Source: Deltaproteobacteria bacterium (GTDB lineage Bacteria; Desulfobacterota; Binatia; UBA9968). Taken from it: 64,000 nucleotides of DNA. Position numbers and translations under genes: made by a program. The stretch is from contig SHYW01000005.1 in NCBI GenBank assembly GCA_009692615.1, positions 1-64,000 of the forward strand, given 5' to 3'. Below, piece by piece: positions 1-64,000 of the stretch (positions are counted from its first letter, which is position 1; each line of letters starts with the position of its first letter). The notes beneath the pieces were generated by a model that was not told where the DNA came from, did not search any database, and saw nothing but the letters and a program-made list of their open reading frames with translations.

Positions 1-329
1 AACGACGCACACACTTGGCCTATATCGAACCAACTCCAACAAGGTGGGGTTCCGCTATGGCCAGGTTTCTAACTTACGACCTCAACCCAACGCACTACCC
101 TGACATAATCGCGTTGCTGTTAACATGACATATTGACGTTGCTACGACAGCACAATCGGTTTGCATTGTTCGCGTGTTTTCGGTGCTTCGTAAGGATCAT
201 CCACGAGGCGGCAGTCTTTTAGATCACAATGTTCTAAGAAGAAACTTTGGAAATAAGCGCCTGCCCAAGTCACCCTTCGATCGTCATCATAAACCAGGGC
301 TACCACCGGTCGCCCCTACCACAGAAAAA
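1..329. other. Intergenic stretch, no supported gene
   Basis: No reading frame here has a convincing start and protein-like composition. An open frame running rightward from about 174 lies mostly antisense to the deacetylase gene and looks like a shadow. No tRNA, hairpin terminator or repeat was recognised. Confidence 0.5.
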
Positions 330-1178
330 CTATTTTCCGTCGTAAAACTTCCGCGCCCAGGCGGCGATATCGCCGCGCCGGGCGAACCAAATGTCTTTGT
401 GATTTTTTGCGTAGGCGATAATTTTTTCAAACGTGTCGATGTAGGGAATCCGCGAACTCAGGTAGCCGTGGGTGATCACGTTCATCATCGTCGGGTCGCG
501 TTCGCCGATGTCGTAGCGGTAGTCGAACTCGTCTTTGAACTTGTCGAAAAATTCGTGGCGCGTGCCCTCTTCCTGCATGCGGTGATCGTTGATCGTGTAC
601 TGATGCGGGATCATGATCAGCGTCTTGGCGCCGATCTTGATCGGATAAGGCATCTCGTCGTCGTGATAATCGCAGTTGTACGTGAGCCCGGCTTCGAGAT
701 TAAGTTCCAGCGTGTTGTCGGTGGAACGCACGCCCGGCGACGACCAACCGGTGGGGCGCTCGCCGGTTAATTTCGCGATCGCTTCGACGGTTTTGAAAAT
801 ATTCTCGCGCTCCTGTTCGCGCGTCAACATGTAAAGATATTCGCCCTGGTCCCAGCCATGGGCGACCAACTCGTGGCCGCGCCCATGCGCGTACTTGACT
901 AACTCCGGCCAATACTCGCAGGTCAGTCCATTGATCGGCAAACTCACTTTCAAATCGTACTTGTCGCAAATATCGAGCAACCGCTTGACGCCGATCTTGC
1001 CGCCGAAGTCGCGAAAGGTTTCTGTCGAATAGTCGTGCTTGCACAGCGCATTGGCCGGCAGCGGCGATTGCAGCGCGCCGCCGCGCGACGGTTTGTTGCG
1101 GTCCCAGCATTCGAAGGCGATGCCGAGCACGAACGCCACGCGAGCGTTGTTGGGCCAGTGAAATTTTTGCTGCGCCAT
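330..1178 (-). CDS. Polysaccharide deacetylase family protein (PuuE/HpPgdA-like)
   Basis: A 282-residue cytoplasmic hydrolase of the NodB/polysaccharide deacetylase fold. It has no signal peptide. It shows the family features of the subgroup that includes allantoinase PuuE and Helicobacter PgdA: the DFGGKIG stretch near residue 58, the FECWD motif near 22 and ELVAHGWD near 103-110, where the histidine is a probable metal ligand. Members act on C-N bonds of small amides or cyclic imides as well as sugars, so the substrate cannot be named. The ATG at 1178 is chosen because GGAGG lies 8 nt upstream; an ATG six codons earlier lacks such a site. It diverges from the amidohydrolase at 1267, and the two may act on related amide substrates (inference). 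Confidence 0.85.
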   Translation of the reverse strand: MAQQKFHWPNNARVAFVLGIAFECWDRNKPSRGGALQSPLPANALCKHDYSTETFRDFGGKIGVKRLLDICDKYDLKVSLPINGLTCEYWPELVKYAHGRGHELVAHGWDQGEYLYMLTREQERENIFKTVEAIAKLTGERPTGWSSPGVRSTDNTLELNLEAGLTYNCDYHDDEMPYPIKIGAKTLIMIPHQYTINDHRMQEEGTRHEFFDKFKDEFDYRYDIGERDPTMMNVITHGYLSSRIPYIDTFEKIIAYAKNHKDIWFARRGDIAAWARKFYDGK

Positions 1179-1266
1179 TTTGCGATCCTCCGGCAAAAAC
1201 TATTGACTTCGAATAACGAAGCAACCTATAGCGTAAGGGGCAGGTTCTAACAAGGAGAAAGTCGCC

Positions 1267-2910
1267 ATGAAAACCCGTACGTTGCCCTATCCCAATTCGA
1301 TTCTATTCAACGGCAAGATCCGCACCTTCACCAGCGAAAGCGCCACATGCGAAGCGCTGGCGATCAGCGGATCGCGCATCGTCGCGGCGGGGAAGTTAGA
1401 GGACATTCGCCGCTTCGCCGGACCGGACACCGAGATGATCGATCTCAAGGGACACACGGCGATCCCCGGCTTGACCGACACCCATGTGCATCTTTCGGAA
1501 AAAGGCACGGCCGAGATGGAGCTAGTCGACTGCCGCGACTTTTATGTCGACGTCCATTCGGTGCCGGATATTTTACAACGGCTCGCCAACGCCGCGGCGA
1601 GCGCGCCCAAAGGTTCGTGGCTGGTCTCCCACGGCAGTCCCATGCAAGATTTTCGCATCGCCGATCATCGTTTTCCCGACCGCCACGATCTCGACCGTGC
1701 CGTGCCGGATCATCCGGTGTCGATCTCCTTCGGCGCCCACGTGACGATTGGCAACAGCCTGGCGCTGGCGGCAGCAAAAATTACCCGCGACACGCCGCAC
1801 CCGGCGGGAGGCCATATCAAACACGACGCGCAAACCGGCGAACCCACCGGGGAATTGCACGAGCGCGCCCAGCTGATACTCAGAAAAGTCGCGCCGGAAT
1901 TTAATTATTTGCAGTTGAAAGACGGCATCGTCTACGCGTTGAACCAATGCTTGCAGCGCGGCGTCACCACCGTGCACGACATCGTGCGCTACGCCGAACC
2001 GGTGCGGGCTTATCAAGAACTTTACAAAGAAGGCCGCATGCACGCTCGCGTCAGCATCCTGCCGCGAATTATTGAATCGATGATCGAAACCAAAAGTCTC
2101 ACCGAGTTGGGTCTCACCACCGGCTTCGGCAACGAGTGGCTGCGTATCGGCGGCGTCAAGATGAGCATCGACGGCGGCATCACCGGGCGCAACGCCTGCT
2201 TCCATGAGCCGTATGAGAACGACGAACATAACCACGGCATCATTAGAATCCAGCAAGACGAATTGAATCACACCGTGCAAGTTTGCCACGACGCCGGCCT
2301 GCGCTGCTGTGTGCACGCCATCGGCGACAAGGCTTTCGACATGGCGCTCGACGCCTATGAGAATGCCATCGAGCACTCGCCGCGCAAAGACCACCGCCAT
2401 CGTATCGAACACATGGGCAACTGGCTCGCCACGCCAAAATTAATCGGCCGCATGGTGCGCTCGGGCATCGTCGCGGTGCCCAACATCGCCTTCGCTTATT
2501 ACATCGGCGATGCGATTCTCGATTGCGTCGGCGAACGCCGGTTGACCAAAGCATTTCCGTTTCACACGCTGTTGAAAAACGGCGTGATCATGTCCGGCGG
2601 CTCCGACTCGCCGGGCTACTGGCCGGTGGACCCGCTGCGCGACATCGCCACCGCGGCGTCGCGCAAAATGCGTTGGGGCGAAGTGTGGATTCCCGAGGAA
2701 AAGATCACCGTCGCCCAAGCCTTCGCCATGCACACCACCACCGCGTCCTGGGTCGGCTTCGAAGAAAACGACAAGGGAACTTTGGAAGTCGGCAAGCTCG
2801 CCGACATCGCCGTGCTGGCGGAGGATCCGTTTGCAATCGCGCCGGAAAAAATCCGAGAACTAAACGTCGAGATGACAATGGTCGGCGGCGAAGTGAAGTA
2901 TCAAGCGTGA
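1267..2910 (+). CDS. Amidohydrolase family 3 protein (YtcJ-like)
   Basis: A 547-residue metal-dependent hydrolase of the amidohydrolase superfamily, YtcJ-type subgroup. Visible motifs in order: the N-terminal beta-sandwich strand with GHTAIPGLTDTHVHL (HxH metal site, residues 73-75), CVHAIGDKA near 350, HRHRIEHMGN near 377-386 and the C-terminal GSDSPGYWPVDPL near 444 carrying the catalytic Asp. All metal ligands expected of the family are present, so the enzyme should be active, probably in the cytoplasm as no signal peptide is seen. AAGGAG sits 8-9 nt before the ATG. The substrate is unknown; the family hydrolyses amides, carbamates and related bonds. Length is normal. Confidence 0.92.
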   Translation: MKTRTLPYPNSILFNGKIRTFTSESATCEALAISGSRIVAAGKLEDIRRFAGPDTEMIDLKGHTAIPGLTDTHVHLSEKGTAEMELVDCRDFYVDVHSVPDILQRLANAAASAPKGSWLVSHGSPMQDFRIADHRFPDRHDLDRAVPDHPVSISFGAHVTIGNSLALAAAKITRDTPHPAGGHIKHDAQTGEPTGELHERAQLILRKVAPEFNYLQLKDGIVYALNQCLQRGVTTVHDIVRYAEPVRAYQELYKEGRMHARVSILPRIIESMIETKSLTELGLTTGFGNEWLRIGGVKMSIDGGITGRNACFHEPYENDEHNHGIIRIQQDELNHTVQVCHDAGLRCCVHAIGDKAFDMALDAYENAIEHSPRKDHRHRIEHMGNWLATPKLIGRMVRSGIVAVPNIAFAYYIGDAILDCVGERRLTKAFPFHTLLKNGVIMSGGSDSPGYWPVDPLRDIATAASRKMRWGEVWIPEEKITVAQAFAMHTTTASWVGFEENDKGTLEVGKLADIAVLAEDPFAIAPEKIRELNVEMTMVGGEVKYQA

Positions 2911-2973
2911 ACGAAGCGAATAGACCCAAGCCGAAGGCGTCTCAACCCATCGACTTGAATCGGACTCTTCCTT

Positions 2974-3003
2974 CCGTCATACCGGCGCAGGCCGGTATCC
3001 AGG
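2974..3003. repeat. Palindromic intergenic repeat (CCGTCAT-ACCGGC type)
   Basis: An imperfect palindrome with ATACCGGC pairing with GCCGGTAT, preceded by CCGTC. The same core with small changes returns at 35021-35104, so this is a dispersed REP-like element. It could also act as a bidirectional terminator between the convergent genes on either side. Confidence 0.7.
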
Positions 3004-3061
3004 CTGGGGGATGGGTCTGGATTATCAAATTGCACAAACGCGAAGGATTTCCACCGACGCA

Positions 3062-3604
3062 TCAATTCATGCGGTCGACGGAAACGAAGGGGCGGTGCGC
3101 ATCGCGCTCCGAGGAGAGATTGATTTTCTTGCGTTGCTTGTAGACGTGGATGCACAGCTCTTCGATGGTCGCCGTGCCGCTGTTCTTACTGCTCTGCGGC
3201 CCCGCCGACATCGGCTCCCATTGCACCGTGATCGACTGAATTTTGTCCGACTGATCCTGCCACGAGACCCGCAAGAGCCGGCCATGCAACCGGTCGACAT
3301 AATTTCCCGCCAGGCGAAACACCTGGGATAGACTCAATAGATCCGGCGGCTCGACGAAAGGCTTGCGCTGCTCGCGCGCCACCGCGTCCATGCGGCGGAT
3401 TTCATCGAGCTGGTAAATTTTCTCGACATCCATCGCCATCGAAGTTCCCCGGTTCCAGGCCTGCACGACGAAAGCCTCACCATGGGTCTTTACTTCCACC
3501 GCCTTGAGGCTCAACGCTTGGAGCGCCTGGCCGATGCAACGAAGTATCGACGCATAGCGCATTTTCTTTTGCGCCACGGCTAGATTTACCGCGCCGGTTG
3601 TCAT
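3062..3604 (-). CDS. Hypothetical protein
   Basis: A 180-residue soluble protein that I do not recognise. It has no signal peptide or membrane segment. The middle part (residues 55-115) is charged and could be helical; the C-terminal part has alternating hydrophobic residues suggesting beta strands (IQSITVQWEP, EELCIHVYKQ). No catalytic motif is visible. The start is uncertain: no good ribosome site precedes the first ATG, and an ATG about 14 codons later is an alternative. It stands alone, convergent with the amidohydrolase at 1267. Confidence 0.6.
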   Translation of the reverse strand: MTTGAVNLAVAQKKMRYASILRCIGQALQALSLKAVEVKTHGEAFVVQAWNRGTSMAMDVEKIYQLDEIRRMDAVAREQRKPFVEPPDLLSLSQVFRLAGNYVDRLHGRLLRVSWQDQSDKIQSITVQWEPMSAGPQSSKNSGTATIEELCIHVYKQRKKINLSSERDAHRPFVSVDRMN

Positions 3605-3792
3605 GGCAAGAAGTTAGAGCAACGTCCATACCAGGCGGGGATGCGGTAGATTCGCAAGATGTCCGTGAATGTTTGAAGCGACTGCGCAATTTTGTCCGCC
3701 GCCGCGCCAAACTGGTCGGCGAGCGGTCAGGCTGGCGCGGGTTAAGCGGCCATTGTCGCAACTCTGAATGCGCCGACTGAAGGAGAAAATCG

Positions 3793-5325
3793 TTAGCGGA
3801 TCTTCATCTCCGCGGCCAAGATTTTTTCATCCGGCCGCGGTTTCCAAATTACATTGCGCACCACGCCGTAGTTCTCCGCCAGCGTGTAAAGCGGCACGAA
3901 GGGCACTTCGTCCATTAAGATACGTCCCGCTTGTTGGAGCAACGCAATGCGCTTTTTCGGATCGCCGGTTTTTTGTTCTTCGTCGATCAACTTGTCGAAC
4001 TCGGCGTTCTTGTACTGAATGCGCGGGCTCACACCGGAGCGAAAATACTGATCGTAAACCGTATCGGCATCGATAGCCGGCCGGCCGACGTAATAGAAGG
4101 GCAGCTTGCCGCCATTGACCCCTTCCTTGCCCCAGAAAATGACAAACTCTTGCGAGATCAATTCAGCTTTAACGCCCGCCTTGGCCAATTGATCGGCGAT
4201 CACTTGGCAAACTTCGCGCGCTTTCGGATAGCGGTCCGGCGAGAAATAGAGTTTCACTTCCAAGCCGTCGGTGAAGCCGGCCTTAACCAACAGCTCTTTG
4301 GCCTTCTTGGGATCGTAGGGATAGCGTTTGATCTTGGGATCGAAGCCGATGACGTTGGCACTCATCGGCCCGTTCATCACATAGCCGTTGCCTTCGTAGA
4401 TATGTTTAATGATCTGCGTCGGATCGACGGCGTAGTTGATCGCCTGGCGAACTAATTTGTTATCGAAGGGCTTGTGAGTATTGTTCATGGCGAGAAAATG
4501 CATGCGCAGACCTTCGACTTTTTCGGCGCGGACCTTGGCATGTTTGTCGAAGCGCGACAGCTCTTCGATCGGCACGTTGTTGATCAGATCGCCCTGGCCG
4601 GCCAACAAACCCGACACCCGGCCGGAATCTTCTTTCACTGTCTTGATGACAATTTCTTTAATGTCTTTTTTGCCGTTCCAATAGTCGTCGTTGCGGGTCA
4701 AAACCAAGTTGGCGCCGCGCTGCCAGCTGACATACTTATAGGGCCCGGTGCCGAGCGGATGTTGGTCCACTTGATCGCCGTACTTCTCGGCCGCCGCTTT
4801 GCTGATCATGTAGCGGTTGTAAAGCCGGTCGAGAAACACTGCGTTGGGCACTTCCGTGGTAAAAACCACGGTGTAATCGTCTGAAGCTTGGATCTCGGTA
4901 ACATCGCGAAAATTTTCCGCCTGCAAACTTTGCTTGTCGTTCTTGATCCGGTTAACCGAGTGAATTACATCCTTCGCGGTAAACGGGCTGCCGTCGTGGA
5001 AACGGACGTTCTTGCGCAGTTTGAATTCCCACTTCTTACCGTCGAACTTCCACGACTCGGCGAGCACGCCGAGATATTCTTTCTTAGCGTAATTGATTTC
5101 AATCAACGGCTCGATCATATGCTGCCAAATGCCGTAGTGCGGACTGGCGCTGATCGCGTAGGGATGCAGCGTGTCGAGTCCGACTGCGGCGAGCACCGTC
5201 AGCCGCTCGCGCGACGCCGCGTAGCTTGTGCGGACAATGCCATTGCCGAGCAACGTGCCCAGGCCGGCGAGTGCTACTTGTTTGAGAAAATCTCTGCGCT
5301 CGATGCCCTTAGTCTTTGAACTCAT
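3793..5325 (-). CDS. ABC transporter substrate-binding protein, family 5 (copy 1 of tandem)
   Basis: A 510-residue periplasmic binding protein of the DppA/OppA type (SBP_bac_5). The N-terminus holds a twin-arginine signal (ERRDFLKQ, Arg 10-11) followed by a hydrophobic stretch, so it is probably exported folded by Tat. Family features include the LAESWKFDG stretch and KLRKNVRFHDGSPFTAKDV, the typical opening of the ligand cleft. The ATG at 5325 has GGAGG 5 nt upstream and is preferred over one eight codons earlier. It is last in the operon and close to the next gene in length and sequence, so the two are tandem duplicates. Ligand is unknown: peptides, glycosides or other amphiphilic small molecules are possible. 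Confidence 0.93.
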   Translation of the reverse strand: MSSKTKGIERRDFLKQVALAGLGTLLGNGIVRTSYAASRERLTVLAAVGLDTLHPYAISASPHYGIWQHMIEPLIEINYAKKEYLGVLAESWKFDGKKWEFKLRKNVRFHDGSPFTAKDVIHSVNRIKNDKQSLQAENFRDVTEIQASDDYTVVFTTEVPNAVFLDRLYNRYMISKAAAEKYGDQVDQHPLGTGPYKYVSWQRGANLVLTRNDDYWNGKKDIKEIVIKTVKEDSGRVSGLLAGQGDLINNVPIEELSRFDKHAKVRAEKVEGLRMHFLAMNNTHKPFDNKLVRQAINYAVDPTQIIKHIYEGNGYVMNGPMSANVIGFDPKIKRYPYDPKKAKELLVKAGFTDGLEVKLYFSPDRYPKAREVCQVIADQLAKAGVKAELISQEFVIFWGKEGVNGGKLPFYYVGRPAIDADTVYDQYFRSGVSPRIQYKNAEFDKLIDEEQKTGDPKKRIALLQQAGRILMDEVPFVPLYTLAENYGVVRNVIWKPRPDEKILAAEMKIR

Positions 5326-5367
5326 TCGATCCTCCAAATTGACAACCATGCATGGCTCTCGCCGCCA

Positions 5368-6900
5368 TCAGCGAATTTTCATATCGAAGGCGAGAATTTT
5401 TTCTTCCGGGTGGGCTTTCCAGATCACGTTGCGCGCGACACCGTAGATTTCCGCCAAGGTGTACAAGGGGACTAACGCCGCCTCCTCCATGAGGATGCGG
5501 CCAATTTGTTGCAATAACGCGGCGCGTTTCTTCTGATCGCCGGTCTTTTGCTCCTCGTCAATCAGCCGGTCCACCTCGGCGTTTTGAAAACTGACTCGCT
5601 TGGTTCTGCCGGAGCGGTAATACTGATCGTAGACCGTGTCCGCGTCGATCGCCGGCCGGCCCACATAGTAAAAGGGAATTTTGCCGCCGTTGACCCCGTC
5701 CGAACCCCAGAAGATCGCGAACTCTTGCGAGACCAGCTCGGTTTTTACCCCGGCTTTGGCGAGTTGGTCGGCAATCACCTGGCATACCTCGCGCGCTTTT
5801 GGATAGCGATCGGGAGAAAAATAGAGCTTCACCTCCAAGCCGTTGGCAAAGCCGGCTTGAGTCAACAGCTCTTTGGCCTTCTTCGGATCGTACGCATAGC
5901 GCTTGGTCTTGGGATCGTAACCGATCACGTTGGCGCCGAGCGGCCCGTTCATCACATAACCATTGCCTTCATAGATATGCTTGATGACCACCGTCGGGTC
6001 GACGGCATGGTTGAACGCCTGGCGCACCAGCTTGTTGTCGAACGGCTTGTGCATGACGTTCATCGCTAAAAAATACATTCTCAGCCCTTCGACTTTTTCC
6101 GCGCGCACCCGCGGATGTTTATCCAAGCGGGCAATCTCCTCCACCGGGACATTGTTGACGACGTCGCCTTGCCCAGCGAGCAATCCGGCGAGCCGCGCCG
6201 CATCCTCGCCGACTTTTTTCAAGACGATTTCTTTGACGGCGGCCTTCGCTCCCCAGTAATCGTCGTTTCGCGTCATGACCAGATTGCCATCGCGCTGCCA
6301 GCTGACGAACTTGTAAGGTCCGGTGCCGATGGCGTGTTGATCGGCGTCCTCGCCATACTTCTCCGCCGCGCTCTTGCTCACCATAAACCGGTTTTGCAAT
6401 CGATCGAGAAAAACCGCGTTCGGCACAGTGGTTGTGAAGATCACGGTGTAATCGTTCACAGCTTGTACTTCCGTCAGGTCGTCGAAGTTCGATTTCTGCA
6501 AACTGCGCTTGTCATTTTTCGTTCGATTGACTGAATGGACGACATCGTGAGCGGTGAACGGCGCGCCGTTGTGAAAACGAATCCCTTTCCTGAGCTGAAA
6601 TACCCAAGTGTTTCCTTGGAACTTCCACGACTCGGCGAGCACGCCGTAATAATCTTTGCGGGCGTAGTTGATCTCCACCAGCGGCTCGATCATGTGTTGC
6701 CAGATGCCATACTGCGGCCCGGAACTATGAGCGTAAGGGTGAAGGGAGTCCAAACCGATGCTGCTGAGAATCATCAGCCGATCGCGCGATGCGGCGTAAC
6801 TCACTTTCGCCAGCGAACCGCCCAACGCCGCAGTCAAACCCAGCAACGCGCCCTGCTTCAAGAAATCGCGCCGAGCAATGGTTTTGTTGTTTGTCCGCAT
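5368..6900 (-). CDS. ABC transporter substrate-binding protein, family 5 (copy 2 of tandem)
   Basis: A second 510-residue DppA/OppA-type periplasmic binding protein, collinear with its downstream neighbour without obvious indels. It has the same Tat-type leader (ARRDFLKQ) and the same LAESWKFQG and FHNGAPFTAHDV signatures. Most differences between the copies are conservative, with long identical blocks in the C-terminal lobe (for example YFSPDRYPKAREV). Recent duplication with modest divergence suggests a shift in ligand range rather than a new role (inference). It is co-directional with the genes on both sides, within about 50 nt, so co-transcription is likely. Confidence 0.93.
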   Translation of the reverse strand: MRTNNKTIARRDFLKQGALLGLTAALGGSLAKVSYAASRDRLMILSSIGLDSLHPYAHSSGPQYGIWQHMIEPLVEINYARKDYYGVLAESWKFQGNTWVFQLRKGIRFHNGAPFTAHDVVHSVNRTKNDKRSLQKSNFDDLTEVQAVNDYTVIFTTTVPNAVFLDRLQNRFMVSKSAAEKYGEDADQHAIGTGPYKFVSWQRDGNLVMTRNDDYWGAKAAVKEIVLKKVGEDAARLAGLLAGQGDVVNNVPVEEIARLDKHPRVRAEKVEGLRMYFLAMNVMHKPFDNKLVRQAFNHAVDPTVVIKHIYEGNGYVMNGPLGANVIGYDPKTKRYAYDPKKAKELLTQAGFANGLEVKLYFSPDRYPKAREVCQVIADQLAKAGVKTELVSQEFAIFWGSDGVNGGKIPFYYVGRPAIDADTVYDQYYRSGRTKRVSFQNAEVDRLIDEEQKTGDQKKRAALLQQIGRILMEEAALVPLYTLAEIYGVARNVIWKAHPEEKILAFDMKIR

Positions 6901-6950
6901 GGAAGCTCCATTGACGCTGCTGCTAATTGACGCAACGCCGTCAGCCGTAG

Positions 6951-8489
6951 TTATTTTATACTCATGTCCCAGGCTTTGACTTTTTCATCGGCGCGCACTT
7001 TCCACGCCAGATTTTTCGCCGCGCCGTAGATATCGGCGAGATTGAACAGCGGAATGAACGGCGCCTCGTCCATGATGATCTTGCCGGCTTGCTGCAAAAG
7101 CTGCACGCGCTTCTTGTTATCCGGCGTTTTCTGCTGCTCCTCGATGATCTTGTCTAACTCAGGATTGCTATAACCGGTGCGCTTAGTCGTGCCGGTGCGA
7201 AAATACTGATCGTAAAGCGTATCGGCATCGGCCAAACCGCCTCGGCCAATGTAATAAAATGGCAGCTTGCCGCCGTTGACGCCTTGCTTGTCCCAGAACA
7301 AAGCCCACTCCTGGGAAATCAGTTCGACGCGAAAACCGCCCTTGACCATCTGCGCCGCCACCACCTGACAAACCTCGCGGTCTTTAGGATAACGGCCGGC
7401 GGAATAGTAGAGCTGAATATCGCAGCCATTGGCGAAGCCGGCTTGCGCCAACAGCTCTTTCGCTTTTTGCGGATTGTACGGATAGCGTTTCAACTTGGGA
7501 TCGGCGCCGAGCACGTTGGCGCCCACCGGACCGTTGCACGGATAACCGATGCCGTCGAAAATATTGCGGATGATCGACGGCGCATCGACGCTGTAGTTGG
7601 CCGCCTGGCGCACCAGCTTGTTGTCCCAAGGCTTGAAGGCAACGTTGATGGCGAGAAAAAACATCCGCAAGCCTTCCACCTGATCGATACGGACGCGCGG
7701 ATGTTTGCGCAGGCGCGCCACTTCATGGTCGGGTACGTTGTTGACAAAATCCGCCTGACCCGATTCCAAAGCCGCCAGCCGCGCGGTATCTTCCGTAACC
7801 TTTTTGAAAACGACATCTTTGATACTCGCCTTGCCGCCCCAATAGTCGTCGTTGCGGGTGAAGACGAGATTGCCGCCGCGCTGATAGCTGACGAATTTAT
7901 ACGGGCCGGTGCCGACCAGATTTTCGTACAGCTTATCGCCGTATTTTTCCCCGGCGACTTTGCTCAACATGAAACGGTTGTCGAGCCGATCGAGAAACAC
8001 CGCGTTGGGCTGTTTGGTGACGAAGATCACCGTCTGATCGTCGGGTGTCTGAATTTCCGTCACGTCTTTGAAGTTGGGCGCTTGCAGGCTGCCGCCTTTT
8101 TCGTCGCGGATTTTTTCGATGGAAAAGACCACGTCCTTGGAAGTGAACGGCGCGCCGTTATGAAACTTGATGCCCTTGCGCAATTTGAAGATCCATTTGT
8201 TGCCTTGAAATTGCCACGACTCGGCGAGCACCGGTAGGTAATCTTTACGCCCACCATCGTACTCGACCAGCGGTTCGATGACATGCTGCCAGTTGCCATA
8301 GATCGGGCTCGAGCTGTGATCGAAGGGATGGATCGAATCGGCGACACTGCTGTGATAAATCGTCACCCGATCGCGCGACGCAGCCTGCGCATCGAGCAAA
8401 TAATGCGGCCAGGCCGCGGCGCCGGCAGCCAAAGCCGCGCCCTGTTTTAGAAATGCGCGTCGGCTAATCGTTGCGTTCTTTCTTACCAT
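6951..8489 (-). CDS. ABC transporter substrate-binding protein, family 5 (copy 3 of tandem)
   Basis: A third family-5 periplasmic binding protein, 512 residues, with a canonical twin-arginine signal (SRRAFLKQ) and an Ala-rich hydrophobic segment ending near DAQAAS. It keeps the family cleft motifs (LAESWQFQG, FHNGAPFTSKDV) but is more distant from the two copies downstream than they are from each other, so it likely marks an older duplication. It lies directly after the DppC-type permease gene and before the other two binding proteins. It may be the original partner of the DppBC permeases (inference from gene order). Confidence 0.93.
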   Translation of the reverse strand: MVRKNATISRRAFLKQGAALAAGAAAWPHYLLDAQAASRDRVTIYHSSVADSIHPFDHSSSPIYGNWQHVIEPLVEYDGGRKDYLPVLAESWQFQGNKWIFKLRKGIKFHNGAPFTSKDVVFSIEKIRDEKGGSLQAPNFKDVTEIQTPDDQTVIFVTKQPNAVFLDRLDNRFMLSKVAGEKYGDKLYENLVGTGPYKFVSYQRGGNLVFTRNDDYWGGKASIKDVVFKKVTEDTARLAALESGQADFVNNVPDHEVARLRKHPRVRIDQVEGLRMFFLAINVAFKPWDNKLVRQAANYSVDAPSIIRNIFDGIGYPCNGPVGANVLGADPKLKRYPYNPQKAKELLAQAGFANGCDIQLYYSAGRYPKDREVCQVVAAQMVKGGFRVELISQEWALFWDKQGVNGGKLPFYYIGRGGLADADTLYDQYFRTGTTKRTGYSNPELDKIIEEQQKTPDNKKRVQLLQQAGKIIMDEAPFIPLFNLADIYGAAKNLAWKVRADEKVKAWDMSIK

Positions 8490-8548
8490 GCGATTACTCC
8501 TCGATCTGCAATTCTTAACTCTCTATCTCGAATCTCTGTCTCAAATCT

Positions 8549-9388
8549 CTATCTCTGTCTTCTTAACTTTGGATCGAAAATGTCGCGCAGGCCGTCGCCG
8601 AGCAAGTTGATGCCGAACACGGTGATAAAGATCGCCAAGCCGGGAAATATCGTCAACCACGGCGCGCGGTTAATATAACTGCGCCCTTCGGCGAGCATGG
8701 ATCCCCAGGTCGGAATATGCACCGGCACGCCGAGACCGAGAAAACTTAAGCTCGCTTCGGTGATGATCACGATCGCCATGCCGAAAGTCGCGATCACCGT
8801 GACGCTGGCGAAAGTGTTGGGCACGACGTGGCGAAACAGCACGTAAAAATCCTTGCCGCCCAACGCCTTGGCCGCGGTCACGAAGTCGCGCTCTTTGAGC
8901 GACAACACTTCGCCGCGCACCACGCGGCAATACTGCACCCAGCGGCTGAGCATCAGCGCCATGATCAGATTGCCGACGCCTTGGCCGAGAAATGCCATGA
9001 TCGCGATGGCGATCAGTAAAAATGGAAAGGCCAGAAAAATCTCTGACAGCTTGCCGACCAGTTCTTCCGTGGTGCCGCCGAAATAGCCGGCCACGGCGCC
9101 AAGAGTGCAGCCGACCAAGCCGGCAAAGATCACCGTCGCCGCGCCGACCAGTAAAGAAATCCGCGAACCATAGATGATCCGACTCAGCATGTCGCGGCCA
9201 AGATTGTCGGTGCCAAGTAAATACGCCGCCGACCCGTTCTCCGTCCAGCGCGGCGGCCGCAGGCGGTCTTCCAAAGTTTGCGCTTGAGGATCGCGCGGCG
9301 CCAACAGCGGCGCGGCGAGGCCGCAGAGCAACAAGACGGAGAGAATCGCTCCGCCCACCCAGATTTTAAGAAAACGCAGCGCCAGCAT
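8549..9388 (-). CDS. ABC transporter permease, DppC type
   Basis: An inner-membrane permease subunit of the peptide/nickel (DppC/OppC) type, about 280 residues, with an N-terminal hydrophobic helix, the extracellular loop LGTDNLGRDMLSR near residue 60 that is diagnostic for DppC, and five further membrane segments. The cytoplasmic coupling helix EAA-like region lies at DFVTAAKALGGKD. The start at 9388 is chosen because the upstream permease gene's TGA overlaps this ATG (TGATG), a typical translational coupling; an earlier in-frame ATG would overlap it by 28 nt. It pairs with the DppB-type gene. The ATPase subunits are not in this window. Confidence 0.92.
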   Translation of the reverse strand: MLALRFLKIWVGGAILSVLLLCGLAAPLLAPRDPQAQTLEDRLRPPRWTENGSAAYLLGTDNLGRDMLSRIIYGSRISLLVGAATVIFAGLVGCTLGAVAGYFGGTTEELVGKLSEIFLAFPFLLIAIAIMAFLGQGVGNLIMALMLSRWVQYCRVVRGEVLSLKERDFVTAAKALGGKDFYVLFRHVVPNTFASVTVIATFGMAIVIITEASLSFLGLGVPVHIPTWGSMLAEGRSYINRAPWLTIFPGLAIFITVFGINLLGDGLRDIFDPKLRRQR

Positions 9389-10386
9389 CAGAACTTGATC
9401 CTCGGGTCGATCCAACTGTAAAGAAAATCCACCAGTAAATTGACGACGAAATAAGTCACGGCGAACATCAGTATCAAAACCTGCGTCAGTTTGTAGTCCC
9501 GCGCCGAGATCGATTGGATCAACAGATCGCCGATACCGGGAAAAGAAAAAACCGTTTCGGTGACCACCGAACCACTGAGCAGCGCGCCCAATTGTAAACC
9601 TAATATTGTCACGATGGTGATCAAAGCGTTGCGCAAGATGTGGCGCCAGATGACGCTCTTTTCGCTCAAACCCTTGGCCCGGGCGGTTACGACGTAATCC
9701 TGGCGCATCACTTCGAGCACGCTGGAGCGCGAGATGCGCGTGACGATCGCCGCCAGCGCCGAGCCCAGCGTCACCGCCGGCATGAGCAGATGTTGGAAGG
9801 CGCTCCAGAAACCGGCGAAATTACCGGTGATCAAACTATCGAACAAATAGAGGCCGGTGATGCTTTTGATTTCGACGCCATACTCGATTCGCCCAGCGAC
9901 CGGCAGAAGATTCAGTTGGCCGCCGAGAAAATAGATCAGCATGATGCCCAGCCAAAAATTCGGCAGCGACACGCCGATCAACGCCACGCTCATACCGACA
10001 TGGTCGAGCAACGAGTTGTGTTTGATGGCGGAATAGACTCCCAGCGGCACCGCGATGGAAATCGCCACCAGCAAACTGGCAAACGCCAGCTCAAGCGTGG
10101 CCGGCAGCCGTTCGGCGACGAGTTTCATTACCGGCTCGTTGAACTTCAGCGACTTGCCAAAATCGCCGCGCAGCGCGCGCGAAATAAAGTCGGCGTACTG
10201 GGTCATGATCGGCTGGTCGAGTTTCAATTCGCGGCGCAGATTTTCAATATCCTGCGGCGTGGCGTTGTCGCCGAGCATCAGCGTCACCGGATCGCCCGGG
10301 GCTAAATGCATCAGCAAAAAAATCAGAAAGGAGATGCCGATGATGACCGGGATCGCACCGACGAGCCGACGAATAAGTCTATTCAT
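9388..10386 (-). CDS. ABC transporter permease, DppB type
   Basis: A 332-residue inner-membrane permease of the DppB/OppB type. It opens with a membrane segment followed by the LAPGDPVTLMLG motif near residues 28-40, diagnostic for DppB, then the periplasmic loop and five more helices. The coupling region is DYVVTARAKGLSEKSV. It forms the heterodimeric channel with the DppC-type protein encoded next, with which it overlaps by one base. The substrate follows from the binding proteins in the same operon and is unknown. The gene follows the aminotransferase after a gap that contains a repeat, so a separate promoter is possible. Confidence 0.93.
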   Translation of the reverse strand: MNRLIRRLVGAIPVIIGISFLIFLLMHLAPGDPVTLMLGDNATPQDIENLRRELKLDQPIMTQYADFISRALRGDFGKSLKFNEPVMKLVAERLPATLELAFASLLVAISIAVPLGVYSAIKHNSLLDHVGMSVALIGVSLPNFWLGIMLIYFLGGQLNLLPVAGRIEYGVEIKSITGLYLFDSLITGNFAGFWSAFQHLLMPAVTLGSALAAIVTRISRSSVLEVMRQDYVVTARAKGLSEKSVIWRHILRNALITIVTILGLQLGALLSGSVVTETVFSFPGIGDLLIQSISARDYKLTQVLILMFAVTYFVVNLLVDFLYSWIDPRIKF

Positions 10387-10451
10387 TTGAATTGTGAGTG
10401 GGCAATGAGTTAGCCAGCGCGCTGGCAGGTTGCTGAAAAACCCTCTCGGAA

Positions 10452-10530
10452 TCCTTCGACAGGCTCAGGACGAACGGAAAGGGACTTGAAATGATGGGGC
10501 TAAATCCGTTCATGCTGAGCTTGTCGAAGC
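10452..10530. repeat. Inverted repeat with CTTCGACA-GCTCAG arms
   Basis: The left arm CCTTCGACAGGCTCAGGACG and the right arm CATGCTGAGCTTGTCGAAG form a long imperfect hairpin of a type found dispersed between genes in many environmental bacterial genomes. It separates the aminotransferase from the permease genes and may stop or dampen transcription there (inference). Confidence 0.75.
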
Positions 10531-10577
10531 ATTTTCATTTTTTTACCAGCTTGCGTATCCGTCCGCGGCTCACTGGG

Positions 10578-11864
10578 CTACTGGCCCAATTGACCGAATG
10601 ATTGATCCAAAACTTTGAGCGCATGATCGACTTCGTCCTTGTCGACGTTGAGCGACGGCGATACCCGCAGCACATTGCTATAGGTGCCGCCCTTGCCGAG
10701 CAACAGGCCATTATTTTTGGTCAGCTCCATCACCCGCTTGGTGCTGTCGGCGTCGGGCTTCTTTTTTTCGCCGACCAGCTCCATCCCTTGCATCAAGCCC
10801 ATGCCGCGCACGTCGCCGATGATCGGATACTTTTGCTGCAAAGCGTTCAAGCCGTCGCGTAAACGATTGCCCATGACACGCGCGTTCTCGACCAAATTTT
10901 CCTCTTCGATAACTTGGATCGTCGCGCTCGCCGCCGTACAAGTCACCGGATTGCCGCCGAAGGTCGAAATCGTGTTGCCCTTCATGCTGTCGGCGACTTC
11001 CGGCGTAGCGATGGTCGCGCCGATGGGCACGCCGTTGGCCATGCCTTTTGCGAAAGTCATGATGTCGGGGTCGACGCCCCAATGTTCGATGCCGAACATT
11101 TTACCGCCGGTGCGGCCCCAGCCGGTCTGCACTTCATCGGCGATGAACAGGCCGCCATATTTGCGGATGATGCCGACGATCTCTTTGAAATATTCCTTGG
11201 GCGGCACGATGAAACCGCCGACGCCTTGAATCGGCTCGGCGAGAAACGCCGCGACTTTTCCCTGGGAGGTCATGGTCTGAATCGCTTCTTCGGCGTCGGT
11301 GGCGCATTTCAACTCGCAGCTTGGATAAGTCAGGCCGAACGGACAGCGATAGCAGTAAGCGTTGGCGATGTGATGCACGCCGGGAACCACGTTGGGCGTC
11401 AAGCGCCAGCTCGATTGCGCCGACAAGCTCAGCGCCAAGTAAGAACGGCCGCTGTAACTGTGGCGCAAAGTAATCACGTCCTGGCACTTGGTATAAATCT
11501 GCGCCAAAAGCACCGCGGTCTCGTTGGCCTCGGTGCCGCTGTTGGTAAAAAAAGATTTCTCCAAACGGCCGGGAGTGATCTGCGCCAGCTTCTCCGCCAA
11601 ATTGACCTGCGGCTCGTTGGCGTAGAGCGTCGACATATGCTGCACCTTGTGCGTCTGCGCGTCGATCGCCTGGGTCACCTTGTCGTTGCAATGGCCGACG
11701 CTGACGGTGAGAATCCCACCGAAAAAATCTAGATATTCTTTGCCGTCGGCGTCGAACACCGAATGATCCTTGGCGTGGTCGATGACCAGCGGCTCGTCAT
11801 AGTAAGTAGACACGCAGGAGAAGAGATATTTTTTCTGCTTGTCGAGGATCTCTTTTTTATTCAC
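10578..11864 (-). CDS. Class III aminotransferase (AGXT2-like)
   Basis: A 428-residue PLP-dependent class III aminotransferase. The PLP site is complete: SGTEANETA near 109-117, IADEVQTGWGRTG with Asp243, and FAKGMANG with the Schiff-base Lys273. The cysteine-bearing segment CYRCPFGLTYPSC near 171-183 is characteristic of the alanine-glyoxylate aminotransferase 2 / 4-aminobutyrate-like subgroup. It transfers an amino group between an amino acid or amine and an oxo-acid in the cytoplasm; the donor cannot be fixed from sequence. It sits between a binding protein and its permeases, so it probably acts on the imported compound or its breakdown product (inference). Confidence 0.93.
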   Translation of the reverse strand: MNKKEILDKQKKYLFSCVSTYYDEPLVIDHAKDHSVFDADGKEYLDFFGGILTVSVGHCNDKVTQAIDAQTHKVQHMSTLYANEPQVNLAEKLAQITPGRLEKSFFTNSGTEANETAVLLAQIYTKCQDVITLRHSYSGRSYLALSLSAQSSWRLTPNVVPGVHHIANAYCYRCPFGLTYPSCELKCATDAEEAIQTMTSQGKVAAFLAEPIQGVGGFIVPPKEYFKEIVGIIRKYGGLFIADEVQTGWGRTGGKMFGIEHWGVDPDIMTFAKGMANGVPIGATIATPEVADSMKGNTISTFGGNPVTCTAASATIQVIEEENLVENARVMGNRLRDGLNALQQKYPIIGDVRGMGLMQGMELVGEKKKPDADSTKRVMELTKNNGLLLGKGGTYSNVLRVSPSLNVDKDEVDHALKVLDQSFGQLGQ

Positions 11865-11885
11865 GTATTCTCCCTGGCGCCGTGT

Positions 11886-13415
11886 TTAGAATCTCGCGTC
11901 GGTGATCTGAATCTTCTCGTCCGGCCGCGGCTTCCAGTTCAAGTTTCTGCGCACGGCGTACACGTCGGCGGTGTTGAAGAGCGGAATCAACGGACAATCC
12001 TCGTGCAAGATGCGGCCCATCTGGCGCAGCATCTCTTCCCGTTTGGCGCCGTCAAAAGTTTCCGACTGGAGATCGAAGAGCCGGTCGAATTCGCTATTCT
12101 TATACGACAAGCGCTCGCCGCGCCCGGAGCGAAAGTAGCGGATGTAAAAGGGTTCCGGGTCGGTGATCGAGCCGCGGCCGAACAGATACATGCCGTACTT
12201 GCCGGCGTTGAACTCGGCTTCGTAGATCGCGTACTCAGGCGTCTTGATCTCGGCCTTGATGCCCGCCTTGGCCATCTGGCTGACCATCGCTTCGGAAGTT
12301 TCTCTGTCCTTCGAGTAGCGCCCGAAGTGGGTGTAAAAGTCGACGCTGACGCCGTTCGGATAGCCGGCCTCGGCCAAAAGCTTTTTCGCTTTCTCCGGGT
12401 CGTAGGGATAGTTTTTTAGCTCGCCATCGTAACCGTAGTTTTGCGGCGCCAATATCCCCTTCAAGCCGTAGACTTGGTTTTCATGAATATGTTTGATGAT
12501 AGACTCTTGATCGACGGCGTAGTTGAACGCTTGGCGGACCAACTTGTTGTCGAAGGGTTTGTGCGCCGGATTGAGCGCAACATAAAGATTGCGCAGTCCG
12601 CGCACCAGCTCGACGCGCACCCGCGGGTTGCGTTTGAGCCGCTCGATCTCGTGCACCGGCACTTGGTTGATAATATCGGCCTGGCCCGATTCGATCGCCG
12701 CCACCCGCGCCGCTGATTCTTTGATCGGCCGCCACACGACTTCCTGCACCGCCGCGGCGCGCCCCCAATATTTGTCATTGCGCCGCATTGCGAAATGAGC
12801 ACCGCGCTGCCATGAGACGAACCGATACGGGCCGGTGCCGATCGCGTGATCGTCGATCTTATCGCCCAACCGCTCCGCCGCCTTGTGGCTGAGAATCATG
12901 CGATTGTAGAGCAGCGACAAGAGCGCGACCTTGGGCTGTTTGGTGACTAGCACCAGCGTGTGATCGTCGGCTGTCTTGATCTCTTTTAAGTCCGATAGAT
13001 TGGGCCGCTGCAAACTATTTTTGTCGTTGACGATCCGGTCAAACGAGTACGCCACATCTTTCGCGGTCAACGGTGAGCCGTCGTGGAAGACGACGCCTTT
13101 GCGGATTTTGAAAGTCCACTCGTTGCCCTTGGCACTCCACGACTCGGCCAGCTCGCCGCGAAATCCCATACCCTTCTTATCGTAGTCGGTGTCCACCAGC
13201 GACTCCATCACATGGCCCCACAGGCCATAGAGCGGTGAGTCGGTCTGCGCGTAGGGGCTGAGCGCGTCGATGCCGACGCTCATGGCAACCACCAGTCGCG
13301 CCGGCGCCGGTGCGGCCCAAGCGCACCGCTTGTCGACAGCCACGGCGGTTCCAGCGGCAAGAACGCTCCGGAGAAAACCTCGCCGCGTCAACGAGAATTC
13401 ATGTTTGACTAACAT
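11886..13415 (-). CDS. ABC transporter substrate-binding protein, family 5 (Tat-exported)
   Basis: A 509-residue DppA/OppA-type binding protein with a twin-arginine leader (TRRGFLRS, Arg 11-12) and the family signatures LAESWSAKG and FHDGSPLTAKDV. It is clearly more distant from the three tandem copies at 3.8-8.5 kb than they are from one another. The ATG at 13415 places the Tat motif at the usual distance from the N-terminus; an upstream in-frame ATG at 13442 would add nine residues. Being first in the leftward run, it is probably the founding binding protein of the operon (inference). Confidence 0.92.
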   Translation of the reverse strand: MLVKHEFSLTRRGFLRSVLAAGTAVAVDKRCAWAAPAPARLVVAMSVGIDALSPYAQTDSPLYGLWGHVMESLVDTDYDKKGMGFRGELAESWSAKGNEWTFKIRKGVVFHDGSPLTAKDVAYSFDRIVNDKNSLQRPNLSDLKEIKTADDHTLVLVTKQPKVALLSLLYNRMILSHKAAERLGDKIDDHAIGTGPYRFVSWQRGAHFAMRRNDKYWGRAAAVQEVVWRPIKESAARVAAIESGQADIINQVPVHEIERLKRNPRVRVELVRGLRNLYVALNPAHKPFDNKLVRQAFNYAVDQESIIKHIHENQVYGLKGILAPQNYGYDGELKNYPYDPEKAKKLLAEAGYPNGVSVDFYTHFGRYSKDRETSEAMVSQMAKAGIKAEIKTPEYAIYEAEFNAGKYGMYLFGRGSITDPEPFYIRYFRSGRGERLSYKNSEFDRLFDLQSETFDGAKREEMLRQMGRILHEDCPLIPLFNTADVYAVRRNLNWKPRPDEKIQITDARF

Positions 13416-13604
13416 GCAAATGGATCCAGCACTCTGGAGCAATCGTTTCTCGTATAGCCAATGCGATTTTTGTTAGCGCTCATCGAGATTAAACATCCGC
13501 AAGGAACCCGCTTCCGCAACTAACCGAACCGGGCCGGCTAAACCCCGCCCGACAATTCAGAATTCTTTCTTTGCGACCTTGGCATTTCTTGCAGCCAATT
13601 CCTC

Positions 13605-14456
13605 TTAATGCCGCCGGAGAAAATCGAGGATCGGCGGATGGCCCTTCTCCGGCATTTCTCGCAGGTAACCATGGCGGCCACCTTCGACGAGATGCAACTC
13701 CGCGTTTGGAATCTTCGCCGCCAGCACGCGCGCCGACGCCACGTGATCGCCGGTGCCGCCCTCATGAGTATCTTTGCTGCCGACGATCACCAAAGTCGGC
13801 GCCTTAATGTTGTGAATCAGATGGGTAGTCTCATGACACTGGCGCGCCACCACGTGGCGCAGGTAGCATTTGAGCGGCGGCACTTCGTCGACGATCAGCT
13901 CCTGATATTTTTTCACCACTTCGGGTTTTTCCTTCATGAACTGCTCGCTGAACATGAAACCCGGTCCCCAGTGATCGCGCTGATATTTCTCGTAGCCTTT
14001 TTCGATCATCTCCAGCGCCGCATCCATCGGCACGCCGCGCGGATAATCGAGGGACTCATCATATTTACCCGAACCCGGTCCGGACAATACTAAGCTGCGG
14101 ACTCTTTCCGGATACTTCAAGGCGAACCACTGCAACACCCGTGCGCCCATGGAGTGGCCGAGCAGATGCGCTTTTTTAATCCCGAGAGCGTCCATCAAGC
14201 CCGCGCAGTCCTTGGCGAATAGCTCGGTGGAATACGCCACATCGGGCTTGTCGCTGCGACCGAGGCCGCGATGATCGTAGATGACGACTTGATAATGCTG
14301 GGCGAACTCCGGCACCTGCGACACCCGCCAGGGCGCGCAGCTGATGCCAGTTCCGGCGACCAAGACCAAGGGCTCGCCCTGGCCGTAAATTTCATAGTAA
14401 AGATTGACGTCGTCGACTTTGACTTTACCGCTTTTGATCGGCTTCAATTCATCCAT
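13605..14456 (-). CDS. Alpha/beta hydrolase
   Basis: A 283-residue alpha/beta hydrolase without a signal peptide. The nucleophile elbow is LGHSMG with Ser102, the oxyanion region is VAGTGIS near 33-39, YDHRGLGRSDKP precedes it, and the catalytic His is probably in EGGRHGYLRE near 265. A charge-relay Asp may be in GSKDTHEG. Esterases, C-C hydrolases and lactonases share this pattern, so the substrate is unknown. It points the same way as the transporter operon downstream, about 150 nt away, and could serve the same catabolic route. Confidence 0.9.
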   Translation of the reverse strand: MDELKPIKSGKVKVDDVNLYYEIYGQGEPLVLVAGTGISCAPWRVSQVPEFAQHYQVVIYDHRGLGRSDKPDVAYSTELFAKDCAGLMDALGIKKAHLLGHSMGARVLQWFALKYPERVRSLVLSGPGSGKYDESLDYPRGVPMDAALEMIEKGYEKYQRDHWGPGFMFSEQFMKEKPEVVKKYQELIVDEVPPLKCYLRHVVARQCHETTHLIHNIKAPTLVIVGSKDTHEGGTGDHVASARVLAAKIPNAELHLVEGGRHGYLREMPEKGHPPILDFLRRH

Positions 14457-14629
14457 AAATGTTCCCGTCCATGGCCAACCAGTCCAGAAACCCTCTGCGT
14501 CGTGAAGCTACCCAATCGGCCATATCGTGTCAACATGAACTTCGCCAACGTTCATCCGGAGCGCGAATCCTTGACAGACGCAGCTGTCGCTGAAATAAGA
14601 AATGCGCCAGCGTTGGAGGCGGGTCGGAC

Positions 14630-15700
14630 ATGAAAACTCTTAACATCATCTTTGCCGTGGCGGTTTTTATCTGCGCCACTTGGTCGCCGACCCACACCGC
14701 CGGCGCGGCGGAAAGCGCCGGGCAAATTCTTGCGCGGGTGAATAAGCTGCCCGCCGCCGAACGGCAGAAAGTCTTGATCGAGAAAGCCAAGGCCGAAGGC
14801 GAAGTGGCTTTTTACAGTTCGCTGCAAGCCCAGCAGATCGATCCGTTCATCCAACTTTTTCGCAAACGCTATCCGTTCATCAAAGTGAATCCCTACCGGG
14901 TCTCGGGCAATCGCCAGGTAATCAAGATTCAAACCGAGATGAACGGCGGCAACCATTTATTCGATGTCACCAACGGTTCCGCCGAGCAGGCTTCGGCGAT
15001 CAAGAAGATCGGCGCCATCGATCCCTATTTTTCACCCCAGCGAGAATTCTACAATCCACCCAACCGCGACAAGGACGGTTACTTCGCTTCGCTCTACGTG
15101 ATTCCCATCGTGCTCGGCTACAACACCAACATGGTCAAGCGCCAGGACGCGCCCAAAACCTACGAAGACTTGCTCCAGCCAAGGTGGAAGGGCAACATGT
15201 TTCTAGACGACGAAGCCTATGAGTGGTCCGCGGTGCTGCAAAAACATCTGGGCCGGGACAAGGCGCTGCAATATATGCGCGCGCTGGCCAAGCAAGATTT
15301 GCGCTTCATGCGTGGGCGCACGGCGCAAAGCCAACTGCTCGCCGCCGGCGAACGGCCCATCGCCATCGTGCTCTCGGGCCACACGGTGCTCGACATGAAA
15401 GCGCGCGGCGCGCCGGTGGACCAAGTGATTCTCGATCCCTACTATGCCCAGGCCAACAAACTCATGCTGGCGCGCCATGCGCCCCATCCCCACGCCGCCG
15501 CGCTGTTCTACGATTGGGCGCTCTCGGAAGAGGGCCAAGCGATGATTACCACCTTCGGCCGCGTCATCGCCCGCAAAGGCGTCAAACAAAGATTTTCCGA
15601 GTTAGTGGAAAAAGAATCGTTTCTCGTCGACGTCGATTTTATCGGCCCGATCATGGATCAGATCGGCAAAGAGTTCAGCCAGATTTTCTTGGGACGATAA
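14630..15700 (+). CDS. Extracellular solute-binding protein, family 1 (Fe3+/polyamine type), copy 1
   Basis: A 356-residue periplasmic binding protein of the type II fold related to iron(III)- and thiamine/polyamine-binding proteins. It has a Sec-type signal peptide in the first 25 or so residues (hydrophobic core then AGAAES). Typical stretches are EGEVAFYSSLQAQQ near 50-62, where family members begin the N-lobe, VLGYNTNMVK and LLQPRWKGN. No tyrosine cluster typical of iron binders could be confirmed, so the ligand may be an organic acid or amine. No permease or ATPase follows. The next gene is a close paralogue. Confidence 0.9.
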   Translation: MKTLNIIFAVAVFICATWSPTHTAGAAESAGQILARVNKLPAAERQKVLIEKAKAEGEVAFYSSLQAQQIDPFIQLFRKRYPFIKVNPYRVSGNRQVIKIQTEMNGGNHLFDVTNGSAEQASAIKKIGAIDPYFSPQREFYNPPNRDKDGYFASLYVIPIVLGYNTNMVKRQDAPKTYEDLLQPRWKGNMFLDDEAYEWSAVLQKHLGRDKALQYMRALAKQDLRFMRGRTAQSQLLAAGERPIAIVLSGHTVLDMKARGAPVDQVILDPYYAQANKLMLARHAPHPHAAALFYDWALSEEGQAMITTFGRVIARKGVKQRFSELVEKESFLVDVDFIGPIMDQIGKEFSQIFLGR

Positions 15701-15715
15701 TTACAGATCCGAAAC

Positions 15716-15739
15716 GTAGGGGCGCGATTCATCGCGCCC
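15716..15739. repeat. GTAGGGGCG-type palindromic repeat
   Basis: GGGCGCGAT-TC-ATCGCGCCC forms a perfect hairpin preceded by GTAGG. The same design recurs at 37471, 48538 and 59462. It lies between the two duplicated binding-protein genes. Confidence 0.75.
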
Positions 15740-15783
15740 AGATTTTACGGCAAACAGTATTTATATGTCATGTTGGAGCGTCG

Positions 15784-16860
15784 ATGATGATAAAAAAGTC
15801 GTTCGCAATTTTATCGGCAATGATTGCCGTCGCATTCTCCACTGCGCTGCTCAATGCCGGCGCCGCTCCCGAGAGCGCCGGCCAAATTCTCGCCCGGCTC
15901 GGCAAATTTTCTTCGGAGCAACGCCAAGCGACGCTTTTGGAGAAAGCCAAGGTGGAAGGCGAAGTTAATTTTTACAGCACACTGCAAGCCCAACAAATCG
16001 AACCGTTCTTGCAAGTATTTCGCAAACGCTATCCGTTCATCAAAGCGCTGCCGACGCGGGTTTCCGGCAACCGCCAGTTGGTGCGCATTCAAAGCGAATT
16101 CAACTCTGGCGCCCACATCGTCGATGTCGCCAACGGTTCGCCCGAGTTGGCCGCGGGTCTGAGAAAACTCGGCATCATCGATCCTTATCAATCGCCGCAG
16201 CGGGATTTCTATGTCGCACCGAGCAAGGACAAAGACGGCTACTTCACGTCTTTTTACGTGATGCCGATCGTGCTCGGCTACAATTCGAATTTGGTCAAGC
16301 GCGCCGACGCGCCGAAAAACTACGAAGAGCTGGCCCAAGCGAAATGGAAAGGCAACATCATGCTCGACGACGAAGCCTACGAATGGTTCGCCGTGATGCT
16401 CAAACATTTGGGCCGGGAAAAGGGCTTGCAATACATGCGCGCCATGGCGAAACAGGATTTAAGAATGGTGCGCGGCCGCACGGCGCAAAGCCAACTGCTC
16501 GCCGCCGGCGAACGCGCCATCGCGATCAACGTCTCAGGGCCAACAACTCTAGACCTCAAAGCCCGCGGCGCGCCGGTGGATCAAGTGATCGTCGATCCCT
16601 ATTTTTCCCAGCCGAATAAGATGGTCCTAGCGCGCCACGCGCCTCATCCCCACGCCGCGGCTCTGTTCATCGACTGGGCGTTGTCCGAAGAAGGCCAGTC
16701 GACGGTCACAACATTCGGCCGCGTCTCGGCGCGCAAAGGTGTCAAACAACGCTTTCCCGAATTGATGGACAAAGAAGTTTTTCACGCCGATGTCGAGTTC
16801 ATCAGCCCGATTATGGAGCAGATCACTAAAGAGTTTGGCCAGATATTTCTCGGCCGCTGA
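15784..16860 (+). CDS. Extracellular solute-binding protein, family 1 (Fe3+/polyamine type), copy 2
   Basis: A 358-residue paralogue of the preceding gene with a Sec signal peptide and the same landmarks (VEGEVNFYSTLQAQQ, IVLGYNSNLVKR, LAQAKWKGN, APHPHAAALF). The two proteins align end to end. The start is set at the first of two adjacent ATGs with GGAGCG 3 nt upstream; a much longer upstream open frame overlaps copy 1 in another phase and is not real. The duplication without a linked permease suggests the two proteins feed a transporter encoded elsewhere or act as paired sensors (inference). Confidence 0.9.
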   Translation: MMIKKSFAILSAMIAVAFSTALLNAGAAPESAGQILARLGKFSSEQRQATLLEKAKVEGEVNFYSTLQAQQIEPFLQVFRKRYPFIKALPTRVSGNRQLVRIQSEFNSGAHIVDVANGSPELAAGLRKLGIIDPYQSPQRDFYVAPSKDKDGYFTSFYVMPIVLGYNSNLVKRADAPKNYEELAQAKWKGNIMLDDEAYEWFAVMLKHLGREKGLQYMRAMAKQDLRMVRGRTAQSQLLAAGERAIAINVSGPTTLDLKARGAPVDQVIVDPYFSQPNKMVLARHAPHPHAAALFIDWALSEEGQSTVTTFGRVSARKGVKQRFPELMDKEVFHADVEFISPIMEQITKEFGQIFLGR

Positions 16861-16862
16861 AT

Positions 16863-17555
16863 CTAAAATGAATACACAGCGACCCGCTGCTGAAACCACA
16901 GCAGGCAAGGATAAGCCGCGATCCAGATCCACAGAAACCGATTGAGGCCGAAGACGCAGCCGTTGACCAGGTGGAATAACCCGGCAACAACCAATGCCGT
17001 TTTCAAGTAAGTCCCATCGAGCAAAGCGAGCGGAAAAAGTATTTCGAACAGCATTATAGTCCACGAAAGCCCAAGCAGAAGCACCGGTGCGCGAGCCAAT
17101 GCGCGGATGCTCTCGCTGACCGGATAAACCGAGAACTCGAAGATATCTTGCAAAGCTTGGCCGCTGCGCCAATCGGGGTTGACCAGTTTGATCCAGCCCG
17201 AAATTGTATAAGACAACAACAGCTGCACCGCCAGATACCCGATGACAATTTCTTGCCACCACCGCGTCGGCGCCAGATGCGACATGAACAAAGCGCACAG
17301 TAACAGCAAACTCATGCGATCGCTGCCGCCGTTATAAGGCCCGTGAAAGCGCTGCAGAATCGCCACACCGAGAAAAAGCAGCAACCCTTCGACGATGGCC
17401 GGTTGCACACCGACAATGAGCAGCAGCGCCAGCCCCATGCGCGGAACGAACAAAAGCCATTCACGCGCCGAACCGGGCAAATGCTCAGCGCTTTGCTGGA
17501 GAAAAGCCAAACCCATGAGAATCTCGCTCGAACGCACCGCGGTTTCTAAATTCAT
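16863..17555 (-). CDS. HTTM/gamma-carboxylase-like membrane protein
   Basis: A 230-residue integral membrane protein with about six hydrophobic segments. The pattern SGWIKLVNPDWR near 118-129 and FHLVNGCVFGLNRF near 192-205 resembles the HTTM domain, the membrane half related to vitamin K-dependent gamma-carboxylase. Function in bacteria is largely unknown. Its start codon overlaps the stop of the gene at 17552 (ATGA), so translation is coupled. The 3' end faces the binding-protein gene with only 2 bp between them. Confidence 0.7.
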   Translation of the reverse strand: MNLETAVRSSEILMGLAFLQQSAEHLPGSAREWLLFVPRMGLALLLIVGVQPAIVEGLLLFLGVAILQRFHGPYNGGSDRMSLLLLCALFMSHLAPTRWWQEIVIGYLAVQLLLSYTISGWIKLVNPDWRSGQALQDIFEFSVYPVSESIRALARAPVLLLGLSWTIMLFEILFPLALLDGTYLKTALVVAGLFHLVNGCVFGLNRFLWIWIAAYPCLLWFQQRVAVYSF

Positions 17556-17983
17556 GTCGTGACAATCCTGCGCGGCGCGGAAACAAAACCGATTCGCCGC
17601 CTGAGCGCCGCGCCTTCCCGCTCGATGACGACGACACGAAACAGCAAATAAGCCGATCCGGCGCTTTTTTTACCCGTCTCATCAACGGCAAGCGCATGAG
17701 CGATTCGCGTCAAGACTTCGTCTTCGTGCAGCGAAGACGGCCCGGCCATGAGTTTCTCGGCGCAACTCGACATATATAAGGATTCATTGCCGATGGGATT
17801 CCACAATAACCGACACAGCATGGAAGCGACCGACAAATGAGCCGGACGAGAACGAAACTCGCGCCACTGAATTGGCGGATCGTCGGCATTGGCAACGATG
17901 GCATACTCAATCCGCGGCGACGGCGCGATGTAATCGAAGAAACGCCAGGAAGGGATTAACGCAGGAAGTAAATATTGCAGCAT
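17552..17983 (-). CDS. Hypothetical protein, likely partner of the HTTM protein
   Basis: A 143-residue soluble protein of unknown family. The N-terminal half reads like the globular protein that often accompanies bacterial HTTM proteins (WRFFDYIAPSPRIEYAI, then PPIQWREFRSRP), a layout in which a membrane protein and a small cytoplasmic or periplasmic partner are encoded in tandem. The four-base overlap with the downstream gene supports a shared role. No catalytic motif or signal peptide is clear. Confidence 0.65.
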   Translation of the reverse strand: MLQYLLPALIPSWRFFDYIAPSPRIEYAIVANADDPPIQWREFRSRPAHLSVASMLCRLLWNPIGNESLYMSSCAEKLMAGPSSLHEDEVLTRIAHALAVDETGKKSAGSAYLLFRVVVIEREGAALRRRIGFVSAPRRIVTT

Positions 17984-17997
17984 TAGTTGAATACGAA

Positions 17998-18933
17998 TTA
18001 GCCGGCACCTTTAATCATGCGAGGAATTCTCGCCGCGACCGTCACCAACACTAGGACCAGCGCGCCAGTGAGAATGCCGACCAACACATCGAACAGCGGC
18101 GGCAAAACGGTTTCTACTATCGAACTCGTGCCGTGCGCCAATCGCTCAATCCACTCATGCGCGCCGGGAATTCCATGGGTGAGAATGCCGCCGCCAACCA
18201 TGAACATGGCGATGGTGCCGACGATCGATAAACTTTTCATCAAGTATGGCGCCAAATGCAACAGCATGACGCCGAAGGAACGTTGGAATTTGCGCCAGAG
18301 ATTGTTGCCGGTTTTTTCGCTCAAGTGCAGTCCGGCGTCGTCGAGCTTGACGATACAGGCAACGAAGCCGTAAACCCCGACGGTCATAAGGATCGCGATG
18401 GCGCACAACACGACGACCTGCTTGGTGAATGCGGCATGGGCCACCGTGCCCAAGGCGATCACGACGATCTCGGCGGACAGAATGAAATCGGTGCGGATGG
18501 CGCCGCGAATTTTATCCTTCTCGACGGCGAGCAAATCAACGTTCGGGTTCGCCAGCGCTTTTAGATGCTCGGCGTGATGGGCATCCTCCGACTGTGCATG
18601 TAGCAACTTTTCAGCGATTTTCTCGAAACCTTCGTAACAGAGATAAGCACCGCCCAACATTAACAACGGCATGATCGCCCACGGCATCAACCCGCTGATC
18701 GCCAGCGCCGCCGGCACGAGAATCGCTTTGTTCTTGAGCGAGCCTTTAGCCACCGCCCAGACCACGGGCAATTCGCGATCGGTATGCACGCCCGAGACCT
18801 GATGAGCATTGAGCGCCAGATCGTCGCCGAGCACACCCGCGGTCTTCTTCGCCGCGACCTTGCTCAAGATAGCAACGTCGTCGAGGATCGACGCGATGTC
18901 GTCGAGCAGCGCTAACAAACTACTTCCCGCCAA
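17998..18933 (-). CDS. DUF808 family inner-membrane protein (YedI-like)
   Basis: A 311-residue membrane protein of the DUF808 family, to which E. coli YedI belongs. The start MAGSSLLALLDDIASILDD and the Lys-rich KVAAKKTAGVLGDDLALNA stretch are the family hallmark. Several hydrophobic helices follow, one near 75-105 and four more in the C-terminal half. Function is unknown in all members known to me. Length is normal. Confidence 0.88.
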   Translation of the reverse strand: MAGSSLLALLDDIASILDDVAILSKVAAKKTAGVLGDDLALNAHQVSGVHTDRELPVVWAVAKGSLKNKAILVPAALAISGLMPWAIMPLLMLGGAYLCYEGFEKIAEKLLHAQSEDAHHAEHLKALANPNVDLLAVEKDKIRGAIRTDFILSAEIVVIALGTVAHAAFTKQVVVLCAIAILMTVGVYGFVACIVKLDDAGLHLSEKTGNNLWRKFQRSFGVMLLHLAPYLMKSLSIVGTIAMFMVGGGILTHGIPGAHEWIERLAHGTSSIVETVLPPLFDVLVGILTGALVLVLVTVAARIPRMIKGAG

Positions 18934-18970
18934 TAGAAACTCCCGAACTTTTTGGCCAGCAGATAAAAAG

Positions 18971-19047
18971 AGGGCGGGTTTGAAACCCGCCCTGCGACCG
19001 GAATCCGAACTCTGTGATCTCTGTGCGCTCTGTGGTGAGATCTCCGA
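18971..19047. repeat. Composite repeat: GGGCGGGTTT palindrome plus CTCTGTG-rich unit
   Basis: GGGCGGGTTTGAAACCCGCCC is a perfect palindrome, followed after about 15 nt by a unit with three CTCTGTG-like steps (CTCTGTGATCTCTGTGCGC). Both modules recur elsewhere in the window, the second as related TCTTCGTG or ACAGAG tracts at 22465 and 42241. The whole element fills the gap between two co-directional genes. Confidence 0.7.
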
Positions 19048-19049
19048 TG

Positions 19050-20735
19050 CTAGCCGTGTTGATATGCCCCACTGCGCAATACCGCACCCGCCATCTCACC
19101 GCTCAGTTTTCCTTGATCGAAAATCACTTTGCCATTGACGATGGTGTAATGCACGCCCTCGGAGCGCTGAATCAGCCGCTTGGTCGCCGCCGGATAATCG
19201 TCGGCCCATTCCGGTGGGTAGGCTTTAATCGTCGCGGGATCGAAGATCGTCACGTCGGCGGCGAATCCTGGACGCAGCAAGCCGCGCCCTTCGATGCCGT
19301 AAATCGACGCGACGTGAAATGTCAGCTTATGAATCGCTTGTTCCATTCTGATCATCTGCCGGTCGCGCACCCACATGCCGAGCAGCGTCGTACAGTAGCC
19401 GAAGTCGGCGCCGAACTGAACATGGGCGCCGGCGTCCGAGGTGCCGATGATCACATACGGGCTTTTCATGATCGTGCTCATCGCTTCGGGATTGAAACCG
19501 CGGTTGGTGGTTTCGAAAGTGGTATTTAAATCTTCCGCCAGCGACAGATCGAGAAAAGCGTCGAGTGCGTCTTGATTACGCAATGATGCAACCTCGGCGA
19601 CGCTCTTGCCGGCGTACTGTTGATTCTCCGCCAGTGAAACCTTCTCGACGAACACCCGGCCCCAATTTTTGTGAAACGACACCGGCCGCGGCGCGGCCAT
19701 ATCGTCGCGCATCTTCTGCCGCGTTTCCGGGTCGGCGAAAGCCAGCTTGCGCTCCGGTTCGGGCAAGAACATCAAATTTTTCCAGAGCGGAAACTCGTCG
19801 AAGATTTGCGCGTCCTTCATGGTGAAGTGGCGCATTAGCGGCACCGTGTGCGTGAGACCGTAAGCTTGGTAGCCGTCGTTAAAAGTCTTGGCGATGCCGG
19901 CCAGCATGTTTTGCCACAGTTCCGGCTCGCTTTCTTTATATTGCACGCTCTGCCAAACGATCGGCCGCCGCGTGCGCCGGGCCAATTCGTCGTACTGGGG
20001 AATTTGCTCAACGCAGTGGCGCCCCAGGTTCATTTGAATCACGCCGTTGTTCGATTCGCTGACCACTTCGCACAGCGCGAACAGTTCGTCATCGTCCGCC
20101 AACCGGCTCGCCACCGGCAAGCCATCTTCGCGCATATGCCGTTCGTTGCGATTGGTGGAGAAACCGAAAGCGCCGGCGCGCATCGCCTCGCCCACCGCCC
20201 CACGCATCTTGTCGACTTCGTTGGCCGTCGCTTTGCGCTCGGTGGATTCTTCGCCCATGACGAACTGGCGCACGGCGATGTGGCCGACGATGCCGCCGAC
20301 GTTGATGCCCACGTTGCCTTCGAGTTTGTTCAAGTAGTCGCCGTAGGATTTCCAACCCCAAGGCACGCCTTTTTCTAACGCGATGCGCGGGATCGCCTCG
20401 ACGCGGACGAAACTTTTCACAATCGCGTCCTCATCGCCATTTTTCACCGGCGCCAACGCCAAGCCGCAGTTGCCCATGATGATCGAAGTCACGCCATGCT
20501 GCGGTTCGCAGGTACCGAACGGATCCCAAAGAATCTGCCCGTCCATATGCGTATGATGATCGATGAAGCCGGGCGAGACGACAAAACCGTCCGCCTCAAT
20601 CGTCCGCGCCGCGCTTCCATGGAGCCGGCCGATCTCAACGATCTTGCCGTCTTTAATGCCAACATCGGCGACAAAAGACGGTAGGCCCGAACCGTCCACC
20701 ACGCGACCATTTTTGATTAACAAGTCGTAATCCAT
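19050..20735 (-). CDS. N-acyl-D-amino-acid deacylase family amidohydrolase
   Basis: A 561-residue amidohydrolase of the D-aminoacylase type. It begins with the beta-sandwich signature LLIKNGRVVDGSG, then SPGFIDHHTHMDGQ with the HxH metal pair, MGNCGLALAP with the cysteine that bridges metal in D-aminoacylase, and GTSDAGAHVQ near 440 with the catalytic Asp. Related enzymes cleave N-acyl-D-amino acids, but many uncharacterised members with the long insert seen here have other substrates. It lies 48 nt after a paralogous gene on the same strand, so the two are probably co-transcribed. Confidence 0.92.
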   Translation of the reverse strand: MDYDLLIKNGRVVDGSGLPSFVADVGIKDGKIVEIGRLHGSAARTIEADGFVVSPGFIDHHTHMDGQILWDPFGTCEPQHGVTSIIMGNCGLALAPVKNGDEDAIVKSFVRVEAIPRIALEKGVPWGWKSYGDYLNKLEGNVGINVGGIVGHIAVRQFVMGEESTERKATANEVDKMRGAVGEAMRAGAFGFSTNRNERHMREDGLPVASRLADDDELFALCEVVSESNNGVIQMNLGRHCVEQIPQYDELARRTRRPIVWQSVQYKESEPELWQNMLAGIAKTFNDGYQAYGLTHTVPLMRHFTMKDAQIFDEFPLWKNLMFLPEPERKLAFADPETRQKMRDDMAAPRPVSFHKNWGRVFVEKVSLAENQQYAGKSVAEVASLRNQDALDAFLDLSLAEDLNTTFETTNRGFNPEAMSTIMKSPYVIIGTSDAGAHVQFGADFGYCTTLLGMWVRDRQMIRMEQAIHKLTFHVASIYGIEGRGLLRPGFAADVTIFDPATIKAYPPEWADDYPAATKRLIQRSEGVHYTIVNGKVIFDQGKLSGEMAGAVLRSGAYQHG

Positions 20736-20783
20736 ATTTACTCTCCGTGAATTATTTGGAATCTGGAATTTTGAATTTGTAAT

Positions 20784-22381
20784 TTAATTTGCGCCGCTCC
20801 ACCCCGGCCCGTAAACGACTTGGCCCGGCCGCGCGCCAGAATGATGGCCATTATCTATCACGACGGTGCCGTTGACCAGAACATAGTCGATGCCCTTGGG
20901 ATACTGCTTGGGATTGTCGTAAGTCGCCAGGTCCGCCACCGCGTCCGGATCGAAGAGCACCACATCGGCGCAAAAACCTTCGCGCAACAGACCGCGATCT
21001 TTCAAGCCCAACACCTGCGCCGGCATCGACGTCATCTTGCGCACCGCATCTTCCAGCGTCAGCACTTTTTCGTCGCGGGTGTATTTGCCAAGCACCCGCG
21101 GATTGGTGCCGAAGCTGCGCGGGTGCGGTTTGCCGGGATATTTGAGATTGAGCGCGCTGCCGTCTGAACCGATCGACACCCAGGGCACGCGCATGACGGA
21201 CTTCACATCGTCTTCATTCATGGTGTGATGCACACCGTGGATGAACGCGCCCTCTTCGAAAATCAGATCGAAGCAGGCGCTGGTTGGATCCTGCTCGCGA
21301 ATCTTGGCGATCTCGGCGATGGTCATGCCTTCGAACTTTTTCAATGCTTCGGTATCCAAACGTGCCGCAACGATGCCTTCCCAGCCGCCATGCTCATCGA
21401 CATATTGCGAAAACTCGGGATCGTTCATCACCCGTTCGCGAAACGCCGAGTTTTTGAATTGCGAGATAGTCTCGCCCACCGGTCCGTCCTGCACCCAGCG
21501 CGGAAATAATCGCCGCCAGGGATGCTGCATGGCGGTGTAGGGATACTGATTGGCGGTAATTTCTAATCCCTCGCGCCGCGCCTCTTCGAGCTGTTCGATG
21601 ACTTGGCGAATCCGTCCCCAGTTCGCCTTGGCGCGCATTTTTAAATGATAAACGTGCACCGGAATCTCGGCGCCGCGGGCGACCCGCAGCATCTTCGCCA
21701 ACTCTTCCATCATGTCGAAGCCTTCGCTGCCGACATGGACGCCGTAGTAACCGCCGTAGCGTTTGGCGACCTTGGCCATCTCCACGACTTCGTCGGGACT
21801 CTCAGGTCCCTTGGCGTGCCACGCAGCCGTCAGGCCGAGAGCACCCTCTTCCATCGCTTGGGCGACCAAGCGATTCATGTTTTCTTGTTCAGTTGCACTC
21901 GCCGGCCGCTCTTCGAAGCCACAAACCACGCGCTTGACCTGCTGCGGCGACACACCGGAAGCCACGTTGAGCGAAATCCCGCCGCGCATAAGTGAAGCGA
22001 AATAGCCGGTGAAAGTTTTCCAATCGGTCTCGATGCCATTACGCTTGCGATGTTCCAAGCGGTACTCTTCGAGAATCGCGCCTTCCAACGGCGCCACCGT
22101 TTGGCTTTCGCCGATGATATCGAGGGTCACGCCTTGGCGCACTTTGCTCTCGGCGTTGCCGTCGGCGACGAGGGGCTGATCGCTATGGGTGTGCATGTCG
22201 ATAAAGCCCGGCGTGATCACGTAGCCTTTCGCCGAAATCGCCCGCGCACCATGTTCTGGATTGATCTTGCCGATACTCGCAATGCGCCCATCCTTAGATC
22301 GCCACGTCGCCGTAGAACCAGGGATTGCCGCTGCCATCGATAACTCTGCCGCCGTGGATGACGATATCGAACTCAGCCATT
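20784..22381 (-). pseudogene. N-acyl-D-amino-acid deacylase family amidohydrolase, frameshifted near the start
   Basis: From an ATG at 22381 the frame reads MAEFDIVIHGGRVIDGSG and continues to GDVAI, then meets TAA. Dropping one base near 22296 (GATCTAAGG to GATCAAGG) joins it to the 500-residue frame that starts KDGRIASIG, exactly the family's N-terminal sandwich. The body is intact: TPGFIDMHTHSDQ with the HxH pair, GVHVGSEG, VYHLKMRAKANWG and GSDGSALNL. Without the repair the only start gives an atypical N-terminus. The gene is therefore either newly broken or carries a one-base sequence error. It is paralogous to the next gene. Confidence 0.85.
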
Positions 22382-22464
22382 ATGCTCTCCTATAATTTCG
22401 ACATCTCAAAGTTTGCACGGTCAGTGCGCCGAAGATGCTTCGTTCAATGCAAGAAAATGCGCTT

Positions 22465-22543
22465 CACCACGAAGACACGAAGGTCACGAAGGTTTCGGAT
22501 AAATTAGTCTCCGAACTTCGTGCTCTTCGTGTCCTTCGTGGTG
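22465..22543. repeat. Long inverted repeat with CACGAAG arms
   Basis: Left arm CACCACGAAGACACGAAGG and right arm TCTTCGTGTCCTTCGTGGTG pair over about 35 bp around an AAATTAGTCT loop. This is a dispersed intergenic hairpin; related tracts occur at 18999, 42241, 48451 and 59436. The rest of the 320-nt gap up to 22701 shows no gene. Confidence 0.8.
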
Positions 22544-22701
22544 AAGATCTCTTTTCCACCTGGCGACAGCAGTGCCCTACCTGTAACGTCAGCCGTCGCT
22601 ATATCATCGCTCTTCCGACCCGACAAGATGAAACGTTTCGGCCACGCGGCGCGACAGATGCAAGACAGGTGTGGTAATAAATTGGCTGAGCGGGAGGCAC
22701 A

Positions 22702-23238
22702 ATGATTCGACCGGAGTTTAAAAAAGTTCTCCTAGACCAGCGCGGCGCGGCGATTATTTTGTGGAGCGTCTTTACGATTTCGATTCCGCTCTATCTGGTC
22801 ATCGCCCGCAAACTTTTGAGCAATGTCAATCTCGGCGCCAATCGCAACATCGCGGAGCCGGCCAGACTCATTTTCTGGCTGCTCGCGCTCATCGACCTCG
22901 GCTACTACGCCTACTGGCGCAAACGCAACTTCACGCCGCAAGCCATCGTCCGCGACGCGCGCCAGACCAAACTGTTTCGCGCGTTAGAAGAATTTCAAGG
23001 CAGCGTTGAAGAACAGGCCGCCTATTGCGTGGCTACGTTCGTGACTCGAAAAGTGGTCATCTTCGCGATCATCGAAGCGCTCGCGGTTTATGGTTTTGTG
23101 CTGGCCTTTCTCGGCCGCTTTGTCGGCGATCAATATCTATTTTCGCTGTTGAGCTTGATCCTTCTGGCGCTGGAATTTCCCTCGGCACGGTCGGTGGAAA
23201 ATCTTCTGCGACAAACCGAACCGGCACCGAAAAATTGA
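22702..23238 (+). CDS. Hypothetical membrane protein
   Basis: A 178-residue protein with four predicted membrane helices, in two pairs: residues about 15-38 and 52-70, then about 112-135 and 140-158. A charged cytoplasmic segment (residues 72-105) separates the pairs. GGGAGG lies 5 nt before the ATG. I recognise no family; the topology fits a small inner-membrane protein. It converges on aat. Confidence 0.75.
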   Translation: MIRPEFKKVLLDQRGAAIILWSVFTISIPLYLVIARKLLSNVNLGANRNIAEPARLIFWLLALIDLGYYAYWRKRNFTPQAIVRDARQTKLFRALEEFQGSVEEQAAYCVATFVTRKVVIFAIIEALAVYGFVLAFLGRFVGDQYLFSLLSLILLALEFPSARSVENLLRQTEPAPKN

Positions 23239-23266
23239 TTGACGATCGCGTAAACCCAGCGTGATG

Positions 23267-23986
23267 CTACCGGACCAAAGGTTCGATCCGCCATTTGCCC
23301 CGTTTGGTCGGGTGATGCAACGCCGAACGTAGCTGCTTGAGAAACATGCGGCGCGAAATCTCCTTGCCGCCGAGGCTGAGCATATGCTCGGTGGTCATCT
23401 GCGCATCGATAAAATGAAAACCCCATGTCTTGAGCTTCTCCACCAACGTCGCCAACGCTACCTTCGACGCGTCGGTCTTATGATGAAACATCGACTCGCC
23501 GAAGAACGCCCTCCCCAACGACACACCATAGAGCCCGCCGACCAGTTCGCCTTCGAACCAAGTCTCCACCGAGTGCGCGTAACCCAAACCGTGCAGCTTG
23601 ATGTACCCCTCCTGCATCTCCGCCGTGATCCAGGTGCCATGCTGCCCTTCCCGCGGCGCCTTGGCGCAAGCCGCGATCACATCTTCGAAGACCCGGTCGA
23701 AGGTCACTTTGAATATGCCTTTGCGGATCGTCTTCAGCAGGCTGCGGGAAAGTTTGAAATCGTTTAACTCAAGCACCAACCGCGGATCGGGCGACCACCA
23801 GAAAATCGGTTGGTCGTCGGAATACCATGGAAAAATCCCGACGCGATAAGCTTCCAACAAGCGGTCGCTCGACAGATCGCCGCCCACGGCGACCAAACCG
23901 CTGGGATCGGCGTAATCCGGCGGCGGAAATATCATGTCATCGATCAAACGAAATATCGGCATAGGGGCAACCCGTCGAGCGCTCAT
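23267..23986 (-). CDS. aat: Leucyl/phenylalanyl-tRNA--protein transferase
   Basis: A 239-residue cytoplasmic enzyme that adds Leu or Phe from aminoacyl-tRNA to proteins with N-terminal Arg or Lys, marking them for ClpS/ClpAP (N-end rule). The family core is complete: FPPPDYADPSGLVAVGGDL, YRVGIFPWYSDDQPIFWWSP, GGLYGVSLGRAFFGESMF and FIDAQMTTEHMLSLGG. The start at 23986 has AGGAAGG about 6 nt upstream; starting at the second Met (MPIFRL) would also fit the family. No clpS or clpA lies nearby. Confidence 0.97.
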   Translation of the reverse strand: MSARRVAPMPIFRLIDDMIFPPPDYADPSGLVAVGGDLSSDRLLEAYRVGIFPWYSDDQPIFWWSPDPRLVLELNDFKLSRSLLKTIRKGIFKVTFDRVFEDVIAACAKAPREGQHGTWITAEMQEGYIKLHGLGYAHSVETWFEGELVGGLYGVSLGRAFFGESMFHHKTDASKVALATLVEKLKTWGFHFIDAQMTTEHMLSLGGKEISRRMFLKQLRSALHHPTKRGKWRIEPLVR

Positions 23987-24074
23987 TCTAACCTTCCTGG
24001 AGAAATTTTTCACGCCAAAATCCAGCTTGCAAATCGATTCCCGGAAAGCATATCGTGTAAATCAAGGAGCCCAC

Positions 24075-24443
24075 ATGTTCAAGCGCATCGACCACGTCGC
24101 CGTCCATGTTGCCGATCTCGACCGCTCGGTGCAGTTTTACGAGCGTCATTTCGGCTTTAAACACTACTTTCAGCATGCTTCCGGCAATGGCTTGCGGATC
24201 GCCTATCTCAAATTGGGCGATACCGTGTTAGAACTCACCCATCATAGCGACGGCGCCATGCAGGGATTTCATTTTTGTCTGGAGACCGACAATTTCAACG
24301 AGACTGTCGAACAACTTAAGAAAGACGGCGTTAAGTTACTGCGCGCGCCGCACGACACCGCCGCGCGTGAGTCCAGAGAAAACGGCTGGCGCCGAGTCGT
24401 CTTCGGCGGCCCGGACGGCGAGCAAATCGAGTTGCGAGGTTGA
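24075..24443 (+). CDS. VOC family protein (glyoxalase/epimerase-like)
   Basis: A 122-residue single-module vicinal-oxygen-chelate protein. Likely metal ligands are His7 (IDHVAVHVADLD), Glu in VLELTHH near 56, His in GFHFCLE near 74 and Glu in EQIELRG at the C-terminus, the pattern of lactoylglutathione lyase and methylmalonyl-CoA epimerase. AAGGAG precedes the ATG at 24075; the open frame extends upstream but without a ribosome site. Specific reaction unknown. Confidence 0.88.
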   Translation: MFKRIDHVAVHVADLDRSVQFYERHFGFKHYFQHASGNGLRIAYLKLGDTVLELTHHSDGAMQGFHFCLETDNFNETVEQLKKDGVKLLRAPHDTAARESRENGWRRVVFGGPDGEQIELRG

Positions 24444-24447
24444 AGAA

Positions 24448-24511
24448 GGCAACAGGCAATAGTTAGAAAGAAACCACGGCCGGCCTTTACTTCTGGCTAT
24501 TGCCTGTTGCC
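24448..24511. repeat. Inverted repeat with 15-bp arms
   Basis: GGCAACAGGCAATAG and its exact complement CTATTGCCTGTTGCC are separated by 34 nt, forming a strong hairpin between two co-directional genes. It may act as an attenuator or terminator, or belong to a dispersed repeat family. Confidence 0.75.
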
Positions 24512-24538
24512 TAATGCCGATTGCCCAGGAGGCTCAAA

Positions 24539-24847
24539 ATGTCCACGAACGAAAACAAAACCATCCACGTCGCCTGCCCTTGCTGCGACGCCATATTGAC
24601 CATCGATCCGACCCTCGCCGTCGTTCTCGACCACAAAATGCCGGTCAAGCCGCACATGGCGGTGAACTTGCAAGACGCCGTGAATCAAGTCAAGGGAGAA
24701 GCCGGCCGGCGCGATGAAAAGTATCACCAAATCGCCGAAGCTGAAAAAAACAAATCCAAAGTTCTCGAAGCGAAATTCCAAGAGCTTTTCAAAAAAGCGA
24801 AAGAAGAGCCGCTAGAAAAACCGCTCAAGGACATCGATCTGGACTAA
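24539..24847 (+). CDS. Hypothetical protein with N-terminal CPCC motif
   Basis: A 102-residue soluble protein. ACPCCDAILTIDP near residues 12-24 resembles a half zinc knuckle but no second cysteine pair exists, so one zinc could only be bound in a dimer. The rest is highly charged and probably helical (KAEAEK-type heptads, possibly coiled coil, residues 45-95). AGGAGG lies 8 nt before the ATG at 24539. Function unknown. Confidence 0.75.
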   Translation: MSTNENKTIHVACPCCDAILTIDPTLAVVLDHKMPVKPHMAVNLQDAVNQVKGEAGRRDEKYHQIAEAEKNKSKVLEAKFQELFKKAKEEPLEKPLKDIDLD

Positions 24848-24899
24848 CCTACCGTTAGCAAAGCACCCGCCGCCTGCGCTGTAAGTACCAGATAAGCCC

Positions 24900-25900
24900 A
24901 TGTGCGCGATGATTTTCGAAGAAGTCGCCCGCCGCTGCGCCGAGTCGATTGGCCCACGCCGCAGGCCGGCCCTGGGCAACTATTGATCCGCGTCCACGCC
25001 TGCGCGGTCTGCCGCACCGATCTCCATATTATCGACGGCGAATTGACCCAACCTAAACTGCCGCTCATTCCAGGTCATGAAATCGTCGGCAAGGTCGCCG
25101 CTTTAGGCGAAGGTGTTACTCGATTTAAAATTGGCGACCGAGTCGGCGTGCCGTGGCTCGGATGGACCTGTGGCGAATGCGTGTATTGCCAGAACGGCCG
25201 AGAGAATCTCTGCGATCGAGCGAAGTTTACCGGCTACACACTCGACGGCGGTTACGCGGAATACGCCGTCGCCGATCAACGTTTCTGTTTCCCAATTCCA
25301 GATTTTTACAGTGACGCCGAAGCCGCGCCACTGCTCTGCGCCGGATTGATCGGCTATCGAAGTTTGGTCAAAGCCGGCAACGCCAAACGCCTCGGCATCT
25401 ACGGCTTCGGCTCCGCCGCCCATATCGTCGCACAGGTGGCTAAATACCAACATTGCGAAGTCTACGCCTTCACAAGGCCAGGCGACGAAGCAGCAAAACA
25501 GTTCGCCATGAATCTCGGCGCAGTTTGGGCCGGTGATTCGAATGAATTGCCGCCAGTGAAGCTCGATGCCGCGATCATCTTCGCACCGGCGGGCGAACTG
25601 ATTCCGCAAGCCCTGAAAGCGGTCGGCAAAGGCGGCGCCGTCATCTGCGGCGGCATCCACATGAGCGACATCCCGTCGTTTCCCTATTCAATCCTCTGGG
25701 AAGAACGATCCATCAGCTCCGTCGCCAACTTAACCCGCCGCGACGCCGAAGAGTTCATGGCGCTCGCGCCGAAAGTTCCGGTGCGCACGGAAGTCCAGAC
25801 GTTTTCACTGGAAGAGGCGAATGAAGCTCTCATTCAGCTGCGTAGCGGAAAGATTCAAGGCGCGGCTGTGCTGACAACCACCGCCTCGAACGAAAAATAA
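24900..25900 (+). pseudogene. Zinc-dependent alcohol dehydrogenase, probable frameshift near the 5' end
   Basis: A medium-chain dehydrogenase, about 333 residues. The catalytic zinc site is seen in HACAVCRTDLH and PGHEIVGKV, the structural zinc cysteines in GWTCGECVYCQNGRENLC, and the NAD(P) fold in GIYGFGSAAHIV. From ATG 24900 the frame reads MCAMIFEEVAR, the usual family opening, but it continues into a different phase; one missing C near 24932 would give ARPLRRVDWPTP and join it to the long frame. A GTG at 24902 would otherwise start the long frame with an atypical sequence. It is either functional from GTG or affected by a one-base deletion or error. It oxidises alcohols or reduces aldehydes; the substrate is unknown. 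Confidence 0.85.
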
Positions 25901-25907
25901 ATTCGAC

Positions 25908-26837
25908 TTAGTCAGCTGTCTGCAGCGGCTTGATTACTTCCTTCGCCAAAATTCCAACTTGCTCGCGCCATCCGTCGAACGGTCCAGACGGCCGCATGAT
26001 GAACTTGGTCGCTCCAGCGGCGATGTAGGCTTGAATTTTCGCACGCACATGGTCGGGAGTACCGAAGGCGGTGAATTCACTGGTCGGTAAATCGGCTCGC
26101 GAGCGAATCAAGCGTCCGGCAATCTCGAACGCCTTCTGAGCACTATCAGCGAAGTAAAAAGGAATCAGCACACCGTAGTGATCTTTGGGAACTGCGCGGT
26201 TCGCTTCAGCGGCGTAGCTGCGGATTGAACTAATTCCGATTTCAATTTCAGCTGGAGAAACCGAGGACACTAGCCAGCCGTCGCCCAGTCGCCCTGTTCT
26301 TCTAAGCGCCGCTTCGCTGCGTCCGCCGATCCAGATTGGCGGCCCTTTTTTCTGCCATGGCCGCGGCGTGATCGTGACATCTTCTACGGAAAAGTATTTG
26401 CCGGCAAACGTAACGTTTTCTTCCGTCCAGAGCCGGCGCATCAGTACGATCATCTCATCGGTGCGGCCAGCGCGCTCTTTCTTGCTGATGCCGACGGCTT
26501 GCAAATCTTTCGACTCATCGCCGCCGAGACCGATGGCCGGAAACAAACGGCCTTGAGAAAGAAAATCGAGCGTCGCCAGTTCTTTGGCGAGCACGATCGG
26601 ATTTCGCGTCGGCAACACCAGCGTGCTGGTGCCGAGCTTCATGTTGCGTAGCCGGCCGGCGATGAAGGAAAGAAACGCGATCGGTTCGAGGGTTAACGCG
26701 GAAGAAACCAATCGATCGCTCACCCACAGGGAATCGACGTCGAGGGATTCAAAAAAGTCCACCAGATCGACAATCGCGCCGGGTGATAAATCTTTGTTTG
26801 GCCATTGACCGAGCGCGATGCCGATACGGACTTTCAT
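25908..26837 (-). CDS. LLM class (luciferase-like) flavin-dependent oxidoreductase
   Basis: A 309-residue protein of the bacterial luciferase superfamily. Typical landmarks are LGQWPNKDLSPG at the start, LWVSDRLV near 38, the LGTSTLVLPTRNPIVLAKELATLD strand-helix (split here as LGTSTLVLPTRN and KELATLD), GRLFPAIGLGGDESKD and PIWIGGRSEAALRRTGRLGDGW. Members use FMN or F420; the sequence resembles the F420-dependent group (TIGR03619-like) but the cofactor cannot be proved by eye. It converges on the alcohol dehydrogenase 8 nt away. Confidence 0.9.
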   Translation of the reverse strand: MKVRIGIALGQWPNKDLSPGAIVDLVDFFESLDVDSLWVSDRLVSSALTLEPIAFLSFIAGRLRNMKLGTSTLVLPTRNPIVLAKELATLDFLSQGRLFPAIGLGGDESKDLQAVGISKKERAGRTDEMIVLMRRLWTEENVTFAGKYFSVEDVTITPRPWQKKGPPIWIGGRSEAALRRTGRLGDGWLVSSVSPAEIEIGISSIRSYAAEANRAVPKDHYGVLIPFYFADSAQKAFEIAGRLIRSRADLPTSEFTAFGTPDHVRAKIQAYIAAGATKFIMRPSGPFDGWREQVGILAKEVIKPLQTAD

Positions 26838-26846
26838 AAATTGGAA

Positions 26847-27845
26847 TTACTTTTCGTAAAGCTTCTTGATGAAGCCGCTCTTGTCGAGCTCTTCGACGAA
26901 ACTCGAATCGACAAAATCTTCCGGCTTGTATTTGCTTACCTCGGGGCGGGTCGCCGCGACATATTCGAAGCTGGTCTTCATGCCTTTGAGATTGGGATAC
27001 GGCGCCGCCAAGCGATGCTTGGCGAACAGCTCCCAAGACTCCTGCGCCATCGCCTCATCGTTCAAACGGAGCATTTTCTTGATCACTCGCTTGCCCAGTT
27101 CCGGTTCCTGCTTGAAGCGCGCGATGCCTTCGATATGCGCGCGCATGTAGCGCATGACGAAATCGCGGTCTTGCTTGATCTGCGTGCGCGTCGTGGCGAT
27201 TTCACTCCAGGGATAATCGACCTCTTTGAAAAAATCCCAGAGGATGTGAAAGCCGCTGCGCTGGGCGAAGATGTAATTGGGATGGGATAGCGTCGCCATC
27301 GGAATCCGCCCCTGCTGTAGCGCGACGAACCGGTCGGTGTCCGTGCCGAGCTGCAGCAAGGCGAAATCTTTGTCCGCATTGAGCCCCTTGATACGGGCGA
27401 GATGTCGAACCAAAAAATCGCTCAGGCCGCCGTAAGGCGTCACGCCCACCGCTTTGCCTTTCATGTCCTCGGTACGTTTGATGTCCGGCCGCGCCATCAA
27501 ATATTGAATCACGCCCGGCATCGTGTGCGCCAAGATCACCATGTCCGAGCCCGACAACACTGAGTTGATCACCGTCGGCGTGGCGATCGGCGATATCTGC
27601 ACGCTGCCGGAGATCAGCGCTTTGGAAGCGATGCCCGAACCGTTCACGGCCACCGGCTCGACGTCGAGCCCGTACTTCTCAAAAATCTTCGCCTCTTTGG
27701 TGAAATAAATAATGATGTTGCCCATGCTGACGGCGGGCACACCGACTTGAACTTTTCTGAGCGCGCGGGTTTGCGCAACGAGTAACGACGGCGCCGACCA
27801 ACTGACGAGCAGCACAGCGGCAAACAGCAAGCATGATTTTTTCAC
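26847..27845 (-). CDS. ABC transporter substrate-binding protein (NMT1/SsuA-like)
   Basis: A 332-residue periplasmic binding protein of the NMT1/TauA type. The GTG start at 27845 is chosen for its GGAGG 8 nt upstream and because it gives a clean Sec signal (KKSCLLFAAVLLVSW then ALVAQ-like cleavage region). Landmarks are VQVGVPAVSMGNIIIYFTKEAKIFEKYGLD-like opening (read as GVPAVSMGN and EKYGLDVEPV), DMKGKAVGVTPYGG and a C-terminal FVEELDKSGFIKKLYEK. The copy at 35213 shares this layout and C-terminus, so the two are paralogues. Such proteins carry sulfonates, nitrate, pyrimidines or unknown compounds. Confidence 0.9.
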   Translation of the reverse strand: MKKSCLLFAAVLLVSWSAPSLLVAQTRALRKVQVGVPAVSMGNIIIYFTKEAKIFEKYGLDVEPVAVNGSGIASKALISGSVQISPIATPTVINSVLSGSDMVILAHTMPGVIQYLMARPDIKRTEDMKGKAVGVTPYGGLSDFLVRHLARIKGLNADKDFALLQLGTDTDRFVALQQGRIPMATLSHPNYIFAQRSGFHILWDFFKEVDYPWSEIATTRTQIKQDRDFVMRYMRAHIEGIARFKQEPELGKRVIKKMLRLNDEAMAQESWELFAKHRLAAPYPNLKGMKTSFEYVAATRPEVSKYKPEDFVDSSFVEELDKSGFIKKLYEK

Positions 27846-27965
27846 GGCGAAGCCCTCCGTCACGGACGATCTTTTCACAGGCATTTAGTCCAGCTGACAA
27901 GAATATGTCAATGCGCTCCCGCAGCGTTGACAAACCCCGCGCGATTGAATTAAGTCAGACCCATC

Positions 27966-28985
27966 ATGTTACCCACATTACCACGGGAAAATTTGTTGGA
28001 ACTGTGCCGGCGCATGTTCGTTATCCGTCACTTCGAAGAGAGCTTAGTAGCGTTGCACGACCAAGGCGTGTTCGGCGGCCACTACCATCTTTACGTCGGC
28101 CAAGAAGCCACCGGTGTGCCGGCGCTCTCCTGTCTCAGCGCCGATGATTATCTCTTCACCACGCACAGAAACCATGGCCACCTGCTCGCCCGCGGCGTCG
28201 AACCGAAGCGCTTGTTCTCCGAAATCCTCGGCCGCGTCGACGGACTGAATAAGGGTAAAGGCGGCTCGTTTCATTCGGTCGCACCTTCGTTGGGATTTCT
28301 GCACAGCTCGGGCGTCGTCGCCGGCATCATTCCGCTGTCCACCGGCACCGCCTACGCGTCCAAGGCGCAAAAAAACGGCCGCCTGACGGTTTGCCTGTTC
28401 GGCGACGGCTCGTTGGAAGAGGGCGCGGCGCCGGAGGCGTTCAACATCGCGTCATTGTTAAAATTGCCCGTGCTGTTTCTCTGCGAGAACAACGGCAAGT
28501 ACGGCTCGGGCCGCGCCGTTGCCGCGGCGCAATCTAGTTCCATGGCCGCCTATCCGCTGACCGATTTACCCAAGGCGTATAAAATTCCCGCCCAGCAGAT
28601 CGACGGCATGGACGCCGGCCTGGTACACGGGACGATTTCTCAAGCGGTGGAAAAAATTCGCCGCGGCGAGGGGCCGCAGTTTGTCGAAGCCCAAACCGTG
28701 CGCTTTCCCGGCAGCGAGACCAATTGGCCGACGGTGCCGGTAAAGACCGATACCATGCTCGCTTGGGATGTTAGCAGCGCGCCGGAAAAATCCCGCGAGT
28801 GGTATCGCTCCTGCGATCCGCTGCTGATTTATATTCGCGAACTGGCCGACGCCAACCAAGCGAGCAAAGATGAGATCGCCGCGATCGAAGCGCAAGTGAA
28901 AAAAGAAATCGCCGCCGCCGTCGAGTTCGCCGTTAACAGTCCCTATCCTAAACTGGAAGAAGCCGAGAGGCATTACTTCGCTTAA
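27966..28985 (+). CDS. TPP-dependent dehydrogenase E1, alpha subunit (pair 1)
   Basis: A 339-residue alpha subunit of a 2-oxo acid or acetoin dehydrogenase E1. It decarboxylates the substrate using thiamine diphosphate. The TPP motif is clear: FGDGSLEEG about 150 residues in, followed by LCENNGKYGSG about 27 residues later. TTHRNHGHLLARG and NKGKGGSFHS are also typical. It forms a heterotetramer with the beta subunit encoded 9 nt downstream. No E2 or E3 gene is adjacent. It diverges from the NMT1-type binding protein. Confidence 0.92.
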   Translation: MLPTLPRENLLELCRRMFVIRHFEESLVALHDQGVFGGHYHLYVGQEATGVPALSCLSADDYLFTTHRNHGHLLARGVEPKRLFSEILGRVDGLNKGKGGSFHSVAPSLGFLHSSGVVAGIIPLSTGTAYASKAQKNGRLTVCLFGDGSLEEGAAPEAFNIASLLKLPVLFLCENNGKYGSGRAVAAAQSSSMAAYPLTDLPKAYKIPAQQIDGMDAGLVHGTISQAVEKIRRGEGPQFVEAQTVRFPGSETNWPTVPVKTDTMLAWDVSSAPEKSREWYRSCDPLLIYIRELADANQASKDEIAAIEAQVKKEIAAAVEFAVNSPYPKLEEAERHYFA

Positions 28986-28994
28986 GAGCTAACT

Positions 28995-29966
28995 ATGAGA
29001 GAGCTTGCCTACTACGAAGCCAAATTCGAAGCGCTCGACGAAATCATGAGCGCCGACGAGCGCGTTCATCTAATCAACGGCACGTTTCTAAGTCTCAGTC
29101 CGCACCGTCACGTCTATCAAAACCTGCAAAAGAAATTCAGCGCACGCATGTTCGCCCCGCCGATTTCTGAATTGGGTTTTTGCGGCCTCGCCACCGGCGC
29201 GGCGATGGCTGGGCTGCGGCCGATCGTCGATCTGAGCACCGGCAGTTTCATCTACGAAGCTTGGCCCCAGGTCGCCAACGAAGCGGCCAATGCTTTTTCA
29301 ATGTCCGGCGGGCAAACCCGCGTGCCGGTGGTGTTTCATCTGTTTCACGGCTTGCGCGGCGGCGGCGCGGCGCAGCATTCCGGCAGCCCGCAAGCGATGT
29401 TATGGAACGTGCCGGGATTGGAAATCGTTATTCCGTCGTCGCCGCGCGATGTCAAAGGTCTTTTGAAAACCGCCGTCGCCAGCGACAACCCGACGATCTT
29501 CGTCGATCATACTCGATTGCTCGACATCCGCGGCGACGTGCCGGAAAACGACAAAGCGATTCCGTTCGGCGTCGCCGATATCAAACGGACCGGCGGCGAT
29601 GTCACTTTAATCGCAACATCCTTTACAGTCCAAGTTGCGCTTGGCGCGGCGGCGAAACTCGCCAAGGAAGGCATCGAAGTCGAAATCGTCGACCCGCGCA
29701 CCTTGGTGCCCTTCGATCTCGCGACCATACTCTCGTCGCTGGATAAAACTCATCGCGTGGTGATCGCCGACGAAACTCATCAAAGCTGCGGCGTCGGCGC
29801 CGAGATCGCCGCGCGCATCGCCGAAACCGGCTTCGATAAATTAAAAACCCGCATCCGCCGGGTCTCGACCCTCGACGTGCCGGTGCCCTACAGCCCGCCG
29901 TTGGAAGCCCACATCGGCCCATCCGAAGCGCGCATCATGGAAGCCGTGCGCGCGGCGGTGGCGTGA
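28995..29966 (+). CDS. TPP-dependent dehydrogenase E1, beta subunit (pair 1)
   Basis: A 323-residue beta subunit with the transketolase-type pyrimidine-binding domain and C-terminal domain. PISELGFCGLATGAAMAGLRPIVD-like sequence (PPISELGFCG, AGLRPIVDLS) marks the TPP glutamate region, and HSGSPQAMLWNVPG and VEIVDPRTLVPFDL are family motifs. The first 50 residues are longer and more divergent than in acetoin or pyruvate E1 beta. It pairs with the alpha subunit just upstream. Confidence 0.92.
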   Translation: MRELAYYEAKFEALDEIMSADERVHLINGTFLSLSPHRHVYQNLQKKFSARMFAPPISELGFCGLATGAAMAGLRPIVDLSTGSFIYEAWPQVANEAANAFSMSGGQTRVPVVFHLFHGLRGGGAAQHSGSPQAMLWNVPGLEIVIPSSPRDVKGLLKTAVASDNPTIFVDHTRLLDIRGDVPENDKAIPFGVADIKRTGGDVTLIATSFTVQVALGAAAKLAKEGIEVEIVDPRTLVPFDLATILSSLDKTHRVVIADETHQSCGVGAEIAARIAETGFDKLKTRIRRVSTLDVPVPYSPPLEAHIGPSEARIMEAVRAAVA

Positions 29967-30046
29967 CTCAGTTTTTAGTTGTGAGTTTTTAGTTTTTAGT
30001 TATCGTGGAAAGCTTCTTGCTCATCTAACACATCGCGAACGTCTTG

Positions 30047-31021
30047 ATGGCCACTAAGAAAGTTAATCCAAAAGAGATCGTCGATCTCCTACGCCGCATG
30101 TGGCTGATCCGCGCCTTCGAGGAAAAACTCTCGGCACTTTACGCCGAACGGCAAGTGGTCGGCTTACTCCATCTCGGCATCGGCCAGGAAGCGGTGGCCG
30201 TCGGTGCGCTGAGTTCATTGCGTGCTGACGATTACGTCTACGGCGGCCACCGTTCTCACGGCCACGCCATTGCTAAAGGCGCCGATGTGAATAAATTGAT
30301 GGCCGAGATCGCTGGCCGCGCCAGCGGTTACTGCGGCGGCAAGGGCGGATCGATGCATATCGTCGCCAAAGAGTGCGGCTTCATCACCGCCACCGGCGTA
30401 GTCGGTGGGACAATTCCACTGGCCCTCGGCGCCGCGTTCGCGGCCAAGGAAAGAAAGAAAAGCCAGCTTGCCGTGGTTTTTTTCGGTGACGGCGCCGGCC
30501 AAGTCGGGCTATTTCACGAGTCGCTCAACATCGCCAGCCTCTGGCATCTGCCGGTGATTTTTATCTGCGAGAATAACGGCTACGCCGAATTCACGCCGCT
30601 CTCGGCGCATACCAACATCGAACGGCTCGCGCAGCATGCCAAGACATATAAAATTCCCGCAAGCACCGTCGACGGCAACGATCTATTCGCCGTGCGCGAC
30701 GCCATGACCGAAGCGATCGCCACCTGCCGCGCCGGCAAAGGTCCGGCGTTCGTCGAATGTTTAACCCACCGACTGCGTGGCCACTACGAAGGCGATCCGG
30801 CGAAGTATCGTGAATTGTCCCAGCTCACCGAGTGGAAGAAAAAAGATCCCATCGCCCGCGTCGCCCGCGTGTTGAAAAGCAAGAAAGCGATCACTGACAA
30901 AGAACTGCAAGCGATTGAAGACGAAGCCCGCGCGCGAATCGAAAAGGCGGCGGAATTTTCCTTGTCATCACCCTGGCCGGCGGACAACGAAGTCGACACC
31001 CAAGTTTACGTAACGACATGA
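30047..31021 (+). CDS. TPP-dependent dehydrogenase E1, alpha subunit (pair 2, acetoin/pyruvate type)
   Basis: A 324-residue E1 alpha subunit, closer to the acetoin/pyruvate dehydrogenase type than pair 1. Motifs: LLHLGIGQEAVAVG, GGHRSHGHAIAKG, CGGKGGSMHIV, the TPP site FFGDGAGQVG to CENNGYAEFT, and HRLRGHYEGDP near the C-terminus. The ATG at 30047 is used rather than the TTG before it. The gap before this gene holds a short TTTTTAGT-rich tract. It is followed by its beta subunit. Confidence 0.93.
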   Translation: MATKKVNPKEIVDLLRRMWLIRAFEEKLSALYAERQVVGLLHLGIGQEAVAVGALSSLRADDYVYGGHRSHGHAIAKGADVNKLMAEIAGRASGYCGGKGGSMHIVAKECGFITATGVVGGTIPLALGAAFAAKERKKSQLAVVFFGDGAGQVGLFHESLNIASLWHLPVIFICENNGYAEFTPLSAHTNIERLAQHAKTYKIPASTVDGNDLFAVRDAMTEAIATCRAGKGPAFVECLTHRLRGHYEGDPAKYRELSQLTEWKKKDPIARVARVLKSKKAITDKELQAIEDEARARIEKAAEFSLSSPWPADNEVDTQVYVTT

Positions 31022-31024
31022 ACC

Positions 31025-31045
31025 GTAGGGGCGAAAAATTTTTCG
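31025..31045. repeat. GTAGGGGCG half-repeat between the E1 genes
   Basis: GTAGGGGCGAAAAATTTTTCG: the GTAGGGGCG head is followed by an A/T palindrome (CGAAAAATTTTTCG) but lacks the closing CGCCCCTAC seen in the full elements at 48538 and 59462. It lies just before the beta-subunit start. Confidence 0.6.
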
Positions 31046-31052
31046 ACCTCCG

Positions 31053-32045
31053 ATGAATTTAAAATCGACCATGCCCCAACAAACCTATCTCGAAGCGATC
31101 CGCGCCGGACTCGAAGAAGAACTGCGCCGCGACTCGTCGGTTTACATTTTCGGTGAAGACGTCGCCCTGGGCGGCCCCTTCGGCGTCACCAAAGGCTTGG
31201 CGGAAACCTTCGGCGTCAACCGCTTGGTCAACACACCGATCAGCGAAGCGACCGTCATGGGCATCGCCATCGGCGCCGCCAGCGCGGGACTGCGGCCGGT
31301 GATTGAAATCATGTTCATCGACTTCATCACCCTGGCGATGGATCAGCTGGTCAATCACGCCGCGAAACTGCATTACATGTCCGGCGGGCAACTGAAAATT
31401 CCGCTGACGGTGCGCGTCCAGTGCGGCATCAGCGGCGCCATGGGCGCGCACCATTCGCAAAGTTTAGAAGCGTGGCTCGCGCATGTGCCGGGATTGAAAG
31501 TAGTCATGCCGGCCAACGCCGCCGACGCCAAAGGTTTGCTGAAATCAGCGATCCGCGACGACAACCCGGTGGTCTTCATCGAACATCGCGGTCTCTATTG
31601 GACCAAAGGCGAAGTTCCCGCGGGCGACACCATCGTGCCCATCGGCAAAGCATCCGTGCTGCGCCAAGGCGAACAACTAACTATTGTAGCGCTGTCGAGC
31701 ATGATCGGTCCGGCATTAGCCGCTGCGAATGATTTGGAATCGGAAGGCATCTCAGTGGAAGTCATCGACCCGCGCACGGTCTCGCCTCTCGATGTGGGAA
31801 CCATGACGGAATCGGTCAAGAAAACCGGTCGCGCGATTGTCGTTCACGAAGCAGTCGAGCAAGGCGGCATCGGCGCCGAGATCGTCGCGCGCCTGCAGCA
31901 GGAAGTTTTTTACTATCTCGACAGCCCGATCATGCGCGTCGCTGCCCCTTTCGCGCCGGTGCCCGCCGGACCGACGCTGGAAAAACATTTTCTGCCCAGT
32001 AAAGAAAGAATCATCGCAGCGGCGCGCGCGGCGTTGCGCTGTTGA
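31053..32045 (+). CDS. TPP-dependent dehydrogenase E1, beta subunit (pair 2, acetoin/pyruvate type)
   Basis: A 330-residue E1 beta subunit. It contains VYIFGEDVALGGPFGVTKGL, NTPISEATVMGIAIGAA with the TPP-activating Glu, GAHHSQSLEAWLAHVPG and VEVIDPRTVSPLD, all standard for pyruvate and acetoin dehydrogenase beta subunits. The start may instead be the second Met (MPQQTYLEAI, six codons on), which fits most relatives better. It pairs with the alpha subunit upstream. No lipoyl E2 follows, so E2 must come from elsewhere if a full complex forms. Confidence 0.93.
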   Translation: MNLKSTMPQQTYLEAIRAGLEEELRRDSSVYIFGEDVALGGPFGVTKGLAETFGVNRLVNTPISEATVMGIAIGAASAGLRPVIEIMFIDFITLAMDQLVNHAAKLHYMSGGQLKIPLTVRVQCGISGAMGAHHSQSLEAWLAHVPGLKVVMPANAADAKGLLKSAIRDDNPVVFIEHRGLYWTKGEVPAGDTIVPIGKASVLRQGEQLTIVALSSMIGPALAAANDLESEGISVEVIDPRTVSPLDVGTMTESVKKTGRAIVVHEAVEQGGIGAEIVARLQQEVFYYLDSPIMRVAAPFAPVPAGPTLEKHFLPSKERIIAAARAALRC

Positions 32046-32070
32046 TAAGAATTGTCCGAGGAAAGCCATA

Positions 32071-32320
32071 TCGCTACGCATCGATTCCGACACCCATTTC
32101 AGACCCTGCGACGCCTGCGCCGATTTAGATCCCAAGTACGCAAGCAAGGCCCACGCTTGGTAGAGCTGACACCGGAACGGCTGCGCATCGAATATCCGGC
32201 GCAGGTACCGTGCTCAAAGCCAGGGAAGGGCTGAGCCACCGCGACCTCGACAACCTACTCGGCGACACCGCCAATGAGTTCTGCGGCATAGAACGCCAAG
32301 CACTTTCCCATGTCACATAA
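32071..32320 (+). pseudogene. Remnant of an amidohydrolase (amidohydro-rel 2 type)
   Basis: A decayed gene: RIDSDTHFRPCDACADLDPKYASKA reads like an amidohydrolase N-terminus (IDSDTHF carries the HxH-type metal end), split here as RIDSDTHF and DLDPKYASKA. After a one-base shift near 32150 it continues PRLVELTPERLRIEYPAQ. A second piece in another phase reads LSHRDLDNLLGDTANEFCGI and ends at 32320, like the family's C-terminus. The middle of the gene, about 250 residues, is missing. No start codon is evident. A relict, not expected to work. Confidence 0.6.
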
Positions 32321-32500
32321 ACTTACATCTGACATCGATGTCGTGTCGTTGTCATTTCAGACATGGCAACAACTGCCAACGCCGCAATCGCCCGCCAAGA
32401 CAAATCCCAACGAAGTCGCGCTATTGTCTGCTTGGAGCCAGCGCCAGAACACTGGCATATCGCTTGCTCAATGCGTAGTCATCTTTACACGGAGGATGAA

Positions 32501-32710
32501 ATGGACGCGGGCTTAGTCAAAAAATCGAATGTCATCAATCTGGACCGGCAGCATCTGCATGCGGCAGAATGCACGAAATGCGGTGCCAAGATTTATCCCA
32601 CGTCGTTGCTCGAACCCCATCTAACGCGCCACCGCCGGCGCCAACGCTGGGTCAATGCCGAGCTGAGAAAATTGCAATATACCTTCGCTCATATGCGCGA
32701 CATCGCTTAA
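32501..32710 (+). CDS. Small protein with C2H2-type zinc finger
   Basis: A 69-residue protein with GGAGG 5 nt before its ATG. It contains CTKCGAKIYPTSLLEPHLTRH, which I split as CTKC and HLTRH with 12 residues between: the spacing C-x2-C-x12-H-x3-H is that of the classical eukaryotic C2H2 finger, longer than the C-x2-C-x9-H of bacterial Ros/MucR. Basic residues follow (RHRRRQR), so nucleic-acid binding is likely (inference). No neighbour suggests a target. Confidence 0.65.
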   Translation: MDAGLVKKSNVINLDRQHLHAAECTKCGAKIYPTSLLEPHLTRHRRRQRWVNAELRKLQYTFAHMRDIA

Positions 32711-32824
32711 CACCGTTTCCCGAACTTCCCCAATAGGGGGAAGCTCCCCTGGCCAGCCCGCGCCACTCCCCCAACGGGCGCGGACTGGTCCCTCCCCCTT
32801 CGGGTGATAATTCGTTTCGTAACT

Positions 32825-33262
32825 CTATTCGAAAAAAGCGCCTTCGATCAGCACCGGTTTCGCCGCGCCTTGTTCTTGGGTCCGACCGGGAATTGCTGAA
32901 CCGTCAGGATTGAGCCGCTGATCCGCTTTATCCGAACCCGCGCCGATGCGCGCCATCACCAACGGCGTCTGACCCGAGTTGCAGAACTGATAATAGCTGC
33001 CCGACGGTAAAACCACCGCGTGGTTTTTCGTCGCGCTGACAACGGTCTTGCCATCTTTTCCAGTGTTGAACTGCGCGGTGCCGTCCAACACCACAAAGAT
33101 ATGATCTTCTTTGGTGTGCGCATGGAGCGCGTTTTCGCCGATCCCCGGCGCGTAGCAATGAATCCGCAATGTCATCAAATCGGTTTCCGCGAGCATGAAG
33201 CGCGTGTGTCCTTCTTTCACCAACTGAGTTTTCAGTTGCACCACCTGAGCTAGTTTTGCCAT
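32825..33262 (-). CDS. Cupin domain protein
   Basis: A 145-residue small beta-barrel protein. The cupin metal motif is seen in ALHAHTKEDHIFVVLDG (His-x-His then Glu/His) and a second conserved stretch is VVLPSGSYYQFCN. Such proteins may be dioxygenases, isomerases or sugar sensors; the function here is unknown. It diverges from the transporter gene at 33379. Confidence 0.9.
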   Translation of the reverse strand: MAKLAQVVQLKTQLVKEGHTRFMLAETDLMTLRIHCYAPGIGENALHAHTKEDHIFVVLDGTAQFNTGKDGKTVVSATKNHAVVLPSGSYYQFCNSGQTPLVMARIGAGSDKADQRLNPDGSAIPGRTQEQGAAKPVLIEGAFFE

Positions 33263-33378
33263 AAATTCCTCCCATTAATTTGGTTTCAACACCGCGCGAT
33301 CTTATGCCGCTCCACGGCGCGATTGCAAATCCCGTGACCGTCAGCTTATCTGAATGTAGCAATGAATCGAGTGCAATT

Positions 33379-34248
33379 TTGACATCGCTTTTCGCCGAAC
33401 TGGTGGCGATCTTTACCGCCATCGGTTGGGCCGTCGATTCCGTGTTGGTGCGCTTCGGGCTACGCCAATCCAACATCTTCGCCGCCATGTTGATGAGCTA
33501 CGCGGTGTCGATTACCTGCGTCTGGACGTACTTATTCGCCACAACATCGCTAGAATTTCTCAAGTCGCCGGCGATGATTTATTACATCGTCAGCGGCTGC
33601 TTGCAGCCGCTGTTTGCTCGCGCGCTTTTCTATGAAGGTATCACTCGAATCGGCGTCGCCCGCGCCGGTCCGCTTAGAGGAATCGAGCCGCTGTTCGCCG
33701 CCACCATCGCGCTGATCGTCTTCAACGAACAGCCAGGGCTGCAAGTTTATCTCGGCACCCTGTTGATCGTCGGCAGTCTTTGGCTGATCGCCGGTGAACA
33801 GGTTGAAAACAAACGGTGGCGCTACATCGACGCGCTCCTGCCGATCAGCGCGGCGTTGATCTCGGCGATCTCGCAAACCCTGCGCAAGCAAGCGCTACAG
33901 ATTATCCCCGACCCGTTCGTCGCCGTGGCGATGGTCACCACCGTTTCGTTGATTCTTTTATTGGTCTTTGCCTTCACCACCGGCCGCGCCAACCAACTGC
34001 GCATGAACGCTACGAGCTTTCGATTTTTTCTTGGCGCGGCGTTGGTCGCTACCAGTGCGCAAGTCGCCAACTTCATCGCTCTGGGGCGCGGACAAATGTC
34101 GGTGATCATTCCGCTGCTCAACACCTCGCCGCTGTTCACGGTGTTTTTTAGCGCGCTGTTCCTGCGCAAAGTGGAAACCGTCAGCCTGCGCATTATCTGC
34201 GGCGCGATCTTGATGGTTGGCGGGGTGGTGTTGATCACCAGCCGCTGA
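33379..34248 (+). CDS. EamA/DMT family transporter
   Basis: A 10-helix membrane protein of the drug/metabolite transporter superfamily with two EamA repeats of five helices, the first opening LFAELVAIFTAIGWAVDS and the second LLPISAALISAISQTL. The frame is open from 33280, but the first 33 residues have no family match and would leave only 17 bp to the divergent cupin gene; TTG at 33379 leaves room for promoters and starts just before helix 1. No ribosome site is convincing, so the start is uncertain. Substrate unknown. Confidence 0.85.
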   Translation: MTSLFAELVAIFTAIGWAVDSVLVRFGLRQSNIFAAMLMSYAVSITCVWTYLFATTSLEFLKSPAMIYYIVSGCLQPLFARALFYEGITRIGVARAGPLRGIEPLFAATIALIVFNEQPGLQVYLGTLLIVGSLWLIAGEQVENKRWRYIDALLPISAALISAISQTLRKQALQIIPDPFVAVAMVTTVSLILLLVFAFTTGRANQLRMNATSFRFFLGAALVATSAQVANFIALGRGQMSVIIPLLNTSPLFTVFFSALFLRKVETVSLRIICGAILMVGGVVLITSR

Positions 34249-34312
34249 CGCCGCTTGACCGCGCGCCGGCGAATTGATAGCCGTGAGCCAAATTGATTGC
34301 GGGAGATTAGCA

Positions 34313-34960
34313 ATGGATAGCCGCGAGTTCGCCAAATCACTTGAACAGCAAGTCGCCGAGTTTTGCAAAAACCTCGACGGCAACCTTCCCGCCTATAGTT
34401 TCATTCCGCTGACCAGCGATGAAATGCGCATCAAAGTCATGCAGAGCCGGCTGTTCAACGAAATCCGCGCCGGCGAAATCTTCGGCGGCTGGTTAAAGAG
34501 CACGCCGGAGTTGGACGTCAAGAAAACCCTCGCCAACGCGACCCACGAAGAATATGAACACGCGACCTTCTTGGAAGAAGCCCTGCGCGGCAAAGGCGCC
34601 ACGCCGCACGATTACCAAGCGCTGCCGGCGCAGATGGCGATGTTCAACGCCTTCGAAGGACTCACCGACACAGTCGAGCGCATCGCGGCGTTCCCCATGG
34701 CCGGCGAAGGCGTCGCCGATTATCTAATTGCGAAAAGTTTAAAGTCCGGCACCGTGCCAAGCTGGGTCACCGCGCCGTATCAAAAGATCCACGAAGACGA
34801 AGAAGAACACGGCAACTACCCGTTCGAAATTTTGGTAAAGTACGCGACGACGGCAGAGAAACAGGAGAAAGCGGCACGTGCTGTCGCGATGAGCTTAGTT
34901 CTGCGCCGCGCTTACTTCGACAATCTGGATCGCTGGGTGTTTGAAAACAAAAGGTACTGA
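34313..34960 (+). CDS. Ferritin-like/di-iron protein, unknown function
   Basis: A 215-residue helical protein. ATHEEYEHATFLEEAL near 80-95 and HEDEEEHGNYPFEIL near 170-185 look like the two ExxH-type iron-ligand helices of ferritin-like di-iron proteins. GGGAG lies 7-8 nt before the ATG at 34313. It could be an oxygenase or an iron-sensing protein; TenA-like folds are an alternative. No partner is visible nearby. Confidence 0.7.
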   Translation: MDSREFAKSLEQQVAEFCKNLDGNLPAYSFIPLTSDEMRIKVMQSRLFNEIRAGEIFGGWLKSTPELDVKKTLANATHEEYEHATFLEEALRGKGATPHDYQALPAQMAMFNAFEGLTDTVERIAAFPMAGEGVADYLIAKSLKSGTVPSWVTAPYQKIHEDEEEHGNYPFEILVKYATTAEKQEKAARAVAMSLVLRRAYFDNLDRWVFENKRY

Positions 34961-35020
34961 CCCATTCCAATTTGCGGGCCGATTTCCTTTTATTGCGTTG
35001 ATCGGAAGTCAGCTCCTCTT

Positions 35021-35104
35021 TCCGTCATTCCGGCGGAGGCCGGAATCCAGGCGATTTGTGAAGCTGACCCGAAATCGAAGATGGATGCCGGCCTTCGCCG
35101 GCAT
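35021..35104. repeat. Pair of inverted CCGGAAT/GCCGGC palindromes
   Basis: CCGTCATTCCGGCGGAGGCCGGAAT and, 50 nt on, ATGCCGGCCTTCGCCGGCATGACG form two hairpins and can also pair with each other (CCGTCAT with ATGACGA). The first belongs to the same family as the element at 2974. I list it here in pieces: CCGTCATTCCGGC, then GGCCGGAAT. Confidence 0.75.
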
Positions 35105-35212
35105 GACGAACTTTCACATCGCCTAACCGCGGTTGACTTCAACGATCTGTCAATTAGCAAAAGGTGAACGGTGCGAACTGACAACCGTTCACTGACAACT
35201 GCCAACTAGAAA

Positions 35213-36217
35213 CTATTTCCCATACAGCGACTTGATAAACCCGCTCTTATCTAGCTCGGCGACAAAACTCGGATCAGTGAATTCTTCGGCTTTATGTTTC
35301 CAGACATCGGGGCGGGTTTCTGACACGTACTCGAAGCTGATCTTCATTCCAGGATGATTCGGATAGGGCGCGGGAATGAACATCTTGGAAAATATTTCAT
35401 AGGTTTCATTGACCAACTCGTCGTCCGGTATTTTCAAAACTTTCTTGATCACCTTGATGCTGAAGTCGCGGTTGTTCTTGAACAGCGCGATGCCTTCCAA
35501 ATGCGCTTTCATATATTGCGTAATCAACTCGCGATCGCTTTTGATCGCCGCGCGGCGCGTGGTGATTTCCATCCACGGATAGTCGAGCTCCTTGGCGGAA
35601 TCCCACAGCATGGTGTAACCCATCTTACGCGCCAGGCCGTAACCCGGATGGGATATCGCCGTGGCATCGACGGCGCCGGCCTTGAGCGCCATGACCCGCT
35701 CGGTATCGCTGGCGCCGGTGCTGATCAGCGTCAACTCGCGATCCGGATTGAGCCCTTTCTTTTTCGCAATCGAACGCACTAGGAAATCGGTCAACGAACC
35801 CAAACTCGACACGCCGATCTTTTTACCCCTGAGGTCCTCCGGCCGCTTGATCTCCGGGCGCACCATCATCGCATGAACCACCCCCGGCATCGTGTGCGCG
35901 AGGATCGCCATATCGGCGCCGGCGAGATTGGCGGCGATCACCGTCGGCGTGGCGATGGGAATAATGTCTAGATTGCCGCTGATCAACGCCTTCGAACCGA
36001 TGCCCGAACCCATGACGGTGATAACTTCGGCGTCCAACCCATGCTTTTCATAGAGCCGACCTTCGCGGGTGATGTAGGGGATGATATTGCCCATGCCCAC
36101 CGACGGCACACCGACACGGACTTTTTTTAGCGGCTTGTTCTGCGTCCAGCCGATTTGCGAAAACATCGACAAAGAAATCGCGAGCAGACTTAAAAAAGCG
36201 ACTTTCGACTTGGCCAT
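35213..36217 (-). CDS. ABC transporter substrate-binding protein (NMT1/SsuA-like)
   Basis: A 334-residue periplasmic binding protein with a Sec signal peptide (KVAFLLSLLAISLSM-like core, read as FLSLLAISLSMF). It aligns with the protein at 26847 throughout: VRVGVPSVGMGNIIPYIT, EKHGLDAEVI, DLRGKKIGVSSLG and the C-terminal ELDKSGFIKSLYGK. The ATG at 36217 has GGAG 6 nt upstream and is preferred over one five codons earlier. The ligand is unknown; no permease or ATPase is adjacent. It lies downstream of an amidohydrolase on the same strand. Confidence 0.9.
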   Translation of the reverse strand: MAKSKVAFLSLLAISLSMFSQIGWTQNKPLKKVRVGVPSVGMGNIIPYITREGRLYEKHGLDAEVITVMGSGIGSKALISGNLDIIPIATPTVIAANLAGADMAILAHTMPGVVHAMMVRPEIKRPEDLRGKKIGVSSLGSLTDFLVRSIAKKKGLNPDRELTLISTGASDTERVMALKAGAVDATAISHPGYGLARKMGYTMLWDSAKELDYPWMEITTRRAAIKSDRELITQYMKAHLEGIALFKNNRDFSIKVIKKVLKIPDDELVNETYEIFSKMFIPAPYPNHPGMKISFEYVSETRPDVWKHKAEEFTDPSFVAELDKSGFIKSLYGK

Positions 36218-36312
36218 GGGATTCTCCTTCACTCAGCGAAGAAAAAAATAGAGCGCGCTAGCAGACCAGAATTCGTCCGTTAGCGCGCCCTTCATGCCAC
36301 AATTAGGCGTGC

Positions 36313-37368
36313 CTACTGCACCGGATGCGGAATATCGATCTTGTAGAGCTTTTGCACGTTGGTGTAGACCAGCTTCTTGCGAATGTCCGCCGGCAGATGG
36401 CCCAAGTCGCGGTCGATGTATTTTTTCGATTCCGGCCAGGTCGAGTTGCCATGCGGATAGTCGTTGGACCACATGCAGTTGTCCTGTCCCCACCACTCGA
36501 AGTTATGGCCCGCCACAGTGTCGCGGAAAAACGTGCCATAAATTTGCGTCTTGAAATACTCGCTGGGATTCTTCGTGAACGGCGGCGGGTTCTCCTTCTT
36601 GAAGCGATTATAATAGTAATCCCACTGCTGCATCATGAACGGCATCCAGCCGATCTCGTTTTCGACGCTGACGATTTTGAGTCCGGGATAACGTTCGAGG
36701 ACGCCGTAAAAAATCAGCTCGAAAACATCGTCGATGACTTCTTTGAGCTTCAAATTGACGCTGCCGCGGTACGCTTCGACGCCCGTGCGCTTGTTCCCGA
36801 AGACGGTGGTCTTGTGGTAGCCGTGGCCGGTCAGGATGTGCAGATGCACCGGCATGTTGAGATCCTGAGAGGCTGCCCAAAATTTATTGTAGTGATCGGA
36901 ATACAGCGGTAAATCCGGATGGGGCGCTTGCCAGATCAGCGAACCGCGCATGCCGGCCTTGGCGCACCGTTCCAATTCTTTCACCGCTTCGTCGATGTTG
37001 TAAACCGCGATGGCGGCGATGCCGAGCAGCCGCTTCGGCGAACTGTTGCAGTACTCGATCAACCAATCGTTGTAGGCTTGGAACGTGACCTCCTGCAGCT
37101 TGGCATCGTCCATGGCGTACTGCGGTAGAAGGTACGTCGGATAGAGCACTTCGGCGCTCAGCCCGTCAGTCTCCATCTCTTTGATCCGCTGGGTTGGGTC
37201 TGAGCCACCGGGGTGAGTCTGAAAGCTGCTACCCACGGCGAGCGCGGGGAAACGCGGCACCTGGTCTCTGAACGCCTTGGGCGCGCGCTCGGCAATGATA
37301 TCCGGCGGCTCCATCACATGAGAATCAGACGAGATAATAACTTCAAATCCTGCGTCGTTACCAGTCAT
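36313..37368 (-). CDS. Amidohydrolase family 2 protein (metal-dependent TIM-barrel hydrolase)
   Basis: A 351-residue protein of the amidohydrolase 2 family. VIISSDSHVMEPPDI near residue 10 holds the first metal ligands, PTYLLPQYAM follows, NMPVHLHILTGHGY holds an active-site His, and WSNDYPHGNSTWPESK holds the C-terminal Asp region. Related enzymes are decarboxylases or hydrolases of aromatic or lactone substrates (ACMSD-like). It precedes an NMT1-type binding protein on the same strand, which may import its substrate (inference). Confidence 0.9.
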   Translation of the reverse strand: MTGNDAGFEVIISSDSHVMEPPDIIAERAPKAFRDQVPRFPALAVGSSFQTHPGGSDPTQRIKEMETDGLSAEVLYPTYLLPQYAMDDAKLQEVTFQAYNDWLIEYCNSSPKRLLGIAAIAVYNIDEAVKELERCAKAGMRGSLIWQAPHPDLPLYSDHYNKFWAASQDLNMPVHLHILTGHGYHKTTVFGNKRTGVEAYRGSVNLKLKEVIDDVFELIFYGVLERYPGLKIVSVENEIGWMPFMMQQWDYYYNRFKKENPPPFTKNPSEYFKTQIYGTFFRDTVAGHNFEWWGQDNCMWSNDYPHGNSTWPESKKYIDRDLGHLPADIRKKLVYTNVQKLYKIDIPHPVQ

Positions 37369-37470
37369 AGTATTTCCCTCCTTGGGCTCGTTCCGAGAAT
37401 TTCAGCTTTTGCCTATATCCGATGGTCTACCACCATCGGCATTGAAGCGTCAAGAATCAGAGATTCTGAC

Positions 37471-37495
37471 GTAGGGGCGGGTTTCAAACCCGCCC
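37471..37495. repeat. GTAGGGGCGGGTTT palindromic repeat
   Basis: GGGCGGGTTT-CA-AACCCGCCC hairpin with GTAGG head, the same unit as at 18971 and 59462. Just before it, CAGAATCTCTGATTC-like dyad ATCAGAGATTCTGACG adds a further short palindrome. Confidence 0.75.
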
Positions 37496-37522
37496 TTGTT
37501 CGAAACCCTAAACTCGAAACGG

Positions 37523-38521
37523 TTAGAACAACCCTTCCTTCTCCAACTTCCGCACCACCCGATCGTCGATGATGTCTTCGACCTTGAGCTTGCGGATGGG
37601 CTCGCTGGTGCGGCCGAGCAGACGCACGACATTGCGCAGCCCCTCGGCGTTGGGATAAATCTTCTTGTCGTAGAGCGTGCGCATCATCTCGTAGCCAGCC
37701 TGGGCGTCTTCGACCTTGGCTAAGCGCAACTCTTTGGCCAAGGTCCTAACCACGGATGCTTTGTTGTTTGGGTTGTTGACATAGCTGATGGTTTCCACCA
37801 TGGCGCGCAGCGTGCGCTCGGGAATTTCCGGTGTACGGTCGATCAGGCTGCGCTTAGCGATCATGCCGAGCCCTTGGTAAGGAATTCCCATCTTCATTAA
37901 ATCGCCGAGCATACGATAGCCTTGGCGCTCCAACTGCGCGCCGTAGGCATAGCCCAGATAACCGCCATCGATAATATTCTGCGTGATCGCCTGGGCCAGT
38001 ATCGACTGATCGCCGATGATGCGGAATTGAATGTTGTCGCGTTCGACATTGAGACCCCAATGTTCGAAGGCGAGCATGGAAAACATCCAGACGCCGCCGC
38101 CGATGCTCTGCACACCGATCTTTTTGCCCTTCAAATCCGCCGGTGTTTTGATACTCGGGTTAACCATGAAGGCGCCGTCGAGCTTGTTGATCAGCCCGGC
38201 GATGTAGGCCAGATCCAACCCTCCCGCCATGGCGCCGATGGAGGTCCCGGTGGCCGAACCGACGTGGAACTGGGTCTCGCCACCGGCCAACGCCGACATG
38301 CCTACCTGGGCATTGCGCACATTGACGATGGTCGGGTCGATGCCATGCTTCTGAAATATCCCGGCATCCCGCGCGACCCAAAGGATGCCGCTCCGTTCGT
38401 TCAGTCCGCCGAAGGTGAAAACGACTTTGTGCGGCGCGGCGGCGGCAATGACCGCAAACGGCGACACCAACGCGTTTAAAACAATCACAACGAGGACACC
38501 GAAGATATTGAAGCGTATCAT
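37523..38521 (-). CDS. ABC transporter substrate-binding protein (NMT1/SsuA-like)
   Basis: A 332-residue periplasmic binding protein with a Sec signal (NIFGVLVVIVLNALV, then AVIAAAAP). The ATG at 38521 follows AAAGGAG by 5 nt and is used rather than an ATG 18 codons upstream. Landmarks: FTFGGLNERSGILWVARD, FQKHGIDPTIVNVR, DLKGKKIGVQSIGGG and ILAQAITQNIIDGG. It is more distant from the two other NMT1-type proteins here. It may feed a transporter encoded outside this window. Confidence 0.88.
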   Translation of the reverse strand: MIRFNIFGVLVVIVLNALVSPFAVIAAAAPHKVVFTFGGLNERSGILWVARDAGIFQKHGIDPTIVNVRNAQVGMSALAGGETQFHVGSATGTSIGAMAGGLDLAYIAGLINKLDGAFMVNPSIKTPADLKGKKIGVQSIGGGVWMFSMLAFEHWGLNVERDNIQFRIIGDQSILAQAITQNIIDGGYLGYAYGAQLERQGYRMLGDLMKMGIPYQGLGMIAKRSLIDRTPEIPERTLRAMVETISYVNNPNNKASVVRTLAKELRLAKVEDAQAGYEMMRTLYDKKIYPNAEGLRNVVRLLGRTSEPIRKLKVEDIIDDRVVRKLEKEGLF

Positions 38522-38633
38522 TACATCTCCTTTGCGATGGATTTTCTTGTACTCCTGCGCCCGAGAGCTTTGCAAGGAAAAAAATTCGCGAGAAAGTCAG
38601 TTCGCGCCCGCGGGCTTAGAGATCCAAGAACCG

Positions 38634-39533
38634 CTATTGCAACGCTTTGTCTTTCCTCAATCTGCCGGCGACCAAATCGACAAAGGTTCTAATCTTTGCC
38701 GAAGCGTAACGTCCTTCGCGGTGCAGCACATGGATCGGCATCGGCACCGGTTCGTATTCTGGCAAGATAAATTTCAACTGCCGCGACGCAACCTGAGACG
38801 CGACTTGATACGACAGCAGCCGCGCGATGCCGAATCCTCGCAGCGTTGCTTCGATCGCCGCGTCATTGCTAGACACAGTCAGTCGGGGTTTGACACGAAC
38901 GGTCAACGTTTTGCCGCCTTGGCGGAACTTCCACTCGTTGGTGGGGCTGACGCCAGTGGCGGCGATCATGCAGTGCGCCGATAAGCTCATTGGGCCTTTT
39001 GGAGTGCCGTGCTTAGCGAGATAGTCGGGCGCTGAGCAGAGCACTCGGCGCACCGAACCCACGTGCAGCGCGTTCATGCTGGAGTCGGGCAGTTCGCCGA
39101 TGCGCACGCCGACGTCGAGTCCTTCTTCTAACAAGTTTACCACACGGTCGAGAAACAGCGCCAACACTTCCATCGCCGGATAGCGCTCTAAGTATTCAAC
39201 CACGGCAGGCAAGATAAACAGCTTACCAAACAGCACCGGCGCCGTGACGGCTACCTGGCCGCGCGGCTCGGCATTAATACCCGCGGCCGCTTCATCGGCA
39301 TCGTCCACCTCGGCGATGATGCGGCGCGCGTCATCCAGATAGCGCTGCCCCGCGGCAGTCGCGCGGACGAACCTGGTCGACCGATTCAACAGTTTTATCC
39401 CAAGCTTTTTTTCCAGTGCGGCAACCGCCCGCATCACGGCCGGCGGCGACATGCCTAGCCGCCGGGCGCCGCCGGCAAAACTCTTGGCTTCCGCCACCGT
39501 GACGAAAACAGTCATCAAGTGCAATCTATCCAT
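38634..39533 (-). CDS. LysR family transcriptional regulator
   Basis: A 299-residue LysR-type regulator. The N-terminal helix-turn-helix is FVTVAEAKSFAGGARRLGMSPPAVMRAVAALEKKLG (split: AEAKSFAGGARRLGMS and PAVMRAVAALEKKLG), followed by the linker helix and the effector-binding domain with the RRVLCSAPDYL and NDAAIEATLRGFGIARL landmarks. It belongs to the CrgA/AaeR-like group by its LNRSTRFVRATAAGQRYLD segment. It diverges from the alpha/beta hydrolase at 39670 and probably controls it from the shared intergenic region. Confidence 0.93.
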   Translation of the reverse strand: MDRLHLMTVFVTVAEAKSFAGGARRLGMSPPAVMRAVAALEKKLGIKLLNRSTRFVRATAAGQRYLDDARRIIAEVDDADEAAAGINAEPRGQVAVTAPVLFGKLFILPAVVEYLERYPAMEVLALFLDRVVNLLEEGLDVGVRIGELPDSSMNALHVGSVRRVLCSAPDYLAKHGTPKGPMSLSAHCMIAATGVSPTNEWKFRQGGKTLTVRVKPRLTVSSNDAAIEATLRGFGIARLLSYQVASQVASRQLKFILPEYEPVPMPIHVLHREGRYASAKIRTFVDLVAGRLRKDKALQ

Positions 39534-39604
39534 CGAACGTTCCACCCCACGCAACAATCAATTGCGCATAATAGATATTCTCAAGCAACGGGGAAAGACG
39601 CATA

Positions 39605-39620
39605 TTGCCGTCGTTGGCAA
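39605..39620. promoter_or_regulatory. Candidate operator, TTGCC-N6-GGCAA
   Basis: A perfect inverted repeat TTGCC-GTCGTT-GGCAA lies in the gap between the LysR gene and the hydrolase, about 50 nt before the hydrolase start and with the T-N11-A shape of LysR sites. A half site, CAATTGCGCATAATAG, lies 45 nt nearer the regulator. Binding by this LysR protein is inference. Confidence 0.4.
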
Positions 39621-39669
39621 CGAAACGTTTAGAACGAAATAAACAAAACAATCAAAAAGGAGAACGATC

Positions 39670-40571
39670 ATGAATTCTATCAACTCAATGACGGACGAAA
39701 CCATCGCCGACGTACGGGTGAACTATCGCACAGCGAAGATCGACGAGGTTGAAATATTCTACCGTGAAGCCGGACCGGCGGACGCGCCGGCCTTGCTACT
39801 GCTGCATGGTTTTCCGACATCGTCGCATATGTTTCGCGATCTGATCCCGCGGTTGGCCGACAAGTATCGCGTCATAGCGCCCGACTATCCGGGCTTCGGC
39901 CAGAGCGCGATGCCAGACCGGTCAAAGTTCACCTACACTTTCGACAACTACGCACAGGTGGTTAACAAGCTGATCGGTCAACTTGGCATCGGTCGCTTTG
40001 CTTTATACGTGATGGACTACGGTGCACCGATCGGCTTTCGCCTGGCGTCGAAGTATCCTGAGCGAGTACCAGCGATCGTCGTCCAAAACGGCAACGCCTA
40101 CAACGAAGGCATCGAGCAGTACTGGGATCCGATCAAGTCCTATTGGCGTACCGGCGGGTCGACTGAACGCGAAGCGATCCGTTGGTTGACCTCGATCAAG
40201 GCTACCCAGTGGCAGTACACCAATGGCGTCAAGGACCTTTCATTGGTTAGCCCCGACACTTGGACCTTGGACCAAGCGCTGCTCGACCGCCAGGCAATGC
40301 CGAGATACAACTCGATCTGTTCTACGACTACCGCACCAACATTCCGTTGTATCCGCAATGGCAGGCCTACTTCCGCGAGCGTAAGCCGCCGACGCTCGTG
40401 CTCTGGGGCAAGAACGATGCAATCTTTGTCGCGGCCGGCGCGGCGCCCTATCAGCGCGACCTGCCGAACGCTCAAGTGCACCTATTGGACACCGGACACT
40501 TAGCCCTGGAGACCCATGGCGAGGAAATCGCCAGTCTGATGCGCGATTTTCTTGGCGGTCATATCCAGTAG
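39670..40571 (+). pseudogene. Alpha/beta hydrolase (haloalkane dehalogenase-like), frameshifted
   Basis: Reads ALLLLHGFPTSSHMFRDLIP then DYPGFGQSAMPD and LYVMDYGAPIGFRLASKYP, the nucleophile elbow being VMDYGAP with Asp as nucleophile, as in dehalogenase- and epoxide-hydrolase-like proteins. In phase one it runs to DQALLDRQ at 40291; adding one C (CGCCAGG to CGCCCAGG) gives [21 protein letters not shown] in two parts ([21 protein letters not shown]) and joins the second phase with [11 protein letters not shown] (acid) and [12 protein letters not shown] (catalytic His). With the repair the protein is about 300 residues, full length. A ribosome site AAGGAG lies 6-7 nt upstream. It is probably controlled by the divergent LysR. 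Confidence 0.85.
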
Positions 40572-40616
40572 TTTGAGCCCGCAGCGACGCCAGCAATTGG
40601 TTGGGAGGAGAAATAA

Positions 40617-41015
40617 ATGGCCAGAGCATTCGCGGAGATCGCATTTACCGATTCGGTCAAGGAACTGCAAAGCCGCCACGGTAGCCGCAAGGCATACCGG
40701 AAGTTCGAACTCGATCCTGAGCGCGGCGACCGCCTGAGCGCTAGGGAGAGCGAGTTCATCACCCAACGCGACAGCTTCTACATGGGCACGGTCAACCAAG
40801 GCGGCTGGCCTTACGTGCAGCACCGCGGCGGCCCCAAAGGATTTTTGCAAGTGCTCGACGACCAGACCATCACCTTCGCCGACTTCCGCGGTAACAAGCA
40901 GTATATCAGCGCCGGCAACTTGCAAGTCGACAACCGTGTCGCGCTGTTTCTCATGGACTACCCAAATCAGCAGCGCTTGAAACTTTGGGCGCGGGCGCAC
41001 CTGGTCGAGCGCGAT
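40617..41015 (+). pseudogene. Pyridoxamine 5'-phosphate oxidase-like protein, 5' part (split gene)
   Basis: The first 133 codons of a flavin-binding split-barrel protein of the PNPOx-like family: RDSFYMGTVNQGGWPYVQHRGGPKGFL (in pieces RDSFYMGTVNQGGWP and VQHRGGPKGFL), FADFRGNKQYISAGNL and RLKLWARAHLVERD. It follows GGAGG after 8 nt. The frame continues past 41015 but into unrelated sequence (LVAALGRGAAFRC) and stops at 41102. The missing C-terminal 71 residues lie at 46196-46411, after a 5,180-bp insert. Joining the two parts at the shared GATC gives VERDHELIAKL with the phase kept and a 204-residue protein, the family's usual size. It follows the alpha/beta hydrolase by 45 nt. Confidence 0.85.
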
Positions 41016-41066
41016 CTGGTAGCCGCTCTGGGCCGTGGTGCTGCGTTCCGCTGTGCTGTCCGACAT
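41016..41066 (-). pseudogene. 5' stub of an unknown gene at the insert edge
   Basis: An ATG at 41066 with a strong ribosome site (GGAGG, 7 nt away) starts a leftward frame MSDSTAERSTTAQSGYQ that is cut at the insert border after 17 codons and then runs antisense into the oxidase-like gene. The family is unknown. Closing the insert at GATC would join it in frame to the release-factor-like fragment at 45950 (SGYQ then IYIRVKC). Confidence 0.45.
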
Positions 41067-41204
41067 TTTTATTCCTCCAACCCGAAGAAATCTTGCATTT
41101 GACCGTAAAGCATATCTATAAACGCGCATCGGTTGCTGTCAACGCTCGGCCGAGTGTATTAAGTTCGTCCCAAGGACTCAAACCGTGCGCCCGAAAGGAT
41201 CATC

Positions 41205-42221
41205 ATGACCGTCATAACAAGAGTTTTTGCCAGCGTGCTGTTGCTCTCCCTGTTAAATGGCGCCAGCGCGGAGGCCGGCCCCACTGCCGACGGCGTGGTC
41301 AAAAAAGGTTTCATTCAATGCGGCGTCAACACCGGCCTAGCCGGGTTCGCCCAGACCGATAACAACGGCGAATGGCGCGGTATCGATGTCGATCTATGCC
41401 GCGCCGTGGCGGCCGCGCTACTGGGCGACGCGAAAAAGAATCGCTACACGCCCTTGACGGCGCAACAGCGCTTCACCGCTCTGCAATCGGGCGAAGTCGA
41501 TATTCTATCGCGCAACACCACCTGGACCTTCGCCCGTGACGCCGGCCAGGGGATTAATTTCGCCGGCATCAATTTTTACGACGGCCAGGGCTTCATGGTG
41601 CCCAAAAAACGCAACATCAAAAGCGCCAAGCAACTCAACGGCGCGGCGATCTGCGTCCAACCCGGCACCACCACAGAGCTGAATATGGCCGACTACTTCC
41701 GCGCCAACAAAATGAAATTCAAGCCGGTGGTGATCGAAAAGCTCGAAGAAGTGTTGAACGCCTACTTCACCGGCCGTTGCGATGTCTTTACCACCGACGT
41801 ATCCGGACTGGTCGCAGTGCGCGCGGCGCGGGCGACCAACCCGGCCGATCATGTGATCCTGCCGGAAGTGATCTCCAAGGAGCCCTTCGGTCCGGTGGTG
41901 CGCCATGGTGACGACCACTGGCAAGATCTGGTGAAATGGACCCTGTTCGCCATGATCGAAGCCGAGGAATTGGGCCTCACTTCGAAAAATATCGACCAGC
42001 AAGCCCAGAGCGGCAATCCGGTGGTGCAACGCTTCGTCGGCGTCACCGGCGACTTCGGCAAAATGCTTGCCATCGACAACCGCTGGGCCTACAACATCGT
42101 CAAACAGGTCGGCAACTACGGCGAAAGCTTCGAGCGCCACCTGACGCCGCTCGGTCTCGACCGCGGCGTCAACAAGCTATGGAACAAAGGCGGCCTGTTG
42201 TACGCGCCACCGCTGCGTTAG
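41205..42221 (+). CDS. aapJ: Amino-acid ABC transporter substrate-binding protein (AapJ-like)
   Basis: A 338-residue periplasmic binding protein of the general L-amino-acid transporter type (family 3, AapJ/BztA). Sec signal in the first 24 residues (VLLLSLLNGASAEAG). Landmarks: GFIQCGVNTGLAGFAQTD, WRGIDVDLCRAVAAALLGD, LSRNTTWTFARDAGQG and CVQPGTTTELNMADYF, all characteristic of AapJ. It is long for family 3 (about 250 is common) but normal for AapJ. The two permease genes follow. Confidence 0.92.
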   Translation: MTVITRVFASVLLLSLLNGASAEAGPTADGVVKKGFIQCGVNTGLAGFAQTDNNGEWRGIDVDLCRAVAAALLGDAKKNRYTPLTAQQRFTALQSGEVDILSRNTTWTFARDAGQGINFAGINFYDGQGFMVPKKRNIKSAKQLNGAAICVQPGTTTELNMADYFRANKMKFKPVVIEKLEEVLNAYFTGRCDVFTTDVSGLVAVRAARATNPADHVILPEVISKEPFGPVVRHGDDHWQDLVKWTLFAMIEAEELGLTSKNIDQQAQSGNPVVQRFVGVTGDFGKMLAIDNRWAYNIVKQVGNYGESFERHLTPLGLDRGVNKLWNKGGLLYAPPLR

Positions 42222-42240
42222 CATTAGGGCAATGATTTCT

Positions 42241-42312
42241 CACAACAGAGGGCACGGAGAACACAGAGAAATTAGTCCGGAGTCGGAGATTCGGCCGCGC
42301 GCGGTGAGATCC
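42241..42312. repeat. ACAGAG-rich dispersed repeat unit
   Basis: CAACAGAGGGCACGGAGAAC, ACAGAGAAATTAGTCCGGAG and the GGTGAGATCC end resemble the units at 22465 (AAATTAGTCT) and 18999 (GGTGAGATCTCC). It occupies the gap between the binding protein and the first permease. Confidence 0.5.
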
Positions 42313-42329
42313 TAACTCAATAATTTTCC

Positions 42330-43316
42330 ATGTTTCGCTTATTCGATACTCGCCAACGCACCGTCGTCTATCAAATTCTACTGCTCGCCAGCTTGGGCGC
42401 GGTGGGCTGGTATTTCATTGCCAACGCGCTGGACAATTTGGCGGCCCGGCGTATCGCCAGCGGCTTTGGCTTCCTCTGGCGCGAGGCAGGCTTTGAGATC
42501 GGCGAGACCACGCTGATCTCGTTCAGCGCCGCCGATAGTTATTTCAAAGCCCTGGCGGTCAGTCTGCTCAATACTTTTCGAGTTGCATTGCTGGCCATCC
42601 TGTTTTCAACCTTGATCGGCGTCGCGGTCGGCCTGGCACGCTTGTCGCCCAATTGGCTGCTCGCCAAGCTCGCTTCTGGTTATGTCGAAGTGCTGCGCAA
42701 CGTGCCCTTGGTGGTGCAATTATTTTTCTGGTACGCGGTGATCACCGAAAGCTTCCCGGCGCCGGCCCAGGCGCTACATCCCTTGCCGGGATTGTTTCTC
42801 AGTAACCGCGGTCTAGCGCTGCCGAGCGTGGTTTCGCTACTGCCATTTGAGGTGGATTATCCGAGCCTCTCGGGATTCGACTTTTCCGGCGGCGTCATGG
42901 TGTCGCCAGAGTTCGCTGCCCTGCTGCTCGGCCTGGCGCTTTACACTGCGGCGTTCATCGGCGAGATCGTCCGCGCCGGCATCCTGGCCGTCGATCGCGG
43001 CCAATATGAAGCGGCGCAGTCCCAGGGGCTGAGCAAAAGCCAGCTCATGCGCTCGATCATCTTGCCACAAGCGCTGCGCGTGGTGGTGCCACCGGTCACC
43101 AGCCAATACTTGAACTGCACCAAGAATAGCTCGCTGGCCGTCGCCATCGGCTATCCCGATCTGGTTTCCATCTCCAACACGACGATCAATCAAACCGGCC
43201 AGGCCATTGAAGGCATCGCGGTGATCATGGTGGTCTACTTGACCATCAGCCTTGGGATCTCGGCTTTGATGAATACCTACAACCGGCGCATCGCCCTGCG
43301 CGGAGCGCGCACATGA
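42330..43316 (+). CDS. aapQ: Amino-acid ABC transporter permease (AapQ-like)
   Basis: A 328-residue inner-membrane permease of the HisM/AapQ type. After a first helix (ILLLASLGAVGWYFI) comes a long periplasmic stretch, then the ABC core with DSYFKALAVSLLNTFRVALL, GYVEVLRNVPLVVQLFFWY and the coupling loop EAAQSQGLSKSQLMRSIILPQALR (as EAAQSQGLSKSQ and SIILPQALR). It overlaps the next gene by 4 bp (ATGA), so translation is coupled. The AapP ATPase that should follow is absent. Confidence 0.92.
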   Translation: MFRLFDTRQRTVVYQILLLASLGAVGWYFIANALDNLAARRIASGFGFLWREAGFEIGETTLISFSAADSYFKALAVSLLNTFRVALLAILFSTLIGVAVGLARLSPNWLLAKLASGYVEVLRNVPLVVQLFFWYAVITESFPAPAQALHPLPGLFLSNRGLALPSVVSLLPFEVDYPSLSGFDFSGGVMVSPEFAALLLGLALYTAAFIGEIVRAGILAVDRGQYEAAQSQGLSKSQLMRSIILPQALRVVVPPVTSQYLNCTKNSSLAVAIGYPDLVSISNTTINQTGQAIEGIAVIMVVYLTISLGISALMNTYNRRIALRGART

Positions 43317-44392
43317 ACCGCGGCGAGGCAATTATTCAGTGGGCGCGCCCACGCTTGTTCAGTAGCTGGCCTTCGGCGCTGACAACCCTGGCGATTATAC
43401 TTCTCGCCGTCAAACTACTACCACCACTGATCGATTGGGCGTTGCTGCGCGCTCACTGGTCAGCCGACGCCAGTGCCGCTTGTCGCGCAGCCGACGCCGG
43501 CGCCTGCTGGTCGCTGGTGGCGGCTAAGTATCGCTTTATTTTATTCGGCACATTTCCCGCCGACCAGCATTGGCGACCGGCCCTGGTGATTGCGATCTGG
43601 CTAATGCTCTACGGTATTAGTGGCTTTCAACTACAGCGCGGTAAGAAACTCTGCGCCCTTTGGCTGGTTGGGCTAAGCGTCATCGGAGTTCTGATGTGGG
43701 GCGGAGTCTTAGGTCTCAGCTATGTGGAAAACCAGCGCTGGGGTGGGCTAACGCTCACTTTGCTGCTGAGCACCTTCGGCATCGCCCTGGCCTTTCCACT
43801 GTCGATTCTTCTGGCCCTGGGGCGGCGCTCAAAAATGCCGATCATCCGCTGGAGTTCCATCGGCTATATCGAATTGGTGCGCGGCGTGCCGCTGATCTCG
43901 GTGTTATTCATGGCCTCGGCGCTGCTGCCGCTGTTTTTGCCCCAAGGGGTGTCCGTCGACAAACTACTTCGCGCTCAGCTGGCGATGATTCTATTTGCCG
44001 CGGCCTATTTGGCTGAAGTCATCCGTGGCGGCCTGCAAGCGATTCCAGTGCAGCAGGAAGAAGCGGCCCTCGCCTTGGGCCTGAGCTACTGGCAGCGTGT
44101 CCGCTACGTCATCCTGCCCCAGGCCCTGCGGGTCGCCATTCCGCCGCTGGTCAACACCTTCATCGGTTTCTTCAAGGACACGTCCCTGGTCGTGATCATC
44201 GGCCTATTCGATTTCTTGACGACGATCAAAATCTCACTCACCGAGCCGGCCTGGAGCGGCTTCGGCATCGAGGCCTATCTGTTCGTCGCCCTGGGCTACT
44301 TCGCTTTTTGTTACCCAATGTCGCAATACAGCCAAAGGCTCGAACGGCAAATCACCCATTGCAGGAGTCTGGGCGCGCTGCGAGAAAATTAG
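43313..44392 (+). CDS. aapM: Amino-acid ABC transporter permease (AapM-like)
   Basis: A 359-residue inner-membrane permease, partner of AapQ. It has an N-terminal membrane extension as usual for AapM, the ISGFQLQRGKK cytoplasmic loop, and the ABC core with WSSIGYIELVRGVPLISVLF and EAALALGLSYWQRVRYVILPQALRVA (as EAALALGLSYWQRV and VILPQALRVA). It starts inside the end of aapQ. A different gene follows where the ATPase would be expected. Confidence 0.92.
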   Translation: MNRGEAIIQWARPRLFSSWPSALTTLAIILLAVKLLPPLIDWALLRAHWSADASAACRAADAGACWSLVAAKYRFILFGTFPADQHWRPALVIAIWLMLYGISGFQLQRGKKLCALWLVGLSVIGVLMWGGVLGLSYVENQRWGGLTLTLLLSTFGIALAFPLSILLALGRRSKMPIIRWSSIGYIELVRGVPLISVLFMASALLPLFLPQGVSVDKLLRAQLAMILFAAAYLAEVIRGGLQAIPVQQEEAALALGLSYWQRVRYVILPQALRVAIPPLVNTFIGFFKDTSLVVIIGLFDFLTTIKISLTEPAWSGFGIEAYLFVALGYFAFCYPMSQYSQRLERQITHCRSLGALREN

Positions 44393-44447
44393 CCGGCAGT
44401 TTTGCCGAGCCCACCGCCATGGTAAAATAACTTCTCTCGGAACCGCT

Positions 44448-45200
44448 ATGACCATCCGCAAATTATTAGTCTGCCAACATGTGCCCCATGAAGTTTTGGG
44501 CACCCTCAATCCGATGCTCAAGCGCGCTGGCTTTCGCATCCGCTATGTTAATTTTGGCCGCCATCCCGACGCCCAACCGAGTCTGGACGGCTACGACGGC
44601 CTGGTGGTTCTTGGCGGTCCCATGTCAGCCTATGACGATCTCCGGCTACCCCATCTAGCACTGGAGATGAAGCTCATTGACAACGCCATGCAGCGCAATC
44701 TGCCAGTCTTGGGCATCTGCCTGGGCGCTCCGCTGCTCGCCCGCACCCTGGGCGCTCGGGTCTACGCCAACCACATCAAGGAGATTGGCTGGTACGATGT
44801 CGCGCTCTCCGACCATGCCGCGGCCGATCCGTTGTTGGGTGAGTTCGACGACAGCGAAACGCTCTTTCAATGGCATGGGGATACCTTTGACATCCCAAGC
44901 GGTGCGATCCATCTAGCGACCTCGCACCAGTGCGCTAACCAGGCGTTTCGCTACGGCGATAATGTTTATGGCTTTCAATTCCATCTCGAAGTCGACGAAG
45001 CGATGATCCTGCGCTGGCTCAAGGTGCCGGAGAACCGCCGCGAGATCGCCAGCCTCCATGATGGCATCGATCCGGATCAAATCCACCGCGACACTGCCGG
45101 CCATATTGGCAGGCTCCATGAGTTGAGCGACCGGGTGTTCGGACAGTTTATTGAACTCTTCGGATTGGACAAAAGCCGGCCGCGGCTGGTGGCACGTTAG
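44448..45200 (+). CDS. Class I glutamine amidotransferase (GMP synthase-like)
   Basis: A 250-residue stand-alone class I amidotransferase domain. The nucleophile elbow LGICLGAPLLARTLGA holds the catalytic Cys; family members usually have GAQ where this has GAP. VLGGPMSAYDD precedes it and VYGFQFHLEVDEAM holds the His and Glu. It hydrolyses glutamine or a gamma-glutamyl compound, in the way of PuuD or YfeJ-like proteins; it is not a full GMP synthetase. It follows the transporter on the same strand, so it may process the imported amino acid (inference). Confidence 0.88.
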   Translation: MTIRKLLVCQHVPHEVLGTLNPMLKRAGFRIRYVNFGRHPDAQPSLDGYDGLVVLGGPMSAYDDLRLPHLALEMKLIDNAMQRNLPVLGICLGAPLLARTLGARVYANHIKEIGWYDVALSDHAAADPLLGEFDDSETLFQWHGDTFDIPSGAIHLATSHQCANQAFRYGDNVYGFQFHLEVDEAMILRWLKVPENRREIASLHDGIDPDQIHRDTAGHIGRLHELSDRVFGQFIELFGLDKSRPRLVAR

Positions 45201-45446
45201 AGCAAGTTTGAATTCAAAATGGAACTGGAGTGGACGGCTCGAGAAACTTGTATAACAGGATTGAACGGCCGCGTGATCGCAGCGAGCCGTAAATCGATAG
45301 CGATTACGGAGCGACAGGAACCAAACAGACTCACTCTTCATGGTTCCGGGCGGTGTCTTTTAACTGCCACCAGGTGTTTTCTTTTCTGCCCCAACGCCCT
45401 GGCCGTGAATAGCCAGGCCAACAACGATGAACTGCGGGTTGGCTCC

Positions 45447-45590
45447 ATGCGCGAGGACTTGCCACTGGAAATTTTGCCACCGCTGGCGCGGCGCCGAAAA
45501 GACAAGGACTACTTGCTGATCAACCGGCCCGAAATGATGGATTTCAAACCGATCCAGACGCTTCTCGATCAGTTCAAGAAATCCAAATGA
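45447..45590 (+). CDS. Hypothetical small protein, possibly a fragment
   Basis: A 47-residue open frame, MREDLPLEILPPLARRRKD then YLLINRPEMMDF, open upstream to 45219 without a good start. The composition is protein-like and proline/arginine-rich, and it may be the C-terminus of a longer lost gene. No family recognised. Confidence 0.3.
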   Translation: MREDLPLEILPPLARRRKDKDYLLINRPEMMDFKPIQTLLDQFKKSK

Positions 45591-45608
45591 GCCAGGGGTT
45601 GCCGCCGC

Positions 45609-45773
45609 CTAATGGCTCAGTCGCGACGGCTTGGCTGATGGGTCGTTGCCGATGCGGAAGTTATTGAGCGGTCTACGAGTGCGATTGGTTTTCGCCAGCA
45701 GGCGAAAAACCACCAGTGCCACCAACGGTACCGACATCGCTACCAAGGTTAACGGGATCAAATCATTGAGCAT
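45609..45773 (-). CDS. Small single-pass membrane protein
   Basis: A 54-residue protein with one strong hydrophobic helix near its N-terminus (LIPLTLVAMSVPLVALVVF) and a basic tail (LLAKTNRTRRP). GGGGAG lies 5 nt before the ATG at 45773. Function unknown. Confidence 0.45.
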   Translation of the reverse strand: MLNDLIPLTLVAMSVPLVALVVFRLLAKTNRTRRPLNNFRIGNDPSAKPSRLSH

Positions 45774-45949
45774 GGCACTCCCCTCTCGGAGAGCGCATAC
45801 GAGCAAGCCAAAGGCCAAATTGGGCTGTAGACAATTCAAGTAGTTAAGGTGTGGGGAGCGCGACTGCAACAGTGTCAAAGCTGGCTCCCTGTGACAAGCA
45901 TGACAATCACAGGACGAGGCGCCGCCTAAGCCTCCCAGACAGCCAACGA

Positions 45950-46195
45950 TCAATCGTCACGCACCGTCAAGCGCCGTCCCTTCTTTTGCGACTGATGGCG
46001 CTTGTCGTCGAGCATGCGCATCTTGGCGCGGTGCGAGCGTTTGCGTTTTTGCCGGCGGATTTTCTCGATGCGCTGGGCCTCGGCGCTGGCGGCGCCGCGT
46101 TGCTGGCTGTCGATCTTGTCGAGGAGCAGCCGGCGCGCCAAAAATCGATTGAGCGCCTGGGAGCGCTCCTGCTGGCACTTGACCCGAATGTAGAT
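45950..46195 (-). pseudogene. Peptide chain release factor-like protein, 3' part only
   Basis: The last 81 codons of a small class I release-factor-like protein: IRVKCQQERSQALNRFLARR is followed by IEKIRRQKRKRSHRAK and the basic tail MRMLDDKRHQSQKK. The domain carrying the GGQ motif, which should precede IYIRVKC, is missing because the insert border falls here. Relatives rescue stalled ribosomes. Not functional as it stands. Confidence 0.7.
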
Positions 46196-46411
46196 CACGA
46201 ACTAATCGCCAAACTGCAAGACCCGAGCTATGACGCTCGCGTCGAGCGCGCCGTCGTCCTCACCATCGAAGCCTTCGACTGGAACTGTCCGCAGCATATC
46301 ACGCCACGCTTTTCCCAGACCGAAGTCGAAGCGATGATCGCGCCGTTGGTAGACGAGAATCGCGCCCTGAAGGCTCAACTCGCTCAACTGGCGCCAGGCA
46401 ATGACCGCTAG
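46196..46411 (+). pseudogene. Pyridoxamine 5'-phosphate oxidase-like protein, 3' part (split gene)
   Basis: The C-terminal 71 residues of the gene that starts at 40617: HELIAKLQDPSYDARVERAV followed by IEAFDWNCPQHITPRFSQTE, whose DWNCPQHITPR block is a hallmark of this PNPOx-like family's C-terminus. No start codon or ribosome site belongs to it; the open frame upstream is antisense to the release-factor-like fragment. It shares the phase and GATC of the break at 41013-41016. Confidence 0.85.
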
Positions 46412-46702
46412 GGTGAAAGGAATTTGCCGGCGCCGGCAGATGGCAGGAGAATTTGCCGCCAAAAGCCACCCAGTCGAAGTCGGTGATTTAATATGCTAGG
46501 TTGTCCTTACCTTCCAACAGTTAGTGGCAATTCGTCTTGGCAGTACCGTAAGGAACTGTCGCCCCATGGGTCAGGCGTTTACAGACAACAGAGTGGCTCG
46601 CGCGTAGGTGCTGGGTCCGATTGTTGAACCACAACAGGACCGGTATCTGCGGCGACGTTGCAGCAATAAGAACGTCTGAACATAGTTTTAGGAGCGACCC
46701 TC
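46412..46702. other. Leader region upstream of the DEAD-box helicase
   Basis: A 290-nt gap with no gene. It may hold the helicase promoter and a long 5' leader, as is common for cold-induced helicases, but I see no clear promoter or structure. GGAG is 8 nt before the helicase start. Confidence 0.35.
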
Positions 46703-48409
46703 ATGACAGTAGAGTTTTCTGATTTCAATTTGCATCCGACCTTGACGCGCACCCTTACCGAGCTCGGTTACACGACGCCGACGCCGATTCAAGCGGGCAT
46801 GATTCCGCTCATGCTCACCGGCGTCGATGTCATCGGCCAGGCGCAAACCGGCACCGGCAAAACCGCCGCCTTCGCCCTGCCGATTCTGCATAACTATAAG
46901 GCGCAAAAGACGCCGCAAGCATTGGTCCTCGCGCCCACCCGTGAGCTGGCGTTGCAAGTCGCCGAAGCGATGCAAGGCTATGGCGGCAACCTCGGCGCAA
47001 AAGTGCAGGCGGTCTACGGCGGTCAAGGTTTCGGTCCGCAGATCATGGCGCTACGCCGCGGCGTCGATATCGTCGTCGGCACGCCCGGCCGTTTACTCGA
47101 CTTGCTCGAGCGCAAGATCTTGGATTTTAGCGCGATCAAAACCGTCGTCCTCGATGAAGCGGACGAGATGCTCAAAATGGGTTTCATCGACGATGTCGAA
47201 TCGATTTTAGCTAAGACTCCAGCGACGCGGCAGACCGCGCTATTTTCCGCCACCGTGCCGGCGCCGATCCGCCGGCTCGCCGACAAGTACATGCGCGACC
47301 CCCAGTCGGTGACGATTCAGCGCAATCAAATCACCGCCATCGCCATCGAACAGCGCTATTATCTAGTTCGCCAGTCCGACAAGATCGCCGCCCTCACACG
47401 CATCCTGGAACATGAAGACGTCAAGCGCGCGTTGATCTTCGCGCGCACACGCATCGGCACCGCGGAATTGGCCAACGCGCTGACGCAGCAGGGCTTCCCC
47501 GCGGAAACTTTGAACGGCGATCTTACCCAGGAAGCGCGCGAGCGGGTGTTGAATCGCTTTCGCAACGATAAGATTCAAATCCTAGTCGCCACCGACGTCG
47601 CCGCCCGCGGTCTCGACATCGACGACATCTCCCATGTGTTTAACTATGACTTGCCTACTGAAGCGGAAGTCTACGTCCATCGCATCGGCCGCACCGGCCG
47701 GGCCAGCAAGACCGGCATCGCCATCTCGCTGATCGCGCCCGTCGAGCAAGCCCATTTGCGCCGCATCGAAACTTTCACCCGGCAAAAATTTGTCCGCGGC
47801 ACGTTGCCGAGCGTCGAAGACATCATGAAACGGCGCAGCGTCGAACTCACCGAGCAGGTCGTTCTCTGGCTCAAGCGCGGCCGGATCAATCGCGAACGGA
47901 CGATTGTCGACGAGCTAGTCGCTCAAGGCCATGATCCATCGGATGTCGCCGCCGCCGCCTTGAAACTCGCCCGTGGCGATGAAAAGCAGCGAACGATTGC
48001 GCCAGTGGCCGAAGTGGAAGAATTCCGCGAAGCGCGAAACGATCGTTACCAGCGCGAACCGCGCCGCGGCAGTTATCGCAACGAGCAACGCGGCCGGCCA
48101 GCGCCGGCGCCGTCGTTCACGCGCGAGTACGCCAAGCGCACGCCGCAAGCGCGCGGCGGCAAAGATTCACGTGACAGTGGCATGGTGAGACTGACGCTCA
48201 ACATCGGCAAAGAACACGGCATCGGCCCGAGCGATTTAGTCGGCACCATCGCCTATCACGCCGATATCCCCGGCAACGCCATCGGCAAGATCCATATCGA
48301 AAACCAAAAGTCTTTCGTCGATGTCCCCGGCGACCTCGTGCCGCTGGTGATGAAGCAAGTCGGCAAATACAAGATCCGCAAGCAAGCGATCACCGTCTCC
48401 CTAGAGTAG
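46703..48409 (+). CDS. DEAD-box ATP-dependent RNA helicase (DeaD/CsdA-like)
   Basis: A 568-residue RNA helicase. Motifs in order: the Q motif (PTPIQ near 27-31), I QTGTGKT, Ia PTRELA, GG, TPGR, II VLDEADEM, III SAT, IV LIFARTR, V VATDVAARGLD and VI HRIGRTGRA. A DbpA-type RNA-binding domain closes the protein (MVRLTLNIGKEHGIGPSDL, IENQKSFVDVP), after a basic, Arg/Gly-rich linker near 440-490. It unwinds RNA duplexes in ribosome assembly and mRNA decay, typically needed at low temperature. It stands alone. Confidence 0.95.
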   Translation: MTVEFSDFNLHPTLTRTLTELGYTTPTPIQAGMIPLMLTGVDVIGQAQTGTGKTAAFALPILHNYKAQKTPQALVLAPTRELALQVAEAMQGYGGNLGAKVQAVYGGQGFGPQIMALRRGVDIVVGTPGRLLDLLERKILDFSAIKTVVLDEADEMLKMGFIDDVESILAKTPATRQTALFSATVPAPIRRLADKYMRDPQSVTIQRNQITAIAIEQRYYLVRQSDKIAALTRILEHEDVKRALIFARTRIGTAELANALTQQGFPAETLNGDLTQEARERVLNRFRNDKIQILVATDVAARGLDIDDISHVFNYDLPTEAEVYVHRIGRTGRASKTGIAISLIAPVEQAHLRRIETFTRQKFVRGTLPSVEDIMKRRSVELTEQVVLWLKRGRINRERTIVDELVAQGHDPSDVAAAALKLARGDEKQRTIAPVAEVEEFREARNDRYQREPRRGSYRNEQRGRPAPAPSFTREYAKRTPQARGGKDSRDSGMVRLTLNIGKEHGIGPSDLVGTIAYHADIPGNAIGKIHIENQKSFVDVPGDLVPLVMKQVGKYKIRKQAITVSLE

Positions 48410-48450
48410 AGGCCGGTCGCGACCGGCCCGGTTCGGAAACGGACTGTTGA

Positions 48451-48480
48451 CCGCAGAGTACGCAAAGGGCGCAAAGTTCG
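48451..48480. repeat. ACCGCAGAG/CGCAAAG repeat unit
   Basis: ACCGCAGAGTACGCAAAGGG, then CGCAAAGTTCG, is one arm of the dispersed unit whose complementary arm (GCGCCCTTTGCGTTCTTTGC) appears at 59508-59527. The opposite arm is not seen here. Confidence 0.5.
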
Positions 48481-48537
48481 GATACGTTTTTACTGCACCG
48501 CTGTAATCAATAATCCAGCCAATGAACCCTGACTGAC

Positions 48538-48566
48538 GTAGGGGGCGCGATTCATCGCGCCCCTAC
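48538..48566. repeat. GTAGGGGGCGCGATT palindromic repeat
   Basis: A full hairpin: GTAGGGG-GCGCGAT-TC-ATCGCGC-CCCTAC. It matches the unit at 15716 with the closing CCCTAC present. Confidence 0.8.
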
Positions 48567-48624
48567 ATTCAATCGTCTGAACGCATGACAAAATGTGGGA
48601 TTACGAAATCCTATGCGATGGGAG

Positions 48625-48867
48625 CCCCCTCGATACGCGGCCGATGACGGCCGCTACTCGGGGTGTCGGTTATGATCTGCGGGTTTACCGAGTGACCTAA
48701 GATGGCTTAAGCGTAACGACTCGCTATGAATCGCTCATCTGGCGCAATTGACTAGCAATCTGCGGCAACCAATCTCAGACCGATCAGTGCCGCCCCGCTA
48801 TCCAACTGACATCTCCAGCTTGGCTACCGATTCCCCGAGTAGCCCGCAAGGGCGTAGCGAGGGGCAT
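48625..48867. repeat. Two CCCCTCG/CGAGGGG palindromes in a gene-free gap
   Basis: CCCCCTCGATACGCGGCCG to CGGCCGCTACTCGGGG at 48625-48664, and TTCCCCGAGTAGCCCGC to GCGTAGCGAGGGGCAT at 48829-48867 are two related hairpins in opposite orientation. The 535-nt gap between the helicase and the next gene holds only repeats as far as I can see. Confidence 0.65.
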
Positions 48868-48945
48868 CCGAATACACGAGACGCTAAACGTTCTAGCGCA
48901 GCAATTCTAAAATCACCTTGATCGAATCCAACCCACGAACAACGA

Positions 48946-50622
48946 CTACTGCACCGCGCCGCTGCGCGCCACTTTACCGGGATAAGCGCCGGTGTGCTGG
49001 CCATGTTCCATTAGCACTTGGCCGTTGACCACGGTCCACTCGATACCCGTCGCCAATTGTTTGCGCCGCTTGGCGCCGCCGGGCAGATCCTGCGCGACGC
49101 CGGGTTCCAATGGGGCGATGGTGTTGGGATCGAATATCATCAAGTCAGCGGCCATACCCGGACGCACGAGCCCGCGGTCGGCGAAGCCGAACAGCGACGC
49201 CGGTATGAACGTGAGTTTACGGATGGCGTCCTCCAACGGCATGATCTGTTTCTCGCGCACCCAGTGCGAAAGTAAATAAGTTGAGTAGCTATAGTCGGTG
49301 CGAAAAACCACATGGGCGCCGCCGTCCGACTGGCCGATGACGGTATACGGACTGGTGAGCAGCGCGGTCATCGCCGCTTGATCGCTGTTGACTTCGCGCC
49401 GTTCAAACTCCGTCTCCAAATTTTCTTCCAGCGCCAAGTCGAGAAACGCATCGAGCACATCTTTGTTTTGCTCGCGGGCGATTTCGGCGACGCTCTTGCC
49501 GGTGAGATGTTCATTCTTCGCCAACGCCGGCTTGAAGAGGAACTGCAAATCCCAACGGCGGGTAAAGTCGCCGGCGAGATCGGGGTTGAGCGGCGTTTCC
49601 ACCGCTTCGAAATGGAGCTTGGCGCGGGTCGCCGGATCGCGGAAAACAACTTTCCGCTGTTCGAGCGGCAGCAGCATGACATTTTTCCAGGTCGCCATGG
49701 CGTCGAAGTGCTGCGCGGTCTTGAGCGTATAACGCAGATCGCCGGGCCGCGGCATGACGAATTGATAGCCACGATGGCCTTGGCGCATTAAATTTTCAGC
49801 GTCGGCCAACTGCTTGCGCCATTTGTCAGGTGCCGTTGCCTGTTGGGTGATGTTGCCGTAGAAAACCGGCCGCCGGCTCGCTTTAGCGAGCCTCGTGCTA
49901 ATCGCGCGATCGCCGCCAAACTGAATCACGCCGCGGCCGATCTCGTCGGCCACGCCCGCCACGGCGAAAATTTCTTCTTCAGACGCGAGATTGGTCGGCG
50001 CCAATCGGCCATGCCAATCGAAGTGGCGCAAATTGCGCTCGAACGAAACGCCGACCGCGCCGGCTTCCAATCCCTCGCGCACGATCGCCTTCATCGCCGT
50101 AACTTCTTCATCCGTCGCGTGGCGCTCCTGCGAAGCTTCTCCCATCACATAACGGCGCACCGCCGAGTGGCCGATCAGCGACGCGACGTTAATGCCGAGC
50201 TTTTTGTCGAGAGCATTTAAGTACTCAGGGATCGTTTCCCAAGTCCAGTCGACGCCCGCTTCAATCGCTTCCAAAGGAATCGCTTCAACATGGGATAGAA
50301 CGTTGGCCAGCATCGCGCGATCTTCCCGATGCGCCGGCGCCATCGCCAGCGAACAGTTACCCATGACGACAGTGGTAATGCCGTGATAGCAAGAATAAGT
50401 GCACAGCGGATCCCATGTGACCTGGGCATCGTAGTGCGTGTGGTTGTCGATGATCCCAGGCGAAACAACCAAGCCCTCAGCGTTGAGCGTCTGGCGCGCC
50501 GCGCCGCTGACCTTGCCGATCTCAACGATCCGCCCGCCGCTCACCGCGACATCGCCATGAAAGCCGGGAAGCCCGGAACCGTCGATCACCTTACCGTTCT
50601 TGATTACTAGATCGTATGCCAT
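48946..50622 (-). CDS. N-acyl-D-amino-acid deacylase family amidohydrolase
   Basis: A 558-residue enzyme, the third of this family in the window. LVIKNGKVIDGSGLPGF opens it; SPGIIDNHTHYDAQ holds the HxH pair, VVMGNCSLAMAP the metal-bridging Cys region, and VIGQSDGGAHVVF the catalytic Asp. It aligns along its length with the protein at 19050 and keeps all active-site residues. The ATG lies 7-8 nt after GGAG. The substrate is unknown; D-amino-acid or dipeptide amides are possible. Confidence 0.92.
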   Translation of the reverse strand: MAYDLVIKNGKVIDGSGLPGFHGDVAVSGGRIVEIGKVSGAARQTLNAEGLVVSPGIIDNHTHYDAQVTWDPLCTYSCYHGITTVVMGNCSLAMAPAHREDRAMLANVLSHVEAIPLEAIEAGVDWTWETIPEYLNALDKKLGINVASLIGHSAVRRYVMGEASQERHATDEEVTAMKAIVREGLEAGAVGVSFERNLRHFDWHGRLAPTNLASEEEIFAVAGVADEIGRGVIQFGGDRAISTRLAKASRRPVFYGNITQQATAPDKWRKQLADAENLMRQGHRGYQFVMPRPGDLRYTLKTAQHFDAMATWKNVMLLPLEQRKVVFRDPATRAKLHFEAVETPLNPDLAGDFTRRWDLQFLFKPALAKNEHLTGKSVAEIAREQNKDVLDAFLDLALEENLETEFERREVNSDQAAMTALLTSPYTVIGQSDGGAHVVFRTDYSYSTYLLSHWVREKQIMPLEDAIRKLTFIPASLFGFADRGLVRPGMAADLMIFDPNTIAPLEPGVAQDLPGGAKRRKQLATGIEWTVVNGQVLMEHGQHTGAYPGKVARSGAVQ

Positions 50623-50742
50623 TGTTTTCTCCTATGCGGCGAAAAATGTTACGTTGCGGTTTGCAAATTTGGATCAGCGTCTGTCGGCGAAGGTATTCGA
50701 AGAGCCGCGTTCTGTCAATGAGAAGCGACAGCGAGGCCTTGG

Positions 50743-51123
50743 CTACTCTTTGGGTTTCAATTTTTTAAGTTCGGCGAACGGATTGTAGATCGCCGGACGC
50801 TCTTCATCGTCATACACCGCGCTCTCGCCGCTTGCCTGTCGATCCAAGGACCGTGAGTGCTCGCTGTCGTGGCAGTACATGCAGAGCAGCTCCCAGTTGC
50901 TGCCGTCGGACGGATTATTATTGTGGTTGCGGTCTTTATGGTGCACCGTCAGCTCGTGCAGTTTCTTGCTGGGAAATTCCCGTCCGCACCAGGCGCATAT
51001 CCACGGCCATATCTTGAGCGCTCGATCGCGATAAACATTCCCCCGCCGCGCTCGCATCTGCCGCGCCTCGGCAAGTATGTGCTCCAGCTCGCCGTCATTC
51101 GATCGGGTCGTCTTCGATGACAT
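50743..51123 (-). CDS. HNH endonuclease (YajD-like)
   Basis: A 126-residue nuclease. CAWCGREFP and LLCMYCHDSEHS are two zinc-binding CxxC pairs, and LTVHHKDRNHNNN with NWELLC is the HNH active site. E. coli YajD has the same arrangement. The C-terminal tail (RPAIYNPFAELKKLK) is also as in YajD. Its role is unknown in any species to my knowledge. No restriction or phage genes are nearby. Confidence 0.88.
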   Translation of the reverse strand: MSSKTTRSNDGELEHILAEARQMRARRGNVYRDRALKIWPWICAWCGREFPSKKLHELTVHHKDRNHNNNPSDGSNWELLCMYCHDSEHSRSLDRQASGESAVYDDEERPAIYNPFAELKKLKPKE

Positions 51124-51273
51124 TGGTCAAAGTTTATTACTGCTCACGACTTACAGCAAGACTGTCCGAACACACCTTATCCGTCCCTGGGCTCTCGGGA
51201 CGATCTCACTTCGTGATTGCCCCCGTACTTTTCTAAGATTGCCCTCACAAGATATATCTAGTACGATGAGGCG

Positions 51274-51612
51274 GTGGATTGGCGCATCAATTACTTTCGC
51301 GAGGATAGCGAGAGATCGCCCGTCGAGTCTTTTATCGATGCACTTTCCGCAGACGAAAAGGCAGACACCATGGTTGTGATCGACATGCTGCGATCGCACG
51401 GAGTCTCGTTGGGCCGACCCTGAGTTGCACCGTTGGGGAAAGGGCTTTGGGAGCTGCGCGTAAGGACTCGCCGTCAACTCCGTATTCTTTATTTTCTCAG
51501 TACGGAGAGAACTTTTGTTTTGCTCCACGCATTTGTAAAGAAGACCCGGGAAGTCCCCGATTCAGAAACTCGCATCGCCGTGCGTCGCATGAGGCAGTTT
51601 GTTGGGAGGTAA
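51274..51612 (+). pseudogene. RelE/HigB-type toxin with in-frame TGA
   Basis: A 112-codon frame from GTG at 51274: VDWRINYFREDSERSPVESF then IDMLRSHGVSLGRP, TGA at 51421-51423, then VAPLGKGLWELRVRTRRQLR and ILYFLSTERTFVLLHAFVKK. This is the phage-Gp49/HigB family of mRNA interferases and the LWELR, RILYF and LLHAFVKKT blocks are intact. TGA replaces a residue between LGRP and VAPLG, where relatives have His or Leu, not Cys, so it is a nonsense change or an error. A TAG just upstream of the GTG sets the left limit. The antitoxin gene starts 5 nt after the end. Confidence 0.75.
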
Positions 51613-51617
51613 TCAAC

Positions 51618-51908
51618 ATGAACGATTTTCAAAAGCAGTTGAACCGGTTGAGCACTAGTCGAACCTTCGCGGCCGCATTCGATAAGAAACGTGGGGACGC
51701 CGAGGTGGCTTTCCAAATTCGGCGTTTGCGAGAGAGCAAGGGTTGGAGTCAAAAAGATTTAGCGAAAAAGGTCGGCTGTAGCCAGCAGGCAATCTCCGCG
51801 GTCGAGCAGTCGGGCTATAAGAGTCATTCGCTGCCGCTGTTACGCCGCATCGCGCAAGTCCTCGACGCCCAAGTCGTGGTCGCGCTGGTGCCGAGGAAAG
51901 CGGCTTGA
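51618..51908 (+). CDS. HigA-type antitoxin, helix-turn-helix
   Basis: A 96-residue XRE-family DNA-binding protein: EVAFQIRRLRESKGWSQKDL, then AKKVGCSQQAISAVEQSGYK, the recognition helix being CSQQAISAVEQ. GGAGG is 8 nt before the ATG. The N-terminal arm (TFAAAFDKKRGDAE) is the toxin-binding part in HigA-like proteins. It follows the disrupted toxin, as in the higBA order, and the antitoxin itself is intact. Confidence 0.85.
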   Translation: MNDFQKQLNRLSTSRTFAAAFDKKRGDAEVAFQIRRLRESKGWSQKDLAKKVGCSQQAISAVEQSGYKSHSLPLLRRIAQVLDAQVVVALVPRKAA

Positions 51909-52166
51909 ACAATTGGCCGGAGCACCATAAGTCTGTGCTAAGGCTAGTCCGGCGCCATGCTTAAGCGAATTGCTGCAGTCCTGAACCAGTTGCTAGGGTC
52001 GCGTCTTGCTTTTTGACATTTAGTATCCGACCTAGAGCGTTCCCGGAATCACGATCTCAAAGTCGTTCCGGGAGCCGTAAAATCACGGCCGCTAAAGGTT
52101 AACACGGTCGCAGCGTTGCCCTGATCGGCGCATACGCCTCAACTTACTTTATTCTTTACTCTCTAT

Positions 52167-52291
52167 CGCCGACTTCTTAAATTCCGTCCGCATCTCCGAC
52201 TGCAATCGGCCCAACCGATACTTCTGCCAGTCCATAAACTTTCCCGACTCAGCCAGCGCCGGATGGACGGATTAGACTGTGCGCCACATCT
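52167..52291 (-). pseudogene. Decayed copy of the thyX 3' end
   Basis: A 125-nt match without gaps to 53171-53295, the end of the thyX gene, with about ten substitutions. It encodes MDWQKYRLGRLQSEMRTEFK and KKSAIESKE at its end but carries TAA in place of the Gln codon (IQSVH to V*SVH). It is a remnant, in the same orientation as thyX, and lies on the other side of the VapBC module. The remaining gap from 51909 to 52413 shows no gene. Confidence 0.85.
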
Positions 52292-52355
52292 TCTTCTTGG
52301 CAACGGATTAAATCCGAGGGACGGTGCGATCGTCGACAATCCGGAACGTTAATAG

Positions 52356-52383
52356 TTGACTACGAAACCAAACCGACGATAAT
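52356..52383 (+). promoter_or_regulatory. Predicted sigma-70 promoter for the VapBC module
   Basis: TTGACT and GATAAT with a 16-bp spacer lie 30 nt before the antitoxin start. Prediction by pattern only. Confidence 0.4.
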
Positions 52384-52413
52384 AGATGCTAGTTCGAATA
52401 AAGGGCAAAAACA

Positions 52414-52704
52414 ATGAAAACCGCCACCGTGTTAAAACTCAAAGCTTCGCTGAATGATTACCTACGGTCGGTCAAGGCGGGCGAAGAGTTCACGATCACC
52501 GAGCGCGGGCGGCCCATCGCCAAACTCAGTCCCACCAAAAAACTTGACGCCTCAGCGGATCGTATGACCGAAATGGAGAAACACGGTCTCATCAAGCTCG
52601 GTTCTGGCAAGTTGCCGAAAGGCTTTTGGAAACTACCTCGGCCCAAAGATTCTAAGGGGTTGGTGGCTCAGGCTGTGATGCAGGAACGAGAACAAAGCTG
52701 GTGA
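52414..52704 (+). CDS. VapB/Phd-type antitoxin
   Basis: A 96-residue antitoxin of the Phd/YefM (prevent-host-death) type: the DNA-binding N-terminus is LKASLNDYLRSVKAGEEFT and TERGRPIAKLSP, and a disordered C-terminal arm would wrap the toxin. AAAGGG precedes the ATG. Its stop codon overlaps the toxin's GTG start (GTGA), so translation is coupled. Confidence 0.85.
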   Translation: MKTATVLKLKASLNDYLRSVKAGEEFTITERGRPIAKLSPTKKLDASADRMTEMEKHGLIKLGSGKLPKGFWKLPRPKDSKGLVAQAVMQEREQSW

Positions 52705-53132
52705 AGTTCTGGGACACATCAGCAATCGTCCCTCTCTGCGTTGCTGAGCCCGCTTCGGCAACCGTTAAATCCATCCTAAGTAAAGATTCAGCGATCGTAG
52801 TTTGGTGGGGAACCAAAATCGAATGCGTCTCGGCCCTCATGCGCCAACGCCGGGGGGGCTTGTCCGCGCAAAGCGAGCGACAGGCACACCACCTGTTAGA
52901 CTTGCTTGCGAGTACCTGGAGTGAAATTCAGCCGAACGATTTACTACGGGCAACAGCGGACCGTCTTCTGGCGGTGCATTCGCTGCGAGCCGCTGACGCT
53001 TTACAGCTCGCGGCCGCGTTGTAGTGGTGTCAAAAGCGCGCTACGGACAAAGAATTGGTAACGTTCGATATCCGCATGCGTGAGGCTGGACGAAACGAGG
53101 GATTCACCATCCTTCTCGTCAAAACCCGCTGA
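52701..53132 (+). pseudogene. VapC-type PIN-domain toxin with in-frame TAG
   Basis: A PIN ribonuclease: FWDTSAIVPLCVAEPAS holds the first catalytic Asp, IECVSALMR the Glu, and AADALQLAAAL the next Asp. At codon 108 (53022-53024) TAG interrupts the frame, which continues WCQKRATDKELVTFDIRM and ends FTILLVKTR at 53132. Relatives have a hydrophobic residue before WC. The truncated form would lack the last acidic residue (TFD), so it should be inactive. TAG could also be a sequence error. Confidence 0.8.
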
Positions 53133-53161
53133 TCGAGAAATCTAAGTACGTCAGTTGAAGT

Positions 53162-54823
53162 TCATTCAAACGCCGACTTCTTAAACTCCGTCCGCATCTC
53201 CGACTGCAAGCGGCCCAAGCGATACTTCTGCCAGTCCATAAACTTTCCCGATTCGGCCAACGCCGGATGAACGGATTGGATTTTGCGCCACATCTCTTGG
53301 CAGATGAAGCGGTAGTCGGGATGGCCCTGGGGCATGGTGCGTAGCTCGCACATGTGCACGGCTTCGCGCAGGTTCATCTTCATGTACCAGCGGATTTTGT
53401 AGGCGAACGGGACGACGTACTGTGCTTCGCACGGCAGATCGCAATAAATCTGTTCGTACAACTCCGCCGTGCGTTTCATGCAATGATCGAACTCGCTTTT
53501 GAATCCGCCCTCTTCGATCTCCGGCGGCGTGTCGTAGCCATGCACCGTGGTAAAATCCTGGCGCTCTTGGGTGAGAATGCGATGGCGGTGCAGATCGCGG
53601 TAGAGACCCAAATTGCCGAGAATGTCGAAGGTGTAATAGACGTTTTCGAAAGCGCGAGAGAGCTTGTCGCGCCGGTGGCGTCGCTTGGAAAAATATTCTT
53701 GGAGAATTGTTTGCCGCTCAGACTGGCTCAGCGTTGCGGCGATCTTACGCAATTGTTCCAACGGCTGGCGCGCCTGACCGTAGAGAATCGCCGCGATGAC
53801 TTTTTCTTCCGCTTGAAGATCGTAATCGACCAGATTCACTGGTTCATGTGTAACAATTGGAGTTGATGTCGTCGCACGAGCCGCCAGCGCTTTTGCCGCC
53901 GCAGTTGTCGCGACGAGAAAGTCATTGCGCTGGGCGCGCTTGACGAAGGAAGGAATCAGCTGATTCAATTCACCATGAATCGCCGCGCCGAGCGCTTGCG
54001 CTTCGGACAACTCGTGCGAGTACAACTTGCTGACCAAATATTCAAACGCCTGGCCGATGCCGAACATGCCGACGTTGGTCAGCGTCGCCGCCGGCAGATA
54101 ACTGCGCAGCACGTCGCAAGCTTGCGCCCGCACGGTCGCGCGATACGCTGTCTCGGCCCAGCGCTTCAAGCGTTCATCTTTCGCCGCGTCGGCGTAACTC
54201 AAACCTTTGCCGCTTACCGGATCGCGCACTTCGAGCTGCTCGATGGGCAGCGATTTGGCGACGTGATCGAGCATCGGCTCCATCTGCTTGGAGTAGGTCT
54301 CGAACAGCAGATTCATCACTTCGAGATAGGCGTCGCGGTGGCGCGATGCCATGATCTTGGGCTCGCGGTAAAACAGATAATTGCCGGCACCATCTTTTTG
54401 GTCGAAGCGCACGTAGCGCGTCGATTTTTCCAGCGGCGCGATGCCGATGCGCGCGTCTTCCAATAACTTCGCCGCGACGTTGGAAATATTCTCGCAGGCG
54501 ATATGCGCGCCGCCCAACTGGGCGACGGAATCGTCGCCGTAGCCGACCAGCACGCGCTCGAAGAACGCCCGGGCTTTCTTCAGCGCCGCGCTGTCGTCGG
54601 CGGCGGGAATCTGGCCGCCAAGCAAGTCTTTCAAAGCCAGCTCGGGATCGCCGAGAAACTCGTCGAGAAAAGTCCGTCGCAAGCTCTTCGCCGAACGGCT
54701 GTAACGCGAAAACAGCGCGCCGGCGACTTCCTGGGGTAGTTTCAAACCGAAGGTGTCGCGTTCGAGATTGGTGAAAAAAAGCGCCAGCCGTTTTTGCTCG
54801 TCGGTGGAGAACTCCGCGGTCAT
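53162..54823 (-). CDS. thyX: FAD-dependent thymidylate synthase, long two-domain type
   Basis: A 553-residue protein, twice the usual ThyX length, with two ThyX-like halves. The N-terminal half has GDDSVAQLGGAHIACENISN and LEKSTRYVRFDQ near 130-145, resembling the FAD/dUMP region but without RHR. The C-terminal half has RDLHRHRILTQERQDF near 405-420, the RHR motif of ThyX. Similar long forms occur in Chlamydia and some other bacteria. It makes dTMP from dUMP using NADPH and methylene-tetrahydrofolate. The 3' end is duplicated at 52167. Confidence 0.88.
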   Translation of the reverse strand: MTAEFSTDEQKRLALFFTNLERDTFGLKLPQEVAGALFSRYSRSAKSLRRTFLDEFLGDPELALKDLLGGQIPAADDSAALKKARAFFERVLVGYGDDSVAQLGGAHIACENISNVAAKLLEDARIGIAPLEKSTRYVRFDQKDGAGNYLFYREPKIMASRHRDAYLEVMNLLFETYSKQMEPMLDHVAKSLPIEQLEVRDPVSGKGLSYADAAKDERLKRWAETAYRATVRAQACDVLRSYLPAATLTNVGMFGIGQAFEYLVSKLYSHELSEAQALGAAIHGELNQLIPSFVKRAQRNDFLVATTAAAKALAARATTSTPIVTHEPVNLVDYDLQAEEKVIAAILYGQARQPLEQLRKIAATLSQSERQTILQEYFSKRRHRRDKLSRAFENVYYTFDILGNLGLYRDLHRHRILTQERQDFTTVHGYDTPPEIEEGGFKSEFDHCMKRTAELYEQIYCDLPCEAQYVVPFAYKIRWYMKMNLREAVHMCELRTMPQGHPDYRFICQEMWRKIQSVHPALAESGKFMDWQKYRLGRLQSEMRTEFKKSAFE

Positions 54824-55001
54824 CGTGGGAATTTCCTCAGTAGAAAGTTGGCGCTATTCTATGCGCTTCTGTGCCAATAACAAGCGAGAATGCGCACCGC
54901 CACGGCAAGTCACCTTGACTCTTCGGCGCAGAAAATGTTTCATAGGGAAATATGTTTGTTCCTAGCGCTCTCGCGCCATCGAGATTGGAGAATCGGTCGG
55001 A

Positions 55002-55910
55002 ATGAAATTGCTTGTCACCGGCGCAACCGGCTTCATCGGCACGGTGCTCTGCGACCAACTCCTCGACCAAGGCCACTCGCTGACGCTGTTCAGCCGCGGC
55101 GCACCACCCAACACCAACACTCCGTACCGGCGCTGGCTGCACTGGACGCCGGGCACCTTGCGTTCTTGGGAGACCGAGTTGGAAGGCATCGACGGCGTGA
55201 TCAATCTCACCGGCGAGCCCATCGCCGCACGGAAGTGGACCAACACGCAGCGCCGCCGGCTCGAGAAGAGCCGCGTCGACGCCACCCATGTCTTGGTCGC
55301 GGCCTGCGCCAAGGCGCAGCACAAACCGAAATTTCTCATCAACGCTTCCGCGGTCGGTTACTACGGCGCCCACGGCGATGAGATTTTGACCGAAGAAGCA
55401 CCCTGTGGCGAAGATTTTTTAAGCCTGCTGTGCCGCGATTGGGAAGAGGAAGCGATCCGGGCCGAGGATCTCGGCATGCGCGTAGTGCGTTTGCGCACGG
55501 GCATCGTGCTCGGCCCCCACGGCGGCGCGCTGGAAAAGATGACCGCGCCGTTCAGATTTTATCTCGGCGGACCGCTCGGCACCGGCAAGCAGTGGATGTC
55601 GTGGATTCATTTGGAGGATCAGGTGCGCTTGATCCTCCACGTTATAAACAATCCTCAAGCTAGCGGCGCGATCAACGCGACGTCGCCCAATCCGGTGCAG
55701 AACGAAGAGTTCAGCCAAACCTTGGGCAAGGTTTTGAAACGCCCGAGTTGGTTTGCCGTGCCGGCCTTCGCCCTGCGCATGAAACTCGGCGACATGGCGG
55801 AGATGTTGCTCACCGGCCAACGAGTGGCCCCCGCCGCCGCGCAAAAACTCGGCTTCGAGTTTCATCATCCCGATCTGCTCGAAGCGCTGCAAACTTGCAT
55901 GCCGCTATGA
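55002..55910 (+). CDS. TIGR01777 family epimerase (SDR39U1/YfcH-like)
   Basis: A 302-residue extended SDR protein with the NADP motif LLVTGATGFIGTVLCDQLL, VINLTGEPIAARKWT near 66, the active-site-like NASAVGYYGAHGDE and the C-terminal PSWFAVPAFALRMKLGDMAE-LLTGQRV typical of the SDR39U1/YfcH family. The reaction is unknown. It is followed by a tiny overlapping open frame, then an SDR gene. Confidence 0.92.
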   Translation: MKLLVTGATGFIGTVLCDQLLDQGHSLTLFSRGAPPNTNTPYRRWLHWTPGTLRSWETELEGIDGVINLTGEPIAARKWTNTQRRRLEKSRVDATHVLVAACAKAQHKPKFLINASAVGYYGAHGDEILTEEAPCGEDFLSLLCRDWEEEAIRAEDLGMRVVRLRTGIVLGPHGGALEKMTAPFRFYLGGPLGTGKQWMSWIHLEDQVRLILHVINNPQASGAINATSPNPVQNEEFSQTLGKVLKRPSWFAVPAFALRMKLGDMAEMLLTGQRVAPAAAQKLGFEFHHPDLLEALQTCMPL

Positions 55911-55993
55911 GTCGTCGATTCGCTCGCGGTAAAAATCATTCACCCAAAGTCGCCAAGAAATTATCCCGTCGTTTCTATCCGCCGCTACGGTAA
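55907..55993 (+). CDS. Possible 28-residue basic peptide
   Basis: ATGA overlaps the stop of the epimerase gene, then MSRRFARGKNHSPKVAKKLS and RRFYPPLR end at TAA. Eleven of 28 residues are Arg, Lys or His. The overlap suggests coupling, but such short frames arise by chance. No homologue known to me. Confidence 0.25.
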   Translation: MSRRFARGKNHSPKVAKKLSRRFYPPLR

Positions 55994-56023
55994 GCGCTAT
56001 GCCAAGCTTACGGGCAAAAATCT

Positions 56024-56851
56024 ATGGAACTTAGAGACCGAGTCGTCTTCATCACCGGTGCATCCAACGGCATCGGCAGACAACTTGCCATCGATCTCGC
56101 CGTCCGCGGCGCCATCGTCGTCGGCTGCGGCCGGGTGCGCGAGCGTCTGGTGGAGACTCTAAAAGAAGTTCGCAAAGTCAGTCCCAAATCATTGATGATC
56201 GCCTGCGACATCGGCGACGCAGAGCAAGTGCATGACATGATGAGCAAAGTCCACGCTGACTTCGACGGCGTCGATATCTTGATCAACAATGCCGGCATCG
56301 GCATGCGCCGACCGTTTGTCGACACGCCGCTGGAAACCATCGAAGCGATCCTGCGGACCAATTTTCTCGGCGCGGTTTACTGCACCCACGAAGTCCTGCC
56401 GGCGATGATCGCCCGCGGCTCGGGCCATATCGTCAACATCTCCTCGGGCGCCGGCAAGATCGGCACCCTCAACATGGCCGGCTACTGCGCGTCGAAATTC
56501 GCCGTCAACGGCTGGTCGGAAAGTCTCTATCACGAACTCAAACCGCTGGGCGTAAATGTCTCGGTGATTTGCCCCGGCCCGGTGACCACCGATTTCAACC
56601 GTGAGTTTCGCGACAGCGAACCGAAATCGCCACCGGCGCTATTCGTCGGTGTCGAAGCGGTCTCGGCCCAGGTCCTGCGCGCCATCGAAAAAAATAAATT
56701 CGAAGTGGTCATGCCGCGCTGGCTCGCGCTGCTATGCGCGGTCAAAGCCGTCGCGCCAGGAACATTCCGCTTCTTCGCCCAGCGCCGCTTTCGGGTTCAC
56801 GTCACGGCGCCGGCGCTAAAGTCGGTCTCGCCTGATTTTCCCGGGAACTAA
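56024..56851 (+). CDS. Short-chain dehydrogenase/reductase
   Basis: A 275-residue classical SDR enzyme: FITGASNGIGRQLAI (NAD(P) site), INNAGIGMRRPF (NNAG), INSSGAGKIG-like Ser (NISSGAGKIG) and Tyr-x3-Lys in GYCASKFAVNGW. All catalytic residues are present. It reduces or oxidises a carbonyl or hydroxyl group; substrate unknown. It precedes the peroxiredoxin-like gene by 40 nt, in the same direction. Confidence 0.92.
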   Translation: MELRDRVVFITGASNGIGRQLAIDLAVRGAIVVGCGRVRERLVETLKEVRKVSPKSLMIACDIGDAEQVHDMMSKVHADFDGVDILINNAGIGMRRPFVDTPLETIEAILRTNFLGAVYCTHEVLPAMIARGSGHIVNISSGAGKIGTLNMAGYCASKFAVNGWSESLYHELKPLGVNVSVICPGPVTTDFNREFRDSEPKSPPALFVGVEAVSAQVLRAIEKNKFEVVMPRWLALLCAVKAVAPGTFRFFAQRRFRVHVTAPALKSVSPDFPGN

Positions 56852-56891
56852 CAAGCGGAACCATCGTTAATTGAGTTGTAGGAGAAAAACC

Positions 56892-57479
56892 ATGAAAATC
56901 CCTTCGATCATCGCGGCGCTCATCTTGGCAGGTTCGACAAACCTTGCCTTCGCCCAGTTCGGCCCCAAAGATTCGGCGCCCCAGTCGGCGACGGAAATTG
57001 AGCGGATAAAAGTTGGCCAAGCGGCGCCGGATTTTACCCTCGAAGATAGCGACGGCAAAGCCATCGCGTTGTCAGAGCTGCGCGGCAAGAAATCGGTTAT
57101 CTTAGTTTTCTACCGCGGCTACTGGTGACCCTTCTGCCTTGAACAGCTCGGGAAGCTGAAAAGCCTTTTGACCAAACCGCAGAAAGAAAAAACCCAGATC
57201 CTCGCGGTCAGCGTCGACAACCATGACGAGTCGAAGAAATTCGCCGAGATGCTGCGCAAACGTTTCGACGGCGAGTTCGATTTCCCGCTGCTCGAAGACA
57301 AAGATCATAAAGTGATCGACCGCTACGGAATTTTTAATCCCGACGGCAAAGGTTGGCCGCACCCGGCAACCTACGTCATCGACCCCAAGGGCGTGGTGCG
57401 CTGGAAATTTGTCGAGGTAGACTACAAGAAGCGCGCGTCCAACGAGCAGATCGGCCGCGAGCTGGCGAAGATCAAATAG
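56892..57479 (+). CDS. Exported peroxiredoxin-like selenoprotein (AhpC/TSA family)
   Basis: A 195-residue thioredoxin-fold protein if TGA at 57126-57128 is read as selenocysteine. The start has AGGAG 7 nt upstream and a Sec signal peptide (AALILAGSTNLAFA, cleavage after AFA). Then VGQAAPDFTLEDSDGKAIAL, LVFYRGYW-U79-PF-C82-LEQL, and the C-terminal half with ILAVSVDNHDESKKFAEMLR (as VSVDNHDESKK) and HPATYVIDPKGVVRWKF. The active site in this family is WCPFC; here the first Cys codon is TGA, giving UxxC. The frame stays open and family-like on both sides. It would reduce peroxides or disulfides in the periplasm. The alternative is a nonsense mutation or error. No other sel genes are in the window. 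Confidence 0.8.
57138..57163 (+). promoter_or_regulatory. Candidate bacterial SECIS element
   Basis: CAGCT-CGGGA-AGCTG forms a 5-bp hairpin with a G-rich 5-nt loop starting 20 nt after the TGA, extended by a CTT/AAG pairing across a small internal loop. Bacterial SECIS loops lie about 16-37 nt from UGA and carry G in the first two loop positions, which fits. Prediction by eye. Confidence 0.55.
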
Positions 57480-57505
57480 CAGGAACATTGCGAGAGCGTT
57501 CCGAA

Positions 57506-57688
57506 CCTCCCCCTTTGAAAAAGGGGGAATGAGGAGGATTTTAATTCTGCGCGCGTAAGAAACTATCTCATCATTATTGATGCTCGTCGTAATTCGTTAC
57601 TCCACGAAGAACGCTTGACCACATCAAAAAGACCACCCAGCCCCACAACCAAACCCCCCTTGATCCCCCTTTATCAAAGGGGGAGAAG
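57506..57688. repeat. Paired CCCCCTTT/AAAGGGGG palindromes
   Basis: CCTCCCCCTTTGAAAAAGGG GGAATGAGG at 57506-57534 and CCCCCTTGATCCCCCTTTATC to AAAGGGGGAGAAG at 57653-57688 are hairpins of one dispersed family. They flank a gene-free stretch of about 110 nt between the convergent selenoprotein and pgl genes and could terminate both. Confidence 0.7.
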
Positions 57689-57692
57689 ATTT

Positions 57693-58451
57693 TTAAGATA
57701 CACTCAGATCAACTGCGGCATCCTGCGTAACGAACCAGGTTAATTTGCCGTTCTCCGGTTTTACGCGCGCCGCTGGGTAATCGTTGTTTTCGGCAGATAG
57801 AATCGTTTTAACCACCGCCGCTTTGCTCGCGCCGGCGATCAGAAAATTAATCTGCGCTGCATTGTTGATCACGGGAAACGTCAGCGTCAGCCGGTACGCC
57901 TTTAATTTCTCGACGTAAGTCGTTGCGACCAATCGGCGCGTCTCGTTCAACGCCGAACTGCCGGGAAACAGCGACGCCGTATGGCCGTCCTCGCCGAGAC
58001 CGAGCAGGATCAGATCGAAGCGCGGCGCAGCGTCGTCAGCCAAGTGAAAATGTCGGCGCAACTCCGCTTCATACTCAACCGCGGCGACCGGCGGCGCTTT
58101 TTCACCGGACATGCGGTGGACATTGCCGCTTGGAATGTCGATCTTCGACAACAACGATTCTTGAACCATGCGAAAATTACTTTCCGCATGATCCGGCGCC
58201 ACGCAGCGCTCGTCGCCGAAAAATAAATGAATCTGCCGCCACGCCAAGCGTTTGCTGAATTCGTCAGTAGCCAGCAATGAATAAAGAACTTTGGGCGTCG
58301 AACCGCCGGAGAGCGCGACGTTGAATTGACGGCGCGCAGCGATCGCAGCCGCGGCCAGCGAAACAAACTGCGCCGCCGCTTTGCGGCCGAGATCGATGGC
58401 ATCCCGGCAAACAATGACCTCGGGTTTAATCACTGGCGAGAAAAGCCGCAT
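57693..58451 (-). CDS. pgl: 6-phosphogluconolactonase
   Basis: A 252-residue cytoplasmic enzyme that opens 6-phosphogluconolactone to 6-phosphogluconate. Motifs: ALSGGSTPKVLY, FFGDERCVAPDHAESNFR and LLGLGEDGHTASLFPG with the catalytic His. The start is uncertain: ATG at 58451 overlaps glk by 26 nt and GTG at 58433 by 8 nt, neither with a clear ribosome site; coupling to glk is likely either way. Last gene of the sugar-phosphate operon. Confidence 0.94.
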   Translation of the reverse strand: MRLFSPVIKPEVIVCRDAIDLGRKAAAQFVSLAAAAIAARRQFNVALSGGSTPKVLYSLLATDEFSKRLAWRQIHLFFGDERCVAPDHAESNFRMVQESLLSKIDIPSGNVHRMSGEKAPPVAAVEYEAELRRHFHLADDAAPRFDLILLGLGEDGHTASLFPGSSALNETRRLVATTYVEKLKAYRLTLTFPVINNAAQINFLIAGASKAAVVKTILSAENNDYPAARVKPENGKLTWFVTQDAAVDLSVS

Positions 58452-59427
58452 AGTAGGCGGCGCCGCGCAGCGCCGCTTGATCGTTGAGCACCACTTGCAC
58501 GGGAATCGCCGCCAGCAACTCGCCGTAACGTCCCTTGTCGGAAAAGGCGTGCATGAAGCTGCCGTCTTTCAACTTGGCAAGAATCTTCGGCGCGATGCCG
58601 CCGCCGATGTAAAGGCCGCGCACCGATTTCGCGCGCAGCGCGAGATTGCCCGCCTCGGCGCCATAGATGGAAACGAACAGATCTAAACTTTTGACACAAA
58701 TCTCCGCTTCGCCGGCGAGCGCCGCTTGGGCAACCACCGCGCTCGAATCGTCGCCGGCGGCGAACTGCTCGGTGAGCGCCGGCGGCTCCGGCAAACCGCG
58801 GCTTTCTTTGAAGAAGCGATAGATATTAAAGAGCCCAGGTCCGGAAACCACCCGTTCGTAACTCACATGACCGAAGCGGTCGATCAAATAACGCAGCAGT
58901 TCGATTTCCAACTCATTGCGCGGCGCGAAGTCGCCGTGGCCACCCTCCGAAGCCAAGGGATGGAAATGGTGTCCGTCGTCATAAAGGATCGCTTGGCCCA
59001 ACCCGGTGCCGGCAGAAATCAACGCTTTGTTGCCGGACTGCCGCATGGTGCCTTCGTTGAGCGTGCAAAACTCGTCGTTGTTGAGCGTGAAAATACCGTA
59101 AGCGCCGGCTTCGAGATCGTTGAGCAGCGTCACGCTGTCGAGCTTGAGCGAACGGCGCAACTCCGCGGTATCGATCATCCAAGGGAGATTGGGAGTTTTA
59201 ACTTTACCGTCGACCACCGGCCCAGCGATGCCGAAACAGGCGGATTCGACTTTGTGGCCGTCGCCGGCGAGAAATTCTTGCAGCACCGGCACCAGGCCGG
59301 AATAACGTTTACTGGGAAAAGTGCGCAGCGTCTCCGAGCGCAGCTTCTCATCCTGCACCGAGAACAAAGCGAGATGGGTTTTCGTGCCGCCGATATCGCC
59401 GGCGAGAACCAGGTTTCTTGAAGCCAT
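58426..59427 (-). CDS. glk: Glucokinase (ROK-independent, bacterial Glk type)
   Basis: A 333-residue kinase of the E. coli Glk type that phosphorylates glucose with ATP. LAGDIGGTKTHLALF is the phosphate-binding motif, LLNDLEAGAYGIF holds the catalytic Asp, and GLYIGGGIAPKIL is the adenosine motif. It overlaps pgl and supplies glucose-6-phosphate to zwf. The upstream gap to zwf contains the composite repeat at 59436-59533. Confidence 0.94.
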   Translation of the reverse strand: MASRNLVLAGDIGGTKTHLALFSVQDEKLRSETLRTFPSKRYSGLVPVLQEFLAGDGHKVESACFGIAGPVVDGKVKTPNLPWMIDTAELRRSLKLDSVTLLNDLEAGAYGIFTLNNDEFCTLNEGTMRQSGNKALISAGTGLGQAILYDDGHHFHPLASEGGHGDFAPRNELEIELLRYLIDRFGHVSYERVVSGPGLFNIYRFFKESRGLPEPPALTEQFAAGDDSSAVVAQAALAGEAEICVKSLDLFVSIYGAEAGNLALRAKSVRGLYIGGGIAPKILAKLKDGSFMHAFSDKGRYGELLAAIPVQVVLNDQAALRGAAYYAAFLASD

Positions 59428-59435
59428 AAGAGTTA

Positions 59436-59533
59436 CTCACCGCCAAGGACACGAAGCCAAGAGGGCGGGTTTCAAACCCGCCCCTACATTTCCGAATTCC
59501 ATTTTGCGCCCTTTGCGTTCTTTGCGGTTAATC
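59436..59533. repeat. Composite repeat: palindrome nested between two complementary arms
   Basis: CACCGCCAAGGACACGAAG on the left and CCCTTTGCGTTCTTTGCGGT on the right are arms of the dispersed CGCAAAG-type hairpin, and between them sits a complete GGGCGGGTTTCAAACCCGCCCCTAC unit (as AGGGCGGGTTTC and AAACCCGCCCCTAC). One repeat has apparently inserted in the loop of another. It lies within an operon. Confidence 0.75.
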
Positions 59534-59546
59534 ATTCCGAATCTGA

Positions 59547-61091
59547 TTATGGCCGGCGCCAACGCCGGCCGTCGCGCTGCATGAAATCGTCCGCTTCTTT
59601 TGGGCCCCAGGAACCGGAATCGTAATTGGGAAAGTTCTTCGGCTTGCTCAAACCCCACACTTGGATGATCGGATCCATCAACGCCCAAGCCGACTCGACC
59701 CAATCGTGGCGCGTGAACAATGTCGAATCCCCTTCGATGCAATCTTCCAATAAAGTTTCGTAAGCTTCCGGCGAGCTGTTGCCGAACGCTTCCGAGTAGT
59801 TGAATTTCAGATTGAGCGGGCTAACGGTGATGTCCGGTCCCGGCGGTTTGACTTCGAAACGCAGGGAGATGCCTTCGTCGGGTTGAATGCGCATGACCAA
59901 CACATTGGGGCTGACATCTTCCACCGCGGATGATTTGAACAGCAACATCGGCGGCCGTTTGAATTGAATCGCGATCTCGGTGACGCGCTTGGCCATGCGC
60001 TTACCGGAGCGCAAGTAGAAGGGCACGCCTTCCCAACGCCAATTGTCGACGGCCAATTTAATCGCCGCGTAGGTCACCGTCGGCGACTCCTTCGCCACCC
60101 CCGGTTCTTCGCGATAGCCAAGCGCTCGCTCAGCGCCAAGCTGGCCAGCGCCATACTGACCGCGCACCGCGGCGGTGGAAACTTCCTCCGGCGCGATCGC
60201 CCTGACCGCGCGCAATAGTTTGCCCTTCTCGTCGCGCACCGCATCGGCATTGAAACCCACCGGCGGCTCCATCGCCGTCAGACAGAGCAGTTGCAGCAAA
60301 TGATTTTGAAACATGTCGCGCACCACGCCGGCGTCTTCATAGTAGCCGCCGCGGCTCTCGACGCCGACGCCTTCCGCCGCCGTGATCTGCACATGGTCGA
60401 CGTAGCGCCGGTTCCAGATCGGTTCGAAAACGGAATTGGCAAAACGAAAAACCATGATGTTTTGCACGGTCTCTTTGCCGAGATAGTGATCGATGCGGTA
60501 GATTTGCTTTTCGCCCAAGGCGTCGTGCACGCGCTGATTGAGTTCCCGCGCGGTTTGTAGATCGGTGCCGAAGGGCTTTTCGATAATCACCCGCGAGCGC
60601 GGCTCATTGGCATAATCTTTCTGCGCCAAGCCGAGCGTGGCGATGCGCTCGATCACCCCGCCGTAAAGATCCGGCGGCATGGCCAAATAAAAAACCCGCG
60701 CCGGCAGTACGCGGCTGCCGTGATCGAAGTTATCGATGAACAGCTTCAGTCGCTCGTAGCCGTCGGTTTCTTCGTATCCGCCGCGCACGTAGAAAAGCGT
60801 CTTGGCAAATTCCTGCCACACCGCTTCATCGCCGAGACCGGTGCGGGAAAATTCTTTCACCGCCTCGCGCATCTTGTCGCGAAAGGCGTCGTCGGTCATC
60901 TCGCTGCGCGCATAACCGACCACGGCGAAGCGCTCGGGCAAACGTTTTTCCAAGGCTAAGTTATAAAGCGCCGGAATCAGTTTGCGCTTGGTCAGATCGC
61001 CCGACGCGCCGAAGATCATCACCACGCAGGCGTGAGGCTTTTTCCCTTGGCCGATAACCGGCGAAACATACTCGTGCGGATCGCTCGCCAT
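59547..61091 (-). CDS. zwf: Glucose-6-phosphate 1-dehydrogenase
   Basis: A 514-residue enzyme that oxidises glucose-6-phosphate to the lactone, producing NADPH. VMIFGASGDLTKRKLIPALY binds NADP (residues 22-41 approx.), RIDHYLGKETVQN is the active-site motif, and FRFANSVFEPIWNRRYVDHV (FANSVFEPIWNR) is typical. The ATG at 61091 is chosen; a TTG at 61097 directly after the gnd stop is possible. It follows gnd without a gap. Confidence 0.96.
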   Translation of the reverse strand: MASDPHEYVSPVIGQGKKPHACVVMIFGASGDLTKRKLIPALYNLALEKRLPERFAVVGYARSEMTDDAFRDKMREAVKEFSRTGLGDEAVWQEFAKTLFYVRGGYEETDGYERLKLFIDNFDHGSRVLPARVFYLAMPPDLYGGVIERIATLGLAQKDYANEPRSRVIIEKPFGTDLQTARELNQRVHDALGEKQIYRIDHYLGKETVQNIMVFRFANSVFEPIWNRRYVDHVQITAAEGVGVESRGGYYEDAGVVRDMFQNHLLQLLCLTAMEPPVGFNADAVRDEKGKLLRAVRAIAPEEVSTAAVRGQYGAGQLGAERALGYREEPGVAKESPTVTYAAIKLAVDNWRWEGVPFYLRSGKRMAKRVTEIAIQFKRPPMLLFKSSAVEDVSPNVLVMRIQPDEGISLRFEVKPPGPDITVSPLNLKFNYSEAFGNSSPEAYETLLEDCIEGDSTLFTRHDWVESAWALMDPIIQVWGLSKPKNFPNYDSGSWGPKEADDFMQRDGRRWRRP

Positions 61092-61097
61092 CGACAA

Positions 61098-61994
61098 TTA
61101 CCCTTTTTTCACCGCGTGGCCGCCGAATTCGTTGCGTAGCGCGGCGATGACTTTGTTGGAAAAGGCGTCTGGCTGGCGCGACGAAAAACGCGCGAACAGC
61201 GAGTGCGCCAACACCGGCGCGGCGACGCCACGCTCGATCGCTTCGATGACCGTCCAGCGCCCTTCACCCGAATCGTCGACATAGCCTTTGATGCCGTCGA
61301 GCTTAGCGTCTTTTTGAAATGCGCTCTCGCACAGTTCTAACAGCCACGAGCGCACCACGCTGCCTTGGTTCCACAAGTGGGAAACTTTTTCCAAGTCGAG
61401 ATCGAACTGCGAAGCTTTGAGCAGCTCAAACCCTTCGCCGTAGGCTTGCATCATGCCGTACTCGATGCCGTTGTGGACCATTTTCACGAAGTGGCCGGCG
61501 CCCACCGGTCCGGCGTGAAGATAGCCGTCCTTCGGCGCCAGCGTAAGAAAGATCGGTTCCAAATGGCTAACCACGTCTTTAGCGCCGCCGACCATCATGC
61601 AGTAACCGTTTTGCAGTCCCCAGATGCCGCCGCTGGTGCCGGCGTCGATGAAGTTTAAACCGTGGGATTTTAATTTTTCGCCGCGCCGTATGGAGTCTTT
61701 ATAATTCGAATTGCCGCCGTCAATGATGGTATCGCCCTTGGCCAAGCTCGGCAACAATTCATCGATGGTCCGATCCACCGGATCGCCCGACGGCACCATC
61801 AACCAGACGGCCCGAGGCGCTGACAATTTGTTGACGAAGTCAGCGAGCGACGCGGCGCCCACCGCGCCCTTATCGACGACGCGCTGAATTGCTTCGGCGC
61901 TGCGATCGTAGGTAACCACTTTGTGGCCGCCGAGCACCAACCGTTCGGTCATGTTGGCGCCCATCCGGCCGAGACCGATCATTCCGAGTTCCAT
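61098..61994 (-). CDS. gnd: 6-phosphogluconate dehydrogenase (decarboxylating), short form
   Basis: A 298-residue enzyme of the short, YqeC/GndA type that decarboxylates 6-phosphogluconate to ribulose-5-phosphate. GMIGLGRMGANMTERLV is the coenzyme site, TIIDGGNSNYKDS and HAGPVGAGHFVKMVHNGIEY (GAGHFVKMVHNGIEYG, with the catalytic Lys) are the substrate site. The long form is about 470 residues; this lacks the C-terminal half. Short forms are often NAD-dependent. AAGGAG is 7-8 nt before ATG. Confidence 0.95.
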   Translation of the reverse strand: MELGMIGLGRMGANMTERLVLGGHKVVTYDRSAEAIQRVVDKGAVGAASLADFVNKLSAPRAVWLMVPSGDPVDRTIDELLPSLAKGDTIIDGGNSNYKDSIRRGEKLKSHGLNFIDAGTSGGIWGLQNGYCMMVGGAKDVVSHLEPIFLTLAPKDGYLHAGPVGAGHFVKMVHNGIEYGMMQAYGEGFELLKASQFDLDLEKVSHLWNQGSVVRSWLLELCESAFQKDAKLDGIKGYVDDSGEGRWTVIEAIERGVAAPVLAHSLFARFSSRQPDAFSNKVIAALRNEFGGHAVKKG

Positions 61995-62023
61995 ATTTTT
62001 TCTCCTTCCCTGGAGAAGCGCAC

Positions 62024-64000
62024 TTACACGCGCAATGAATCCGCCAGTCGCTGCAATCCGCCGCTGCTGTCGCTACCCAAGTTGACCCTGAGGGTACGCC
62101 GGCGGCGCTGTTTGAGCGCGCTGAAATCGCCGATCGCTTGGGCCTGGATCAAAGCATCGAACGTGTAGTTCGTCTCCGGTACAGCTAAGTTATCGGCGGG
62201 CTGATCGACAATCTGTAGCACCAACGCGGAATTGGGCCCGCCCTTATGGAGCTGGCCGGTGGAATGGAGAAAGCGCGGCCCGAAGCCCACAGTCGTCGCC
62301 GTCCCCAATCGGTTTTGAATCGTCGCGCACAACTCTTGCAGCGCCGCGCTATTGGCCGGCGACGGTTCGATGTAAGCTTGCACGACGACATAGTCGCGCG
62401 GCTTTTTCTTGCCGAGCCAAGCGCTGGCCGCTTTCGTCAATGCCGCGGCGTCCGCGGCGCTGACCTCGTCCTTGAGTTTGCCATTGCCGCTGCCGCTTTC
62501 GCTCATCGCTTTCTTGGATAAATCCTTGGCCAATTGAACATCGGGCTGATTGAAGGGATTGATTGCCAGCGCCGCGCCCGCTGCCGCCACGGCGAACTCC
62601 CAGCGGAAAAATTCCTGGCCGATGTCATGCTTGTCGGATAAATCCAGGCGCGCCACCGGATGGCCGTTGGCTTCCAGCGCCGCCACCTGGCGGTCGAGCT
62701 GGGAATTGTCATCGCTCGCCAACCTGAGATAGGCGAAGAAACGATCGGCGCCATACTTTTCCGGCGCGCCGATACGCTCGTTGGCCACCGGCACGATGCC
62801 TTTGCCTTCCTTGCCGGTGCTCTCGGCGATCAATTGCTCGACCCAAGAAGGAAACGCCGCCAACGACGGTGAGCAAAGGAAAGTAATTTTGTCGCGCTTG
62901 GCCAGAGTCAACTCGCCGAGCGCCGCGCCGAGCATCAGACCCGGATTTTGGCCGTCAGCAATCGCCGCGCCGCAGGCCGCGCTCATGCGCCGCGCCCGCG
63001 CTAGAACTGCGCCGATATCGACACCGATCAGCGCCGCCGGCACCAAACCGAAGGGAGTCAAAGCCGAATAGCGCCCGCCGACTTCGACCTGCGCGTTGAA
63101 GATGCCGCGAAAATTTCTTTCCTTGGCGAGCTTTTCCAAAGGCGTTGCCGGATCGGTGATGGCGACAAAGTGCGGACCGCCATCGACGCCAAGTTTTTTC
63201 AGCTTGTCCCAGAAATAAAAGAAAAAAGAATTAGTTTCCGTCGTCGTTCCCGATTTGCTCGAGACGACAAACAGCGAGTGCGCTAAATCGATGTCGCGTT
63301 CAACCGCTTTCACCGCCGCTGGATGCGTGCTGTCGAGCACGCGCAGCTTGGGATAGCCCGCACTATGGCCAAAAGTTTCCTGAAAAACTTCCGGTGCCAA
63401 ACTCGAACCGCCCATGCCGAGCAAAACAATATGCTTGATGCCGTCCGCCCTAGCCTTATCGGCGAAAGTAGCCAGCGCCGCAACCTGTGACGCCATGGTC
63501 TCGGGTAGTTCCAACCAACCCAAGCGATCGGAAAGTTCTGGTTGAACATCCTTGGACCAAACCGTGTGATCTTTTTTCCAGATGCGCTGGCCAAGCGCGG
63601 CGCTTTGCCAATCTTTCAGCCGTTTGTCGACGCGCCGCTGATATTTACCCAGATGCAATTCTTGATGGTTCAACTCGATACCGGCCAGCGCTTGGCGTTT
63701 CTTTTCTAATGCAGCCATTAATTGATCGAACGACGTAGCGAAAGCGGCGACACCATCCACCTGCAACTTTTCCGTGATCCCGTTTAGATCGATGCCGAGC
63801 CGCGCCAAGCTGGCCAACGCCCGATCGGCGTCATCGAAGCCGGTTTTCACCGTGGCGCCGGGAATCTTGCCATGATCGCGAAACGCGTTGAGGGTTTCCG
63901 GCGGCACGGTATTGACCGTTTCCGGGCCGATCAGATTTTCCAAGTAGAGCACGTCTGAATAGGCCGGATTTTTCGTCCCGGTGCTGGCCCACAACGGCCG
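62024..64000 (-). CDS. tal-pgi: Transaldolase-phosphoglucose isomerase fusion, 5' end outside the window
   Basis: At least 658 residues; the start lies beyond 64000. The visible N-terminal part RPLWASTGTKNPAYSDVLY is the transaldolase C-terminal Arg/Ser phosphate-binding segment, followed by NLIGPETVNTVPPETLNAF. A linker leads into the phosphoglucose isomerase domain with VLLGMGGSSLAPEVF, SSKSGTTTETNSFFFYF and the C-terminal GFGPRFLHSTGQLHKGGPN (His general base). It links the pentose phosphate pool to fructose- and glucose-6-phosphate. First known gene of the operon in this window; the upstream part may hold tkt. Confidence 0.94.
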   Translation of the reverse strand, partial: RPLWASTGTKNPAYSDVLYLENLIGPETVNTVPPETLNAFRDHGKIPGATVKTGFDDADRALASLARLGIDLNGITEKLQVDGVAAFATSFDQLMAALEKKRQALAGIELNHQELHLGKYQRRVDKRLKDWQSAALGQRIWKKDHTVWSKDVQPELSDRLGWLELPETMASQVAALATFADKARADGIKHIVLLGMGGSSLAPEVFQETFGHSAGYPKLRVLDSTHPAAVKAVERDIDLAHSLFVVSSKSGTTTETNSFFFYFWDKLKKLGVDGGPHFVAITDPATPLEKLAKERNFRGIFNAQVEVGGRYSALTPFGLVPAALIGVDIGAVLARARRMSAACGAAIADGQNPGLMLGAALGELTLAKRDKITFLCSPSLAAFPSWVEQLIAESTGKEGKGIVPVANERIGAPEKYGADRFFAYLRLASDDNSQLDRQVAALEANGHPVARLDLSDKHDIGQEFFRWEFAVAAAGAALAINPFNQPDVQLAKDLSKKAMSESGSGNGKLKDEVSAADAAALTKAASAWLGKKKPRDYVVVQAYIEPSPANSAALQELCATIQNRLGTATTVGFGPRFLHSTGQLHKGGPNSALVLQIVDQPADNLAVPETNYTFDALIQAQAIGDFSALKQRRRRTLRVNLGSDSSGGLQRLADSLRV

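What the first reader, a model, noticed from the sequence alone, without database searches (positions are those of the whole stretch)
52167..53295. VapBC module framed by a duplicated thyX 3' end
The 125-nt end of thyX (53171-53295) is repeated without gaps at 52167-52291 with about ten substitutions and a nonsense codon. The vapBC pair lies between the copies. This is the layout left when an element inserts at the 3' end of a gene and restores it, or when a homologous fragment brought the cassette in. No integrase is present.
Basis: partly seen in the sequence, partly recalled or inferred. Interest (0 to 1): 0.65.

Follow-up and report, generated by a model that had tools for sequence, protein, structure and literature searches.

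The report
Toxin-antitoxin pair behind doubled thyX end
A dead toxin-antitoxin pair sits between the working end of a DNA-precursor gene (thyX) and a broken second copy of that end; related bacteria carry similar thyX-end scraps beside inserted genes, so the end of thyX looks like a recurrent, integrase-free docking point for new DNA in this group.

Summary
The end of thyX (minus strand, 53162-54823) recurs at 52161-52302, with 10 differences in the 125 ungapped bases plus a TAA, and vapBC lies between the copies.

New evidence: (1) A same-genus genome (G004) has intact vapBC with the same thyX-end fragment in the same orientation, at the apt locus away from thyX; the shared block is [second PIN toxin pair]-[thyX end]-[vapBC]. 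(2) The copy is a mosaic: its outer 48 nt are decayed (54%), its last 114 nt are 90% like thyX with only synonymous changes over 35 codons. It was therefore exchanged with a working thyX and did not simply rot in place. (3) Extra thyX-end fragments occur in 9 of about 20 informative genomes of two families; a control gene, thiG, shows none in 31 genomes. (4) No tyrosine integrase lies on the thyX or fragment contigs listed, and fragment start points vary.

Best reading: repeated homology-anchored (RecA-type) insertion at the thyX 3' end, each insertion restoring thyX and leaving the old end behind, followed by rearrangement and decay. Classical integrase-mediated insertion is not supported.

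The parts
53162..54823 (-). thyX, 553 aa, intact; copy B is its last ~162 nt (53165-53326), ending SAFE-TGA
   Evidence: PF02511, E = 2.5e-38; orthologs in 22 of 25 family genomes
52161..52302 (-). Copy A: second thyX 3' end, with remnants to about 52335 (codon ~500). Part 52167-52276 is clean; the outer part carries TAA at 52272-52274 and indels
52303..52413 (.). Spacer between copy A and vapB, homologous to the same spacer in G004
   Evidence: alignment
52414..52704 (+). vapB1, Phd/YefM-type antitoxin, intact, 96 aa
   Evidence: 79% identical to the G004 protein
52701..53132 (+). vapC1, PIN toxin, nonsense TAG at 53022-53024, so only 107 of 143 codons are read
   Evidence: intact ortholog in G004
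51974..52138 (-). Remnant of the end of a second PIN toxin gene (vapC2), frameshifted and internally deleted, directly downstream of copy A
   Evidence: 81% identical to intact vapC2 next to the thyX fragment in G004
51618..51908 (+). higA-like (Xre) antitoxin, intact
   Evidence: PF01381/PF13560; homolog in G002 next to the DEAD-box gene
51250..51612 (+). higB-like toxin remnant with TAG at 51421-51423
   Evidence: frame shown; open at that codon in G002

Best explanation
The 3' end of thyX in this bacterial family is a recurrent landing place for short incoming segments, often toxin-antitoxin modules. An incoming piece carrying a thyX end pairs with the resident thyX end by RecA-type homologous recombination; its other side joins by illegitimate, microhomology-type recombination. 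thyX stays whole with a new end, and the old end is pushed downstream as a fragment. In this genus that produced, in thyX orientation, thyX - vapC1/vapB1 - old thyX end - second PIN toxin pair. Later the copies exchanged sequence again in the window's lineage, the block was separated from thyX in G004, and in the window all three toxins died while VapB1 and HigA stayed intact. SHOWN: the repeat, its mosaic and synonymous pattern, the colinear block in G004, recurrence of thyX-end fragments, the dead toxins, and no integrase listed on these contigs. INFERRED: one-sided homology as the entry route, the order of events, and gene conversion as the homogenising step.
For: The same fragment and vapBC are colinear over 993 alignment columns (77%) in G004 at apt, with both flanks different. 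The block continues into vapC2. A-B identity is 54% in the outer 48 nt against 90% in the last 114 (Fisher p = 7e-7), while the G004 fragment is evenly decayed (p = 0.58). Seven of seven changes over 35 codons are synonymous, p about 2e-5 to 7e-5 for random hits. Extra thyX-end fragments occur in G000, G001, G004, G009, G013 (three), G015, G016, G019, G025 and in G049 of another family in the class. Controls: thiG gives one match per genome in 31 genomes; zwf gives only paralogs or contig pieces; 9/20 against 0/21, Fisher p = 5e-4. Contigs end within 200 nt of the thyX end in 4 of 18 genomes against 0.30 expected, as expected of a repeat that breaks assembly. Fragment start points vary, and none on record exceeds about 165 nt.
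Against: Only thiG and zwf served as controls, so preference for thyX over other genes is not proven. Generic one-sided recombination does not explain why fragments never exceed the last ~10% of thyX; that hints at a specific recombinase or a carried arm. Two fragments (G004, G049) lie on contigs other than the one with thyX, so a later move must be added. No empty-site relative was found: the three same-genus thyX 3' flanks available all differ. These are metagenome bins, so some junctions may be binning or assembly faults.
Confidence: 0.55

Rival explanations
1. Site-specific insertion: an element whose integrase attacks the thyX 3' end carries a copy of that end and restores the gene; the integrase was later lost and copy A is the displaced attR side.
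For: thyX specificity against the thiG control; all but one fragment keep the gene end; several start near model positions 74-82 (G015, G019, G013, G049).
Against: No PF00589 hit listed on the thyX or fragment contigs examined. Start points spread from codon ~500 to ~537. One fragment (G013, 4436-4496) is internal. Serine recombinases were not searched and the integrase listing was cut at E ~3e-9.
Confidence: 0.2
2. Portable unit: vapBC with its thyX end is itself the moving cassette, the carried end serving as a homology arm (circle plus single crossover at thyX).
For: Same fragment-vapB arrangement at three different loci in G000, G004 and G009.
Against: The G009 fragment is closest to the thyX end of another genus. 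Thirteen other vapBC ortholog loci have no fragment. The shared block is not bounded at the fragment but runs on into vapC2.
Confidence: 0.15
3. In-place tandem duplication of thyX end plus vapBC in this lineage, followed by deletion and decay of one copy.
For: Gives the same order with no foreign DNA; tandem paralogs are common in these genomes.
Against: All seven changes over 35 codons are synonymous. B is the more derived copy at most of these sites when polarised with G004, whereas a dead copy should change faster. The fragment already existed before the split from G004.
Confidence: 0.08
4. The similarity is chance, or an assembly artefact of this genome.
For: The genome is a draft in 186 contigs.
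Against: E = 9e-46; the fragment recurs beside the orthologous vapBC in an independent genome.
Confidence: 0.02

Closest known systems
Homology-facilitated illegitimate recombination, as proposed for Vibrio cholerae T6SS immunity arrays (PMC5361080)
   Same: A conserved stretch anchors incoming DNA, the other side joins illegitimately, the resident 3' part is shifted downstream, and repeated events build arrays
   Different: There the displaced parts are effector ends and immunity genes selected for protection; here the anchor is a metabolic gene end and the leftover is a dead fragment
Small variable segments of bacterial genomes (PMC2884548)
   Same: Short gene-sized differences without mobile-element genes, attributed largely to illegitimate recombination, with homology-assisted events proposed for some
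   Different: No gene-end hotspot with leftover fragments is reported in the passages read
Genomic islands integrating at gene 3' ends, e.g. SGI1 at trmE (PMC8409611)
   Same: The insertion lies at the 3' end of a conserved gene, which stays functional
   Different: Those use an integrase; none was listed on these contigs, and start points differ between fragments
Type II toxin-antitoxin modules VapBC, HigBA, HicAB
   Same: Gene order, sizes and Pfam families match
   Different: In the window the toxins are broken, so these are remnants

Membership tests
Type II TA module VapBC | Phd/AbrB-type antitoxin overlapping a PIN-domain toxin | tested here: met
   PF02604 (27.5 bits, slightly below cut-off) and PF01850; 4-nt overlap
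Type II TA module VapBC | Full-length toxin with all conserved acidic residues | tested here: not met
   TAG at 53022 removes the last 36 residues, including the D of VTFD
Type II TA module VapBC | Toxicity neutralised by the antitoxin | not testable with these tools
   needs expression experiments
Integrase-driven gene-3'-end island | Integrase encoded within or next to the element | tested here: not met
   no PF00589 hit listed on thyX/fragment contigs; serine recombinases not searched
Integrase-driven gene-3'-end island | Constant attachment core, same crossover point in each case | tested here: not met
   fragment starts range from codon ~500 to ~537
Integrase-driven gene-3'-end island | Target gene restored | tested here: met
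   thyX intact, 553 aa
Homology-facilitated illegitimate recombination product | Homology on one side, illegitimate (microhomology) junction on the other | tested here: inconclusive
   one-sided homology clear; a plausible microhomology junction read by eye in G016, none provable in the window
Homology-facilitated illegitimate recombination product | Displaced old end retained downstream of the inserted genes | tested here: met
   window, G013, G015, G019, G025
ThyX (flavin-dependent thymidylate synthase) | Thy1 domain | tested here: met
   PF02511, 132 bits

The most novel reading that the evidence does not exclude
This lineage has an integrase-free class of mobile cassettes, mainly toxin-antitoxin modules, that carry the last ~160 nt of thyX as a built-in homology arm and so home onto the thyX 3' end, regenerating the gene at each insertion and stacking up in tandem.
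Probability: 0.15. Interest if true: 0.7.

Novelty: new variant of a known kind. Interest (0 to 1): 0.48.

Why it matters
Toxin-antitoxin modules move between chromosomes, often with no visible mobility gene, and how they do it is poorly known. A site where successive insertions leave datable scraps of a conserved gene gives a record of integrase-free gene gain, and a ready test of whether homology at a gene end alone can make an insertion hotspot. Four searches of the held paper library found no report of thyX as such a site; subscription literature was not covered.

Tried and rejected
Simple decay in place: rejected because the changes over 35 codons are all synonymous and the decay is confined to the outer part. 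Copy A as the left boundary of a mobile unit: first adopted, then dropped when the colinearity was found to continue into vapC2. A trace of the vapC end after G004's thyX as an excision scar: B and G004 flanks are alike (p = 0.002), but the match to the G004 vapC end is not significant (p = 0.14). Thirteen other vapBC ortholog loci and four loci of vapC2 relatives searched for fragments: none. Foreign base composition: vapBC has GC3 0.60-0.62 against 0.71-0.74 in neighbours, suggestive only, since small TA genes often differ.

Full report
Observation. The window holds thyX on the minus strand (53162-54823, 553 aa, PF02511). Its last part recurs 1004 nt away at 52162-52291, 91% identical without gaps, with TAA at 52272-52274. 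Between them lie vapB (52414-52704) and vapC (52701-53132). Read through, VapC is a full PIN protein, but codon 108 is TAG, so the toxin is truncated before its last acidic residue; the antitoxin is intact.

Age and nature of the copy. Over 35 codons (SVHP...KKSA) the two copies differ at seven sites, all synonymous; random hits would give this with p of about 2e-5 to 7e-5. Polarised with the G004 thyX, copy A keeps the ancestral base at most of these sites and B is derived. A copy lying dead beside thyX for the whole time should show the opposite. The outer 48 nt of A are 54% identical to thyX and the inner 114 nt 90% (p = 7e-7), whereas the matching fragment in G004 is evenly decayed. So A is an old fragment whose inner part was exchanged with a working thyX end. 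The longest identical run is 32 nt, enough in principle for RecA-type exchange, which could also delete vapBC cleanly; that last step is inference.

The relative. G004 (same genus, thyX 92% identical) has an intact vapBC ortholog with a thyX-end fragment immediately upstream of vapB in the same orientation (codons ~501-553), but next to apt on another contig. Window 52161-53141 and G004:C2 align over 993 columns at 77%. Left of the fragment G004 has a MazE-like antitoxin and a PIN toxin; the window keeps only a frameshifted, deleted piece of that toxin at 51974-52138. The shared block is therefore [TA2]-[thyX end]-[TA1], and the simplest reading is that it is older than the split of the two species. 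Upstream of thyX the order is shared between the two genomes; downstream it differs.

Recurrence. A sequence-only model of the last 162 nt of thyX found extra fragments in nine genomes of two families and one in a further family of the class. Neighbours on the 5' side include vapBC (window, G004, G009), hicAB with a broken hicA (G025), a HigA-like gene and MazEF-like genes (G013), an HNH gene (G049), a substrate-binding protein gene (G019) and a zinc-ribbon cyclase gene (G015, and a truncated one in G016). In G015 a PIN toxin pair also follows thyX directly. thiG, searched over the same 35 genomes, gave a single match in each of 31; zwf gave paralogs and contig pieces only. Four of 18 assemblies break within 200 nt of the thyX end, 0.30 expected.

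Mechanism. No tyrosine integrase was listed on the thyX or fragment contigs, and fragment starts vary between about codon 500 and 537. This fits one-sided homology with an illegitimate second join, as proposed for Vibrio effector-immunity arrays (PMC5361080) and for small variable segments (PMC2884548). It does not by itself explain why only the last tenth of thyX is ever left behind; a lost recombinase or a carried thyX arm stays possible.

Fate. All three toxins near thyX in the window are dead: VapC1 by TAG, HigB by TAG at 51421, VapC2 by deletion and frameshift. VapB1 and HigA are intact. This is the usual end of unselected TA modules, where the toxin must be lost first (established reasoning, not tested here).

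Verdict. The finding is real, with a mechanism of a known kind but at an unusual, repeatedly used site in an uncultured lineage; the nearest named records are MAGs labelled Deltaproteobacteria or Syntrophobacter sp..

Noticed in passing
window 51130-51908: A second decayed TA module: HigA-like antitoxin intact, HigB-like frame broken by TAG at 51421; in G002 it lies on the other side of the DEAD-box gene.
   Followed up: partly
window 53162-54823: ThyX here is about 553 aa, with two stretches matching the Thy1 model, roughly double the usual length.
   Followed up: no
L041 5324-5467 and 9492-9635 (G006): A 144-nt intergenic-type repeat, 90% identical, about 4.2 kb apart near thyX; nature unknown.
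   Followed up: no
L032 1-300 (G016): Start of a zinc-ribbon cyclase gene runs in frame into a thyX 3' end; possible microhomology GCGGAGTGCG; similar substrate-binding genes follow both thyX and the fragment.
   Followed up: partly
L045 1219-6556 (G013): Three separate thyX pieces downstream of one thyX, one of them internal (codons ~508-527) and lacking the gene end, interleaved with TA-type genes.
   Followed up: partly
L126 1188-1794 (G025): HicAB between thyX and a displaced thyX end, with HicA frameshifted and a further antitoxin-PIN pair beyond the fragment: close parallel to the window.
   Followed up: partly
L136 9911-10110 (G049): thyX-end fragment whose similarity to the native locus continues about 120 nt past the stop codon, on a different contig from thyX, next to an HNH gene.
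   Followed up: partly
window 3793-8489 and 14630-16860: Tandem paralogous substrate-binding protein genes.
   Followed up: no
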